Assembly: GCF_013368755.1 (NCBI RefSeq)
Contig: NC_049566.1
Span: 4,464,001-4,528,000 of the forward strand
Direction: 5' to 3'
From: Talaromyces rugulosus
Taxonomy: Eukaryota; Ascomycota; Eurotiomycetes; Eurotiales; Trichocomaceae
Length of the DNA: 64,000 nt
Shown: in pieces, positions 1 to 64,000 of the stretch
How positions within the stretch are numbered: the first letter of the stretch is position 1
Layout: every line of letters begins with the position of its first letter
Position numbers and translations under genes: made by a program
The notes under the pieces: generated by a model
Databases searched by the model: none
Seen by the model: only the letters and a program-made list of their open reading frames with translations
What the model was told of the DNA's origin: nothing

Positions 1-437
1 TGATTTTGTGCTTGCATCTACGGCCAACGGCTGTGTCTATCGATATACGTAGTCGAATTCCAAATTAGATACTGAATATTCGTTATCTTCTTGACTTATA
101 TTGGGCGGGAAAACTAAACGGTTCGCATGCTCGAAAGCCATCTGCCAGGGTCTGTCGACAAGAGAGATATCTGCATGACCTGAGTTCCCTCCGACATCAA
201 AATGACCCTCTCAAGTGAGGAAGTGGCTGAAGTCAAATCCTGAATATCTTTGAATAATGTAAAGGCTAAAGTCTCCGCCTCCCTGTCATCCTTGTACTAA
301 TCCCGCCTGTTCCATACCCACCACTTGCATTCAGCTACTCAGTCTCCCAGCCCTCTGCAGCACGAGACTGCTACGGCTGTACGGAGTCCACCACCAGGGA
401 AGAGGAAATGTCGTTACTAAGCCAGGTTGGGAGAGCC
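1..437. other. left-edge intergenic sequence
   Basis: I see no supportable gene here. The segment is AT-moderate DNA downstream of the minus-strand hydrolase. A short minus-strand open frame overlaps the hydrolase 3' end but has no recognisable motif. Confidence 0.5.
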
Positions 438-1376
438 CTAAGGCACTCCCTGCAAGTCACAGCTTGGCGTGGACTTCTCTTCGCGTGCCATTTTAGCACG
501 CACGAACATTTGTAAATCCCGCAAGGCGATGGTAACATTCTCGTGGGCATCTTCTGGAAACATAAGATATCCATGCGGACTTCCAGGATAAATGCGAATG
601 ATGGCTTCTCCGCCGGCCATCATCCACTTTACACTCATGAAAACGGAATCGTCCAGCAAGCAGTCCTCTGTACCACAAGTAAAGAATGCTGGGGGCAGAT
701 TTACGGTAGCAAGGTCAGCAAACAGGGGCGATACTTGCGGCGAAATAAGCTCATCAGCCGTCAGCCCGGGCAGATACGCTTCTCGGAAATTCGTCATAAC
801 ATCCTCGTCCAGCATTAGCGGAGGTTCTTTCTTGAAGTTTTTCATGCTTGGCAACCATTGTAGCGAGTATGTTCCAAAATTGCCAAGGAGACCCAAAAAC
901 CGGAAATTCGCATATCGCACCACAGATGAGTGTGCCAGATGGAGCATCGTAAGTACCGCAAGGTTTGCTCCGGCGCTCTCGCCACCAACAAAAGCCAGCG
1001 GGCAGCCAAACTTGGCCTGTGAATTGTCTACTAACCATTCGGCAACATCGTAGCAGTCTTCAGTCGCGGCGGGGAAGGGAAACTCGGGCGCCAGTCGATA
1101 GCCAACTGAGAGACACAACAGACCACACGTGTCGGCCACGGTCTGCAGGTATACGTCTGATGAGTCCTCATCGTTCAGGACCCATCCACCACCATGGATA
1201 TGCATAAATACAGCCCCCGGTGGCTTTCCTGTCCGAGGTTCCAGCAACCGACAAGGAATGTTTCGTTGAGGATCGCGCGATGGAAGGGCGAAGTTTCTTG
1301 CAGAAGGCAAGAGGATTGGAGCGGGCAGGGGCGAGCGCCCACCTCGGCGCAGTGTTCTGTATGGTCCGGCTCCAAT
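438..1376 (-). CDS. alpha/beta hydrolase, hormone-sensitive-lipase type (5' end unresolved)
   Basis: Predicted serine ester hydrolase of the HSL/acetyl-esterase branch; the natural substrate is unknown. The oxyanion-hole motif HGGGW is followed by the nucleophile elbow GESAG. The acid is probably the Asp in TEDCLLDD and the base the His in PGSPHGYLMF, so the catalytic set is complete. The frame is open upstream to 1376, immediately after a TTAG acceptor-like site at 1377-1380, and has no ATG, so at least one 5' exon is missing. A donor-like GTACGAG (reading minus) sits at 1499, with an ATG at 1587, but that exon joins in the wrong phase. The first exon therefore remains open. The neighbouring Zn2Cys6 regulator lies beyond a gap of about 0.75-1 kb. 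Confidence 0.8.
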   Translation of the reverse strand: MGAGPYRTLRRGGRSPLPAPILLPSARNFALPSRDPQRNIPCRLLEPRTGKPPGAVFMHIHGGGWVLNDEDSSDVYLQTVADTCGLLCLSVGYRLAPEFPFPAATEDCYDVAEWLVDNSQAKFGCPLAFVGGESAGANLAVLTMLHLAHSSVVRYANFRFLGLLGNFGTYSLQWLPSMKNFKKEPPLMLDEDVMTNFREAYLPGLTADELISPQVSPLFADLATVNLPPAFFTCGTEDCLLDDSVFMSVKWMMAGGEAIIRIYPGSPHGYLMFPEDAHENVTIALRDLQMFVRAKMAREEKSTPSCDLQGVP

Positions 1377-1587
1377 CTAAAAATGGTGAAGTGATTAGTG
1401 ACTGTTTCTCCCGTGCCCTTTCTACTCGCAGATTATTTTCAAGGAAAAGCTGTATGTGCAAAAGTAGACGTAACCATAGGAGAACTACCAACCTCGTACC
1501 ATCTTGGTATCCCTGCCATTGTGTTTTGTAGCTTTTGATTGAAAGACAAGGTGGCCGAGGAAATGGAAGAAGGGTCGAATTTCTCAT

Positions 1588-2335
1588 AGTTTATCGTTAT
1601 ATCACTCTGGAGAGGCATCGCCGTTTAGAGCAGGTCGATTGATCGCCGAAGAAGCCGTTCCTGACCTAGATTAGAAAGGCAAATAGGGTTGGTGAGTCGA
1701 TACAGAGGCAAAAAAAGAAACCGGAGCAGGTTCCTCAAGGGTACTATTGACATTTTGGGGTAGTGGCAGGTTTTATAGGCTCCGGTGCGGCGTCGCCATG
1801 TCGGCGAAGTACGTAGGCGAACTAAATGCAGCCTGTCAGCTACCTGGGGCTGATATTAGTGCACGCGGGTTGTGCCGTAACGTACAGCACTGTAGTGTAC
1901 ATTATTTTTGTTCCTCTAACAATGTTCTAGATCATAAATAGAAAATTTTGTAACGTCGTAGTTGTACTACTACTAATCTTGAACCGGTTCCTCCAGCCGG
2001 AACGTATACTTGTCGGAGTTTCCTTTCCTCGTTCGCTTGAGGCTTGTTGACTTCCTCAAGGAAACTACTCTAATGGGCCATGGACAAAGACCTAATCTCA
2101 TGTGAGTCCACTTCCAATGTCCGCTTTTGGCTTCAGTATTTCGGTATAGGAGCACGATTGATTTAGGGTCTCTATGGGATCCAGATATAGTACAAACAAG
2201 ATATTCGCCCACAGTAAGAAATGCCATTACTCATTAAAACTAGATACTGAAGGACTTCTATTTAATCGAGAAAGCTGTTTAGACTACTGCTCGGCATTGG
2301 ATTCCCAGGGTAAGCCATCTATGTGGATTAGAAGA
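1588..2335. other. intergenic between hydrolase and zinc-cluster regulator
   Basis: Only short open frames without motifs occur here. It lies upstream of the hydrolase and downstream of the regulator's stop codon, so it probably contains the hydrolase promoter. No clear site can be named. Confidence 0.4.
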
Positions 2336-4889
2336 TCAAGGCCATGTCAAATCGTCCAGTGCTAAAGAGCCAAAAGGCTCTCCTTGAAAGTCAGCCCATT
2401 GCATCATGTCAAGGGACATCAACGGATCCAAAAAGTTCTCGAATAAGGCTGCTCCGGATGTGGTCTCAGGTGCTGTGCGGGTGTTGGTGGAGTGTTGTGC
2501 ACCCATCTCACCGAGTGGCATCGGCATTGTCGTAATGGTGCGCTCAGCTACCATGCCGTCATTTTGAATACCAACCGGGGCCCCAGATTGCATTGATCGG
2601 CTGAGACAATTACGAACATCGTACTGTGGACCACTTTGGTCACACGGATTGTCCTCAACCAGGAGCTTTTCCACCAGCTTGCGAAAAAGCCAATACATCC
2701 ACCCCACAAACGGCCAATAGTTCTTGAACTCTGAAAGAGCCAATACACAAAGTTGTAACCTATGCTTTATAACCCGGCGTCGTGATCCGCCACTTCGCCG
2801 TAGTTGAATAACATGGATAGTAAGGCAAGCGAACAAAATCGCAATCCTTGGAAGAAACTGTAAGTACAAAATGACGAAAGTCACAAGGAACTTATAGTAA
2901 CATACAGATGTACAGAGGCACGACGGAAAAGTCCCTCAGCGAGTAAGTCCTCAACGATTCGAGTGACAGCGTTCGCAGAAACAGGTGCCACTGAAAGGTC
3001 ATGCTCAGGTGTTCCCTCTAGGAATATTTGTCGATGTAGTGAGATTTTGCACCAACTGAAGAGAAGTTAGTGACGTATACAGTAGGACTGCTTGTGACTT
3101 AATACTGAAAGCCTAGGCTTAGCATGTTCGCCAGCAATTGTGCCTCTTGGTTGTTGTCTTCGGAAGATTTAAGGCGTTCCGGTAGACACTTGTCCCAAGC
3201 GGTGAGTTTTGCATCCATCTCTTTTCTGAAGGTTTCGGTATTCTCATTTTTCTGCGTGGCCTTAATGATCTTGCCCACTGCCACTATTAGCCTTGTTGGC
3301 CTCGCTCACGTATAGGGTCAACACAAACGTAAGATAGCCAATTTAGCCATTTCAATTGAATGCCGGACACCGAGCATGTTGGAGGTATCATCATCCGTTC
3401 CAGTGTTAGCAGGACCCTCAAAGTCACCCACTTCCAGCGGCTCAACATCACAATCATCGTCATGAATCAGCATTGGTCGTCCGAGAGAAGCCGCATCAAA
3501 GCGGTCTCGCACCTATGTCAATTAGCAAGCAGCAAAGCCAGCCATAACATCAATTCATGGCGTACATAAAAGGTCCACCAAATCCGCTTCCACAGCTTTT
3601 GATCTTTCAGAGACAAGTAGGAGTGTTGTGTTCTGCCGAAGTATCAGCAGAAACAGGTAGCTCTTTCGAAATGGCTAACCATACGAGCGATGCATGCCGT
3701 TGGCTTGGGCCAGCCGCACTGCCGCTGCCAACCAGTGACTACAGTCTTTCTCCTCCGTGGGGCTTCCCCACCAGAAGGTCATCAAGAAAAGTACCTGGAT
3801 CACTGTAACGCGATTCTGCTCATAGTCTGCATCGTAAAGAGCTTTGACTCGTTGGTAGAGGGTAAGTTGTGCGGAACGTCTGCTTCCCCAATTTACCTTG
3901 ATAATCTCGTCATCGCAACAGGTCGTCGCGACAAAGTACAGTGCCTGAAGGAGGAGTATAGACGCCCGACCAGCTTCAAAATCTTGGAGAAATTGTTCAC
4001 GATCCAGGATCTGTTGCATTGGGAAAATCCATCGAAAATACGCGTCAAGGAGTGCTTTCTGCACAAACAGTGGTGGGAGGGAAAAGGCGCCTTTCTTCCG
4101 CAGCAAGTCCATTTCCTCCTGCTTGAAATCGAAATCGCCTTCCGGGACATCATGAGGTCGTTCATCTAGAGTAGTCGGAACCTGATAGTGGACATTATTT
4201 GCCAGAGACTGTGTGCTGACTGATGCAGGGCTGGCCGATTGCTGAGAATTGCCGCCGCGGGCTTTCTGAATGGTCCAGGCCCAGATCGAGTCGTTTCCAA
4301 AATACATGACCTTATTGGAGACATTCTTCGAGTGTGGTGTGTTCTCGTATTCTTCGGAGTTCATCAGCTGGACAAGAAGCATTTCGGAGCCTTCCTTGGG
4401 TTGTTCCTCTACGGACCCATGAGAACGAGACTGCGTCTTGGGGCTTTTTGCAGGACTTTGAAGACTAAAAGAAGTATCCGGTAGATCGGCTGTGACTGGT
4501 TGCTCCTGGCCTTGGAATGGACTGGGGGTTGTCGATTCTCGGCGGTCTGCAGGAAGTGCCTGCAAGCCATTGGGAACTGGTGAATGCGAGTCTGCACATA
4601 AGTTGATAGAGCTTGTAACATACTCAGGTCAGCAAGCTCGACGAGGGACATGACAGTATGTCTCGATTAATACATACGTGACGTTGGTAGATCTACGTGG
4701 CTCACATGCTTCGTTTGCCTGCAGACAAGCCTGACATCGCTGGAAGCGGTTGTTTTCAGTTGGACCTGTTAATGAAGGCTCTGGGGTCCTGCATTTGATG
4801 TGGCGAGCACTGCAGTATCGACATGCAAGCTTACGCTTATGGCGCCGGTAAACTCGACTTGTTGAGTGATTCATCTCTTCGCGGAGCAT
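2336..4889 (-). CDS. Zn2Cys6 transcription factor with fungal-specific TF domain
   Basis: Multi-exon regulator, probably nuclear and DNA-binding. Exon 1 (start ATG 4889, alternative ATG 4874) carries a complete binuclear zinc cluster with spacing C-x2-C-x6-C-x18-C-x2-C-x6-C and basic residues in RHKRKLACRYC. The exon ending near 3675 contains the fungal-specific TF domain (FDGFxxx-type helices around PPLFVQKALLDAYFRW and LLQALYFVATTCCDD, reminiscent of cutinase factor CTF1-beta). A short exon at about 3555-3600 encodes KRIWWTFY. It splices to RDRFDAASLGRP at about 3512, the conserved 'WW..xxRDR' block, so the middle homology region is intact. The C terminus ends in SLALDDLTWP. The exact junctions between 2884 and 3284 and after exon 1 are not fixed. 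It may control the adjacent hydrolase or transporter, but that is inference from position only. Confidence 0.8.
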
Positions 4890-6065
4890 TAGAGGCTACG
4901 ATTGTAGAGCTGTGTTCAAGAGCTGCCTACTAGCTTTAGCTAAAAGATGGTCGCTTACAAACCAGAAAAGAGGGTCCAAAATAATGGTGGTACTACGTAT
5001 AGTTCATGGTAATTCCGGGGGCGGGGTTATGCCAAACGAAAACTCGGCTCTCTCGGCTATTGCAGGATTTGCGGGGTTGTTTATATACACAAGTCCCCAT
5101 ATAAAAACTTTCCTAGTAAATTAATAAGGACACTTGCCACACCGAAATCGGGGTCTGCATTCCACGGTTTCGTGTCCAGCCATAGACACGTATTCCTAGC
5201 TTAGTATCAGGTAAGCTTTCGAGGTCTGGAGTCGCAAAGGAAAGATGGGAGAGATCAGTATGTACCACGTACTGTGAGCCCATACTATTAATGGTTGTGC
5301 TTGGTCAAGAAACTACAGTAGGGTCGCCAAAAAGTGCCAAATTGGATATCTGGGGGAGCGAGGCAATGCTAATCCTATTCACATCTCACTCCGCCCGTTA
5401 TTCATCAAAGATAGCCTTTTGGCAATGTCCACGAGGCTGGTGTTTCGTTCGGTCCATTCAGAAGTCATTGGTAACCTACCACCGTTCTCGAGGTCACCCC
5501 GAAAGACTGGGGTTTGGCATTCGCAGTTGTCATATAGCTAAAGTGACTTCCACTGTTATGTCTTCGAACTAGCATACTCTCGCTTTTATGGAGCGTTGAT
5601 GACCTATTACAAACCTGACAATGTTCCCATCCCCGCAACTAAGAATCCTGCCAATCTAAGATGAATTTCTTAGAATCGAATTCGGGATGTTTAGGTAGAG
5701 TAAAAACTAGGGGTTTACGTATTTTCGCCGAAATCCACCATTCCGCCAACGCCACTTTTTGATCCAAGGGGCCAAATGATATGTGAGCGCTCCCGTTATA
5801 GCACCTATACCGAGTCCAAAAGCATTTATCGACTTCCCCGTGTGGAGCTTCTGTCTACCCCACGGGGAGCAACATCCACGCAGAGGAGTCCGGGGAAATT
5901 TGAGAAATGGAGACTGAGTGGCGTTAATTGACTGCGAAGAAGCCTGAGTGTCCCTGGCTAGTGATCTTCCTTGATGAACTATGTTAGCTACGCTCCCTCC
6001 TCCTGGCTCTCACTCAACATGATCAGTACAGTACATTGCAGAAAGATATATACACATTGGTAAAA
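4890..6065. other. divergent intergenic between regulator and transporter
   Basis: About 1.2 kb separates the divergently transcribed zinc-cluster gene and the sugar transporter. Short frames here show no protein-like character. The arrangement suits shared upstream control, but no operator could be assigned. Confidence 0.5.
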
Positions 6066-8044
6066 ATGGAAGAAGACAAAGCATACACCCATTCAGAGGT
6101 CGAACACTCAGACCCAGACCCTATTGAACAGTACTTCCATTGTACGTGAAAGGTTCCCCTTGTGCTCTGCTGTTCGCTTCCGTCGTTGACTTATTGGCAG
6201 CGGAGCCTGCATGGGCAAGATGGATTCCTGGAGGGTACTCACAGTCGCGATGCCTCAAGCTCTCCGGGAAACCGATGCTGTTAGCTATCCTTTCCTTCGC
6301 CGGAACGTGCATCTTATTCTTTGGCTATGACTCGGCCGTCATGTCCCAAGTAAACATCAATCCGGACTACTTGCAACGCATGAACATCAATCACGGAACA
6401 AATAGTGACGCCGCACGAGTTGGGGGCCTTGTAAGTTTCTGGTTCGCTGGGTTCTTTATTGGTAGGCATTCTCAAATCCTCGACAAAACCTCAAATCTAC
6501 GGGGCTTGACTCTGAACGACTCGAATAGGAGCTATCTTGTCGGGTAGCTATGCGGACTCGCTCGGACGCCTCAGAGCTATCCAGATGGGTTGCATCTGGG
6601 GCATACTGGGCGGAGCACTATTAGCGGGAGCTCAAAACTTCACTTGGATGGCCATCGCCCGAATCATCAGCGGAGTGGGGTGTGGACACCTCAACACTAT
6701 TACGCCTATCTGGACCTCCGAGCTGGCAGACTACAACCTACGAGGCGCATTCGTTGCTGTTCAGTACGCTCTAGCTATTTTTGGTGCTCAAATGTACGTG
6801 CTAACATACCCCCCGCCGCAAAACATATGTTCCGAGTATAACTAACCATACGAAGCGTCTACTGGATGCAATATGGATGCCTGAAGACTAGATCACTTAC
6901 CTTCTCATGGCGTTTTCCTCTAGGTTTCCAAATGTTATTTCTCTTGGTCATCCTGTTGGTTGCCCCTTTCTTCCCAGAGACTCCCCGTCACTTAGCCCAG
7001 ACAGGGAGGCTCGAGGATGCAAGAGAAGTCCTAACTCGTTGCCGTCTCCTCGCAACTCGAGAGTCGGTCAACCAAGAGCTGGAGGAGATCAAAACGGCAA
7101 TCCGTCTTGAGGCAACACAAGCGTCACATGGCTTTATCTCTATGATGTGGAAGAAGGATGTGCTTCACACTCGTCGGCGAGTTGCTCTTGCGATGGGTAT
7201 CCAATTTATGCGGGAACTTACTGGTCCTGATGTCATCGCTGTATTTGGGCCTCAGGTGTTTGCCCTGAGTGGCTGTAGGCTTCACTCGCCCAAAACGTGA
7301 TGAAAACCTTCTTGACACTGACTACGAACTTCTACTTCAGATTCTGGGGATTGGCCATCAATTCTTGCTGGCCTCAACTTTATCGGCTATATGTGCTCAG
7401 CCTTTATCGCTTCGTACACCGTCGAACGCTTCGGAAGGAGGAAATTGTTGCTGACCGGCTTGTTCACCATGGGTAGCCTTTTGCTGATCTGTGGAGGTCT
7501 GGCGCACAAAGTGTACGACCTCGCCGAGGTTGATCCAGTTGCAAGCAAGCGTTACGGCAGTGGAGTTGTGGCTTGTGTGTTTCTCTACACTATGGCGTTC
7601 GGTGGTACCTGGATCGTCGCCGCGTAAGTCCTTTCCCTTCCTCTCTTCCAGGGGTTTAGTATTACATTTCTAGATTACTGACAAAATCTTGCTTGTCCCA
7701 ATAGCTTCGTATATCCTACCGAGGTATTCCCGCTAGCCACTCGTGCCAAAGGTAGCGCGCTCTCCATGGTCTCCTTTGCGGTTGCAGGCGGCGTTTGCAA
7801 CGAGATCATTCCATATATCATCTCAGCCGCTGGGTTTTGGGTCTTTATCATATTCGCCCTGTTGAACTTTGTGCAGATTCTTCCAGTGTGGGCCTTTTAC
7901 ATTGAGACCGCCAATCGTCACCTGGAGGATCTCGATATTTTGTTCGCCAGCAAGAGTCCCTTTGCCATTAGAGCGGAACGAGAGTACGATGAGAAAAAGC
8001 GCGCTCTCGGGCTTCGTGAATCGGATGCTGTCCTCAGTGGCTGA
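6066..8044 (+). CDS. MFS sugar-porter-family transporter
   Basis: Twelve-helix plasma-membrane sugar or polyol transporter of the SP family. Six exons can be joined in phase: 6066-6141, 6201-6461, 6529-6793, 6856-7274, 7341-7623 and 7705-8044. Family motifs are present: DSLGRLRA in loop 2-3, PETPRHL after TM6, VERFGRRK in loop 8-9 and PTEVFPLATRAKG before TM11. Hydrophobic segments such as LFFGYDSAVMSQVNI and LFLLVILLVAPFF correspond to helices. The cytoplasmic tail ends with AERExDEKKRALGL. No disruption was found. The substrate cannot be predicted from these motifs. The adjacent divergent Zn2Cys6 gene is a candidate regulator, by position only. Confidence 0.9.
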
Positions 8045-8804
8045 GGGCCAGGTAGGTATGGACTCTCCAAAGGATAGTCAGGCAATGATACGGCTTTATC
8101 ACCCTGGAGATTAAAGATATGGTACATGTACTCATAACACCCATGATATCATACACGGACTACGCATGTTACGCATATGCTGGAAGTAGTGTGATTGGTT
8201 GGAGGTTTTGTGATGTGTAAAGAGGAATTTTACTCTATGTTTTTGTATTCTTGTCTTCTCCATTACCTGCATCCTCAAGTAAGGCACACAAGTTTATATA
8301 AACGTGTCGCTCTAATAGGATCTCATATGGAATGTTCGTACATTCCTTATAGATTTTAAAAGCTACTATATAGGCTATCATCAACTATCTTAACCTTACA
8401 TCACTTAATTATCTAATTATATAAGCAGTCTTTAATAATAAAATCTTTTCATGTACGTGAATAATCAAATGAATATATTAAAGTATTTCTATGAATTCGA
8501 ACAAGCTAGAGATCCTGGCAATTGGTACTGAATCGCCTAGTCTCATAGGGTGGAGAATTGGCGGGAGGCAATACTTTTACAAATTCGGCGAAATAGTAAC
8601 TTTCGCAGATCAACTTGGCAGCATTTCGGCGAACCATTCCCAAGCATGCGCCGAAGCTGTTGCTGACAAAACTCGCTTTCTTGAAGATTGTAGATCACAA
8701 CGCAATGACATACAGATGCAAGCTCGTCCTTTTGAAAAGCTTGATATAACAAAACTGTGCGCATACCAAATCGCAACGTGGTAAACCTACTAGAGACTTT
8801 CGAG
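8045..8804. other. AT-rich intergenic
   Basis: The segment contains the transporter 3' flank and the promoter of the reductase gene. A run of AT-rich sequence covers about 8340-8500. An open frame at 8491-8784 has no motif and is not taken as a gene. Confidence 0.4.
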
Positions 8805-10327
8805 ATGAATGAACCCTCGCCTCAATCGCATATTATCCATTCAAAGGGGATCTTTCGAGGTCTACCTGACATCCCCAGCCATTTGTCGGGGCTCCGAGCC
8901 ATAGTCGTCGGAGCGAGCGGGACGTCTGGCCAGCCCATGGTCGATGTGTTGAGCTCAAATTCGGAGCGATGGGAGAAGGTCTATGCACTGTCAAGACGGC
9001 CACCGAAAACAAAGAAAGATTCAAACGTAGAACATGTGCCAATGGACCTTCTATATGAACCCGATAAGATCGTTGCTATTCTGCGAGAATACCGGGTTCA
9101 AGCGTGAGCGACTTTTTTGCTGTCGGTTCCCCGGTTCTGACTGACAATGTCCTCCAAAGGGATTACATATTCTATTTCGGCTATGTTCAGCTCACAGCAG
9201 TCGAGGAGAACGACCCGATGGGCTTGGGTGACGCCGAACATCTGGCTGAAGTCAACGGTAAGTTCCATCCAAGCATTTTATCCAACTTTTTGATCCTGAA
9301 CGGTGCATAGGTCGGCTCTTTGAGAATCTTCTCTTCGCTCTCGATCAGGCTTCCATCACACCGAAGCGAGTTATCCTCCAGACTGGCGGGAAGAACTACG
9401 GAGTACATCAAGGCTTTGTAAATGTCCCACTCAAAGAGTCCGACCCGCGAGTGGAGCTTGAGCCAAACTTCTACTATACGCAAGAAGATATTCTCTCAAA
9501 ATATGTCAAGGGTCATCCCAAAACGAACTATAACGTCGTCATGCCACAGTGGATTTTGAGCGCAGTCGCAGGGACTGACATGACTATCTTCTACCCATTG
9601 GCGGTATATGCTGCTGTGTTACGCAAGTTAAACAAGCCATTGCTCTTCCCTGGCGACCTTTTATCTTGGGACAACCCCCAGCCAATCTCTACAGGCATTC
9701 TCAATAGTTCATTCTACGAGTGGTTGGTTCTTTCGCCACACACCGCTGGCGAGAGTTTCAACATCACCAACGGGGGCGAATTTACCTGGAGCAGATTCTG
9801 GCCGATCTTAGCCTCTTGGTACGGGCTGGAATGGCAACCGCCGAGTGAGAGTGCCCATTACGACGAGATAGACACGGGCTTGTGTCCTCGCGGGTATGAA
9901 CATTTTTGTGCTGTCCAGCAGAACATTGCTGTTTGGCTAACAGGTTACAATAGTTATGGCCCCACGGGCAAACTTCGATCCTCATTCAGTATCGTTGAGT
10001 GGGCGCGCGAACCAACTACCCAAGAAGCATGGGTACAGCTGTCCAAGGAGCATGGACTTGAAGCGAATCCTTTCGGAGATCCTGAGAAAACATTTAACTT
10101 TTTGCAATTCTGTTTCAGTTTAACATGGTCTTGGTACACCAGGTAAGCTCACTTTTGCAGGCTTCTCTCTGCGACTGATTCACTTTACAGTTTATCTGAT
10201 TCATTGTTATAGCATCGACAAAGCTAGGGAGTATGGATGGTATGGTTATTGTGACACTGTTGCCTCAATGCGTCAGGTGTTTGAGGAGTTTGCGGATATG
10301 AAAATGACTCCTCCATTACCGCGTTAA
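8805..10327 (+). CDS. PRISE-type short-chain reductase (progesterone 5-beta-reductase/iridoid synthase-like)
   Basis: NAD(P)-dependent Rossmann-fold reductase of the atypical SDR/PRISE group, which usually reduces enones or related carbonyls. Exons 8805-9103, 9160-9257, 9311-10142 and 10213-10327 join in phase. The nucleotide-binding turn is VVGASGTSGQP near residue 43. PRISE signature blocks follow: QTGGKNYG, which holds the active-site lysine region, and NFYYTQEDIL, which holds the tyrosine that replaces the classical YxxxK position. The C-terminal half ends with a region rich in Trp (SWYGLEW, SLTWSWYTR), typical of this family. The start ATG at 8805 is the first in-frame ATG before the Rossmann fold. 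The gene sits between a transporter and a VOC protein on the same strand, so a catabolic role is possible but unproven. Confidence 0.85.
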
Positions 10328-10709
10328 AAGTTATTCTGTCTTGAACAGCCAAAACTCATGACACACTTGTCGTAGTTAGTTCCACGAAGTGCCCCTGTTT
10401 GCTATTGCTTTGCCCTTTGAAGAATGGTCGAGACGGGCGCTTTCTTTCGAGCATAAGATCTAGGCTCGTCAAAAAGCCCCAACCGGCCAAAACGACAGAT
10501 TGAGAACTAGGCTGAAAACATACTTTTTGTAACAATTAATGACCCGGATCTCGGATATACGAATGATTTATGTACATATATACATGTAGTGTACGTTTCA
10601 ATCCGGTCATGCGTAACCTGGCTCCTTGCATGCAGATATCTGAACGAACGGGACATGCAGTTCTCGCTGATTTATAAGGATAATTCCTCAGCATCAATAG
10701 TCAGTCAAC

Positions 10710-10717
10710 TATAAATA
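10710..10717 (+). promoter_or_regulatory. TATA-type element of first VOC gene
   Basis: TATAAATA lies 78 nt upstream of the preferred ATG at 10788. The paralogous VOC gene has the same octamer 87 nt before its ATG. Confidence 0.45.
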
Positions 10718-10787
10718 CTACCCTGAAGCCAATTTCTTCAACCTTTTAATGTCTACCTACAAAATACAACGAGATCGTACTTTCAAC

Positions 10788-11405
10788 ATGTCAAACCCCC
10801 ATCCTAGCCCCATCTCCCTCGCGCACGTCGTGCTGCGCACCACCCCTGCAAACTATCCCAAAATGGTATCCTTCTATGTGTCTTTACTGTCCGCAACACC
10901 CATCTACCAAAACGACAGCATGACATTTCTGCGCTACGACGACGAACACCACCGCATCGCTATCATCCAGACCCCCGATGTCAACCCCTCGCCCGAAAAC
11001 ACCTTGATTGCCGGCCTCGACCACATCGCATTCGCATTCGCAACCCTAACCAGCCTCGCCCAGACATACATCTCCCTCAAATCCGCCACGCCAGAGCCGA
11101 TCGTACCTCTCTGGTGCGTCAACCACGGCCCCACGACAAGCATGTACTACCGCGACCCAAACGGCGCGCGCGTCGAGCTGCAGGTCGACAATTTCGATAC
11201 TGCCGAAGAAGCGGATGCGTTTATGCGCAGTGCCGCGTTTGCGAAGAATTCCATTGGCACGGATTTCGAGCCGGAGGAATGGGCAGCCCTGATTTTGAGC
11301 AAGGTTGGGCTAGGTGGAGAGGAAGGGTTGAGTCTGGAGGAGGTCAAGAGATTAAAAACGAGGAGTGAGGTTGGTGGGAGACGGGTTCCTCCCGATTATC
11401 AATGA
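10788..11405 (+). CDS. vicinal-oxygen-chelate (glyoxalase/extradiol-dioxygenase-like) protein, copy 1
   Basis: Single-exon VOC-fold metalloprotein of about 205 residues. It begins SLAHVVLRTT and carries FLRYDDEHHRIAII, WCVNHGPTTSMYYRDPNG and VELQVDNFDT. Candidate metal ligands are the His in AHVV, the His in NHGPTTS and the Glu in VELQ; these fit the family's His/Glu facial set. An in-frame ATG exists at 10749. I prefer 10788 because the paralogue at 23546 aligns from that point. Similar fungal proteins are annotated as biphenyl-2,3-diol dioxygenase-like, but the substrate is unknown. The gene converges with the amidohydrolase, with 66 nt between stop codons. Confidence 0.85.
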   Translation: MSNPHPSPISLAHVVLRTTPANYPKMVSFYVSLLSATPIYQNDSMTFLRYDDEHHRIAIIQTPDVNPSPENTLIAGLDHIAFAFATLTSLAQTYISLKSATPEPIVPLWCVNHGPTTSMYYRDPNGARVELQVDNFDTAEEADAFMRSAAFAKNSIGTDFEPEEWAALILSKVGLGGEEGLSLEEVKRLKTRSEVGGRRVPPDYQ

Positions 11406-11471
11406 ATGTTGTAGAGTGGTAGAGTATATTGGGATAGTAAATTGCATGAGGGTCTTTTTTGTGTGTGTGCT

Positions 11472-13131
11472 CTAGTCCGTTTCAGCGTCCCAGACCAGCT
11501 CTCCCTCAAACCACGTCTTGAGCACTTTGACATTTGCAAAGTCTGCGACACTCTGCTCGTCGCCGACGATATCCCTATCCAACATGATAAAATTCGCGCG
11601 CTTCCCAACTTCGATGCTACCACTGACTTCATCGAGCCCGACAGCCGTAGCGCCGTTCTTGGTCAGGATCTCCAGCACGAGTTCTGCGCCAGCCTTTTCC
11701 TTCGTCTGACTACTACTGCCTCCAAGGACAGCCCACTCGCCCACTCGCCGCGCAACATGGTGGACAGTCGGCAGTAAACACGGATCCCCGCGCGAACCCC
11801 AGTCTGATCCAACAGTAATCGGCTGCGCGCGCACTTTGAAAAAAGCGGCAAAATCCCAGTTCATGGCGCCGTTGCTGGCGGCTGTCACCGGGTGGTCGAA
11901 GAAGATGGCTGGCGAGAGCTCTGCGGTGACGTTTTGCGTGGAGAAGCGTTCAAGGTCGTCTATTCATATTAGTACACTCGGTGTGTTTGTATCAAAATGG
12001 ATCATACATACCAGGATGAACACCACTGCAGTGTGCAATCTCATGCTTGATGTGTTTATCGGAGCCGGCTCTCGCTGCTTCAATAGCATCCAACGCAAGC
12101 CTCGTACTTCCGTGGCCTGTAGCATGTATCTTGACTGTCAACCCACGCTCGTCAAACCGCTGCACAGCCTCGACAACATCATCCACCAAAATCTTGGTCC
12201 TATCAACCCTCCCCTCCTCGTCCAGCCCAGCACTCGAAAAGACCGGCGGCAGCGGCACGCCATCCAGCAAAATCTTGACAAAATTCGTCCGCACATGCTG
12301 CGTCGCCAGCCCCGGAGCTCGCTCAATCAGCGCCTTGAGCGAACTCTGCCGCTCATTTGCCAAAAACTCTGGCGCATACACCGAGTGCGCGGCAACGTCC
12401 ATGCGCAGGGAATTGCTACTGTCGAGCTCGCGCAGAGCGTCCAGAATGACCGAGTTGGTGCCTGCTTCCTGGCAGGACGTAACGCCAGCGCGATGTAGAC
12501 GGTGCACCGCAGCCTTGATCGCTCGTTTGACATGCTCTAGATTTGGATTTCCTTTGGCTAGCATAGCCTTGTTCATGGCCAACTCGGCCATCTCGCCAGT
12601 CAGACTGCCATCGGGACGCCGGCGGAACTGGGCGCCTGGCACGTCCGGCTCGCTCTGCACGTCGTATCCAGCCTTAATCAGGCCCGCCGTGTTCAGATAT
12701 GCGCTGTGCCCCGCGCCGCCCTGAACAATGACGGGGGTATCTGGAAAGTCGCGGTCGAGTGATGAGCGGTCAAACTCTGGAATGGCAAAGGTATTGCCCA
12801 CGACCCAGTCCTGATATGCGTGCTGGTACGCACACATACACTGGCCGTCGCGCAGCCGCTCAGCGATATTTTCTACGGTTGTGTCGCCAGCCAGACTGAC
12901 ACCACTGAGGTAGGCGATTCCAGCCGACAGAAGATGCACATGAGCGTCGTGGATGCCTGGCATCACGAAGCGGCCGCGCAGGTCGAACGTGACGAGGTCA
13001 TTGCTGGCGGCGGTGTGCAGGATGTCTTTTGTTGTGCCGACAGCAACAAACTTGCCATCCTCGACGATGAAGGCCTCGGCGCTGTCTTTGGCGACAGTGT
13101 GCACTCTGCCATTGTAGTATGCGACAGCCAT
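11472..13131 (-). CDS. YtcJ-type amidohydrolase (amidohydrolase family 3)
   Basis: Metal-dependent hydrolase of the amidohydrolase superfamily. Exon 1 (13131-12012) and exon 2 (11959-11472) flank a 52-nt intron and join in phase. The N-terminal beta-sandwich (YYNGRVHTVAKDS...VAVGTTKDI) leads into MPGIHDAHVHLLSAG, where HxH supplies metal ligands. Later ligands are likely in VKIHATGHGS and IAHCSGVHP, and the catalytic Asp in ITVGSDWGSRGDP. The C-terminal strand domain (GSIEVGKRANFIMLDRDI) is typical of the family. Length is about 535 residues, normal for YtcJ proteins, which act on N-acyl or formamide-type substrates in the cases studied. The natural substrate here is unknown. No damage was seen. 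Confidence 0.88.
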
Positions 13132-13384
13132 TCTGACTGAAAAAAATAGTGAAGGTGAGTAAATTCAAGTTGAAGAATTTGGCGGGGCAGGAGGAACGTT
13201 CGATGTTGGTTATAACCCACAACCTCGAACCTTAGTCATGCATGTCCCATTCCTACGACCAAATTACGTTTACTTCAGAGAGATATGTACAATGGGTATA
13301 TTGCATGCGTTTATGTACATGTGGGATCGCTCGCTAACTGCCAAGTTTTCTTCTTCGCTAGAGAATAATGCGATTGAGGTCGAG

Positions 13385-13810
13385 TTACACGTCGCAGACC
13401 AGGGCTCCGTTTTGGTTCGACAAGAAGCTGTCTACACATCGTTAGCACATGTTTCACACAAAAAAAGATACAGAAAAGAAAGAAGAAGAAAACATACTCA
13501 GGTCGGGGCACGACTTATCGGTACTACCGCCACATGTCCAGCACGGCGTATACTGATCATTCTGCCCGTCCGGCTGGCATGATGCGCCAAACCCGCCGTG
13601 GGCGCGCGGGCTCAGCTGTCCGCTCAGATTGACCATGCACTCGTTCAGGTCGACGATGTTATAGATTTCCTTGCCGGCATTGTTGGTGCACAGGCAGCCG
13701 TACCGCGTGTTGGATGAGCCCAGGCGACACGAGGTGCACGAGCTGGAGAAGCCGCCGGCATAGACCGAGGAGATGAGGGTCGCGGCGGCGAGGACGAAGG
13801 AAGCACGCAT
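13385..13810 (-). CDS. small secreted CVNH-domain (cyanovirin-N homology) protein
   Basis: A 119-residue secreted lectin-like protein. Exon 1 is 13810-13498 and exon 2 is 13431-13385. The intron has a GTATGT donor and a TGTAG acceptor, and the join reads CPDLNSFLSNQNG then ALVCDV and a stop. A signal peptide (MRASFVLAAATLISSVYA) precedes GGFSSSCTSCRL. The domain shows the CVNH pattern of LNECMVNLSGQLS in the first half and LNSFLSNQNGALVC in the second, plus extra Cys pairs (WTCGGSTDKSCPDL). CVNH proteins often bind mannose-type glycans; binding here is inferred. A TATAAATA lies about 123 nt upstream. Confidence 0.82.
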
Positions 13811-13932
13811 TTTGTTTGATTTTATAAAGGAGTGACTGAAGGAATGACTGACTGACTCAATGAATGAATGAAGAATTTCAAGGGTTGTGTGGTGAGAAGA
13901 TCGGCACCGCGGAACTCGGCGATCCCTGAGAT

Positions 13933-13940
13933 TATTTATA
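13933..13940 (-). promoter_or_regulatory. TATA-type element of CVNH gene
   Basis: TATAAATA on the minus strand, about 123 nt before the CVNH start codon. Confidence 0.35.
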
Positions 13941-14032
13941 CGACTCACTCTCAGGGACACTGACAGAGAGTCTAAGGAGCCTTGCTGACCGCGCTACGTA
14001 CCTGACACAGTCGGGTCGCTTGCCGGTGGTTT

Positions 14033-14061
14033 GTTACATTGCGTTAAACCACGAATGTAAC
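14033..14061. repeat. 8-bp perfect inverted repeat
   Basis: GTTACATT at 14033-14040 and AATGTAAC at 14054-14061 flank a 13-nt spacer, between the CVNH promoter and the GH16 3' end. It could be a small element footprint or a hairpin. No function can be assigned. Confidence 0.35.
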
Positions 14062-14289
14062 ACTAGGCTACGAGAGATTAGGTGCTAGCAAAGTAGGGGT
14101 CAGCATGTTGGCCCCCAAGCCAGACCATACTAACCGCAGTGGTTGCTAAAAGTGTCACTGTTATCGGTTACGCGAGTTTAGGTTATTTAGGTCAAGTAGT
14201 AAAATGGTTAATCTAATTATTATGTCCAGGAACGTAATATATTACATCCAACAGTAAGCACAAAAAAAAATGTTGCGTCTATCCGCTAT

Positions 14290-16194
14290 CTAAACTAAAA
14301 ACACAGCAATCACCGCGACAAGACAGCCTGCAATAAACGGCTTGCTCGTGCTAGCAGCTCCGGTAAATGCCGGGTTGACTGCTGTCGCAGTGCTGCTGCC
14401 CGGGAAAGTTGTGGGAGTCACCACGGATGGAATCGCCACGGACGAAGCGGGCGTGCGTGCTGGTGGCGCTGGCAGAGATGGCGAGGAGACAAGCGGGATT
14501 GAAGCGGGGACGGAAACAGGAACTGAAGCTGGAGCGACTGAAGTATGGATTGAAGCAGGGATCGAAGCAGGCACTGACGCAGGCTGCGTGGTGACTGCAG
14601 CCACCAGCGATGTTTCAGGAGCAACATCAGTCACAGTACCCGTGCCCGTAGGCACAGTGACAATCACCGTGGTCGGCTTAGAGCCGCAGCCGGTTGGGCA
14701 CGCTTTCGCTGTGGTGGTAAAGCCCGGCGGAACACCGCCAGAAGTCGCATCGGCAGGGCAGTAGGTCACGGTATGCGTGACGACCTTGGTCGTGTAGCCG
14801 CTCGGGCAGACGTCGACAAACGAGGTGGTCACAATAGTCGTGGTGGTCAGCTTGGACGACGGGGTGGCTGACGCCTCGATTGACGGCGGCGGTGTGGTGA
14901 ACGAGGTTACTGTGATAGTGCTCTTGGCCTGGGATGTGCACGGCGAGGTCGACGGTGTGGTCGACGGCTTGTGGACTGGGCTGGACGGTTGGCTGCGGAA
15001 AACCGTGTGGGTAAAGGTGCTGGTGGAATGCAGCGTGGTCGTTGTGGTGATGGGCTCGGTAGTAGGAGCTACAGAGGTATGTTTTTCCGTGGCCGATTCG
15101 ACAGTAGTAGGTTTGACGGTAGTAGGCTTGATAGTGGTAGGTTCCACAGTAGTTGGCTTGACAGTAGTAGTCGGCTTGGATGTGGCTGGAGCACCCTGCT
15201 CATAGATCTGGATCGACTTGATCTCCCAGTACGCATCCGCAAAGGCAGTCGGATTGTTGCCAACATACGCCTGGCAGCTCGCAGTGCCATCGCTCTTGTC
15301 GCTGAGCGGGCACTCCGACTGCGCAAAAACACTACCAGCCCAGTCACCGCAAAAGTCCGTGTTGATAATAATCCGCTGCTCCTTGAACTCATCACCCACA
15401 TTGCACGAGCCCTGGAAGTTGCCCATTGGAGTGCCAAACTCGGCCGAGTCGGGCTTGCCCGCGGTGACAGAGGCCGGGATCTCATCGCGTGCAAAGGACC
15501 AGATTTTGATAAACTTGGAGGTCCACTCAATAGCATAGACGCCGCCGCCGCCAGCATTAAAGGCATCACCATAGCTGCCCTTGACGCCCTGGATCTCGCA
15601 GCCCTCTGTGCCTGCAGAGAGCGAGCACTGGGGGGCGGTGGTCGAGCCGGTCTGGTCCTTGCTGGTGATCTGGCAGTCGCCCTGGGTGTGCAGGGCCATT
15701 TGATTGTTGGCCTGTTTGTTGACACCTTCAATGACATCAATCTCGCCGTCGGCCGGCCAGCTCTTGCCGACAGTCCAAAAGGCAGGCCACACACCGCAGG
15801 CACCAGCGGGTATATGGGCAAAGTCGGCAATCAGCAGGCCGTGATCGAAATACACATTAGACTCGACGCGAGTGGAGGGCCGGCCACCAGAGCTGTAGGT
15901 GTTGGTGTGGTCCACACCGAGATAGACATTGCCAGACTTGATGGCAGCCAGCCCCGAGCTGTGAGCGGTGTCATAGTCGACATAGTCAACGAACCTAGAC
16001 AGTCAGTATTTTTCTGCGTCAAAACTGAAACATGAAACATACCCGTGAGTAGGGTCGGTGCCAGTGGTCAGCGAAAAGTTTTGAAAGAAATTGCTGGCGT
16101 CAAAGTTGTGCAGCAGCGAGTATGAAGTGGCTGCAGCTGGCGAGACAGTCAGAGCGAGGGCGAGCGCGCCCACTGAAACGAGTGAAGAAGGCAT
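14290..16194 (-). CDS. GH16 endo-beta-glucanase-like protein with Ser/Thr-rich stalk and GPI-type tail
   Basis: Secreted cell-wall enzyme, probably endo-1,3(4)-beta-glucanase or a related GH16 transglycosidase. Exon 1 (16194-16043) encodes a signal peptide ending near SPAAATSYSL. Exon 2 (15994-14290) completes the protein. The GH16 catalytic motif GEIDVIEGVN carries the nucleophile and acid/base Glu residues. After the catalytic domain (to about residue 310) comes a Thr/Ser/Pro stalk with a KPTT/EPTT tandem run near 15090-15180 and Val-Pro-Ala-Ser repeats. A hydrophobic C terminus (FIAGCLVAVIAVFLV) with preceding small residues suits GPI anchoring. The repetitive stalk makes a long antisense open frame that is not real. 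Confidence 0.88.
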
Positions 16195-17589
16195 GATAAT
16201 GAATAGTACTGTATACAGAGCGCCGGCGATCTGACAGAGAAAGGGAGGCAGCGGACGTCAAGGCCCGTGGCTGTTTCAGAAGAGAACGAGTCAGACTGAG
16301 TGTCTGATAAGTAAAGAACGACAGTAAAGGACAGTAAAGAGTCAGTAAAGAGTGTGGACAACAGAAAAAAGATGACGAGAGCAAGAATGACAGCAAGAAT
16401 GGGCAGACAAAGAGGGCTGGGCGATGATTCATATTGTGCCTGGCCTCCCCTCCCCTCGAACTGGCCGAGCCACGTCGGCTGGGCTGGGCTGGGCTGGCGC
16501 CATTCTCGAGCGTCAACAACAGACGAAGCAACCATAGCGCGGTGCCTGGAGGTGGCGCATGGGCGAGAATGGATGAAGAGACGCGGAGAATGGATGCGAA
16601 TGGATGCAGAATGCGCGGTGGTGGAGAGAAACAAGACTCAAAGGCCGCCCGCCGTTTCACCCGCGCCCAATCGGCGGGCTTCGTCGGCGGCGATCGCTGG
16701 CAAGATGAAACAGGCCCTGGTTTTTATTAACAGTTTGTTATTATTTTATTATTTTATTATCCGAGTATTTGCTGTTTTTTTGTCTGTTTTTCTTTTTTTC
16801 TCTTCAGTGTTTTGTCTTGTGGCTCCACATTCCAGTCATCTCGATAACAGCCACCGCCACCAGATGACCATGCGGTTGATCAGGGCAATTGAATACATAC
16901 TTTAGTACTGAATAGACAGGAATCTTCAGTACGCAGTGCTAGTACTAGAAGAATGCACTATAGACTCTATTAAGACTAGGGGTCAGGGCTATAGATGCAA
17001 CTGGCGGATGCGACAATAAGCAATAAGCCAAGAGTAGTATCACTGCGTACTACTATTCACAAAGAATAATGCTAATCTCGGATGTTATTATTCATACCCC
17101 TAATAATAAAAGTAGTATCCATAAAAATAAAAATAAAAGATAAAACTAATATTAAAGAAAAGAAAAACAATTAAAACAGCACCCAATCACAGGGCTAAAC
17201 AGCCCCTTGCAAAATCGCCCGTTCTAGACCGCTCCACTTGTATCTTCCCATACTATTTTATATTGAAGGATACATTTATCTTATATAGTTAGTAGCCTAG
17301 TTGCCCCTATTACTCTAGGTTGCGACCGACAAACAATATACTTACAGAGCATCCTGCAATCCTTGGGAACCATACGCAGGATACTTTGTATTCTCACATC
17401 CCCGCACCTACTGTCATCTCATCCTACTAACAGACTCGAACAAAAGCAGAGAAGCCGCAATATCATACAGGCCTAGGCAAAACTACATTGGTACACATTG
17501 TTTCATATTTTTACGCTCACTGGCCTATTACCTCATAATTTTAAGAATACGCTCAGTTCCCGCAGCTTTTGTTTCTCCTACGATCATGG
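16195..17589. other. long intergenic with CT-rich leader and AT-rich half
   Basis: 16200-16700 is the pyrimidine-rich upstream region of the GH16 gene (reading minus). From about 16730 the sequence becomes AT-rich with T and AAT runs. No supportable gene was found. Confidence 0.5.
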
Positions 17590-18005
17590 ATGATAAACAT
17601 GGCTACTTCGGTGGTCAAGGTATGTGGACCTCCACATAATTACAAAACTTACAATAGTCCCAAGCATCTCAGGTTTTGACGTGGATCCAGCTGATTGAAA
17701 GTAAGTGGACTCTTAATTTATTATCTGCGCGGGTTATCAATATAACGGTTCCATGCCTAGAAAACTTCACTTCACTAAAGAAGGCACCTTGTTGTGTACG
17801 GATTGAAGAAATCAAGTCAACGTTAGGGATTCGCTGGAAGGTCATTGTGTTCCAAAACTTTTCACCGACACCCGACACTCCCATTCACATCACAGATGGC
17901 ATAATTAACCAACCCCTGTCCGATCTGCTTTCCAAGGTATTTATCCAGAGTTGCCAGGAAACACCACCTTTATATGTCGAACACGACAAGCCAGAGGTTG
18001 TATAA
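17590..18005 (+). CDS. predicted three-exon small protein of unknown function
   Basis: Three exons, 17590-17619, 17673-17700 and 17761-18005, join in phase through introns of 53 and 60 nt. These have GTATGT/CAG and GTAAGT/TAG borders. The result is a 100-residue protein that starts MINMATSVVKVLTWIQLIEK and ends in KPEVV. No signal peptide or known domain is recognised; the middle has CCVRIEEIKSTLGIRW. The evidence is splice-site quality and an uninterrupted joined frame only. A competing ATG at 17586 gives a 19-residue peptide that stops in exon 2. Function unknown. Confidence 0.45.
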
Positions 18006-18526
18006 ACGTTCAGAATATGAACGAATATTATTATTAAATTACTCAGAAGACCTAAAGCTATTTAGAAAGAAGATTTTTTTGCGTGTAAGTGGCGGTTAGA
18101 TGACCTGGTTCTACCGACTTACTATCGAGATTATAGACTATCAGTACAGCAACGCAGTGTGGTTTCCCCTTGGGGCAGATTAAAGCTATGTAAAATATCT
18201 GGCCAGGCGTCTTTTTTCGAGGTACCACATGCCTCACCCACTCCAATCCCAACAGCAACTCATCATGAACGACCTATGCATTCGTTTTCATAAAAAGCCA
18301 CACTGTATATTCTAACGAGAATTCTTACAGTATCAAAATGAAACAGAGAAACAATGATGCAGTTCATTTGTTATGCCCAATCAAAATTAGAAAAGAGAAT
18401 TTGGATTAATATTATTCCTCCTTTAAACTGTCTTCGCTCCTCTGTACATCAAAGAAATGTTCATTTGATTGTCAACCCGATTATGCAACCTACCCCCATT
18501 AAGAACCCAGGACCTCCCCGTACCCG

Positions 18527-19132
18527 TCAAATACCACTGGTCTTATATTCAATCTCCATCCAAGAGCTTTCTATTTCCCTTCGTATATCCACACCCACAG
18601 GGTTGTAGTCGTAAACCTCGACGTTTATTTCTGGAAGAGTCGGAAATGCTCTGAACCGCGCATCCATAATCGATAACGCCCTGGTAGTGTCTTGCGAGTC
18701 TTTCCACAATGGAACTCTGTTCAATACAAACGCCTCCACCACGATCGTTTTCAAGCTCGTGCAGTCCCTCTGGATCCTGTCTAGACCGGCTGCACTAGGT
18801 TGCTCAAGGGTGACCTTGCTTCCAAACCTGCAGACCTCACGGAAATCAACAAGCACAGACCGGATATAGCTCGCATTTTCACGGCCAATTTGATCAAAGA
18901 AAGCGTCTATCCACACAATGCTCCAAATCATAAAGACAAAACAATTCTGGGAGTAAAGCACTGATCGTGACTCGCGGTAGATTTGTGAGTTTGTAGAAAG
19001 AACCTGGGCATGGAGTTTTGATCTTTGGTGTGGGATGCGATCGCTCATCGGGTCAATAGGGTCTTTGAGTATGAGTAGGTATGAGTATATCATGATGCGC
19101 AACTCAACAGGGAACTTGAGAAAGGTCACCAT
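18527..19132 (-). CDS. F-box-like fungal protein (FPVELRxxIYSYLL motif)
   Basis: A protein of about 201 residues whose start, TFLKFPVELRIMIYSYLLI, fits the fungal F-box-like leader. The following block, VLSTNSQIYRESRSVLYSQN, is the 'NxQIYxExxxxLYsxN' element seen in many expanded fungal families. ATG 19132 is preferred to 19195 because it places the F-box-like motif at the N terminus. It may be a ubiquitin-ligase adaptor, but this class is mostly uncharacterised. Confidence 0.65.
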   Translation of the reverse strand: MVTFLKFPVELRIMIYSYLLILKDPIDPMSDRIPHQRSKLHAQVLSTNSQIYRESRSVLYSQNCFVFMIWSIVWIDAFFDQIGRENASYIRSVLVDFREVCRFGSKVTLEQPSAAGLDRIQRDCTSLKTIVVEAFVLNRVPLWKDSQDTTRALSIMDARFRAFPTLPEINVEVYDYNPVGVDIRREIESSWMEIEYKTSGI

Positions 19133-19491
19133 TTTTTCGTGTTGTAGGGTGGAAGTACATGTTAGGGAATGAAGGGGAAAAAAACAAAAAAACATGAATC
19201 ATCGATATATAAATATCTGCGCTTTCTTTGTCAGTTTCGTCCGCCCACACTAGTCCAATATAGGTAGACGGTATACATATTCATAGATTTCCATACCAGA
19301 TAGCAATAATTGCCAGTGAATTTACCGTAAGATTTAATAAAAACTTATTGGAAATCCGAATGTTGTTTCTATACCGCTGTTAGGGTTTGTCCCACTGCGG
19401 ACCGCACATCCGGTACCGGTATACTCTTTCATTCTTACATCTGTCCCTGGAACTAGTATAAAAAAACGATTTGATTAAATTCTATACACAT

Positions 19492-19908
19492 CTATTCCAC
19501 CGCCCTGAGCGTCGCCGACCGCCCCAGATTCCCCTCACGCACCGCAGCTGGCAGCTCGTCTTCGTTGGCGCCCTCGCTGTACGGCCCTCGGGCGCGCGCG
19601 TGGCGTAGACGGTCCCCGGGCAGCACATTGCTTTGGTCAATTGCCTCACGCTCGTCGGTTGCTATTCTATCAGCTTTACACCTTTATATATTGTCAAGAA
19701 AAATAAACAAAAACCCACCCAGCTGCTCATCCGAGTTAGACTCCGGCGGCTGCATCGGGTCCGCGAACTCGGTCCCGTCCCTTTGCACGGGCATCGCCTC
19801 CGTCGCGCTGGTCGTGTACGAGTCGTCGACGGGGCTCGAGGGGATGGGCGCCTCGTCGTTGGTGGCCTCGTAGCTATCGTCGCCTTCTCGTTCTATACGG
19901 GTGGTCAT
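19492..19908 (-). CDS. small acidic protein, possibly CHZ-like
   Basis: Two exons (19908-19719 and 19661-19492) join in phase across a 57-nt intron to give 119 residues. The N-terminal half is acidic and Ser/Pro-rich (REGDDSYEATNDEAPIPSS). The C-terminal half reads EREAIDQSNVLPGDRLRH and ends GRSATLRAVE. The 'AIDxSNVL...RARG' stretch is reminiscent of the histone chaperone CHZ motif, but the match is loose. It is divergent from the Con-6-like gene across 296 bp, so the two may share a promoter. Confidence 0.55.
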
Positions 19909-20204
19909 TTTGGTAGTATTGATGTATCTGTCACGGGTCGGCTCTGAGTTGCTTGATTCTGGGAGTTGTTCTTATATGTGTACTTCCAGAGGCGGCGGCA
20001 ATGTCGCCGCTGCATCATAGATACATCAGTTAATGTCATACTCCATGATATATTCATATGTGTTGATTGTTGCAGATGATGTCGAAGGCGACTGACGCCG
20101 CAATGACTAGGTGGTGGCAATGGCCACCCTCCAGTACTTAACAACCGACTCACGACATCCATACATGTAGTCATACAGTACATGTAAAAAAGCAACCACA
20201 AACC

Positions 20205-20629
20205 ATGTCAGCCCCTTTTGAAGATCTCGATCCAGCCGGGCCCTCGCCCGAAGACCGCGTCAACGCGCTGCGCGGATACAAAGCGTACACCACCCAGGTC
20301 TCTTTTTCAGTCATGATACTAATAATAAATACAGAACAATAAGCAACCCGCGCACTTCAGACTCTGCAAAACAGCACGCGCGCGAAATGATTGACTCACT
20401 AGGAGGCGACCAAGTGCGCGAAGACCTGTATCAGATGCGCAACCCGACCAAGGACCCTGTTCGGACGGCCGGGGGGCTGAAAGCGTGGGTGTAACATTTC
20501 TCTTATTTTTTTGGTCCTGAATTATTTAACTAATGAGAAAAAAGGGCCACGAAAAACCCCCGCGTGTCTCAAGGTGGAAAGAATCGCGCGCAAGAGAAAC
20601 TCGGCGCTATGGCTGAGCCGAGTGAGTAG
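20205..20629 (+). pseudogene. Con-6-family conidiation protein gene with apparent +1 insertion
   Basis: Three segments carry Con-6 repeats: exon 1 (20205 to about 20285, ending VNALRGYK), exon 2 (20336-20484, with TISNPRTSDSAKQHAREM and RTAGGLKA) and exon 3 (20545-20629, ATKNPRVSQGGKNRAQ to a stop). Intron 2 (20485-20544) interrupts the Ala codon of LKA. By analogy intron 1 should interrupt the matching Ala of YKA at a GC|GT site at 20284-20287. The run there has four A residues, which puts exon 1 one base out of frame. An alternative in-frame join from 20298 to about 20362 exists but removes the conserved NPRTS core. The gene may be mutated, or the extra A may be a sequencing error. Con-6 proteins accumulate in conidia; their molecular role is poorly known. 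Confidence 0.6.
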
Positions 20630-20705
20630 ATGCAATCTTATATGTGTATGTATTATAGAATGGAATGTCTATATCTGTGTAATATTTTCATCATGCAGAT
20701 GTAGA

Positions 20706-21392
20706 TCAAGTCTGTATATCCACCGAATGCACTACCATATCAACCCCCCCAACTACCTTCTCCTGCACCAACTGCCCATTCAACGCATCATTCGAATCCA
20801 CACGCCGATACGCATCGTCAAGCGTCTTCTCAATACCCGCACGCACATGCCGGCGCGCCACACGCTCTCTCGTACTCGCCAAATCCACAGATATCAGCAC
20901 GCGCATATCCACCAGCGTCGACACCTGACTCCATCCCGGCTCGTCGAGCAAAAGATAATTCCCCTCAATAATCAAAATTTTTGTCTCTGCTGGGATACAC
21001 GTGCCGGACGGCACGGGGTCTTTGGTTGTATGCGAAAAAGACGGCGCAGATATACTCTCTTGTGACGATGTATCAGCCCAGTCACGTACCCCCTGCATAA
21101 ATGGCAAAAACGCATCCAAATCAAATGTAAACGGCGCGCCGCGCCGCACATACGCTTCCTCGCGATTGGGCAGTGCGTCCAACGTGGATCGCGGAAGATG
21201 GAATCCGTCCATGGAGAGCAGTGCCGCTGACGATGATTTGGAAGATGTGTGTAATCGGCTCACGACCTCGCCAGCGAGCGTTGTCTTGCCGGATCCAGGC
21301 GCGCCTGCGACAGCGACGAGGAAGCGCGGTTTTGGGTGCGCGGCGGCGCGGCGCTGGATGAGGGAGGCGAGGGCGGTGTATTCTTCTTCCAT
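20706..21392 (-). CDS. P-loop kinase of uridine kinase/YFH7-like group
   Basis: Single-exon protein of 228 residues. The Walker A sequence is GAPGSGKTTLAGEVV at about residues 30-44. A DGFHLPRSTLD block matches the substrate loop of uridine/pantothenate-kinase-like proteins. IIEGNYLLLDEPGW is the Walker-B-like strand. RERVARRHVRAGIEKT resembles the lid region with several Arg. It is similar to yeast Yfh7-like proteins, whose physiological substrate is not settled. No N-terminal targeting signal is clear. Confidence 0.82.
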   Translation of the reverse strand: MEEEYTALASLIQRRAAAHPKPRFLVAVAGAPGSGKTTLAGEVVSRLHTSSKSSSAALLSMDGFHLPRSTLDALPNREEAYVRRGAPFTFDLDAFLPFMQGVRDWADTSSQESISAPSFSHTTKDPVPSGTCIPAETKILIIEGNYLLLDEPGWSQVSTLVDMRVLISVDLASTRERVARRHVRAGIEKTLDDAYRRVDSNDALNGQLVQEKVVGGVDMVVHSVDIQT

Positions 21393-22107
21393 TGGATATA
21401 TTTTTATTTGATTGATGATGTAGCATGTATTAGTAGGGTATCAATTCTCGGTTATGAAGAAGATATAAAGAAATATATTGATAATTCGCAGTGGATAACC
21501 GGGGGACTGTGGTCCGGTGTCGATATGATCGAGTTGGCTTGAGCTGCTAGACGATGCATGTATACTGCCCAACCTAACGAGGCATTCACTATGTTTGTAT
21601 ATATGAATCGCTGTAAAATTATAGCTAATGTTGCTAAACGTCATCAATTGATGTAAAGGCATCAGTGATATTGATATTGATTTTACTATCGATGAGATAG
21701 GGTTAGGGTTAGGGTTGGTTGTCGGTTCAGTGTTCTCCGAGTCTCGGGCCGATGCCGAGATCAGCATGCGTATGTACCTGTATGGACCGGATTTTAGGCC
21801 GCAGATGCCAATTTCCCGATCGGAGTCTTGTGGTAATGATTTCGGCAATTCTTGTATTCGTTACTGCCTTGGTTCGGAGTATTTATTTGAAAATTTCGTA
21901 AATGGCTTGGGAAATGCTTATGCTACGAGGTGTGAGATAAATTAAGAATGAACCCGAAGGGAACACGGAATTTTGAGATCATCTGCACCTAGCAGAAACT
22001 TGTTGACTGTTGAGGAAGCTGGGCATCCCATAGGTAACCTCGGACTATAGAGAAAGAAAACCGCAAACGATGTCCACCAAAGCGACATCTAGGTATGGGC
22101 CTGTAGC
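21393..22107. other. intergenic with telomere-like tract
   Basis: About 0.7 kb that holds the kinase upstream region, the TTAGGG tract and the 3' flank of the NTF2-like gene. Short open frames at 21715-21945 lack motifs. Confidence 0.4.
21698..21716 (+). repeat. interstitial telomere-like repeat (TTAGGG)3
   Basis: A 19-nt tract reads TAGGGTTAGGGTTAGGGTT, three copies of the canonical fungal telomere unit. It could be a former chromosome end, a repair insertion, or a TTAGGG-binding promoter site. Confidence 0.7.
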
Positions 22108-22629
22108 TCACTTTGCATCAACAATTGACCGCGAGTCTTGTGGAGCTGGACTGACAACTTGATATTTGCATACTCTGTGCCCCGGCTCCTGTTGTTGGAT
22201 TTTCATCCGAGCTACAAACTCTAGGTTTGCCTTTGTTCCAGCTAATGTCTCCATTTCCAAATTGCCAACAATAAATATATCCGTGCCGTATGCGTCGTTT
22301 ACATAGCATTTCCAGATTGTATGCCGTCGAAACTTCACAGTCGTCCAGGCGTTCGCTCTGGATTGCGAAATCTCTGAGCCAGAATTTTGAGTCAACAGTT
22401 TAGAATTTGAGGGAAAGGCTCCAGAGTGCCTAATCTTACCTGCGGCCCCTTGAAAAGTGCCATTCGCTGTTATGAACACTTCATCATTGGTAAAGATCGT
22501 ATCGGCCAAGGTTTTCCCTGCCTCTTGCGAATTGGTGTCTACCAAAGTGAAGAAGCGGTTCACAAGTTGCTTCACCTCTGATGAGGGCTGAGAAATCGGC
22601 CACATTGATGAATTTGTTGAATTGTCCAT
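22108..22629 (-). CDS. NTF2/SnoaL-like small protein with a frame-neutral intron
   Basis: Exon 1 (22629-22440) and exon 2 (22373-22108) flank a 66-nt intron with GTAAGA/CTCAG borders. Removal gives TFQGAAEISQSRANAWTTV, which matches the usual 'GxxEIxxxRxxAW' step of fungal SnoaL-like proteins. The intron is divisible by three and has no stop, so the unspliced frame also stays open and adds 22 residues. The fold is expected to be a cone-shaped alpha+beta barrel. No catalytic residues can be assigned. Confidence 0.65.
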   Translation of the reverse strand: MDNSTNSSMWPISQPSSEVKQLVNRFFTLVDTNSQEAGKTLADTIFTNDEVFITANGTFQGAAGKIRHSGAFPSNSKLLTQNSGSEISQSRANAWTTVKFRRHTIWKCYVNDAYGTDIFIVGNLEMETLAGTKANLEFVARMKIQQQEPGHRVCKYQVVSPAPQDSRSIVDAK

Positions 22630-23545
22630 AGCGTTTTTCCGAATAATGAAATGGGATTTGTATTGGCGAGGGAGTCTCAGTGGGCGAAAAACTATTGATT
22701 ACGAAAGAAAGAATACCTTGCTCAGCTCATCGCCTCTAGCCGGCCTAAATACCCCCTTAAAACACCGAAATCAGCCGTAAGATCTACAAGGTTGAAAAGG
22801 CAAAGCGAGTTGGATCCTTGACGCTAAACCTCTCTTATGCAACCTCTAAGCATCTATCATGTAGACCGGTACCAAAGACCACTTTAATCTTGGAGAACAT
22901 TGAGACAATCGGGATTGGATTGCGATAGATAGTGTTCTAGTTTTGTGGATCGTTGGGCCACACCTAGCTATCTGTTTCTGTATACTACCATCTGATCGAC
23001 CTAAAAATATTAAATCCATGGATTTAAACGTTCAAGTTCAAGACGACGGAACAACTGCCCCTTCATTGAAATCCGCAGTTCGTCCACTATAGAGTAAAAT
23101 AGTTATGGGTTGATATGGCTCCCTAGCTAGGGTTTCAAGTCATCAGCCAGGAGTTGCAGATTAACTAGTTTTTCCGAGAGATAGATTCTTCCTTACAGTC
23201 ATACGCATATCACTGGCTTTTCCTGCAGACCACGGTCTTACCAATACGTATACATCATAGTATTGTGGCGCATAATTAATATATATGTCCGAACGAAAAT
23301 GGAATAGCGCGAAATTCCCCCTCATCCGATTTGCCTTTTATATTCAATTCCTATTGGTCTTGAGTTACCCCGGACATTGCAGTAGTGCGTAATTCTCAGC
23401 CAACACAGTAGCGATAGCATTCGTGTAATGAGTTCATAGGCTCTCTCATATAAGACTTTATAAATAACCGGCTGGGAATCTTGACCCTTCTGAAAAAACT
23501 CAGAGTGAATGAAACGTCTATTCCAAACTAACATTTATCCCCATC
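22630..23545. other. intergenic upstream of second VOC gene
   Basis: About 0.9 kb with no protein-like frame. It includes a TATAAATA at 23459-23466 that serves the VOC gene. Confidence 0.45.
23459..23466 (+). promoter_or_regulatory. TATA-type element of second VOC gene
   Basis: TATAAATA lies 87 nt upstream of ATG 23546, the same octamer and similar distance as in the paralogue at 10788. Confidence 0.45.
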
Positions 23546-24112
23546 ATGTCAGATGCTTCCATTCTTCGACCCAGCGGACTAGCCCACGTCGTCTTCAGAA
23601 CGGCCAACATTAAACCCCTGGTGGATTTCTGGTCCACATTTCTGGGAGCGGAGCGAGTGTTCGAGAATGAGTTTATTGCTTTTCTCCGCTATGACGAAGA
23701 ACACCACCGCGTCGCTATCATCAACGATGAAAGCACTGGTCCCCATTCGGCAACTGCGGCCGGACTTCACCATGTGGCCTTTACCTACGACACACTCCAG
23801 GGTCTTATCAAAGCCTGGAAGCTGAGAGAGAAGCTTGGCATAAAGCCGACCTGGTGTGTCAACCACGGCCCTACGACCAGTATTTACTATAAAGACCCAG
23901 ATGGAAATTCTATTGAGACACAGATCGACAATTTTGACACTGTTGAGGAGGCGACTGAGTTCATGACCTCCAAATTCTTCCGAGAGAATGCTGTTGGGAC
24001 CGATGTAGATCCAAACGAGTTGCTTCGCCGTTTGGAGGCGGGTGAAGACGAGAAGGCCCTGAAGAAAAGGGTTGAGATTGGGATTCGACATGATATCCCT
24101 GCAGCAGTGTAA
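23546..24112 (+). CDS. vicinal-oxygen-chelate protein, copy 2
   Basis: Single exon, 188 residues, clearly paralogous to the protein at 10788-11405. Shared blocks are GLAHVVFRTA, FLRYDEEHHRVAII, WCVNHGPTTSIYYKDPDG and IDNFDTVEEA. Candidate metal ligands are conserved (His of AHVV, His of NHGPTTS, Glu of IETQ). It lacks the longer C-terminal linker of copy 1. As for copy 1, extradiol-dioxygenase or glyoxalase-like chemistry is inferred from the fold, and the substrate is unknown. The gene is intact, although decayed genes begin just downstream. Confidence 0.85.
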   Translation: MSDASILRPSGLAHVVFRTANIKPLVDFWSTFLGAERVFENEFIAFLRYDEEHHRVAIINDESTGPHSATAAGLHHVAFTYDTLQGLIKAWKLREKLGIKPTWCVNHGPTTSIYYKDPDGNSIETQIDNFDTVEEATEFMTSKFFRENAVGTDVDPNELLRRLEAGEDEKALKKRVEIGIRHDIPAAV

Positions 24113-24388
24113 GATGTGGGGAATGGGTTGTTGAATGCCATTAGATTCAATTATCAAATAGCTGTCTAATTTATCAATCAACACAATTTATCAGCGTGAT
24201 CTTGGTCTTCAATGCTGCTTTGATTTTTACTTTTAGCTTTTATTTGTTCTATTCAAATGTTGCAGGGGATCGCTAGCCATTGGCTCTATTTAACCTTGAT
24301 TTTATATGAAAGAAGGAATATATCAACCCCTCTTTTTACGAGGAAGAGGAACAGCCCAATATTGGAAACTTATCACAACACGAGCTCA

Positions 24389-25197
24389 TCCAATGGCACA
24401 ATTTTCGAGCTCCACCAAGAAGCACGTCGTGCTTGCAATAGTTATGGCATGTTCGTTCCTGCCACACTATGGCAGTGTCACCGGTGCTGCCACTTTGACC
24501 CTTCAAAGAGAGTAAGTACACCACCATAAATTTGATGGCTTTATGAGCCGAGGTTGCAAAGAGGGTGAGCTCATATATATAGCTAAGGAGTGTGCAATCT
24601 CGCCAAATGAAGTAAATCATTCTCAGTCGGGAAACCAATTTATGGTAAGCGCCGGCGGAGTCATTGCCCTCATGATGTCTGCATATTTACTACCGGTGTT
24701 TTTCTGGTTCATAGTTGTCTCTTTCGCGACAGCTACTGGTTAAGCGGGCTCTAGTGGGTGTACGGGATTTTTCATACCACGAGTCTTGAACGGATTCTTC
24801 TCAGGTGTTGCTCATGGAGTAGGTCCCCTCTAGACTAATTCAGTTTGAAGGGAATTTCTGACTGATATGTTTGATTTTTACAGGGCAGCTTAATGTTTAT
24901 CAAGGATCTGTTTTTCCTTCATGAGCAAGCGTAAGCTAACCTGATTATTATCTTCCAAAAGCATCCCGTTCAACTAGTAATCAATTTCAGGCGTAAATCA
25001 ACCTTTGGCAGTCATGTGTGATTCTTTCGCCTTTTCTCGGCCCTTTTCTCGCATCGCTCATGACCATCAGTCTATCATGGAGGTGGCCATTTTCGATCTA
25101 TACGATCATGACAGGCCTCGCTCTCCTGTGGGTTATCTTCGGTGAGGAAATATATTACGACCGACAAATTCCACTATCAGAGCAGCCGACCTCTTAG
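24389..25197 (+). pseudogene. truncated and mutated MFS multidrug/TPO-type transporter
   Basis: Recognisable pieces lie in order: VVLAIVMACSFLPHYGS, GVIALMMSAYLLPVFFW, PRVLNGFFSGVAHG, SLMFIKDLFFLHEQA, ILSPFLGPFLASLM and WRWPFSIYTIMTGLA, ending EEIYYDRQIPLSEQPTS. These match TM1 to the central loop of fungal DHA-type transporters. An in-frame TAA follows SFATATG near 24741. Near 25018 the frame shifts between the 'RKSTFGSH' and 'ILSPFLGP' blocks. The second half (TM7-12) is absent. It is therefore a relic, not a functional carrier. Confidence 0.75.
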
Positions 25198-25276
25198 TCT
25201 CGGTGGCTATGGCTAGTAGGCGTTGAACAATAGATTAAATGATATCCACCCCGATCGTTTGAATCTCCGAGGGGCT

Positions 25277-25569
25277 CTATTGAATTCGCATACTCGTGCG
25301 AAATCCCCACACAATGGCCTTTTCGGCCTCTTCGATGTATTGGAAGGTACCTGCATTGCTGCTCATGATCCTATTTCCAATGTCAAGTTTCACTTTCGGC
25401 GGTTTATGCTTTTGACTTACAGAGCAATTTCCACGGGGCAGGGCACCGTCGCCTGCAAAAAGAAATTAGTACATACCCACTCAATCTGTTTCGGCCTCCC
25501 ACATTTCACTTTTTTCTTCCTGCAATAACTGCAAGCTTGAGATGCCTTATGCTCTCTGTTTGGAGGCAT
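25277..25569 (-). pseudogene. relic of Zn2Cys6 regulator
   Basis: ATG 25569 begins a peptide with KASQACSYCRKKKVKC, the first half of a zinc cluster. Removing a possible 50-nt intron (weak GTGGGA donor, TGCAG acceptor) gives KCDGALPRGNCSVSQK, where the fourth and sixth Cys expected in CDGALPRCxNC...C are missing. The frame stops at 25277-25279 with no activation domain. It faces the decayed MFS gene tail-to-tail, so both may come from one lost cluster. Confidence 0.55.
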
Positions 25570-26190
25570 GGGAATGTGGAATTCACGAATATATCTGAAC
25601 CGTAGATGTGAAGAAAACAAGGGAAGGCTAGCTGCGGGAGGAAATAACCCTAACGTTAAATGCGAAATGCGGGGAGGGTTAAACTTAATATAGAGCGCGT
25701 TTCTGGGCAGAAGTGGCCGGGTAGCATGGTTAGTTACCGATTACGTTAACTTAGCCAGCGCTACTTATGTAAACATTAGAGGATTGGACGTACATAGGTA
25801 ATACTACATTGCAAATCCGTGGAAGAGTCAGATTTGGAATTTTGACTGCAGTGACGACAATCGTCATTGATCTCGTGCTCGACAGGACCGCATTCAGGTG
25901 TAGGCTCAGGTCTAGGCTCCTGCACACCAGTCAAACGCCGATGGCCACTGGAGTCGATTAAATGACCTCATATGCCTAGTGCAGCTATTTGCAGAAGATC
26001 AATGAGAACGGCGTCTCGCCACAGTGACAAGAAGATGATGAAATCAACATAGTTAGCGTACATTGCACGCACTAGCGTGAGCCTATTAAAAAGTCCAGAG
26101 AAACAAAGCTTGGGTATTGAAATTGTTTGTATCTTTGGGTTTATCATTTGTCTCAAGCCGAAGATATCCTCCCACTCAGTGAGATTTATA
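25570..26190. other. intergenic with dispersed-repeat fragment
   Basis: Contains a short segment near 25729-25775 that shares GCTACTTATGTA and flanking TTAACTTAG-like sequence with the inverted-repeat element at 38671. No gene was found. Confidence 0.4.
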
Positions 26191-27573
26191 ATGGCGTCCA
26201 CAGCAGTCCAGGTGCCTCCCCGAGATCCGTGGTCCTCCAAAGACTTTGGAGCCATCGATAAGTGGCGGGCCAACGTCATCAAAAAAGCTGCGGTCCGTCC
26301 CGCATCCGAACTGGACCCCGTGGTTCTAAAGTTCCTTGACTTGCTGCAAAACAAGGAACTAGGTCTGGGGGATCTGGCGAATAAAATGCTCAACGAAGTC
26401 CCCTCGACCCCGACGTATGATTTCGATCCAAGTGGCGAATTTGGCCGCATGTCCGATTATCAACAAATGGTCCAGTGCATTAACCAGATTCTGTACACCG
26501 CGCCGTCTTGGGACCTCCCTGCGTATAAAGTCGGCTTGATTGGGGTCCCTTTCAATGCCCTCTTCAACTGGCCCATGGCAACCGAAAGCGGGTACAGGTT
26601 CTTCAAAAACAGCAAGGTCAACGCCTGCCTGAAGGATATTCTCCAAGCCCACGGCATGTACCTTCGATCTCCGAATTCCAAGTCGGTTCTCCCATCCTGG
26701 TTCACGGATGAGCCTCTCCAGATCATGACCGCAAAGGCCTCCCCATGTTGGCCCGATGGCGTAAAGAAAACTTTCAAGGACATCTACGTCTGCACTCCCA
26801 ACGACCCAACAAAATGCTGGGGCTTTAAGTCCTGGGACGACTTTTTCTCTCGCGAACTCCGTAAAGGTGTCCGGCCAGTCGACAAACCAGACAGAAACCA
26901 CGATCCGTTCGAGTCTAGCAAGGCAGTTATTGCGAATGCCTGCGAGTCTGTGGTGTACCGGTGCCAAGAGAAAGTGCAGAAGAAAGATCAATTCTGGCTC
27001 AAAGGACAGCCATACTCGCTAGCCGATATGCTAAATTTTGATGAGAGTGTTGACACATTTGTCGGGGGAACAGTCTACCAAGCATGGCTCGCTGCCGAAT
27101 GTTACCATCGATGGCACTCTCCGGTCACCGGGACCGTGAAGAAAATCGTCCACGTTCCTGGAACCTACTTTTCGGAGCTGCGAGGATATGGCTTCCCCGA
27201 GGTAGCAGGCGACCCGAATATCCCTGATCCCTCAGGTCCGAATCTTTCCCAGCGATACATCACTGCCGTGGCAACGCGAGCCCTTATCTTCATCGAAGCT
27301 GACAACCCTACCATCGGACTTATGTGTTTCATTGCAGTGGGGATGGACGAGATCTCAAGCTGTCAGGTCACAGTGAACGAGAACCAGTCAGTTATGAAGG
27401 GAGATGAACTTGGAATGTTCCACCTCGGAGGATCAAGTCATTGCTTGGTCTTCCGGCAGGGCGTGCATCTGGCCTTGACGAGAGCCGCTCAACCCCCGTA
27501 CAGCGACACCGAATTTGATAAACATACCATCATTCCAGTGAATTCGTGGCTCGCATACGCCCAACCAGCGTGA
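26191..27573 (+). CDS. phosphatidylserine-decarboxylase-like pyruvoyl enzyme (PsiD/amino-acid-decarboxylase type)
   Basis: Single exon, 460 residues, no mitochondrial signal or transmembrane segment. The PSD fold is marked by WDDFFSRELRKGVRP, CYHRWHSPVTGTV and the C-terminal FHLGGSSHCLVF, where self-cleavage at Gly-Ser creates the pyruvoyl cofactor. The long N-terminal region (RYDFDPSGE-type start, SWDLPAYKVGLIG) resembles the fungal PSD-like group that includes the tryptophan decarboxylase PsiD, rather than membrane PSDs. Decarboxylation of an amino acid or small carboxylate is thus more likely than phospholipid synthesis. The ATG at 26191 follows a short leader. It is intact and flanked by decayed genes. 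Confidence 0.85.
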   Translation: MASTAVQVPPRDPWSSKDFGAIDKWRANVIKKAAVRPASELDPVVLKFLDLLQNKELGLGDLANKMLNEVPSTPTYDFDPSGEFGRMSDYQQMVQCINQILYTAPSWDLPAYKVGLIGVPFNALFNWPMATESGYRFFKNSKVNACLKDILQAHGMYLRSPNSKSVLPSWFTDEPLQIMTAKASPCWPDGVKKTFKDIYVCTPNDPTKCWGFKSWDDFFSRELRKGVRPVDKPDRNHDPFESSKAVIANACESVVYRCQEKVQKKDQFWLKGQPYSLADMLNFDESVDTFVGGTVYQAWLAAECYHRWHSPVTGTVKKIVHVPGTYFSELRGYGFPEVAGDPNIPDPSGPNLSQRYITAVATRALIFIEADNPTIGLMCFIAVGMDEISSCQVTVNENQSVMKGDELGMFHLGGSSHCLVFRQGVHLALTRAAQPPYSDTEFDKHTIIPVNSWLAYAQPA

Positions 27574-27983
27574 GGCCCGGTAAAATTCCAGGTACTCAAA
27601 CAATGAATACATTGCAGATCAAAAATACTAGCTAGCCAAACCGAAGACTAGATACAATTAATATATGATTTATTGGATTTTTATTAGGCTCTAAAGTCGT
27701 GCGTACAATGAACGAATGAGTAAAAAAAAAAAAATAGCCCATGTTGGGATGCGTAAAAGTCAATCAATCCACTATGTATAAATTATGTGTTCAATGGTAC
27801 ATGCTCTGCATGTCTATATTGCTGATGTGGGAAGAATGCAGGAGGTGGAATGGGCGCAATTTGGCCAATGTGGCCATCTAGTATATGAATCTAGTAGTAT
27901 CCCACGCTACCTCGAAGGAAGAAAGAACGACTTCAACGTTACAGACTACAGCTGCCGACTACATTTTAGCAGAATACTCAAAC
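27574..27983. other. intergenic between decarboxylase and GILT-like genes
   Basis: About 0.4 kb, including a run of 13 A near 27722-27734. An upstream in-frame extension of the GILT-like gene exists, but I prefer the ATG at 27984. Confidence 0.4.
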
Positions 27984-28845
27984 ATGAAAGTCTCGGAGAG
28001 CATCCCCCACAGCCCAAGGGACTCCCTTATAACACAGAACCGAGTCCAGGTCCCCTCCCTATTTTGGTGCTGCTTGCTTGCCACATGTGTAGTGCTCTCT
28101 GGTTTTGGCTTATTGTCTCTCCCCACCCCTTTGGGCATTGTCGCTGCAAAACAAACGGGTTTCACAGAACATGATATGGATAATAGAAACTCCCAGGTTG
28201 AGAAGCAGAAGGTACCATTGGAAGTTCACATCGAAAGCAGGTGCCCTGATGCCCGTGATTGTTTACAGAAGCTGGTTGTGCCGGCGTATTGGCAAGTGCA
28301 CGAAGAGGCAGATTTGAAGATCAGTTACGTCGGAGAGTATGTTCCAAAGAATACCGCCCAATAAAGCTTAGTTCTAACGCCATCGTGTATCCAGGATTTG
28401 GGAATACCCTAAGAAAGATGTGACCTGTCAACACGGATGGAATGAGTGTGAAGGCAACAAACTGCTTGTATGTGCTGAAATGCACGCGAGCTCCATTTCA
28501 GATACCCTAGGCTTCACCAACTGCGTTTTATCCGACTACGAACGAGTCGCTCAACCTGAACTAATTCAAGAATGTGCCCGTGAACATGAGATAGATTATA
28601 AGAAAATTAAGACATGCGCAGACGAGCAGGAAGGTCGGAATCTGTTGATCAGCAGTGTCCAACACAGTGTGGCTGCTGGGGCCAATTTCAGTTGCACGAT
28701 CCGCGTGAACGGCAAAACTTGGTGTACTCGAGATGATTATAAATGGGGGTGTGGACAGAATCATTACACAGTCCGGAATTTGGTGGAGGAAATCCGGAAG
28801 TTATATGGGGAGACCGCGGACCTGCATTCCTCTACTGAGCTGTAG
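27984..28845 (+). CDS. GILT-like thiol reductase (gamma-interferon-inducible lysosomal thiol reductase family)
   Basis: Exons 27984-28336 and 28395-28845 join in phase. The N terminus has a hydrophobic segment (SLFWCCLLATCVVLSGFGLL) that acts as signal anchor or uncleaved signal. The GILT core begins VPLEVHIESRCPDARDCLQ, with the fungal form of the redox motif, then KDVTCQHGWNECEGNKL, which is the CQHGxxECxGN signature. FTNCVLSDYE, CAREHEIDY and ANFSCTIRVNGKTWC follow, giving many conserved Cys. It should reduce disulfides in a secretory or vacuolar compartment. No frame damage. Confidence 0.82.
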
Positions 28846-29306
28846 ACATCGTGAATATATAACAACGGCTAGTAGGATACAATCATTGATCCAATGCCTA
28901 CTCCTGCATTATAGCTAGCCTCTATGCCTTGTTGAAAGATTTAGAATACAATTCTCCGCAGCGGCCCTGGCCTAATGTCGATGGCCTATGTTCCCTTAAT
29001 AGGAAAGCAGACTTTCCATCGGTGATAATTTCCTGGTTAGATAGATGGCAATTGCTGTCTCCACCGTCGGAGGTCATGGTGGGCACTGTATTCTTGTTAA
29101 GTAGGGTGCTGCAATGAATGGCTTCTATTGTATAGTCCCAGTGTAAGGAAGTACCAGCTGACTCATGATGTGAATTTATTCGTATTGATGTAACTGACCT
29201 TCGTGAATACTAATGAAAATCTGGGAATATCTAATCTCCTTTGGAACTCTCCTGGCAAGCAAGATTGCTCCTAGCACTAAGACTAACAGTAATGGGCTAG
29301 AATGCA
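28846..29306. other. convergent intergenic
   Basis: Between the 3' ends of the GILT-like and unknown secreted-protein genes. No gene or motif was identified. Confidence 0.4.
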
Positions 29307-30395
29307 TCATGGAAAAGAATCCTTTCCCGCCTGCGCCATGGCGTATCCCTTATTCTTTCGACTTTTTTGATCAAAAAAGCGTTTCAGCCGTAGTGGAAAA
29401 TCTTGCTTTGTGTCTCCATAAAATGGATCGCCGTATGTCTCCCAGACGGGAATAGTTCCTTGCCAATATTCATCTGGCTTGGATGTTTCCCAGCCTACTT
29501 CCCATCTATTGAACCCATGGCGCACACGGACATGAGATTGTTTAGGATCAATATCCACTCGGAGAACAAGGACTAGATCCACCTCCTTCTTCATAGGAGA
29601 ACGAGTATTCTCCCATTGATCAGGAATAATTCCATTAACGATTTTATGAAGTCCCCAGAGTTTCTCATTCCCCTTTATATCTTGCTCTGTAATCTCATAA
29701 TCTCCACATGCATCCTTTTTCTCAAAGGTGAGAGCATGTGCAGTTCCATTGATCACAGTGGACCGCCACGTTAGGCCGTGACCAAAGGTCGCACGAGCAC
29801 AATAGATGCTTTCGGCTTTAGCAGTTGACACCGTGACGGGTAAACCATTGGAATCTTGGAGTTGCTCGACAAACTCGCATGGAAGCCAGCCCTTCGCATA
29901 CAGCACGGGTGGTGGCCCTGGTATTGTTGGATCTGGGGGCTGGGGTGGACCTAGAGGTGCTGCCATTCTCCCTGGTAGGTAAATCACGTACGGGTATGCT
30001 TTATCCTTCTGTTGAAATGTAAATTGCAAAATATGCGATTCGTTGATCAACTCCGCCGCTACCTCGGAATTGTATTCATCTATCATCAAACAAAATTAGC
30101 AAATGGTAGCGTCTCAAACTGTTAGGTACAAATGGTTACCATCATGGCGACTAGCTAACTTCTGGCAGGGGCGGTCATCGCCATCAAGGTTGCAGTTTGT
30201 TCCTCCTCCCATGTTGTATGTGCTCAATGACAACTCCTCGAAATCCCTGGAGCTGGGAGAAGGCAGCAGTACAAACAGAGTGGAAATTACACCTGTCAGG
30301 GTGAGAAACCAATTGCAAACTTATATACTCTTGATGGTCTGGTGGAGAGAAATTATTGCCATAAATGTCATTATCATCATGCTAACTGCTCTCAT
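29307..30395 (-). CDS. predicted secreted or membrane-anchored protein of unknown family
   Basis: Three exons (30395-30329, 30292-30140, 30079-29307) join in phase into 330 residues. The first part is hydrophobic (MRAVSMMIMTFMAIISLHQT, then VISTLFVLLPSPSS), consistent with a signal peptide or anchor. A Cys-containing segment GGGTNCNLDGDDRPCQK follows. A Pro-rich insert (PLGPPQPPDPTIPGPPP) separates it from a Trp-rich C-terminal region (WGLHKIVNGIIPDQW, FNRWEVGWETSKPDEYW). I recognise no domain. The exon structure supports a real gene. Confidence 0.6.
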
Positions 30396-31468
30396 TCCAA
30401 TGTAGCGATTGCACCTATCCCGTCAAATGGCCACATTCCTTAGGCTGGCAGTAGTATGTGCAATTATTTCAACTCAAGGTTATACAAGCCCTGGATTGTC
30501 CAGAACCATAAACGACCAATGATTTGCAACCCTTCAAAGTGATTCACAGGCTACAGATATATTTCAGGCTTTGAAGAAATTGATCCCTTGGGTAATACCT
30601 CTTGGTTTATGTGGTGCCTTTAGACTGTTAAATACATTATAATACACAGATTGCGAGAACTTGCCATTTTGGGACTATGCTATGAGTCCAGGCGTTTGAT
30701 GGTGCATTTGTTCAATCTAGATACAAGCATCTGCACGCACTCATTTAAAGGCAAGGAGTACTTCCCTATTCGGTTCCTCCTAGAATTTTTGCTCCTCAGA
30801 TCCTTTGGAATTCGTTTCATTCTGTTTAGAAATTAATGAAGCATAGTATGGTGAGGGATCATTACCCTTACTTCCATTAATTGGACACGCATGGAGAGGC
30901 AAATTTTTATCGTCCCATCTCGTAACCGTAGAATCATGTATGAATTGGATGTGTACCATGTAGCATTTGATTTTTGTCTACGCCTCCCTTACAGGGATAG
31001 ATAATTATGCCATTCTGATCTAGGTGGCAAACACTACTTCTATGTAGGAACTATTGGCGTATGTCTAGGTAGTACATTGGTTATACTCACCCGTGAGCTG
31101 CTGTAGGGCTTTCTGCACCTCTGAAGCCAATATGTGCGTCAATATTCAACCCGAAATAATGATTATATACAAAAAATTAATTACTAGTATGATCAGGGTA
31201 TTAAGGCTGTCATACCCCAAAATTCCACACTTACTACATTGAAATTAGGTACGTATATGTGGTTGAGAGGCTGGAAGCTTAGGCTTGGCTAGAGTAGTAG
31301 TAATAGGTTAAAATATCTTAATCTGGCTCTATATAAGTGCCTAAGCTTTCCTTTTAGTAATTCTTTATTTATGAGATATCTGCTTTTTAGATTATCTATG
31401 CTTTTGCTTTTTTTTATATGTAGTTAGACTGCGGCAACATCCTCAACATCCAATTATCCATGGATACT
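30396..31468. other. AT-rich gene desert
   Basis: About 1 kb of AT-rich sequence dense in TpA and stop codons, without a protein-like frame. It may be mutated repeat DNA, but no parent element can be named. Confidence 0.45.
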
Positions 31469-31671
31469 GGATGCCGACTCGGTTCTCATCTCTATCCCAC
31501 AAGGTGTAGAGAACGAGCTTGATTATCTAACCTGTGCCGACATCTTTGCCACAGCATGGAACTCGATCACCCAGACCGGCTTTTAGCTAGGAGACAGCGT
31601 TGCAGTTTATGGTGCGGGCCCTGTGGGTTTGCTCGCTGCCTATTCTGCTCAATATGACAGTGGATACTAGC
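31469..31671 (+). pseudogene. fragment of Zn-type alcohol/formaldehyde dehydrogenase
   Basis: The frame reads DSVLISIPQGVENELDYLT, ADIFATAWNSITQTGF, stop, then GDSVAVYGAGPVGLLAAYSA. This matches the coenzyme-binding start of glutathione-independent formaldehyde-dehydrogenase-like proteins. The stop TAG and the next CTA stand where CAG CCA would be expected, both CpA-to-TpA changes. Both ends of the gene are missing, and the fragment runs directly into the MFS relic. Confidence 0.7.
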
Positions 31672-32695
31672 CAGAGTCTGGCTGTAACTCGTGAGACAAA
31701 AGACACCAATTCCAAGACTTCGATTTGTCTTGAGAATGTGTTCCCAACATCTCTATCCTATGATTGGCCGGGCAACAGAGGCAGGGGAGCGGACTCACCT
31801 CGTGATCCGCGCAACTGGCCGCGGTTGAAGAAGAATGCCCAAATTTTGGTGGCTGCCTTTCATTCTATGATGGGTACATTCATAGCAGTGGGTATCATCC
31901 CAGCTTTTGATGTCTTCGCAGAACAGTACAATGTGACAGTTCCCGCAGCCAGCTATCTAACCTCCATCCAGGTGTGATTACAGAATGCCGCGCATCCTAA
32001 CTAGTTCTTGTGTGCAGCGCTAGTAGTGACAACTATAAAATTAGATCCTGCTGCTCGGAATCTCCCCCTTGTTTTGGATCCCAGTTATCGCTATTTACGG
32101 TTGTTACAATGTGAACCTACTCTCAGCGCTAGGAAGCTTGGTCTGCAACATCGGGGGGGGGGGGTCCGGTGCACCTCATATGGCGGCCAGATGGCCAATC
32201 GAGTACTAATAGCCTTCCTGATCTCGCCTCTATTGGAAATGGCAGTGGTGTGGTCACAGAACTGCACGAACCCGAAAAGCGCGCACAAAAGTTCGGCTGG
32301 TGGACATTGACCACCATCGGCACCCCGGGAGGTCCGTCCTTTATGGGTTTCGTGATCAAGCATATTGGAGTCCAGTGGATTTTTTGGATTTTTGCCATTA
32401 TCAACTTTTGCCAGTTTCTGTTTTATCTCGCGATCGGTGATGAAACTACCCATAACCCAGAAAATGAGCTCAAGAGCACTGGGGATTTCAGTAAAATTGT
32501 TCCGCGACAGATCAACTCCCATCCGTTAAGAGTTCGAGATATTGTGGCGCTATTCTCTTTGGCAAAGTACCCCCGCGTTATGATTGTTGCATGCGCACAT
32601 ACCATCACATTCGCTATGCAAACATTGCCTTGATTGTTAAGATGCCGATTGCCACTGGGGAAAAATTCAACTTCGACGCGCAGCAGATCAGGTCA
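31653..32695 (+). pseudogene. decayed MFS transporter (DHA-type) with homopolymer frameshift
   Basis: Blocks in order: DPRNWPRLKKNAQILVAAFH, VPAASYLTSIQ (with a plausible intron), ILLLGISPLFWIPVIAIYG, LLSALGSLVCNIGG, CTSYGGQMANRVLIAFLISP, GSGVVTELHEPEKRAQKFGW and KHIGVQWIFWIFAIINFCQF. The frame changes at a 12-G run (32153-32164), again near 32235, and again near 32620, where NIALIVKMPIATGEKFNFD continues one base off. The distal half is missing. It is not functional. Confidence 0.78.
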
Positions 32696-32792
32696 ACATT
32701 TGAAGTTGAAGCCCGTCGTTTCTAATACGGAGAGCACCCAAAAAAATAAAAATAAAAATTGGTATTCCATCTGTAGACATGATTATACGTAA

Positions 32793-33310
32793 CTACGATG
32801 TCGATCCAGTAATGCCCTGGTTGTAGAAATAACTCAGGTCTCCAGTCATGAGCGCCGGATCATCGTGTGTAGATCCTCCCAACGGTTGAAGTCCCGCAAC
32901 GATACCAGCGTCGAATTTAAACTCGTTGGTGTTGCTCCAGGAGTATGAAGCGTCCAGGTGAACTTGCCCTAGGTACGGCTGTGGCACCTGCTTCGGCAGA
33001 GGGTCTTTCTTTTTACAGTCAATTGTGGCCCAAAGGACACAAAATCTTTGAAAAGCCTTGCCACGGTGCGCGTCTTTCTATTCCAGGTATTGTGAAGAAC
33101 ACCCCTACCCGACCATAATTCGCCACGGAGCGCGCCACGCCCCCCCCCCCCAATGGCACGAGTCCATGTGTACGTGAGCAGAAAGACCGGCTTTTTGCCC
33201 TCCTCCTTCCCAAAATTGCCTGCCGTCTCGATATCTAGCCGGCAATGGGCCAGCTGGGGGCTGTCTGGGTTTAGTGTGGTGTTGAGCCCGATGACTAGGG
33301 CTAATCCCGT
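32793..33310 (-). pseudogene. unidentified coding relic containing a 12-C run
   Basis: Protein-like text is scattered over three frames. One part reads LNPDSPQLAHCRLDIETAGN and KKPVFLLTYTWTRAIGGGG up to the C-run at 33140-33151. Another continues as FCVLWATIDCKKKDPLPKQV, DASYSWSNTNEFKFDAGIV and ends YFYNQGITGSTS. Since no single frame spans it, I treat it as a broken gene. I do not recognise the family. Confidence 0.35.
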
Positions 33311-33317
33311 CGAACTT

Positions 33318-34111
33318 GGTCGCCGGACGGGCCAAACATATCTATAACGGAACTCAGATCCGTCCCGACCGCGTTTCCCAGATGTTCGAGAGCGGTTGCT
33401 TCCCGGTTTTTAGTGAGACGGTGATTCCCGAGTACCCCAGGTCGATCCCAGCCGTCAATGAAATCTCGGTGGACAGGTATTGCTCTAAATTTTTGCTTTC
33501 ATAGAATAATAGATTTCACTTTAAGATAACATATAATAGCATGTACAAGGTCTATTGCCAGGCTTTATATAAAGTCATCCGTACATGTATATACAGAGAA
33601 AAAACCCAAAGTTGGACTTCTGATATCCCCCGGCGCGGGATACGCGGGGAGAATGGAGACCCCTATCCTCTCTTTACTCGGTGTCAACCATATCAGCTCG
33701 GAGCATCTACATGCAAAAATGTATTAAAATAATGTCAAACCTAGGTCTTGTGCTCATTGAAGTGATTGCATAAACCTCGTCGTTGAATCGTTTCGGCATT
33801 GATCAGCATTTACGCTTAGATTCCATCGAGACCATCTAAGATTAGTAAATTTGAACGCATACGCCAATAGAACAGAATATTCCGGTTCGATGCAAATCCA
33901 AAGTTCGTCGAACACTAGGCGATGAATACCTAGCCTAACTAATTGAAAGGGATAACTAGTCCCCACAATAGAGACGGAGCAAAAATTCCGCACATGAAGT
34001 CAATGGATAATTATCAAGACAATATGTAGTTGACCAAGTACTGGAAAAAGCTAGTTCGAATACCAGTGTTTTGTTCTCTTACAGTACCCCGGAAAATCTG
34101 ACCGCCAATTA
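33318..34111. other. intergenic downstream of the P450
   Basis: A short plus-strand frame (33316-33504, with RPDRVSQMFESGCFPVFSE) might be another relic but shows no known motif. Otherwise nothing was identified. Confidence 0.35.
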
Positions 34112-35972
34112 TCAATCCTCGTATCTCGCAAAAACGTGCCGTTGGGCCTGGAACTCAGCCTCAAAGACCTCTCGGTGTCTTTCGCTCCGTGGGGTTATAT
34201 TGACCGCGAATCTTTTGGGGGAAAATACAAAGCCGTCTGTATAAGCTGTTTTTACATCAGTGTCTATGTCCCGATCCTTACCGGAGATATCAAAGCCCCA
34301 GGTAATCTTTGCCATATTGAGCATCTAACTCAAGTCAGTCAAGTCTCCACAGCCCCTTGGAATACCAGGCGTACCAGTGAATTCTCTGCAAGTCGCTGGC
34401 CAGCGCACACTCGGCGACCTGCGCCAAAGCTATACGTAACTCTGCGGTAGTCGTTTCCCTCTTCTTTACTTACTTGCGAGCCGAACTTGTTGTTTAAAAA
34501 GCGCTCCGGGATAAATTCATCCCCCGAACGGTACTCCTGATCTCTGTGGATAGACCACGCGTTTGCGAAGACAATCGTTCCCTTGGGAAGATGGTAGCCT
34601 TCATAATTGTCATCTTGGATGAGTAGATGGGGTATGCCTCCAGGTGCAACAGGTCGCCATCTTAATGTCTGAGCCCGATTATTAATGGAAAAAGCTCCCA
34701 ATTGACGATCACCTTTCTTATACAGTTGTGGCGTACCTCAGTCATGCAAGCTCTCAAATAAGGCAAGTTATCCAGATCATCAAATACTGGAGACCTCCCA
34801 GTGCCGCACAGCCTGTCTAGTTCGCTCTGGGCTTCTGCAAATGCGGCCGGATTGCTAATTATCCCCAACATATACGAGAGTAGTATCGAGGCGGTGGTAT
34901 CTGATCCCGCTTCCATCTATTGCGAGTGAGAATTTGAAAGCCGTCCAGAGGATTATATCCGAAATCCACCAGTATTCCACCAAGATAAGCAACATGTTCA
35001 TCATCAAGTCCATTCTTTGGCTGGTCCTTCAAAATTCGTTCCATGAAGGAGCCGGTTACGATCCCCTTAGCAACCCGGGTTTTGGTTTCTTCCATCAGAG
35101 CGAAGTATAGAGAGTGCTGTTCAGCCCGAATTGCCTTAGCTTTTGCTTTCCAGCTCGCGAAAAATTGCGGTATGTATCGCAGTAAAGGAAATGCATCAAC
35201 GGGAGGCGTGGCTCCCGGTTCCAGGATGGAAGTGAACTGGTCCTGCGCATGATAAAGCGCCCGAACTTTTGGCGAATTAAACTCGGCTCCGCGTTGTCCA
35301 AATACAGAGGACAAGATCACGGCGGTAGAATACCGTCGGATATGATCGTAATATCCGTCAGGGTCTCGGAGAAGTTGATACATTGTTTGTGTCGCTTCTG
35401 CGTTCTGGATTGGAACCATAGAATCAACGGCTTTCACATTCAGAAGGGCCTGGACTGTCTTGCGAAGAACTCGCCAACCTGCACCATATGGTACCAAAAG
35501 AATATGAGTTTGGCCTGGGCAGATCAGGTCATTTCCGATATGATTCTCCGGACGGCTGGAGTAAATAGCCCCTCTTCGATCAAAAAGTCTTTCGCTTATT
35601 AGTGGCAAATCCTTTTTTGTTTAGCTGCCGAGAATTACTTACTCCCTTACATGCTTCCAGCTGTTTAAAATGACAACATTCTGGGGACCCATTTTGAGGC
35701 CAACAATGGAGCCATATGTTTGCGACAATTGATGAAACCTAGAGTATAGTTAGATTAAATGACTGTAATGGACGTGTTGGAGGATTGTGTGACTTGAGAA
35801 ATGCTTTAGACTGTGGTAGTTGATGGATATTGCCAATAAATGGCAAGGTTGCTGGGCCAGGAGGAAAGTTCATCGGTCGTCTGCTTGCCCAAAAATAGTT
35901 CCAAAGAAGTGCAGCAACCACACAGCCAGAAAGGGCAAGGAGCATCTGGAAAGTCACTGGCGTGGACATCAT
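34112..35972 (-). CDS. cytochrome P450 monooxygenase, membrane-anchored
   Basis: Multi-exon P450, intact as read. The N-terminal anchor (VTFQMLLALSGCVVAALLW) leads to the Pro hinge FPPGPATLPFIGNIHQLP. Exons join to give KFHQLSQTYGSIVG and then HVRDERLFDRRGAIYSSRP. The I-helix motif is AGSDTTAS, reached by an intron at about 34916-34971. The K-helix ExxR is formed across an intron (MTE|TLRWRPV). The haem-binding loop is FGAGRRVCAGQRLAE, with the axial Cys. The last exon (34324 to 34112) encodes WGFDISGKDRDIDTD. It resembles the O-methylsterigmatocystin-oxidoreductase-like group; the substrate is unknown. It is the only complete oxygenase near the decayed block. Confidence 0.87.
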
Positions 35973-37216
35973 TAAATTTCCTTAAGAGACTAATGCACGA
36001 GAAACGAAAAGGGATTAACTCGGTGATAGATCGTCGTAGGCTGAAGAAAAATGCATGCTTTTGTATTCGCACAATCTTTCAAAGCCTATGCTTAGCTTGT
36101 ATTATGCCCGCCATCGATTGATATCCCCATGTTTCCTCGGTGCGGGGAAAGGACACCAAGAACATGGTTATGCAGAGAAGCGACCAGTTGACGGACATTC
36201 CGATACTAATATGCATGCAAGTTGGAATTTACAGCCAGAACCAACCAGCGTCAAATACTAAGCTGTTGATCATGCCGAGAAAAGAAAAATCCGAACAAAA
36301 GAGGAATAGTGCAAACTATCCGATTTGCTCTTATGCACTAGTTTCCGGATTGGGTCGGCTGGTGTATTGGCTCGATTCTTTTCGGAGTAGCCAGCTAGAA
36401 TTATATTCTTTTTTTGGTTTCTGACCTCATAATGTGGGGTGGATCTGGATGTAAATATAGACCAGATTCGAGTGAAACAGTTCCAGACATTTATATTTGA
36501 GTCTCTAGCTTCAATTGATCGTGAAACCTTCCAATTTCAGCCTTGCCACATGCAATTTCTTGAATCAACCCTACCAAATCAGGACTCTCGTTGTTCGTTG
36601 CTTTCCGACAATGAGGTATGGCTACTAATAGCGATAAACTTGTTCAGGAGTCTGTGATAAAGTCACTCCTTGTTCGCGAGCGATATTACAGAGACACCTG
36701 CCAGTAGGACAAGTTTCGGGGCAGTTATCACCCAGATGCTTCCAAAACACACATCGAGATAACCTGGTAAGAATGAACGGTACCCAGTCAGGCTATATGT
36801 AACTAAAAAACAAAATAGATTCCAATGCGATATCGACTGGTTTGTTTCCGGCTTACGGGAGATGGCAAAGAATGGAACTGGTGCGATTCATACGATCTGT
36901 CCAGTAGAGTTGCACATAAACGGCAACAAGGCTCTTTCCGAGTCGACAGGTTCCATCTCCATCCGCTTCTGCTAAAGCGGGTTGTTATATGACTGTGTTT
37001 TTTCTAATCGGTATATCTCACGTTTGGAGTCTGTGGACGGTGAGTGGAAGTTGTTGACTCTGGAGGCGATTATGACCGAGACTGCATCATACCGACGCTA
37101 CCATCATTTCTATCTGGGGAACTACCTGTGCCGAAGGAACATTTGGAATGGCTGTTTTGAGGTGATGTAGTCTCAAACTAGATACAGTATTTATCGTCAA
37201 CGTGGTATTACTATCG
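35973..37216. other. intergenic, AT-rich
   Basis: P450 upstream region and about 1 kb of low-information AT-rich DNA. Several short frames exist without motifs. Confidence 0.45.
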
Positions 37217-37500
37217 CTAAAGAGTGCTCTCTTGCACCATCAAATACTAGACATTATGCCTTCAATTTTTGTCGTGCGTCGCCTGATAATACCTCCCTCG
37301 CTACTCACTTGGTAGAATCGCAATAGAACCAGAAACGCGAAACCAACGGTAAGGGCCGTAACAGAGCGGCGTAAGAAAGGTGATGTACTCTCTTCCGATT
37401 TGTTTCTCTCCACCAGGGCCTCACATATTATGAAAGGCAGTAGTGTGATGAATAGTATTGCTAAGTCCCAATGTGCGGTGCGCCGTCTCTCACCCACCAT
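37217..37500 (-). CDS. tiny predicted two-helix membrane protein
   Basis: Exon 1 (37500-37309) and exon 2 (37246-37217) flank a 62-nt intron with GTGAGT/CTAG borders and join in phase into 73 residues. Two hydrophobic segments, WDLAILFITLLPFIICEALV and VTALTVGFAFLVLLRFY, are separated by a charged loop ERNKSEES. No family is recognised. It may be a genuine small membrane protein or a gene remnant. Confidence 0.4.
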
Positions 37501-39375
37501 GCCCTGGCCGCAATAACATGGTCATGTGGTACATAAAATCTTCAAATTTATTGCAAATCCTACGCCATGAGAGACTTTGAATCTGTCTAAAAATGGTGGT
37601 CAAATCGAGGCCTAGATATACCTCTAAAACTAAATGCATTGGACAGCAAGAACCTAATGGTTGGAAATATAGGATATTGAACCCAACGCAAGAAAGCTAT
37701 AATTAAAAGTCATGATAAATACTCCGTTTGAGAACCAACTGAATTTTATCACCTCATTTGCACACTTCAATAATGTAATGTATTTTGAAGAAAGCTTCGA
37801 AAATCTCAGCAAAATCTCCCTTGGTCTTATTTTACTATAAATAGTTTAGTCACGGATTATTCAAATCAATAGCAGCTCCCGATGGAACAGTGAAATCGGC
37901 GGTGGGAATGATTACGTAGTAAAGAAAAGCAAATCTAGGGAAATTGACCAAAGAGAGGCGCAGTGGAACACAAAAAGGTGCGATTATAGGAGCGCATGCT
38001 CAAGGAACAATAAGGGAGGGGCCTCGAAGAAAGTAAAGCTGCTATCAAGGATCAAAAGCAATGCTGCAAGGAGACCGGTAGAAATCATCACAAAAAAGTG
38101 CCCCAATCTCCATATATCAGTAACTATATCGAAATGAAGGGTGATCATCTCCAAGGCTGTTTAGGTCGTCAGTTGTTAGCTGAAACAGATAATCTCGTTT
38201 TCCCTTCCCCGAAGCCCCCTTTTAACGGCTTCCCATTCAAAATTATGATCCTAGCAACTTGAACGAACTGAAAGAAACTACCACAAGTGAACCCCTCTGA
38301 GGACGTTGGGGATAGCTTCGCGAGGGCCAGCGCTAAGCGTACCTCGAGTAAACCATACGGATTCAACCCATCACATATCCGGAACTAAACTTTTTGAAAA
38401 GTTCACGCACGGGCGGATCTACATAATAGTATGTGGTTTATTCTAGCGTATAATAATGCTAGTAGTCCTAATTACCAATAGTCTCACCATAATGTAACTA
38501 GATTTCACATTAATGACATACATGCTAACTTTATGGCATCGAGGATGATCCAGCAATGGAATAGCGAAAAAGAAAAGAAAAATATAATTAATTGTGATAG
38601 CTAGGGATAGTAATTCCGGGCGGTCTCAAATATTTGGCCATCACAAGAATCGGTAAAGCGCAGCCAATAGATTAACTAACTTAATAACTTAGTGACGGAC
38701 GCTACTTATGTAGGCAAGGCAAACCTTTACCCAAGTTAGTTAATGCACTATAGGTAATGATAATAATCGTGATAGCTTGAAAGACTAGTTTATACTTACG
38801 AGGTTTTGATAAGTGTATGGAGTACAGCCCTACTTTGGATTAGATCTTTAGATTTTCATCACAAGTTACCGTCACAGCTATTAACTTGATTAACTTCTAA
38901 TTAGTAATAGTAGGAAACTATTGATACATTAATAATCAAATACGAGAAGATCTCGCTGTAATTATCTAGTTCTACTTCTCTATGATCATTTCTTCTACTA
39001 TATGTGTGAGCCACTTCAGGCAATGAACTAATGAACTACATTCTGTCTAATTAATAGGTTATAACTGTCTGGGCATTTATTATTGGATATTTTATAGGAA
39101 AAGACCTAGGTAGGGTTACTTCGGCTCTTTGATCACATTGAAGACCACCACACTTCGTAGTAATCTGCGTTCACAATCACAATAGCTTAAACATTAAGTT
39201 TTCAATAGTTTTGGACATCTCGTAATGGTGTTCCTGCATCTATGTAGTATTGATGTTTACTTTGATATTTAAAGACTGTAACTCGCACGAAAAAGAATAT
39301 CCTATTCTTCTTAATAAACAGCACATTTACAATAAATTACCCTCTCTAACAACATCTCTCAGCAATTTTTCTAAA
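37501..39375. other. AT-rich gene desert with repeat element
   Basis: Nearly 1.9 kb without a supportable gene. Contains the inverted-repeat element at 38671-38744. Confidence 0.5.
38671..38744. mobile_element. 74-bp MITE-like element with perfect 12-bp inverted ends
   Basis: ATTAACTAACTT at 38671-38682 and AAGTTAGTTAAT at 38733-38744 are exact reverse complements. The interior GCTACTTATGTA recurs at about 25760. No target-site duplication is obvious, so the mobile origin is inferred. Confidence 0.45.
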
Positions 39376-40253
39376 ATGCAGTTAACATACGTCGCCTTCT
39401 TTTCCTTCTTTCACCTTCTTATATCCATCAATGCCTCTGTGGACTGCAATAAATTTGCAACTGACTCAGTGAATAAATTCCAAGCTCTTGTACCTTTACT
39501 TGAGCAGATTGTCCCTACCATACAAAACAACTCAGTGCTTTCGCATCACCTCAGTCAGCAAAAAAGTTTCAATCTCGGCTATTATACAAAAAATGTTACC
39601 AAGACAATTGACGTCATCAATACAGCCACCCAACTACGGAAAGATCAGTTGCATACAGAATTGGTCCAAAAGTGTTCCCAAAACTCCACAGATTCGCATG
39701 CCCGTCGTGATCACCACCATCACCATCACAAAGGTGGAGTGTTAGAAGAAGTGCTAGGAGACGTCTCCGACATCGAGGACGACATCATAGAGCCGGTTGA
39801 ATCAGCCATAGGCGACGTCTCTGACATCGAGAACGACATCATAAAGCCGGTTGAATCAGACATAGACGAAACAGGCAGTCTTCTCGGCTTAGATATCATT
39901 ACTGAAATTCTTGATCTCATAATGGCTCTGCTCGATTCATTGCTCGGCGGCCTAGGAGAAATTGCAGTAAGCCTGACTAATATCTATTGACAAATATAAT
40001 AAGCTAACTTTAACCCTCTACTCAAGGGTGAAACTTTTGATGATGCAGATAACATTGCAGTAAGTCTGATTAATATCTATTGACAAGTATAGTAAACTAA
40101 CTTGAACTTTCTGCTTCTAGGTTGAAATTGATGAAGATGCGAGTGATATTGCAGTAAGTCTGGTCAATATTTATTGACAAGTGTAATAAGCTAACTTGAA
40201 CCTTCTACTTCAAGGATGACATCGGGGATGATATCTTTGGACAAGTATCATAA
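39376..40253 (+). CDS. secreted acidic, His-rich protein with tandem intron/mini-exon 3' end
   Basis: Exon 1 (39376-39966) encodes a signal peptide (MQLTYVAFFSFFHLLISINA), a Cys-containing N-terminal domain and a HARR dibasic site. Six consecutive His (39712-39729) and two 18-residue acidic repeats (DVSDIEDDIIEPVES / DVSDIENDIIKPVES) follow. Three introns (39967-40026, 40060-40120, 40154-40214) are near-identical, phase 0 and start GTAAG. They separate 33-nt exons at 40027-40059 and 40121-40153 and a last exon at 40215-40253. Joined, the tail reads IAGETFDDADNIA, VEIDEDASDIA and DDIGDDIFGQVS, total 231 residues. If intron 1 is retained the protein ends VSLTNIY instead. Family unknown. His and Asp richness suggests metal binding, by inference. 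Confidence 0.65.
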
Positions 40254-41259
40254 ACTACAGTCGGTTGGTTGGTTGGTTGATTTCATATACCCTGACCTTC
40301 GCAATCAAGCGATCTGCAGGCTACCAAAACTGCAACTATGCTTGTATCTCTATTGTACATGTACCCATTTCTTACGGGCGAACTTTGTGCCTCGCCTAAG
40401 GGCCTGTGGTGGCCGTTTGCCTTTGATTCTATTCTTGCCGGCCCTTGGCCCAGTCGTGTTTATCTCAGCTCTCAGACCTACTATGAGGAATTTCAAACCA
40501 AGCTGAATATCTCCAAATCCACAACCATTAGGCCTCCGAATTTTTGAACTCCTAGCCAGCAACCCAGACAGTTTCAATTGAACGTGTTGCCTTGATATCC
40601 TCAATAGGATTGTCTCTGATCAAAACCAAATCGAGGCGGACCGACCTGCTATCCGATGTAATCCGAAGATATTAAAATTCCCAACTTGTTCGGGCCGAAC
40701 CAAACAAGCCACGGCATCATAGTTCCTCTGACCTCTTAGTCTATATGTCTAAGCTCGGGCTGATCTAGATGAAAGTTTGCAGATGCTTACATTGGGTGTA
40801 TGGGTACTTACGCATACTACTAGTATATACCAGTAACGTAATTGGATATGTAGGATATTTCTACGTTGCTTTGGAACATGAAGGTGGTCTAATGTATAAC
40901 TAATTGAAAAATTAACAGTTGACATTGAAACCAAATCATATGATACATGTATTCAAATCTTGACGGATATCTTTTCACCCCACAATTTCAGTTATATCAA
41001 CTGTTCCATCAATATATGAAGATTATAGATAAATTGATATAAGAAAAGACATCGGACATGTTGCGGGAACTAGTCCTGTTTGGGAATGCTACTATCTCAT
41101 TATTGGCTGGCTATATGCTATGGCCCCACATCTCGGCGCTGCCCCGCGATGACCTCATGTTTCCAGGAGTATTAATAATTCGATTTGACCCTTTTATATA
41201 GCAATGCTTTCCCTCTAGATGTAAATAATAAACGAAGAAACTGCGAAAAACTGCCAAAA
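40254..41259. other. intergenic between secreted protein and NmrA-like gene
   Basis: A short TTGG tandem run lies at about 40261-40276. Otherwise no feature was found. Confidence 0.4.
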
Positions 41260-42476
41260 ATGTCAAATGTCAAAGTCTTCCTGTACGTGGCCACATCTTT
41301 AACATGTTGATATCTATCCTAACAAAACCAGCACAGGCGCCACCGGCTATATTGGCGGCGACGCCCTGTTTGCCCTGCACGCCAAACACCCTGAATTCGC
41401 GTACTCGGTGCTAGTGCGCGACGCGAGCAAGACCGACCAAATCAAAGCTGCGTTCCCAGACATTCGCGTTGTCGTGGGCGAGCTCGATGACTTTGAGTTG
41501 TTGAAGAAAGAGGCTGCCGATGCCGACATTGTCGTTCGTACGTCTGAACCACGGGATTTTCTTCTCTTTTAAAAGTGTAGAGTCTAGGCTAACCAAAGAT
41601 AAGACACCGCTGATGCATCCGACCACGTCGTCGCCGCAAACGCCATCGCCACCGGCTTGACAGAAGGCCACACAGCCTCGCGCCCTGGCTACTGGCTACA
41701 CACCGGCGGCACAGGCATCCTCACCTTTGCCGACTCGGATCGCCAGGTATATGGCGAATACGACGCCAAAGTGTACAACGACTGGGAGGGCGTCGACGAG
41801 CTGACGCATCTGCCGGCCCACGCGTTCCACCGCAACATCGACCAGATCGTGCTCGACACGGGCACGAAGCATGCAGAAAAGGTCAAGACGGCGCTGCTCT
41901 GCCCGCCGACTATTTACGGTAAATTCTTCTTCTTCTTCTTCTTCTTCTCTATTTCGTGAAACCGAAATTTCGTATTAATAATATACAGGCCCCGGACGCG
42001 GCCCAGTCCACCAGCGAAGCCGCCAGGTATACACGCTTGCGCGCACAACGCTGCAAAAACGCCTCGCGCCGATCCTAGGCGCCGGCAAATCCGTCTGGAA
42101 CAACGTGCACGTACACGACCTGAGCAACGTGTTTGTACTCCTCGCCGAAGCCGCCATCTCCAAAAACCACGCAGACGGAATCTGGGGTGAAAACGGGTAC
42201 TATCTCGTCGAGAACGGGGAGCACGTTTGGGGGGACATATCCCACGCAGTGGCCGCCGAAGCCGCCAAGCAAGGGTACATCCCGGAAGCCAAAGTCGAGC
42301 ATTTCGATTTCAAGACTGCCATTGAATTCGGAGGCTACGAGTCGGTGAGCTGGGGTATGAACTCGCGTGGCACGGCGAAGCGGGCGGCTAGGCTGCTGGG
42401 TTGGAAGCCTGTTGGGCCGAGTTTGTTGGAGGAGTTGCCTGGGATAATCAAGGGGGAGTATGAGCGGTTGAAATAA
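41260..42476 (+). CDS. NmrA-like / extended SDR NAD(P)-binding protein
   Basis: Exons begin at 41260-41282 and 41332, and three introns are all joined in phase. The nucleotide-binding motif is split by intron 1: the joined text reads VFLTGATGYIGGDALFALH. VVVGELDDFELLKKEAADAD and DIVVHTADASDHVV follow, as in NmrA/epimerase-like proteins. An active-site Tyr is plausible in ICPPTIYGPGRGP. The C terminus (SRGTAKRAARLLGWKPVGPS) is typical of the substrate lobe. The last intron has a long TTC tract before its acceptor. The product may be a redox-sensing or biosynthetic reductase; the substrate is unknown. Confidence 0.82.
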
Positions 42477-42539
42477 AATAAAATAAAATAAATATATCGT
42501 TGAAGTCGCTGAGTTTATGGAATTTGCATATATGTACAT

Positions 42540-43925
42540 TCAGTCTAGTCTAAGATCAATCAACGCCTGGGTATTACGATGTGGTGCACCAATTACTAAT
42601 AAAAAACAGGTCAGCTTTGCCAGAAAAAAAAAAGATAAAAAAGAATAATAAAAGAAGAGACATACCAATTCCTCATCTAGAGCAAACACACCCCCCAATG
42701 ACGACGCCGTAGAGCGATGCGAGCGATGCGAGCGCGGCGACGCAGGCTCCGACCAGCTTGTATCATTGCCCAAGGGCGCATCAACAGAAAGGATGACAGG
42801 CGCCCGGATGCCGTCGAGATAGCGACCGTACCGCCTCGAGCTGCTCCTACGATGATGTTGTCTTATTCCACGGGACGACGAGGACGAGGACAACGAAGAA
42901 GAAACACGCAGGGGATCCGATGGGGACAAACTATCCAACGGCGACCCAAGACTGAGCAGCGAAATATCCGAGTCACTGAGATGATTACCCGTTCTAGCCC
43001 TTCGCAGATTCGGTGGACGAGGGGGCGACCGTCTTGTCTCGCGGTCAAGACGACGATAGTCCGTGTCAGGAAAGTTGATATTGCTCAAATTGCCATCGAC
43101 GGCGCGCGCCGCCACGCACTCCTCCACAAAATCACGCCGCTGCGGTCCACGCACAAACTCAGAGACAGAGGGATGACGAACGCGCTGCTTGTCAGGCGAG
43201 CCAGGCAGCATAATCGGCCTTGGAACGCCGCGATAGTCGGGGTTGGGGCGGGTCATATTGTACGGGCGCTGCCATCGGCCAAGGTATACTGTGACTGTTT
43301 CAGTGCGAGTCGCAGCAACGCGAGCGCTGGGAGGAATCATAGCAGGGGGGATGAAGCCAAAGTCTTGCGGACGAATCCCTGGACGCTCCGGGTCAGGCAG
43401 ATCGAGATCTTCGCCTGCCTGGGGGTCTGGGGGGCTTTCTATCTTCATGAGAAGATATTTGAAATGAAATAGACAAGAATAATGTACAAGAAGAAAGATA
43501 AGAGGGAAAATATTAAACAACACCAGAAAGGGTGCAAAAAAAGAAGGGGAGAAAAACAAAACAAGAAGGAAAAAAGTGCGGTGAGCTCACTCACCCTCTT
43601 CATCCCCGTCAATGGCAGAATCCTCCCCCTCGGCGCTCCAAAGCGACCGGTCACTGCTCAGCCTGTCCTCTTGCCTATCCCAGAACCGCTCCCACTCCGA
43701 CGACTCGTCGTCGTATTCGTCTTTGAGAAACACCAGCTCTTGATGCGAGCCCAGACCAGCGAGGCCTTGGAGGAGCCCGAGCTCGTCTCGACGATGATAG
43801 GCGGTTTTTCCAGCTGCTGCAGATTTATATCCCGATCCCTTCGCGCATCGATAATCGAGAAGATCCAAAAGGGCGAGGTCGTCGTCATGGTGTGTGGCCA
43901 GATCGAGTAATGAAAATTCGTCCAT
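42540..43925 (-). CDS. uncharacterised disordered protein
   Basis: Exon 1 (43925 to about 43592) encodes DLATHHDDDLALLDLLDY and an acidic end, EGEDSAIDGDEE. An intron with GTGAGT donor joins to ESPPDPQAGEDLDLPDPERP. The second exon is Arg/Ser/Pro-rich, with TVTVYLGRWQRPYNMTRPNP and a Ser run (SSLSSSSSSRG). The 3' end near 42665-42540 is uncertain: a GTATGT donor follows FALDEEL, and several acceptors are possible. Low-complexity composition makes a long antisense frame that I reject. No domain is recognised. Confidence 0.5.
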
Positions 43926-44872
43926 TTACTCGTTTGGAAATAAATAAATAAAAAGTGAGCGAATCAGGCCACGATGAACGGGGGAAACCAGACAAAGTAG
44001 TAGAAATGCATGGATACCCTGGTGTATGAGAAATACGAGTAAGTTGGTGGGGATACTTTGACAAAGAATTATTCGAAAAAATTGTTTGTTTTTCTCTTCT
44101 TTTCTTTTTTATGCTCTGCGCCACCGGTTTTAAAAGCAGAAGAAAAACGCCTAATCTCGACAAAACAGTCACCAGCAGTTTCCCACTCCTCTGCCTCATC
44201 ACGTTTCGCCTGTCATCCCAGCCCAGAATAAAGCCACTCTATCACGTCCCTGACTTTACCGCGAAACTGACCGCCAGTGACCGTCAAACTGACTGTTTAC
44301 TCAGAGACATCCGATACATGTGGCTCGGTCAGGAACAAAGCACCGCGTCTCCACCGCGTCCCCTACTATATCAGTCAGGCTGGAAAATAGGCAGCCAACT
44401 CTCGTTAATTTCGCAGTACTACTAGCAGTTCGTAGCCACCATAAGGCTAAAAAGTAAGGTCAGCCGCCGGGCAACGGAATTGGTCAGATGCTGCATGACT
44501 ACTAGCTAGCTAGCTAACTAGCCTAGTAGGGCGGCTGTGTAGGTGAGCGATCCTCGTGAGCCGCATCGCATGCTTGGTATGAGAATGTCTCGATGACATC
44601 AGAGGTTACTTTTTTATTCACTTGCTTATTATTTTTATTATTTTATCATTATTGTTTTTTGGAAAATGCATAAATCGCAGCTGTTCTGCTGACCGAAACG
44701 GAATTTCCCGTTTCGGACAAGTCACGCGATTAGGGCTATTCTCCTATTAGATCCATCACCATGTATAGCAATAAGATTCATCTGCAGGTACATCAAGTAT
44801 CGCACGTCCCATTCTACATTGCATACCACAGCAGTTTTAATCCAACAATAATAAACTTGATATTCATACTAT
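43926..44872. other. intergenic upstream of disordered-protein gene
   Basis: Contains AT-rich leader and a CTAGCTAGCTAGCTAACTAG near-palindrome around 44502-44521. No gene was identified. Confidence 0.4.
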
Positions 44873-47800
44873 TTATTCATTGTCGCCCACCCGCAGCTCA
44901 ACCACAGGCAGATCCTCATCCTCGTCTGCCGGGACGCTGTGAAAGTTGGTCGTAGAGTTGTCGCCCTCGACAAACTGCTCCAGATCGCTCATGTCGCCTC
45001 CACCCACAGCTTTATTGCTGCTGTCGCTGTCGTTATCGTCAAAATCATTGCTCCCTGACAGCCGGTCAAACGACCACGCAGGCTGGTCGCGCGGAAAACT
45101 CGACGACTCGAGATCCATGCGCTGCTCGTACGGCGGCAACTCTTCCTCATCTTCGTCGCTCGCCTCAACCTCCACGCTCTTCACTCGCAGCCCGGATCGC
45201 AAACCACCATCTCCCGCTTGGTGAGCTGCTCCGACTCCGACTAAGGCGCTCGTAGACCCATTGCGGGAGGAGTCGACGAGGCGCCGGCCTTCCCCCAAAG
45301 GGGACCCCGATTCATCTTCTTGCCCGTCAGAGTCGGCTCGCACCGAACTCTCAGTGATTTCCTGTAGTTCTTTGCCGCCCAGCGGGTGCTCTGATCGTCG
45401 CCGGTAGAACAACAGATATGCCGCTGTCGAGATGGCCTTGGCCGGATTGATTGCTTTAGATACATGGGAGTCTATTCCATTAGCCATGCCCTAGTAAATC
45501 CATATACTTTGTACTCACCATTGTATTCATTCCACTCATCAGTCAGAAAATTCTTCGCATATGCTGTGTAGTGCCCGCCCCCAAGGCCGCCGTAATGGTT
45601 GTCCACTGCAAAAAGATCGTAGATCTGATTCTCCTCCGGCGCCGCTGATGCGATCCGACCGTTGAGATCCAGCCCCTCGATCGGGAAGTCTACCAGCTCG
45701 TCGATTTTATCCCTAAACCCTCGGCTCGCACTAAATCTCTTGAGGTGAATAACCAAAATGTCTGGTGCCTTCCACAGCTCAAATTTCTTGCTCGCGCGCC
45801 GATGCTCCTTGCACCGCGGGCAATACCACGCGTCATTCTCCGACAAAATTTCCTCGCGGCCAAACTCATCCAGACACTGATCCAGTGTCAGACCCCTCTT
45901 TCTTCGACTGGCCCGTTGTGCCCGCCTCTTGGCCAGGTCTTCGTCTGGCAAATGCTCTACATTCGTCCACGTTGGCGCACCGCGCAGCTCGTCGCGACTC
46001 TTGGCGTCTGCACCAAACATTCCATCATAGCTCGTCTCTTTCCAGTCCAGAACAATACCCTCACCCGGCCGAATATACGAAACTTTGGGTACTTCAACCT
46101 CTTGAGGTACTGCTTGAATGTCGTCATCAGACTCGCTGTCCGCTGCTAGGAATCGCGCCGACTCGCCAGAACTCGTGCTGATCCGAGAATGCCGTTTCGT
46201 TGTCGGTGCCTGGATCGTGTTTATCTCATCATCGCTGCTGACTGGGCTGTCCGGGCTGTTTTTAAAGGCATTTCGCTTCTCGGCTTTCCGCACAGTGGGC
46301 TTTGCCTTTTGTTTCGGTATCCGTGTTGACATCAACATATAGTTTGAGTTATCGTCCACCGACGAGAAACCCAACGGAATAACTTCATTCTTTGACTTGA
46401 CAACTCTCATTTCAAAAAGATGGCGGAAGCGCGATGGCAACGTCTTTCGTGTTTTTGTCGTGTCAGGTCGTGCCGCGCTAGGAGCAGCATCTTCCATGGA
46501 CACGTCGACGAGACCATCCTCGCTTTGTACAGACGCAGCCTTGACTTTGTCGTCCGAGTCGGCATCATCTGCGTCCATGATGACAGCGTCCGAATCAATC
46601 GACTCGTCTTCGCCTGCATCTTCGTTGAGAAAGTCTCGTGTCGTCAAAGTGGCAACCTCTTGCAACACCTTGAGAAGAACAGTATCGTAATCAAGAGCCT
46701 CTTCGCGAGTAATGACGACAAAAGACGGCGCACCGAACGTCTGTCGAGACCCAAAGCGCGTGTTTGGTCGGTGGACACGGTTAAAAATAGGCACAAGGAG
46801 CTTCTCGGCGCGAGGAGAATCGATCTTGGGAATATCCTCGTGGTCCATGTTGCTAAACGACGTGTAGTAAGACGTCTTCTTGGGTCGGTCCGGGTTATAA
46901 TTAGTTGGCACCATTTCCACCTCGAAAATGGCAATATCGTCCGACGAACTGATATTGCTGTCCGCGACGGTGCTGGTATTGTCGAATAACTTGTAAAACT
47001 TTTCCTTGTAAATTTCCGCCATGATAAGTTTCTGCGGGTCTGCTCCAGTCTTTGATGCTACAAGCTCCTTGAGGGCTTTGATGCTGGCGTTCTTGTCAAT
47101 TTCAATGTCGAGAAGCATAGGAGCTTTGTGAAAGGGAAAATAGAAAATGTCCTTTGTCCACAGATTCTCAACAGGAAGCTGAAGAGTCAGGTTGTTAAAG
47201 GGGTCGAATATGATGCTAACTTTGTCACAACTCGGGCACACCAGGGTCGACTTGTACATTCCGGCAAACAAATCAGTAACAACCGAATCGTTGCGAGCCT
47301 TGTAAATGTCCCAACATTTATCTGCAAACTCCTTCAAGGCGGCTGGGTTGTTCACCATCTCGTCAGTCGAGTCTGGCTTTTCAATGTAGGGCTTCTTCAT
47401 AATCCGGTTAAGATCTTCATGAAGACCATCGAGGAGGAAAAGAAGAAACTCCTGAGAATCCTGCTGACCATAGCCAGAAAAGGCGGGCCCGTACCGTCCG
47501 ATTGTATTTTTAAACTGTTTGGGCGAGAATGAAGCCGGACCCTCGTCGTAGACGGCATGTAGTAGGTTAGAATATGCCTTGGCAACATCTCCATTGTGGG
47601 CCAAAGGGTTGCTAGGGTTGAGGTCTTTTTTATGGTAGTTATCTATCAAGTCAGTACAGGAATAGAAAAAAAAGGCAAGTGATAAACTCACTCAAAAAGT
47701 AGTAGCTTAGCTCTTCAACACTTCGAACACATTGCAGTGCCGAGGCCATGTAACATGTATTTCCCAAATTGGTAAATCCAGTGTTCCCCTTAGGCCGGCC

Positions 47801-49189
47801 GTCTTTCTTCCTCCCTCGAATCGGCTCAGACGTAGGCGTTGTTCTTCCGCTGGTAGTGAGGGCTTTGGACTTGACCTTGGCGGTGCCAGGTTTATTACCA
47901 CTAGGGATGGAGAGACGGTTCAGAGTAGACTTGGAGGCGTCAGACACCCACTCTCCTCCACCAGGGCCGCCGATCTGTTCTTCCAGGACCAAAACGGCGT
48001 TGTCTCCGAGTCCAAATGTGTCGAGGGTAGACTTACCGTTGTATTTGTCGTTGTGTGTTTGGTCCTTGGCCTCTTCGATCAGCTCCCGGTGCGTGTCCGA
48101 AAGGGAAGCGAATGTATTGACATCCAGGACCAAACTGTTGCCGGCATTTGCGACTAGCTGTGCCCCCGGCGCGGGCGAGTTACTTCTCGAATGAACGGGG
48201 GTAATAAAGCCCGAAGTCTGCGTGCTGCTCAAACCGTCAAGAACCCTCCAAACGCGGACCTTGGTTGCCATGTCGATGTGAGCGAGCTCCTTGGCCTTGG
48301 TAAGCCATTTCTGAAAGTTGGTCTGTCTGCTAGCGAGGAATTTGGCGGGCGGGGCGCTCTTGTCCCTTAGTGTGTGGTGGGAAAAGCCACTGGATGAACT
48401 CGGCAGCTTGTGGATGGTGTAGATTGGCGGTGAAACCTCGTACTGGATATTCTGAGAACCGCCGTCGCTTGTATTATGTGCATATCGAACGATGGCCGGA
48501 GACTGCTCCGCCTGTCCATACCAGCCCAAAATAAGATCCCACGCAGTCTGGGGAACGATTTCAAAATCCTCGCCCATCTGCAGGCCCGGGCGTAAGGGTA
48601 CAAACGGCTCCCCAGCTTCATCCTCAAAGACACTGCTCGGATCAACATCCAAAACAAGATCGGAATTATCGACCGGTCCAATCTCGCCCTCGGCGAATTT
48701 CTTATCGACCGTTTTGCCGCCGGGCTCCTGTGTGCTTCGGGCGAGAACGCGGTTCAACCAGTTGTAAGACAGGACGTAACCCTTTTGCTTGTCCTCGGGG
48801 AACCTTTGGGCGAGTTCCAGCACACGCATGACCTGTTCGTCGATCGACGGGGGTTCCAAGGCTTTGTGGGGCGTGGGTACTTCTTTTGTGGACGACGAAT
48901 TAGTGTATGTCGCCATACTGGACGGGGTAGGGTAAACGGGGTCAGAGTTGTTGGGCGAAGCAGTGTTATTGGCCATATCGGCGTCTCCCTCGCTGGCAAT
49001 CATGTCGACCGAAGTGGCACGGCGCTGAGCAGGGCGCGAGTCGCCGTCGGGCGTTTCCTGCCGCTGCTGTTGGGGGTCGGATGCTCCAGAGTCCATGTCA
49101 ACGTCGTCGGCGGTCTGGTCGACCTCGGACATGCGGCGTTTGACAGCGGGCGACGACGAGCGCACGTCGGACTTTTCAGAGCCGGACAT
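44873..49189 (-). CDS. ubiquitin carboxyl-terminal hydrolase, USP4/15-Ubp12-like with DUSP domain
   Basis: Large deubiquitinase in three exons. The ATG at 49189 begins a region rich in Ser and acidic residues. The frame extends upstream to an ATG at 49753 through low-complexity sequence. A DUSP-like segment runs through VLSYNWLNRVLA and WDLILGWYGQ. The USP Cys box is GFTNLGNTCYMASALQC. An intron at 47690-47643 joins to NNYHKKDLNPSNPL. The QDSQEFLLFLLDGLHEDLNR block follows, then CPSCDKVS/CPRCKEH zinc-knuckle Cys pairs. The His box is YGGLGGGHYTAYAKN. The second intron, near 45534, joins EYN to DSHVSKA, and ISTAAYLLFYRRR closes the domain. An acidic tail follows. It should remove ubiquitin from substrates. 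Confidence 0.88.
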
Positions 49190-50412
49190 GTCGGTGGGAG
49201 GATCGCTGTTGAGCGAGAGCCCAGCGCAAGCCGCAGCGGGCGACGGCTCTGGGGTAGGCGAGCGGGCGGTTGTTGGTGGTGTCCGGCCAGCGCCGAGCAC
49301 CTCGTCTTGCAGGTGGGCAGGGATGTAACGGGGAGACGGCGACGAGGATGATTTCACGGGGAGGTTGTTGGTGGTGGAGTTGTGAGAAGCAGTCGTCGTG
49401 GACGAACGGCGGCGGTGGTGACGTCTGTCTCTGTCTCTGTCCGAGTTTGCGGGCCTGGTCCGTGAGGCAGGCGCGGGCGAGTGCGGGCGAGGCTGCTCGA
49501 CGACCTTGCGGCGCTTCGAGGAAGACGTGGTGAAGGTGAGCTGCCCACGTCGCGTGGCAGCTCGTAAAAACACGGTGGTCGATGAGGTAGAGCGCAGATA
49601 GGCAGACGACGAGAGATGTCGAGGGTCACTGCTGCTAGAAGGGGAGAGAGAAAAAAAGAGAGAGAGGCGAAGGGCAGGATCCACGCAAGGGCCACGGACC
49701 ACCGGACTTGTCACCTCGATAATTCTTCCCTGGTCTAGTCGATAAACTAACAATTAAAGATGATTATTAGTGGTCGTAATAGATGTGTAGACTAGCCAGT
49801 TGCCGCCGACAAGGAATGATTTAAAAAAAAGGGAAAAAAAAAAAAGGATCGCTCGATGTGGAGTTTAGTTGCAACTTTAGCCCGCTTGTTGGCGCTTGAT
49901 AACGTTAACCTGTTTGTCACTTGTTCTTTTTTGTTTTTTTCTTCTTCTTTTCTTTTTTTGCTGCACTGCTGAATGGCAGGCAGTAGTTAGTCGAGTTGCT
50001 ATTCGAAGGAGAGAGTGTGTGCGATGGCTTTGTTGGTGGTAGTCGAGGATCTCCACTGCGATTATCATTCTTGCTGAACGACCTTGACGCTGTCTCCCCC
50101 CATCGCAGCCTTACGTAAACACCACGATCGGCGTCCAGGCAGAAGCGGAGATGACGAGCGCGTGCAGATGTTGATTTGATATCTTTTAATGATTTGCGTG
50201 TCGTGTGAAGTTGTTTTTCCGGTCTTCCCGCTGACAGTGGCAGGTGATGGAAGAAGCACTCTACGGTCAGGTGAGCTCTACATCTATATACTTGGCTCTA
50301 CTATGAACGCTGCATTTATAAGAGCTATCAGTTATTAGAGTATCGTGGTGTCTCTCATTAGTGAATACAATAACCTAATCCTATACAAAAACCAAACTAT
50401 CTATAGTCTTTC
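49190..50412. other. upstream region with pyrimidine tracts
   Basis: 49190-49753 is open in the deubiquitinase frame but low-complexity. Beyond it, 49815-50100 has A and T homopolymer runs typical of a fungal core promoter. No other gene was found. Confidence 0.45.
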
Positions 50413-52635
50413 CTATCGCGCCACGATCTTGTCGACCTCATCGCGAGCCTCGGTCCATGTTGTCAGGTTCTTGCGTGCCCAGTCGAGATGGCAGCGTGCA
50501 TACGCGACCTGTAGCAGTAAATGTCAGCACGGGAATGCCTGGAAAATAAAAAAGTACTCACCATGTAGCGGCGGAGGTCCTCTTCCTTTTCCTTTTGAAA
50601 CCTCTTCAGGTCCTGCAACACACCCGCGCTCGCGTCCTTGACGTCTTTCTCAGATACCCCGAGGGCTTGCTCCAACTGTGAAAATCGATCAGCAACTACT
50701 CACACTTGTGTCAATGTAGATGAATGCTCACCTGCACCAGGCTTTCCTTGGTTTTCCCAATCTGGTCCCGCCGCGACCGTTCAGGGTCGACATCAACAAA
50801 CCCATGCACGGCATGGCTGATGCGTCCGAATATCCGGTTCGCAACAAAATTCCCACTCGGGCTCTTGCGGTGAGCAGAAGAAGGAGCAGGAGGAGGACCA
50901 GTCTCACGATGGGGAGTGCCCTGCCCGGCAGACGGCTGCCAAGTGCCTTCGCTATGCGTGGGCGGGAAATCAGAGTCTACAGATGCCGTATCTTCAGAGC
51001 CTCGTCTGGTGTCGGTGTCTCCCTGGCTGCTACTTGCTGCAGAAGACGCAGATGTAGACCGAGATGGCCGAGTCGCAACGGACGCGGGGTTAACACTATT
51101 GCTGAGATACTGGTCAATACGCTTAGCTTCCTGCTCGCTCCTCTCGAGGGACTCCAGCAGGCTGTGCTTTTTTGATAGTTCGTCTCGCGTCATCTCTTCC
51201 TGCACCCGTTTGAGAACGCGATATCGCAGCACGCTGCGAACCACGCTGGCAAACTGTGCACTTTCCCGCATGGGCTCCGCGAAGTTGGCTCCAAGCGATG
51301 ATGACAGCTCTTCCGTCTCGATGTACGATGTGTCGGCTGCCTGTCCAACACGTTCCACTGCTGCAGCAACCGTCGGGTTCTGCTCCGACAACGAGAAGCC
51401 ATTGTATCGCGCTCCGAGTTCCATGAGATCGGCCGAGAGGGAGGAGAGATGTGATAGCGTGCGGCGGTTGACCTTTTCGATGTTGCCCTGAAGCAGCAGC
51501 TCTAGCTCGCGTGTCGATGCTTCAAAGTTGATGAAATATGGATCAAGATCCTGCTCACTTAATGTTCGTGACGTCGGAGGAAATCGGCCCAAGACTTGCA
51601 CGCCTGGCGTCGAATGCGCAGCTGTAGACGGTGTCTGGGAGTACTCGGACGGTGAGCTCGGCGTCCCAGTAGCAGTGTTTCCACCTGCGGATTTCAACTT
51701 GGCAGAAGCTGGGGGAACAGGAAGCCAGCCATGGGCTGCTGTCGGGTTGGCTGGATCAAGCGGGGGTGCCTTGAGATTGTTTTTCGGCACTGACGAGGCA
51801 GGATGCGAATGCAGGACCTCGTTCTGCAGCTGTTAGATAACACAAAAGAAAAAGTAGAAAACACAACGATCCAACTCACCCAGCTGACATTAGGATCCAG
51901 GAAACGCCACCAGACGCCGTCCTCACGGACTTCCTGCATCCTCCGACACCGGTTCAGGAAAACACTAAGCATGCGCTTTCGCAGCTCAATGATAGCAACG
52001 TCTTCCTTTGCTTTTGTCGGCTTTGCCGCATAGTCGGCCATGGTGTGTTTCTCTGGGATCGGGGGTACCACAAGGGTGGGGTGCAGATTGACAAGCGTTT
52101 GTCGAAGAGAAGCAAACTCCGAGTATCGCCGGCGCACTTCAAGATCCTACAAGAATTAGCATAATACACCATAATGATCATTGCTTGATCAATCTCACCC
52201 CCGTCCGAATTGTATACACAATATACCCGCCGCCGCCCTCATGGTTCTTCCCCGCGTCCGTAATCAGAATCGGGAGCTCGGGGTTCTCGTAGAGGATCTG
52301 TTCGATGCGGCTATCGTAACCGCCCTTTTTCTTTCGGCCCATCACTGGCGCAGCCGGCACGCCATAATCGTCGTCTTCTTCGTCTGTGTCTACTGTCAAT
52401 CGCGATACGTAGTCTGGTGGCTGCGAGGATGCTCGTGAAGCAGGTGAGAGATCGCGGTCATATGGAGCTTCTCCACGCTCGCACGCGACGTGTTAGCAAA
52501 AGCCCAGTCATTGAGCTATTGAGCAGCGTGGTACCTACGAGGGGAGGCCTTGCCAGAGTGCAGCGACTCTGAAAGGTGGGAGTCTGGGCGATCGAATGCG
52601 CCATAAGGGTTGTTATCCTCTTCGTCGTTCCACAT
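50413..52635 (-). CDS. snx41: sorting nexin Snx41/Atg20-like
   Basis: PX-BAR protein of endosome-to-Golgi retrieval and selective autophagy. The start MWNDEEDNNPYGAF is characteristic of fungal Snx41 proteins. Exons encode ENPELPILITDAGKNHEGGG, then the PX signature RRRYSEFASLRQTLVNLHP with the phosphoinositide-binding Arg. PPIPEKHTMADYA and WWRFLDPNVSW end the PX domain. The following BAR-like region has coiled-coil helices (DPYFINFEASTRELELLLQ, RVLKRVQEEMTRDELSKK) interrupted by a long Ser-rich insert, as in Snx41. The last exons encode VAYARCHLDWARKNLTTW and end DKIVAR. At least six introns. Intact as read. Confidence 0.85.
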
Positions 52636-53974
52636 AATGATTCCGGTACAGCAATCCCTGCGTCAAGATGGTGTGATGCAACGTAGTGTGGTGTGGTGTG
52701 TTGTGTTGCGGTTGATTTGTTGCAGCCTGGCCGAATTGCGATAGCCGGGGAAGTTCTATTACAACGCAATCGAAAAGCAAGGCGCAAGGATTATCGGGAA
52801 AAATCACCCATTTAAACGGAGATAGGCTAATGGCGATGGTCGAGAATTAATGTCGCATTCGTCAACCAAAGCGATGCAGATACGAGAACTTGCAAAAAGC
52901 GGTGATCGGCCTGCTGCGGAGGATGGATATTAGAGCGAAGTCGAACCGCGTAAATCCGGAGGCGATGGAGAGGTGGAAAAGAAAGGTAGAAAGAGGAGAC
53001 GTTGCAGGATACGTCGGAAGAAAATGGCTAGCAAACAGCGATAAGCATAATCTCGTGGATGGGTTTCGTGGGTGTCTTCGTGCTGGCTGTTGGTGCACAG
53101 AATGAATGATGATGCTGGACTGAAGCGGGGAGTTCAGACGTCACTCGCCGTGCGGCTGGGAGTTTCTGCCTTGCGGCCTGAGGCGCCGTTGCGGCTGCCT
53201 GAGGCAACGCCTCGTCCGCTTTAGGAAATAAATGAACTCTTGACCTCGGTGAAAAATTCGACAACCGCTTGCCAATATTGGATAGTCGGTTTCTGTCGAG
53301 ACGAAGAGCGTAAATGGCTACACGCTTGATGTCGCCAGCTGACGCCTTTATGGTGCTTGTAAATTTGAACCCTTCAGGGATGAGGAACAAAGCTAAGTGT
53401 GAATGAGAATGTGATAGTCATGTGGTTTGAGACAAATTCGGTAGAATATAGCTCACTTAAATGGATACAACCGCTATAGAGTGGCTCTGTTGTTTCTTTG
53501 TGTCTAATAATTCCTAACAAAACTATAAGCAAGGATAGGAGGCTGGATGACGGACTAAGAGAGGAAAATGTTTTGGATCTCTTGTAGCGACCGCTCCAGG
53601 GATCTAAGAATGTAACCCTACATGTATGAATAATTGATTATAGCTGAACGTGAAGATAAAGGTTGATGTAAACAAATCATGACAATGGAACTGTAAAGGT
53701 GTATATTTTGAACTAAAAGTATTCAGGTTGCCCATTTGAGAGATCGACGTTGCGGTTTCCCTCTTTCTGTACACAAGGCTCTCTCTGTACCGATAATAAC
53801 ACACGTGGCTACCGAATATCAACGTATTAGCCGATTGACTCATGCATAGAAGAGCCAGATCCAAAAACTTTACCTAGAGCCAACAAAACGCCTCGGTCTT
53901 CTTCCCTTCCCCCTGCCATTACATGTCGCCATTCGTATTCACAGACCGAGAGAATACGACGGTTATTTGCGCTA
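52636..53974. other. intergenic
   Basis: Snx41 upstream region to the 3' flank of the single-pass membrane protein gene. A minus-strand frame at 53028-53390 lacks family features, and I do not call it. Confidence 0.45.
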
Positions 53975-54610
53975 CTAGATTCTCCCAGCCTTTTCGAAGA
54001 AGGTGAGCTTCTGCCATATCAGCTTCTGTGGTACAGGAAAGGTAGGACGTTTTGTACGCTTATTTGGCATCGCCACGGGAAAAGAACCACCCTGAGCAAG
54101 CGCGCCCCCGAGATCATAGGGGCTCGGGTTGTCCATGCGCCGCTCATGCTCCTCAATCCGCCGTGCTGTCTCCTCGTCCAGGATCCGCCCTGCGTCCTCC
54201 TCGTCTCGGCGTGCATACGTGACCCCGATCACTCCATCCTCCGGGTCCCAGTTGCGATAGTTGTACGCGCTGCGTGGCACGGGCTTCCTGGGTATACCAG
54301 AGGGCCCTTGACCGCTAGATACCGTAGGTGGAGTCTGTTGAGCGTGTTGTGGAAGTTGGCGAGCGTGTTCAGTGAAGGGGGATGTTATTTCTGGGGAGAC
54401 GGACATGCTGTCAGGCCCTGCTTCGAGGTCAGGCCCAAAGGTCTGATAGTTCCTCGTGCTTATCCAGCGAGGCCGGCGGCGGGCGTGGCCAGGTACATCG
54501 TCTTCGCGTACCCAGACTTGCATCCTCTTGAAGTAAAACGAGATGCAGAGGACTGTGGTCACGGCGATGACCAAAAGGCAAATGAGCAATAGAAACACCA
54601 GTGGTTGCAT
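53975..54610 (-). CDS. single-pass membrane protein of unknown function
   Basis: Single exon, 211 residues. An N-terminal transmembrane helix (VFLLLICLLVIAVTTVLCIS) is followed by the basic stop-transfer FKRMQVWVRED. The long soluble tail has RSAYNYRNWDPEDGVIGVTY and a charged helix DEETARRIEEHERRMDNPSP. It ends PQKLIWQKLTFFEKAGRI. No known domain. Topology is probably cytosolic tail, by the positive-inside rule. Confidence 0.65.
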   Translation of the reverse strand: MQPLVFLLLICLLVIAVTTVLCISFYFKRMQVWVREDDVPGHARRRPRWISTRNYQTFGPDLEAGPDSMSVSPEITSPFTEHARQLPQHAQQTPPTVSSGQGPSGIPRKPVPRSAYNYRNWDPEDGVIGVTYARRDEEDAGRILDEETARRIEEHERRMDNPSPYDLGGALAQGGSFPVAMPNKRTKRPTFPVPQKLIWQKLTFFEKAGRI

Positions 54611-55028
54611 CTTGAGCTGTAGTGATTGGTTCTGTCTTGTATCACTTAGTCAGAACTAGAGACTGCATATCAAGAGAGAGACTGTTTTTCACTACCAGAG
54701 AGATGGCTGTGTTGGAGATAAACAAGCTGAAGAGACTTATGCTGGTCCTGGTGCTAGTTTATCCTATTGCAGGTGCCGATTATGCAGATGTCAAAATGAG
54801 AAAGAACTGGCGTGGGTATAAATTCACAAGAGGCTGGGGTCCAAGAAGTCAAATTCTCTGGAAACAACCGACACAAACTGTCAAGATGCTTGTATCAAGA
54901 AGCGGTGCCCCGCCGACTCAATGGAGGCTCAATGGCGTGGCTGGTCACCGGGCAAACGAGACCTCCGCTGCCGCCTTTGTGAGGAAACATAATCAGATGA
55001 AAGCCTTTGCGGGTTTGCATTTCTCTAT

Positions 55029-58000
55029 TTACTTTTTACTAACAGATATGGCTGACCTGATTCTCAGCAGCCAGTGAGGATGCAAGGCGAGAGATTGCCC
55101 TTTGGCATGCAAGTCCTCAAGAACACTTAATAGATTCACGCTTGAATCTTTGTCCTCGCCAGTAGCAATTAGCAGCTCTGCTACGCTAAACAGCAAAACT
55201 CCCAGACTGTACACTTCAGGTTTGGCTGTCCAGCCAATGGCGCCGTCCTGCTCTCCAGACGACAGAAATAGCTTATCAAGACAATCCAGTCCCTTTGACG
55301 CCCAAACAAGCAGATTGCTAATAGTCTCCTGATCAAACACAGATCGACCTATACGCTTCAAGACCGCCGACCAGATGTCGATCTCGCATACGTCATCAAT
55401 AAACAAGTTCTGACGTTCTTCCTCAAAGAGCACTGTGCTCTCTTTGCGGTGTTCGCCAAGCAAGGTCTCAAAGGGAACAAAGGGCGCTCTTTCGGCAGAG
55501 ACAATGACATTGTTCATAAGTCGTTTGATGGCATGGTGAAAGAGGGGGTGATTTTTGCTATAATTAGTTGAAAGGAATTCCACCAGACTCTCTCTCGCAG
55601 GAATACCAGCCAAATCAACTATCCTGTCAGGGAATACAGACGAGTTGGAGAGAACCCATGACGCGATCGGTGCAGCAAAATCCCTCAGCTCGTCGTCATC
55701 GTCATTGAGCATATCGTACAGTATCACATAAAGCTCCAAGAACACAGAGCTTGTTTGTGATGGCTGATCAGGTCTACGCATGATGGGGCAAAACGCCTTG
55801 AGTGAAACTATAGCTGCGAGTCTTGAAGAGAATGCCTAAAGGGTTACCATTTTGTCAGTATCGCATAATTCCAACATGATAGATCGTACTAACTGTTTCC
55901 TCGCTCAATGCAGACCGAAGACTGACAACCCACCGTCGAAGGTCTAGGGCCAGCTCTTTTGATTCAGAATCAACAGGTCTGTCTCTGTATTTCAACGCTA
56001 ATAGAGAGCCCTGCAGCCGAAGCACATTCTCAATCAACTCGCGACTCCATACCTGGTCCTGCGATTGGACGTACAGATGGTCTGACACGCGAGGCCATTT
56101 ATCCAAAAAGGCAACTGTTAGCTCCTGTTCCAACGCATCTTGCAGAATTTCCGAAAGATTCAAAACTGCTTTTGACTTGACGCTCTCTTCTTGCTCTTGA
56201 AGCAAGATCAACAGGTACAAACTCAGGAAGTCTTTCTGTTGCTGGTACCCAGGGAACACCTCGCGCACACGCTCAAGGATCCAGCACGCGGCATCGCTAT
56301 CGCCAGTAGAGAGATCGAAAAACGGCCCAATAAGGGCTACGGGAGATTCTGAGATACTCTGCAGTGAGTTTTTCAAAATGATACCCCACGTCAACACGCG
56401 TCGAAGCAGCGAGCCCGCCCGAATTTCATTCCGTCGTCCTTCGGGGTCGATGAGCAGTCCTGCCATTGTCTGCTCTAGATCGTAGGTTTCGAATATGTTG
56501 TTTGCAAATGTCAAGATAGGTTCTATGCACGAGTTAGTGACCGTATACAATTTAAAAATTCCGCTGTCGTTACCGTTGCCCTTTATATTATATTCAAGGG
56601 CATCTGTCAATATATCGATCAAGGCGGCTTGGGCAAACTGAGACTTTGTCTGTTGGAAGAGCCTATGAAACGTCTCTTGAATGAATTCAAAGATTTTGTC
56701 AGAATGATCTATTATTGTCAGCATTTTTCGTCAAATTCGGTTGTATAAGCACGTACCGTGCCAGTATCCAGAATTCCATGCCCTCAGCAAAGCATAACGA
56801 ATACATAATAGTTTCCCATGAATGTGTTTTTGGGACAGCGGCTCTGCGTCGGCATATACTTCCAGTTCTAGAGACTTTAAAATCCCCGTAGGCTGCAGAA
56901 GAGAAGCATACACTCTGGCCGCTTGGTCTCGAACCAGCCAAATAGAACTCCTCACATGACGAAGAACCAAGCCACGTAGCAAGGCATCGTCATTGTCGAC
57001 CAAGGAGGGGACTTTTTCAACAATAATTTCAAGAGCAGGGAATATTTTTTGCGTTTCTGTCTCTGACTCTGCAGAGGTCAACAACTTGGTCAATAGCTGA
57101 GTCAGACCGGGATATTTCTGGAAGGATATGGACATTCCAGACTCGGCCCCAGACGAGCCGCTGGCTCCAAAGCTCGCCCCGGACAGTCTCTTGCACATTT
57201 TGATCATCAATGCGTGGAAAAGCATTAGACCGCAGTTTCGAATTGCCCAACTAGAAAGAAAATTAGCAAAATCACATCTTCTGGATGGCAGAACGTACAC
57301 TGAAGAACTGAGAGATTCTGTGGCGATACTGAGAGTCGACATGATAAAAGGCTCCGTTTTATCTCCTAGTTTTGTGGTCATGAAAATATCTTTCAAGCAG
57401 TTCATCGCATGAACCTGGGGTAATGAGAGCTCGTTATAAGAAACATTCTTAAGCACTGGCTGGCTCGAGATCTCTTGCAGCTCATTCATGATAAGACTAA
57501 ACAACGGGCTATCAGACTTGGCAATTGATATTCCAGAGACAATGGCAGGCAGCCCGGCAGATCTCCTGGTCAGTTTGGATGCTTGATCCTGGATGATCTT
57601 TTTCGATTCCTGTACTCGTTTAGTGGGAGTTTTTGCGAGGAAGAAAGTGAATTACTTACTTCGTACCACGCATCCGGTAGGCTAGAAATCTCTGGCTCCT
57701 TGTTCTCAGAGCAACGCGCACAGCATGTGATAAATGACTGTGAAACGGCACTGAAAGCTCCTCTGTGTCGCAGTTCTGACAATTGGACAAAGTTGAGTGC
57801 TCCAATTGTATCGTAATCATCTCGTCTCAGGCCATTTGTGTCTTCTGGAGCATACGTCGTATTTACCATTGTGGCGTGAAGAAGATGGCTAACTCAGTCA
57901 AAAAAAACTCGAATAATTAATATCACGAAACCTCACCTAGTCTCTCGAAGAGCTCGCCATGAATACGACAACAAGTCTTTTGGTCCCAGGGCCAACTCAT

Positions 58001-60392
58001 CTAGAGAGTCATCCGTGTGGCCCTCGGGCGAGTCAATGCACAAAACAGGCTTGACTTGTTCCCAAATACGGGTGCATGCGGCTGTAATTCTGTCATGCAC
58101 ATTTCGCCATGCACGGGCTTCATTGTCTTCAGGGTTGGTGATATGAGCATGGAAATTGGGTGTTGTAACAATATACCTAGTCAGACACGTCAGCACTTGC
58201 TCAACAACGAATTTATTTTCAAGTCTTACTTGAGAGCGGCCAAATATCCATGGAGAGGGCTATCTCGGGTAGAGGTGCTGAAAAGTCCACCCTGTCGAAA
58301 CGTCTTTTCTTCGAGTCTCTGCAGTAGCTCATTCACGACGCCAAGCTTTGTTTGAAACCATGTCTGCGAGCTATCTCCACTGTTGGTCCTGGTGAACAAA
58401 GCATGGTAGAGTCTGGCAACAGTATCTGTATGGTCGGCGCGGCTTGTATTGCTTGCCAACACTTCTGCTTTCGACAAAGCCGTAGTCAGAAGCTGTACAA
58501 TGTCGGATTCTCCATGAGAATCTCCGAGGGCTTCATTGGTAAATAAGCTAAGCAATGTCAAGGCAGTCCCCCGCACCTCCTCAAATGGGTCAAGAAGGAG
58601 ATTAATGAGGAGTCGGAAGAGGCTTGGTCGGAGGATGTTCACTTTGTACCGCCACAATAGCTGCTCTTTTCCGGGGGCATGTTTAACATTCGGATCAACA
58701 CCAGTGTTGAGGATGATGCTCAGCGACCTTAGCGAGGTTATATGGCGCTGATAAGAGGCCGTAGGAACCAGTTCTCCTTCCAAAAACGAGACGTATCTTT
58801 CCATGAATTCTTTTGCGTCCTGGCCGTCCTTTTCCATGAAGTCTTTCTGCGTCGATGAGCCTCGTAGACGTGTCATTAGCTTGATGTTTAAACTTGTGAG
58901 CTCCTGGCGGACTTTGGAGTTGGACTCTGCATGTATAGACGGAAGACCTATCAGTATAGCGTTGGCTGCTGCGGAGGACAGAGGTGTGGTTGATATTGGG
59001 TCAGTGACGAGGAGGACCAGTGTCGACATTCTGATTTTCTGTTCCTTGTGCAGTAGGAAGTGGCCGAGAGTTTTACTGTCGAGTATTAAAGGGTCTTCCT
59101 TTTCGGTTGCGCCAGTTGTTTTCTCAGCTGAAATAGCCAGTCGGTTTAAGCGCAAAACACTACTGTTATATCCCCACTTACATTTTTCACGCACGTATCC
59201 AATCCTTTTGCCAATCTGCAAAGCTGAGAAAAGGAGGAGGCATTCGTTGATGGATTTTTGGTTTTTCATATTGCCAGAAAGTACCACATCCAACGGTAAG
59301 CTTTCGATGAATTTATGGAAACCTTGAATGCCACATTCCAACAGGGATAACAAAATTGAACGGGACATGAATTCTAGAGAGTCTATGTCTTCTAGCATGA
59401 TATGCCTAGTTGGCACAACCCAGCTCATCAGAGGGTAACAAGCTTCGGCGGGATTGTCGGTGGTCTCCCTGTCTTTTGTATACAAGGCAGCCATCAGCGA
59501 GCCGGCGACTTGGATACTGCCGTGGCGCTTAGGATAGATAAGCAAGGCTATATTGAGTATCGTGGGTACAATAGTCTTAATGCCTTCGCTAGCCTCGTCG
59601 TACTTGAAATCCGCCTTGGTGAAATACGAAGTATCAATGCCCAAGGATGCGCAATGCTCTTGATATAACGGGCGCCATTTCTCATAATTTGCCACGAGCC
59701 AGTCACACGTTAATGATATGAATGTTTTGACTGAAATTGCATTATCCCGCACAAGCCTATCTAAAGTGGCCACAGACGATTTTGTTCGAGATCGTGGATC
59801 CCCCAGTATGATGCTCGGCAATGTAGCATCAATCACCCCGGCTTTGATTAATTGCGCCTGAGATGAGTCTGGGTGGTGCTTGAGCACCTTGCTTAAAATG
59901 CCGAGGACATTTTTCATGGGCCGCGGCGTAGCATCCTCGTACCTGGTCAAGATCGTCTGGTAGACAGGCAGCCATTTGTCGCGAGACAGCAGCATCTGCC
60001 GAATTGAGTCCACCCTGGATGCACTGGTCTGCTCCATAAATAGAACCAGTGCATTCGAAACGGCAAAGGTCTGGTTCCTTGATGTAGATCGAGCTGAGAA
60101 GGTGAGAAACAGGGACTCCCAGACACATTCAACCTGCCTTTGTACAGTTAGCAATGAATGATACTATCAACAAACTGGTACTAGTGGAAAGAAATTTATT
60201 GAATTAAAAGAAAAATTGCCAGTTTCGTAATACGTACTGCGCGTCTCGACAATGGCGGACAAAGTTCTTAAGAGGTCCTTTGCTCAAGTTTAGCAACACG
60301 TCCTCGGAGACCAATTGTATATTTTTAGAAAGCGATTGTATGTCTGCATTGTCAGTGCCATCGGCGACAGACTCAGCGCCGGCAGTGGCCAT
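55029..60392 (-). CDS. THADA/Trm732-type protein (DUF2428), HEAT-like
   Basis: Very large multi-exon gene whose conserved core matches DUF2428. Exons around 57480-57640 join to give LTRRSAGLPAIVSGI. The next exon has SLPQVHAMNCLKDIF and SSWAIRNCGLMLFHALMIK. The N terminus begins MATAGAESVADGTDN. The long first half has helical repeats (RYEDATPRPMKNVLGILSKV, GVIDATLPSIILGD). The last exon ends HPHWLLRIRSAISVSKK, preceded by DDDDELRDFAAPIASWVL, a typical THADA tail. In yeast Trm732 partners the methyltransferase Trm7 for 2'-O-methylation of tRNA position 32. The same role here is inferred from family. Confidence 0.8.
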
Positions 60393-60762
60393 GGTTGATA
60401 GAGAGCGTAGTAGCTAGCCAGACCACCACGAATGAATCAAAAAAAGAAGGCCGCTGTCAGTCCCTCATGTCTCGTGGTTACCTCGAGACATCCCACTTTC
60501 CTCTGCGGCGGAAATTTAGACGTCGCTTCTCCTTCGGGACTAGCGCGGTTCCGTCGGCGCGCGGGTTTCTCCGGCGCTCCGACGGCCGCAGTCACGGGGA
60601 AAGCTGGGACAAAGTTTTTGTCATCGGAAAGACTCGACCATCATTTCGTTCGCCATTCTTTGCATCAGTCTGCCATCCCCGTCTCCATCGCCCCTCGATC
60701 TTTTTCTTTGGCACGGCTTTTAAAATATTTTAATACACCCCCACCTTTTTTTCTTTCTCACA

Positions 60763-61433
60763 ATGGCGATCTGGGATTCCTTCAGTGGCCGGAAAGCGAC
60801 GGCCACCCAGGACGGCTTCGATCCTACCTCCGCTCAAGATGTCTCGTCTTTTCTCCAGGAAAACGCGCTTCCTGATCCTTCGCAGCTCCACCCTTTGGCT
60901 GGGCTGAACCAAGACGCTCTTGATTATCTCACACTGGAGGACTCTGCTCTGGACCAACTCCCCGGATCGCGATCGGCTCTTCCCTCCCGAGGCTGGTCGG
61001 ACGACCTTTGTTACGGCACCGGCTCGACGTATCTGGCAGGGTTGACGATAGGAGGAGCATGGGGTCTGGCTGAGGGCCTCAGCCGGACGCCGGCCAGCGC
61101 AGGGCCAAAGCTGCGTCTCAACGGCGTGCTCAACTCGATTACCAGACGCGGTCCCTTCCTGGGAAACTCGGCCGGCGTCGTCGCCATGGTCTATAACGGC
61201 CTCAACTCAATGATCGGATATGGTCGCGGAAAGCATGATTCAGCCAACAGTATTGCTGCCGGTGCTCTGAGCGGGATGATTTTCAAGAGTACCCGGGGTA
61301 CTCGGCCAATGCTCATCTCTGGTGGAATAGTGGCTAGTATTGCAGGAGTCTGGGCTGTATGTCATATGAACTATGCTTTTCTTTAAAATGCTGATTAGAT
61401 ATGCAGGTCACTCGCAAAACCGTTTTCTCGTGA
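60763..61433 (+). CDS. tim23: mitochondrial inner-membrane translocase subunit Tim23
   Basis: Exons 60763-61356 and 61407-61433 join in phase, so the protein ends GVWAVTRKTVFS, as in other Tim23 proteins; without splicing the frame ends at an unrelated CHMNYAFL. The N-terminal intermembrane-space domain (DALDYLTLEDSALDQLPGSR) precedes SDDLCYGTGSTYLAGLTIGG. The four-helix Tim17/22/23 core carries LNSITRRGPFLGNSAGVVAM and DSANSIAAGALSGMIFKS. It forms the presequence channel of the TIM23 complex. About 206 residues, a normal length. Confidence 0.92.
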
Positions 61434-62778
61434 ACAGAACAAACAACCACTCTCTCCCCTATCTCTTCTTCGCTATGATCGCCAGCCGACATGCACTATT
61501 AATCGCGATCTCATAGCTCCGCGCTTTTCGAATTATGCATTTCCTGCGCACTGTACTATCAATAATGCTTTTCTTTTTCTTCCCACCCCCCCGAATATTA
61601 CACCAGACTATCTCCTCACTCCGGCGTCAGGGTATTGTTTACGCATTTTCTGACGGGCTTGGGACCGGGCATGATCATGGATCTCTTCGACCTTGTATTG
61701 TATATATAGAGGCTTTTCTATCTTGAGGTTTCTTTCTAGCGGTTGTCTGTGTTAGCATTGGCGATGATCACATGGATATTTAGACAAATAGTGTTGAATA
61801 AAAGCACATTTATTACATTAGTCGGCTGTTCTAGGCGATGATCATTTTCCAAAGGAGTGATTCTTTGGTGCTGACTCAGTGATCTGCATAGTACAAAGAA
61901 GAACCATACTCCAATCACCGTGTGAGGTGATGCAGGTTTCAGGCACTGCTATTGGCGTTGACAGTCACGCGCGGATGGAGGAACTTTGCCAATGCGGTCG
62001 GCCGATAGCCTGAAAATAACAGTAGTAATAGTAATAAGAACAACAACAATAATAATAATAATAATAATGGCAATTATCTATACTCGGCACTGGAGATAAG
62101 AAGACAAAGTAAGAACGCTTGGCCCGCCGCACTGGGACGCCAGTAAGACGGCGCTAGTCCTGATGCAGAATAGCAGCCACGTGACCGCAGCGGAACTGCC
62201 GCAATAGGCAATCCCAGCGCATGCCATCGCGAATGCGTGGTGAATGCGTGCCTGTGATTTGCCGAGCGCGGTCGATTTGTCAAACGCAGGCGGAAACTAG
62301 AATAATCGTTACAGCAAGCAGGAAACAAGAATAGCAACACTGCCTACCCCAAAGTTTTCGTGGCCTGGGGCTGGGTGGCGCACACGTCGCATTTTACAGT
62401 ATTATTCTGGTGCGGGCCGAGAGCCACTGTCAAAGCCCGTTCCCGTGATTCTTCTGCCTGCGTGACTGCCTTCGTTGACTCTCGTCGTCCGATCTCTCCT
62501 CCCTCTTGACTGACGAGGCATCTCGCAGCCCTGTACGACTCATACTATACTTATTGCTCTTATTATGGAATAGATTTATGATGCACCCGTTCCGTCGACC
62601 GAAATTACCATAGCCCAAGTTCCGCCGCCAAGCCTATTATTGTCGGCTCTCGCTCCCGGTCCTTCCCTTGATCCAAGGGACAGAAAGAAGACGGAGAAAA
62701 AAGGATTTATATAACTTCAACCACGGCGCCCTCCTTGTCCCCGCCGCCGGGGCGCTGTCCTCTGCCTTTTGGACGTCC
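61434..62778. other. intergenic with AAT microsatellite
   Basis: Divides Tim23 from the kinase gene. An AAT repeat runs from about 62047 to 62068. A TATA-like TATATATAGAG occurs near 61700. No gene was found. Confidence 0.5.
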
Positions 62779-64000
62779 ATGTTGACCCCCGAGGCTCGTC
62801 GACAGACCGTCGGGTCAGAGACGCCGTCACAGCAAAACAGGTCGTCGTTGGAAGTACAAAGCCGGACGAGAGCGTCCACCTCAACCACCCCGGATTCGGC
62901 CAGCACGGTTTCACAGTCCGCAACGTCTTCAGCATGGACAAGCCCTGGTACCATGCAACTGCACCAGCAGTCGTTTCCAGCCCTTCATGTCCGGACTGAT
63001 TTATCTACCATGGACACCACCCCGCTCCACGATAATAATGAGGCGCAACTATTACGCCACAGCCTCTCGACGGCCAGTCTTCCTCGCCGGACCCCTAGCT
63101 GGGCTATTCGAATGAATGCGCTGTCTAGCACAGGCTCACTGTCGCCGTCATCTGTCCTCTCGTCTGCCATCTCGTCGCCCATCTTGGCTGCCATGGCGGA
63201 CATCACGCCGCTGCCGTCGCCCATCGGATATCTTAGTTCGTCACCATGGCGGCTCGGGGGGCGCACTATTTCGTCGCATTCCCTCTCCAGGACCTCGTCA
63301 ACCATTTCACGCAGTGGCTCTGTGAACTTGCGCCCGAGCGACTCGAGTCAGCTACTCCGCACCGCTTCGACTCACTCTCGGTCAAGGCGATACAGCGGTC
63401 ACCCGCTGAACCATGACGATGTCCGAGAAGATAAGGCTAACAAGGCAGCAAGCGACGTGCAACGCCATGCGCGCAACCGTAGCCTGAGCGAGTATATCCC
63501 CCAGAAAGCGGCTGCACAGCACCCAAGACCAAATGCTCTGCCTGGCTCGGGGCCTTCTATGGAAAGCTCGTCGTCGGCGTCGGATTTGGCGACTGATTTG
63601 GGAAATCTGCATCGCGAACAGTATTTGGCCGTGCAGAGAGGTCTTACGCTTCCCGGGGTGCGGCCGCCAACTCCACCTCGATCGACCCAGAGTGGTGACG
63701 ACGACATTGGCTCTCAGCCCATTATCAAAAGCGAGGTTTTGAATGGTTCTCAAGATGAAATCTACTATGTTCGCTCAATTCGCACAAAGCAACCCAGAAA
63801 GTACCGAAAACTACGTCAACTAGGCCAAGGGACATTCAGCCAGGTCAGTCTTGCGGTGCGGATACCCGGTGATGCACCAGGCAAAGATGGACATGTGCGC
63901 ATGCCCAGCTTGATGTCCCAAAAGCTAGTGGCCGTCAAGATTATCGAGTACGGGCCCGCGGGAGGCGCAGACGAGGACCGCGTCGAGGTCTCGCTCAAGC
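62779..64000 (+). CDS. serine/threonine protein kinase, 5' part (runs off window)
   Basis: Open from ATG 62779, with a second in-frame ATG at 63010, to the window edge. The N-terminal 300 residues are Ser/Thr/Arg-rich (SRTSSTISRSGSVNLRPSDS, HARNRSLSEYIPQ), likely a regulatory region with many phosphosites. The kinase domain starts at KYRKLRQLGQGTFSQVSLAV, the glycine-rich loop, followed by QKLVAVKIIEYG with the invariant Lys. The catalytic and activation loops are beyond the edge. The subfamily cannot be fixed from this part. Confidence 0.8.
   Translation, partial: MLTPEARRQTVGSETPSQQNRSSLEVQSRTRASTSTTPDSASTVSQSATSSAWTSPGTMQLHQQSFPALHVRTDLSTMDTTPLHDNNEAQLLRHSLSTASLPRRTPSWAIRMNALSSTGSLSPSSVLSSAISSPILAAMADITPLPSPIGYLSSSPWRLGGRTISSHSLSRTSSTISRSGSVNLRPSDSSQLLRTASTHSRSRRYSGHPLNHDDVREDKANKAASDVQRHARNRSLSEYIPQKAAAQHPRPNALPGSGPSMESSSSASDLATDLGNLHREQYLAVQRGLTLPGVRPPTPPRSTQSGDDDIGSQPIIKSEVLNGSQDEIYYVRSIRTKQPRKYRKLRQLGQGTFSQVSLAVRIPGDAPGKDGHVRMPSLMSQKLVAVKIIEYGPAGGADEDRVEVSLK

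Follow-up and report, generated by a model that had tools for sequence, protein, structure and literature searches.

A tandem array of introns and 33-nt exons at the 3′ end of a Talaromyces rugulosus gene, with a putatively coding fourth copy of the intron core

Introduction

Growth in intron number by way of repeats that themselves carry introns is represented by few worked cases in the available text of the sources (PMC2395259; others are named in PMC4974935). In CNN00420 of Cryptococcus neoformans, tandem repeats of ~107 nt, supported by ESTs, contain an entire intron together with exon ends. According to the available sections of that report (Sharpton et al. 2008, PMC2395259), the number of units is polymorphic among strains and the introns are identical or nearly so. 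A related route is intron birth by tandem duplication (the Rogers model; potato RdRp, PMC4974935), in which intron number is raised and splice signals are inherited from the parental intron-exon structure; its strict form, as presented in the available part of that source, makes a new intron from a copy of an AGGT-bearing exon. Several similar short introns are also characteristic of fungal introner-like elements, as portrayed in the accessible text of PMC4457414 and PMC9860276. The accessible part of PMC8786786 yielded no intron array. Exchange in the direction of coding sequence, or de-intronization, is called rare in the sections available, fission yeast having a single case backed by transcripts (PMC3629103), while in Cryptococcus none was found (PMC2740785).

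Here we describe an intron-exon array at the 3′ end of TRUGW13939_11865, a gene for an uncharacterized protein of T. rugulosus W13939, the genome of which comprises 35.76 Mb in six contigs. Its closest precedent is CNN00420, and the class of mechanism, local duplication of an intron-exon unit, is an ordinary one. As far as the available sections of PMC2395259 allow comparison, both are single-copy fungal genes in which the repeat takes in a whole intron and exon ends and several similar introns occur per gene, and both also contain shorter exonic repeats (~39 nt in CNN00420, 54 nt in T. rugulosus). The T. rugulosus copies, however, are 82-85% identical and known from one genome sequence, whereas CNN00420 has ESTs and strain data; moreover, the host is an ascomycete, and exon 4 of its gene includes a fourth intron-core copy. 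This exon-4 copy is the new element here, arrays of such a kind being already known. Set against the strict Rogers model, T. rugulosus seems to multiply a pre-existing intron along with its exon, and the locus differs from the introner-like elements of the sources cited above in that no dispersed copies were found and the duplicated unit includes an exon. At this locus a single gene contains both a set of intron copies and, next to them, a copy that seems to have been converted, and the array suggests how intron and exon can change places.

Results and Discussion

The gene and its first exon

The window analyzed here, to which all positions refer, is the 64-kb stretch C6:4464001-4528000 in the genome of the eurotialean mould T. 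rugulosus, and every feature of the gene lies on the forward (+) strand. The gene starts at ATG 39376, the position at which the NCBI protein also starts. An upstream TTG and then an ATG (39250) are open in the same frame; the deposited protein begins at 39376. Exon 1 (39376..39966) opens with hydrophobic codons that, judged by eye, specify a signal peptide; then come an N-terminal region, a dibasic RR, six histidines, two acidic repeats of 18 aa, a hydrophobic stretch and the terminal residues GEIA. Judging from the signal peptide, the product looks like a small secreted protein. The acidic repeats, LGDVSDIEDDIIEPVESA and IGDVSDIENDIIKPVESD, are encoded by two in-frame 54-nt tandem repeats (39754..39861) that are 91% identical in the register of the repeat finder (Tandem Repeats Finder, 39755-39869, period 54). 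The histidines form a natural run of six after RR-D (39703-39729), and by eye the dibasic pair is a possible Kex2-type site.

Three protein searches matched the deposited protein alone: one at E ≤0.01 (among 426 candidates), one with residues 1-120 at E ≤10 (among 11) and one with residues 118-226 at E ≤10 (among 232); such searches require shared 5-residue words, and distant relatives may escape them. No paralogue was found in the 35.76-Mb genome, and the locus-tag prefix TRUGW13939 was not mentioned in the literature searched. The only Pfam match, to PrnB (E 0.039), scored 13.2 bits where the cut-off is 27 and was taken as chance.

Structure of the intron-exon array

Exon 1 is followed by three introns of 60, 61 and 61 nt (intron 1, 39967..40026; intron 2, 40060..40120; intron 3, 40154..40214). 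Between them lie two 33-nt exons, exon 2 (40027..40059; GETFDDADNIA) and exon 3 (40121..40153; VEIDEDASDIA), and after them an exon 4 of 39 nt (40215..40253) that encodes DDIGDDIFGQVS and the stop. All introns are in phase 0. The tandem unit holds a whole intron plus exon ends: unit 1 (39961..40053, 93 nt) consists of ATTGCA, intron 1 and 27 nt of exon 2, and unit 2 (40054..40147, 94 nt) of ATTGCA, intron 2 and 27 nt of exon 3. Tandem Repeats Finder describes the array with a period of 94, 2.8 copies and a score of 341.

The splice signals are repeated along with the units. Donors read GCA/GTAAGC in intron 1 and GCA/GTAAGT in introns 2 and 3, and a putative branch site, CTAACTT, is present in 3/3 introns, its A always 40 nt from the donor. 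The AG ends 19, 20 and 20 nt past this A in introns 1, 2 and 3, respectively, and the acceptor is in each case the first AG past the branch (AAG, TAG and AAG). AAG, with which introns 1 and 3 end, is the weaker acceptor. Intron lengths differ by one base only, both internal exons stay at 33 nt, and each intron contains in-phase stops in the order TGA, TAA or TAG, and TAA.

The initial annotation had given the same intron coordinates and lengths and the same donor, branch and AG motifs, all of which proved correct when the sequence was read again; so did its period of 93-94 nt and its two 33-nt phase-0 exons ending in ATTGCA, with a joined frame that closes at TAA 40251-40253. Splicing of all three introns would, we infer, give a protein of 231 aa. 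The description of the introns as near-identical was too strong, since the copies agree in 50, 51 and 52 of 61 columns (82-85%). This divergence of 15-18% makes it unlikely that the array is an echo produced by assembly.

The deposited model reads this DNA independently of the initial annotation. Its borders for introns 1 and 2 are precisely those proposed, which supports both introns, but it retains intron 3 and stops at the TGA inside it; the resulting NCBI protein (P0001, 226 aa) ends in GEIA-GETFDDADNIA-VEIDEDASDIA-VSLVNIY.

A survey of 264 kb, made up of the 64-kb window and twenty 10-kb segments sampled from contigs C1-C4, gave 98 array rows. Four of these, with a period of at least 45, were tested for the donor-branch-acceptor pattern, and the single match among the four was the present array. 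One of the segments from contig C1 contains a 63/81-nt tandem repeat array (L011:1388-1767), which did not match the splice-signal pattern.

Genome searches for further copies

Two origins had been suggested for the array in the initial annotation, segmental duplication of an intron plus exon unit and introner-like amplification. The former is supported by the sequence, because the copies stand head to tail, have diverged and occupy one locus, and because the deposited model agrees on the splice sites of introns 1 and 2. As to the latter, searches of the genome with the array, a whole intron and degenerate patterns found no dispersed copy and located the introns here only. The 293-bp array, used as a query against the 35.76 Mb, matched itself only. 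The 5′ half of the intron, expressed as a degenerate pattern with ≤3 mismatches, found three sites in the whole genome, namely the three introns, and its reversed control found 0. One whole intron as a DNA query matched itself and intron 1 across the genome; intron 3 was missing from its matches, and this search is therefore not exhaustive. Words that are very common in the genome are passed over by the DNA search, so that true copy numbers can be higher than its counts.

Exons 2 and 3 differ by 2 synonymous and 8 nonsynonymous changes (pS 0.31, pN 0.30), with no signal of diversifying selection on the mini-exons.

A fourth intron-core copy within exon 4

The three introns of the initially described three-unit array stand, and a fourth, partial copy at 40231..40257 had been overlooked. 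The repeat finder places it at a spacing of 64 instead of 94 nt. It is identical to introns 1, 2 and 3 at 22, 23 and 21 of 27 nt, respectively, and lies in the introns' frame, the offset of the core within the codon frame being 1 in all four copies; in the joined frame it would encode the C-terminal residues and the stop. At the place where the introns read NIY-stop-Q[V/I]-stop-stop, exon 4 reads DIFGQVS-stop. In the best local alignment the similarity runs to 40257, which is four bases past the stop and inside the branch motif, with no continuation into the 3′ UTR. Just beyond this point, 9 nt past the stop codon, are four consecutive GGTT units (40263-40278).

The best local score of the fourth copy, 34, was reached by 0/2000 dinucleotide shuffles of the flank (mean 17), although the 27-nt stretch was chosen after the match was seen and the shuffle maximum of 33 is close to the observed value. 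In the rest of the 64 kb, 0/884 windows reached this score (maximum 25). When a pattern derived from the three introns alone was run against the 35.76-Mb genome with ≤3 mismatches, it found 4 forward and 0 reverse sites, and the reversed control found 0; the four sites were the three introns (0 mismatches) and the exon-4 site (3 mismatches). When the pattern was loosened to admit the bases of the fourth copy itself, two further distant sites appeared at 3 mismatches, and the control had one match.

Both directions of exchange find something to attach to in these data. If a new intron had been made from exonic sequence, as the Rogers model proposes, a resemblance to exon would be looked for, and the intron core does resemble coding exon 4. 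If intron had become exon, the relevant features are that the exon-4 copy is in frame and free of internal stops, in the sequence of one genome. Four random differences would remove both in-frame stops with a probability of ~0.13, so stop loss is weak evidence that the fourth copy is coding. In likeness to de-intronization as treated in the available text of PMC3629103, former intron sequence would have become coding, in frame and with its stops removed; the T. rugulosus case differs in that the copies compared belong to a single gene and are not orthologues, and in that the converted copy would supply the stop.

A proposed history and its alternatives

We consider it probable that the array arose by local duplication, that its three introns are spliced to give 231 aa, and that exon 4 represents a fourth unit in which the intron has turned coding. 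Units composed of ATTGCA, a short U2-type intron and a 27-nt exon body would have multiplied locally by slippage or unequal exchange. The last unit would then have become shorter by ~30 nt net, with its 5′ splice site among the bases lost, and in its intron core, now translated, substitutions would have removed the in-frame TGA and TAG/TAA. With the last TAA kept as the stop of the gene, the former intron core would encode the C-terminus, an intron-to-exon conversion. Each unit would add 11 residues, equal to three turns of an acidic amphipathic helix, and gain or loss of units by duplication, or exon skipping, would leave the frame and the helical face intact.

The opposite direction of exchange would have introns born from duplicated 3′ ends of the gene (the last codons, the stop and the start of the 3′ UTR) that were later spliced out, so that translation entered the next copy. 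The in-frame resemblance of the intron cores to the last codons of exon 4 and its stop fits such an origin, as does the occurrence in every intron of TGA, then TAA or TAG, then TAA in phase. A new donor, branch site and acceptor would be required, however, and the loss of one donor is simpler; the failure of the local alignment to run on into the 3′ UTR beyond 40257 also argues against it, and we judge this direction distinctly unlikely. A mobile, introner-like intron family that landed three times in one gene is extremely improbable. In its favor, the introns are more alike (82-85%) than the exons (23/33), but not significantly so (Fisher p 0.20 and 0.063; 0.17 for rough, hand-entered nonsynonymous counts), the similarity between units extends into the exons in register, and no copy was found elsewhere in the genome, in searches whose counts are lower bounds.

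Which way the exchange ran is a different question from whether intron 3 is spliced, and the likelihoods given here for the various readings overlap. Splicing of intron 3 is plausible from its signals, although it is contradicted by the NCBI model, and were that model right, introns 1 and 2 would be spliced, intron 3 kept, and exon 4 would be a noncoding remnant of a fourth unit behind a protein that ends in VSLVNIY (226 aa). This arrangement has the deposited model itself in its favor, but the donor of intron 3 is that of intron 2, the branch site and spacing are the same, and its AAG acceptor is that of intron 1, which P0001 does splice. Short terminal exons, moreover, are often overlooked by automated gene prediction. 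On balance we think it unlikely that the model is right on this point, while giving it more weight than any other alternative considered here. It is very improbable that nothing is spliced and that the gene is a single exon of 204 codons closed by the TGA of intron copy 1, the remaining units being tandem repeats within the 3′ UTR. The frame does close at that TGA; against this, splice signals are complete in 3/3 copies although the surrounding bases differ, the exons between the introns are 33 nt and open, the tail that they form when joined shares the acidic, amphipathic character of the repeats in exon 1, and the NCBI model splices two of the introns.

The acidic tail and computed splice outcomes

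If all three introns are removed, the joined tail reads AGETFDDADNI / AVEIDEDASDI / ADDIGDDIFGQ-VS, with a net charge of -14 over 38 residues from GEIA. An acidic tail growing by 11 residues per unit, as the initial annotation had it, is correct on the sequence of the two 33-nt exons. The hydrophobic moment of the tail is highest at 100 degrees (0.366), and 37/5000 shuffles were as high within 90-110 degrees; the 18-residue repeats of exon 1 likewise peak at 100 degrees (0.435), a value reached by 3/5000 shuffles. Eleven and 18 residues correspond to three and five helical turns, so that both kinds of duplication would keep the helix in register, and the units could lengthen an acidic amphipathic helix in this way. 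The 11-residue unit suggests why such an array could be tolerated, since frame and helix face are kept together. AlphaFold2, run on the single sequence of the NCBI form, returned a mostly helical model with a mean pLDDT of 47.5, too poor for a fold search.

The consequences of alternative splicing were computed. Full splicing gives 231 aa, skipping of exon 2, exon 3 or both gives 220, 220 and 209 aa, and retention of intron 1, 2 or 3 gives 204, 215 and 226 aa with the tail VSL[T/I/V]NIY; all seven outcomes are in frame. The array might accordingly be imagined as a length ladder read by splicing, in which introns double as alternative coding ends and splicing efficiency tunes the length and end of the acidic helix, a proposal that we hold to be improbable. 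Were it true, the fully spliced form would end in an exonized intron copy and the retained forms would share the tail VSL[T/I/V]NIY, while steps of 11 residues would hold the helical register, and the cell could tune the helix by splicing alone.

Other coding sequences in the window

On the reverse (-) strand, 45472-49753 contains two overlapping ORFs with pieces of a ubiquitin hydrolase, one with DUSP and the start of UCH and the other with the rest of UCH; the pair is perhaps one gene interrupted by an intron. On the forward (+) strand, 26077-27573 is an ORF of the phosphatidylserine decarboxylase type (PSDC and PS_Dcarbxylase).
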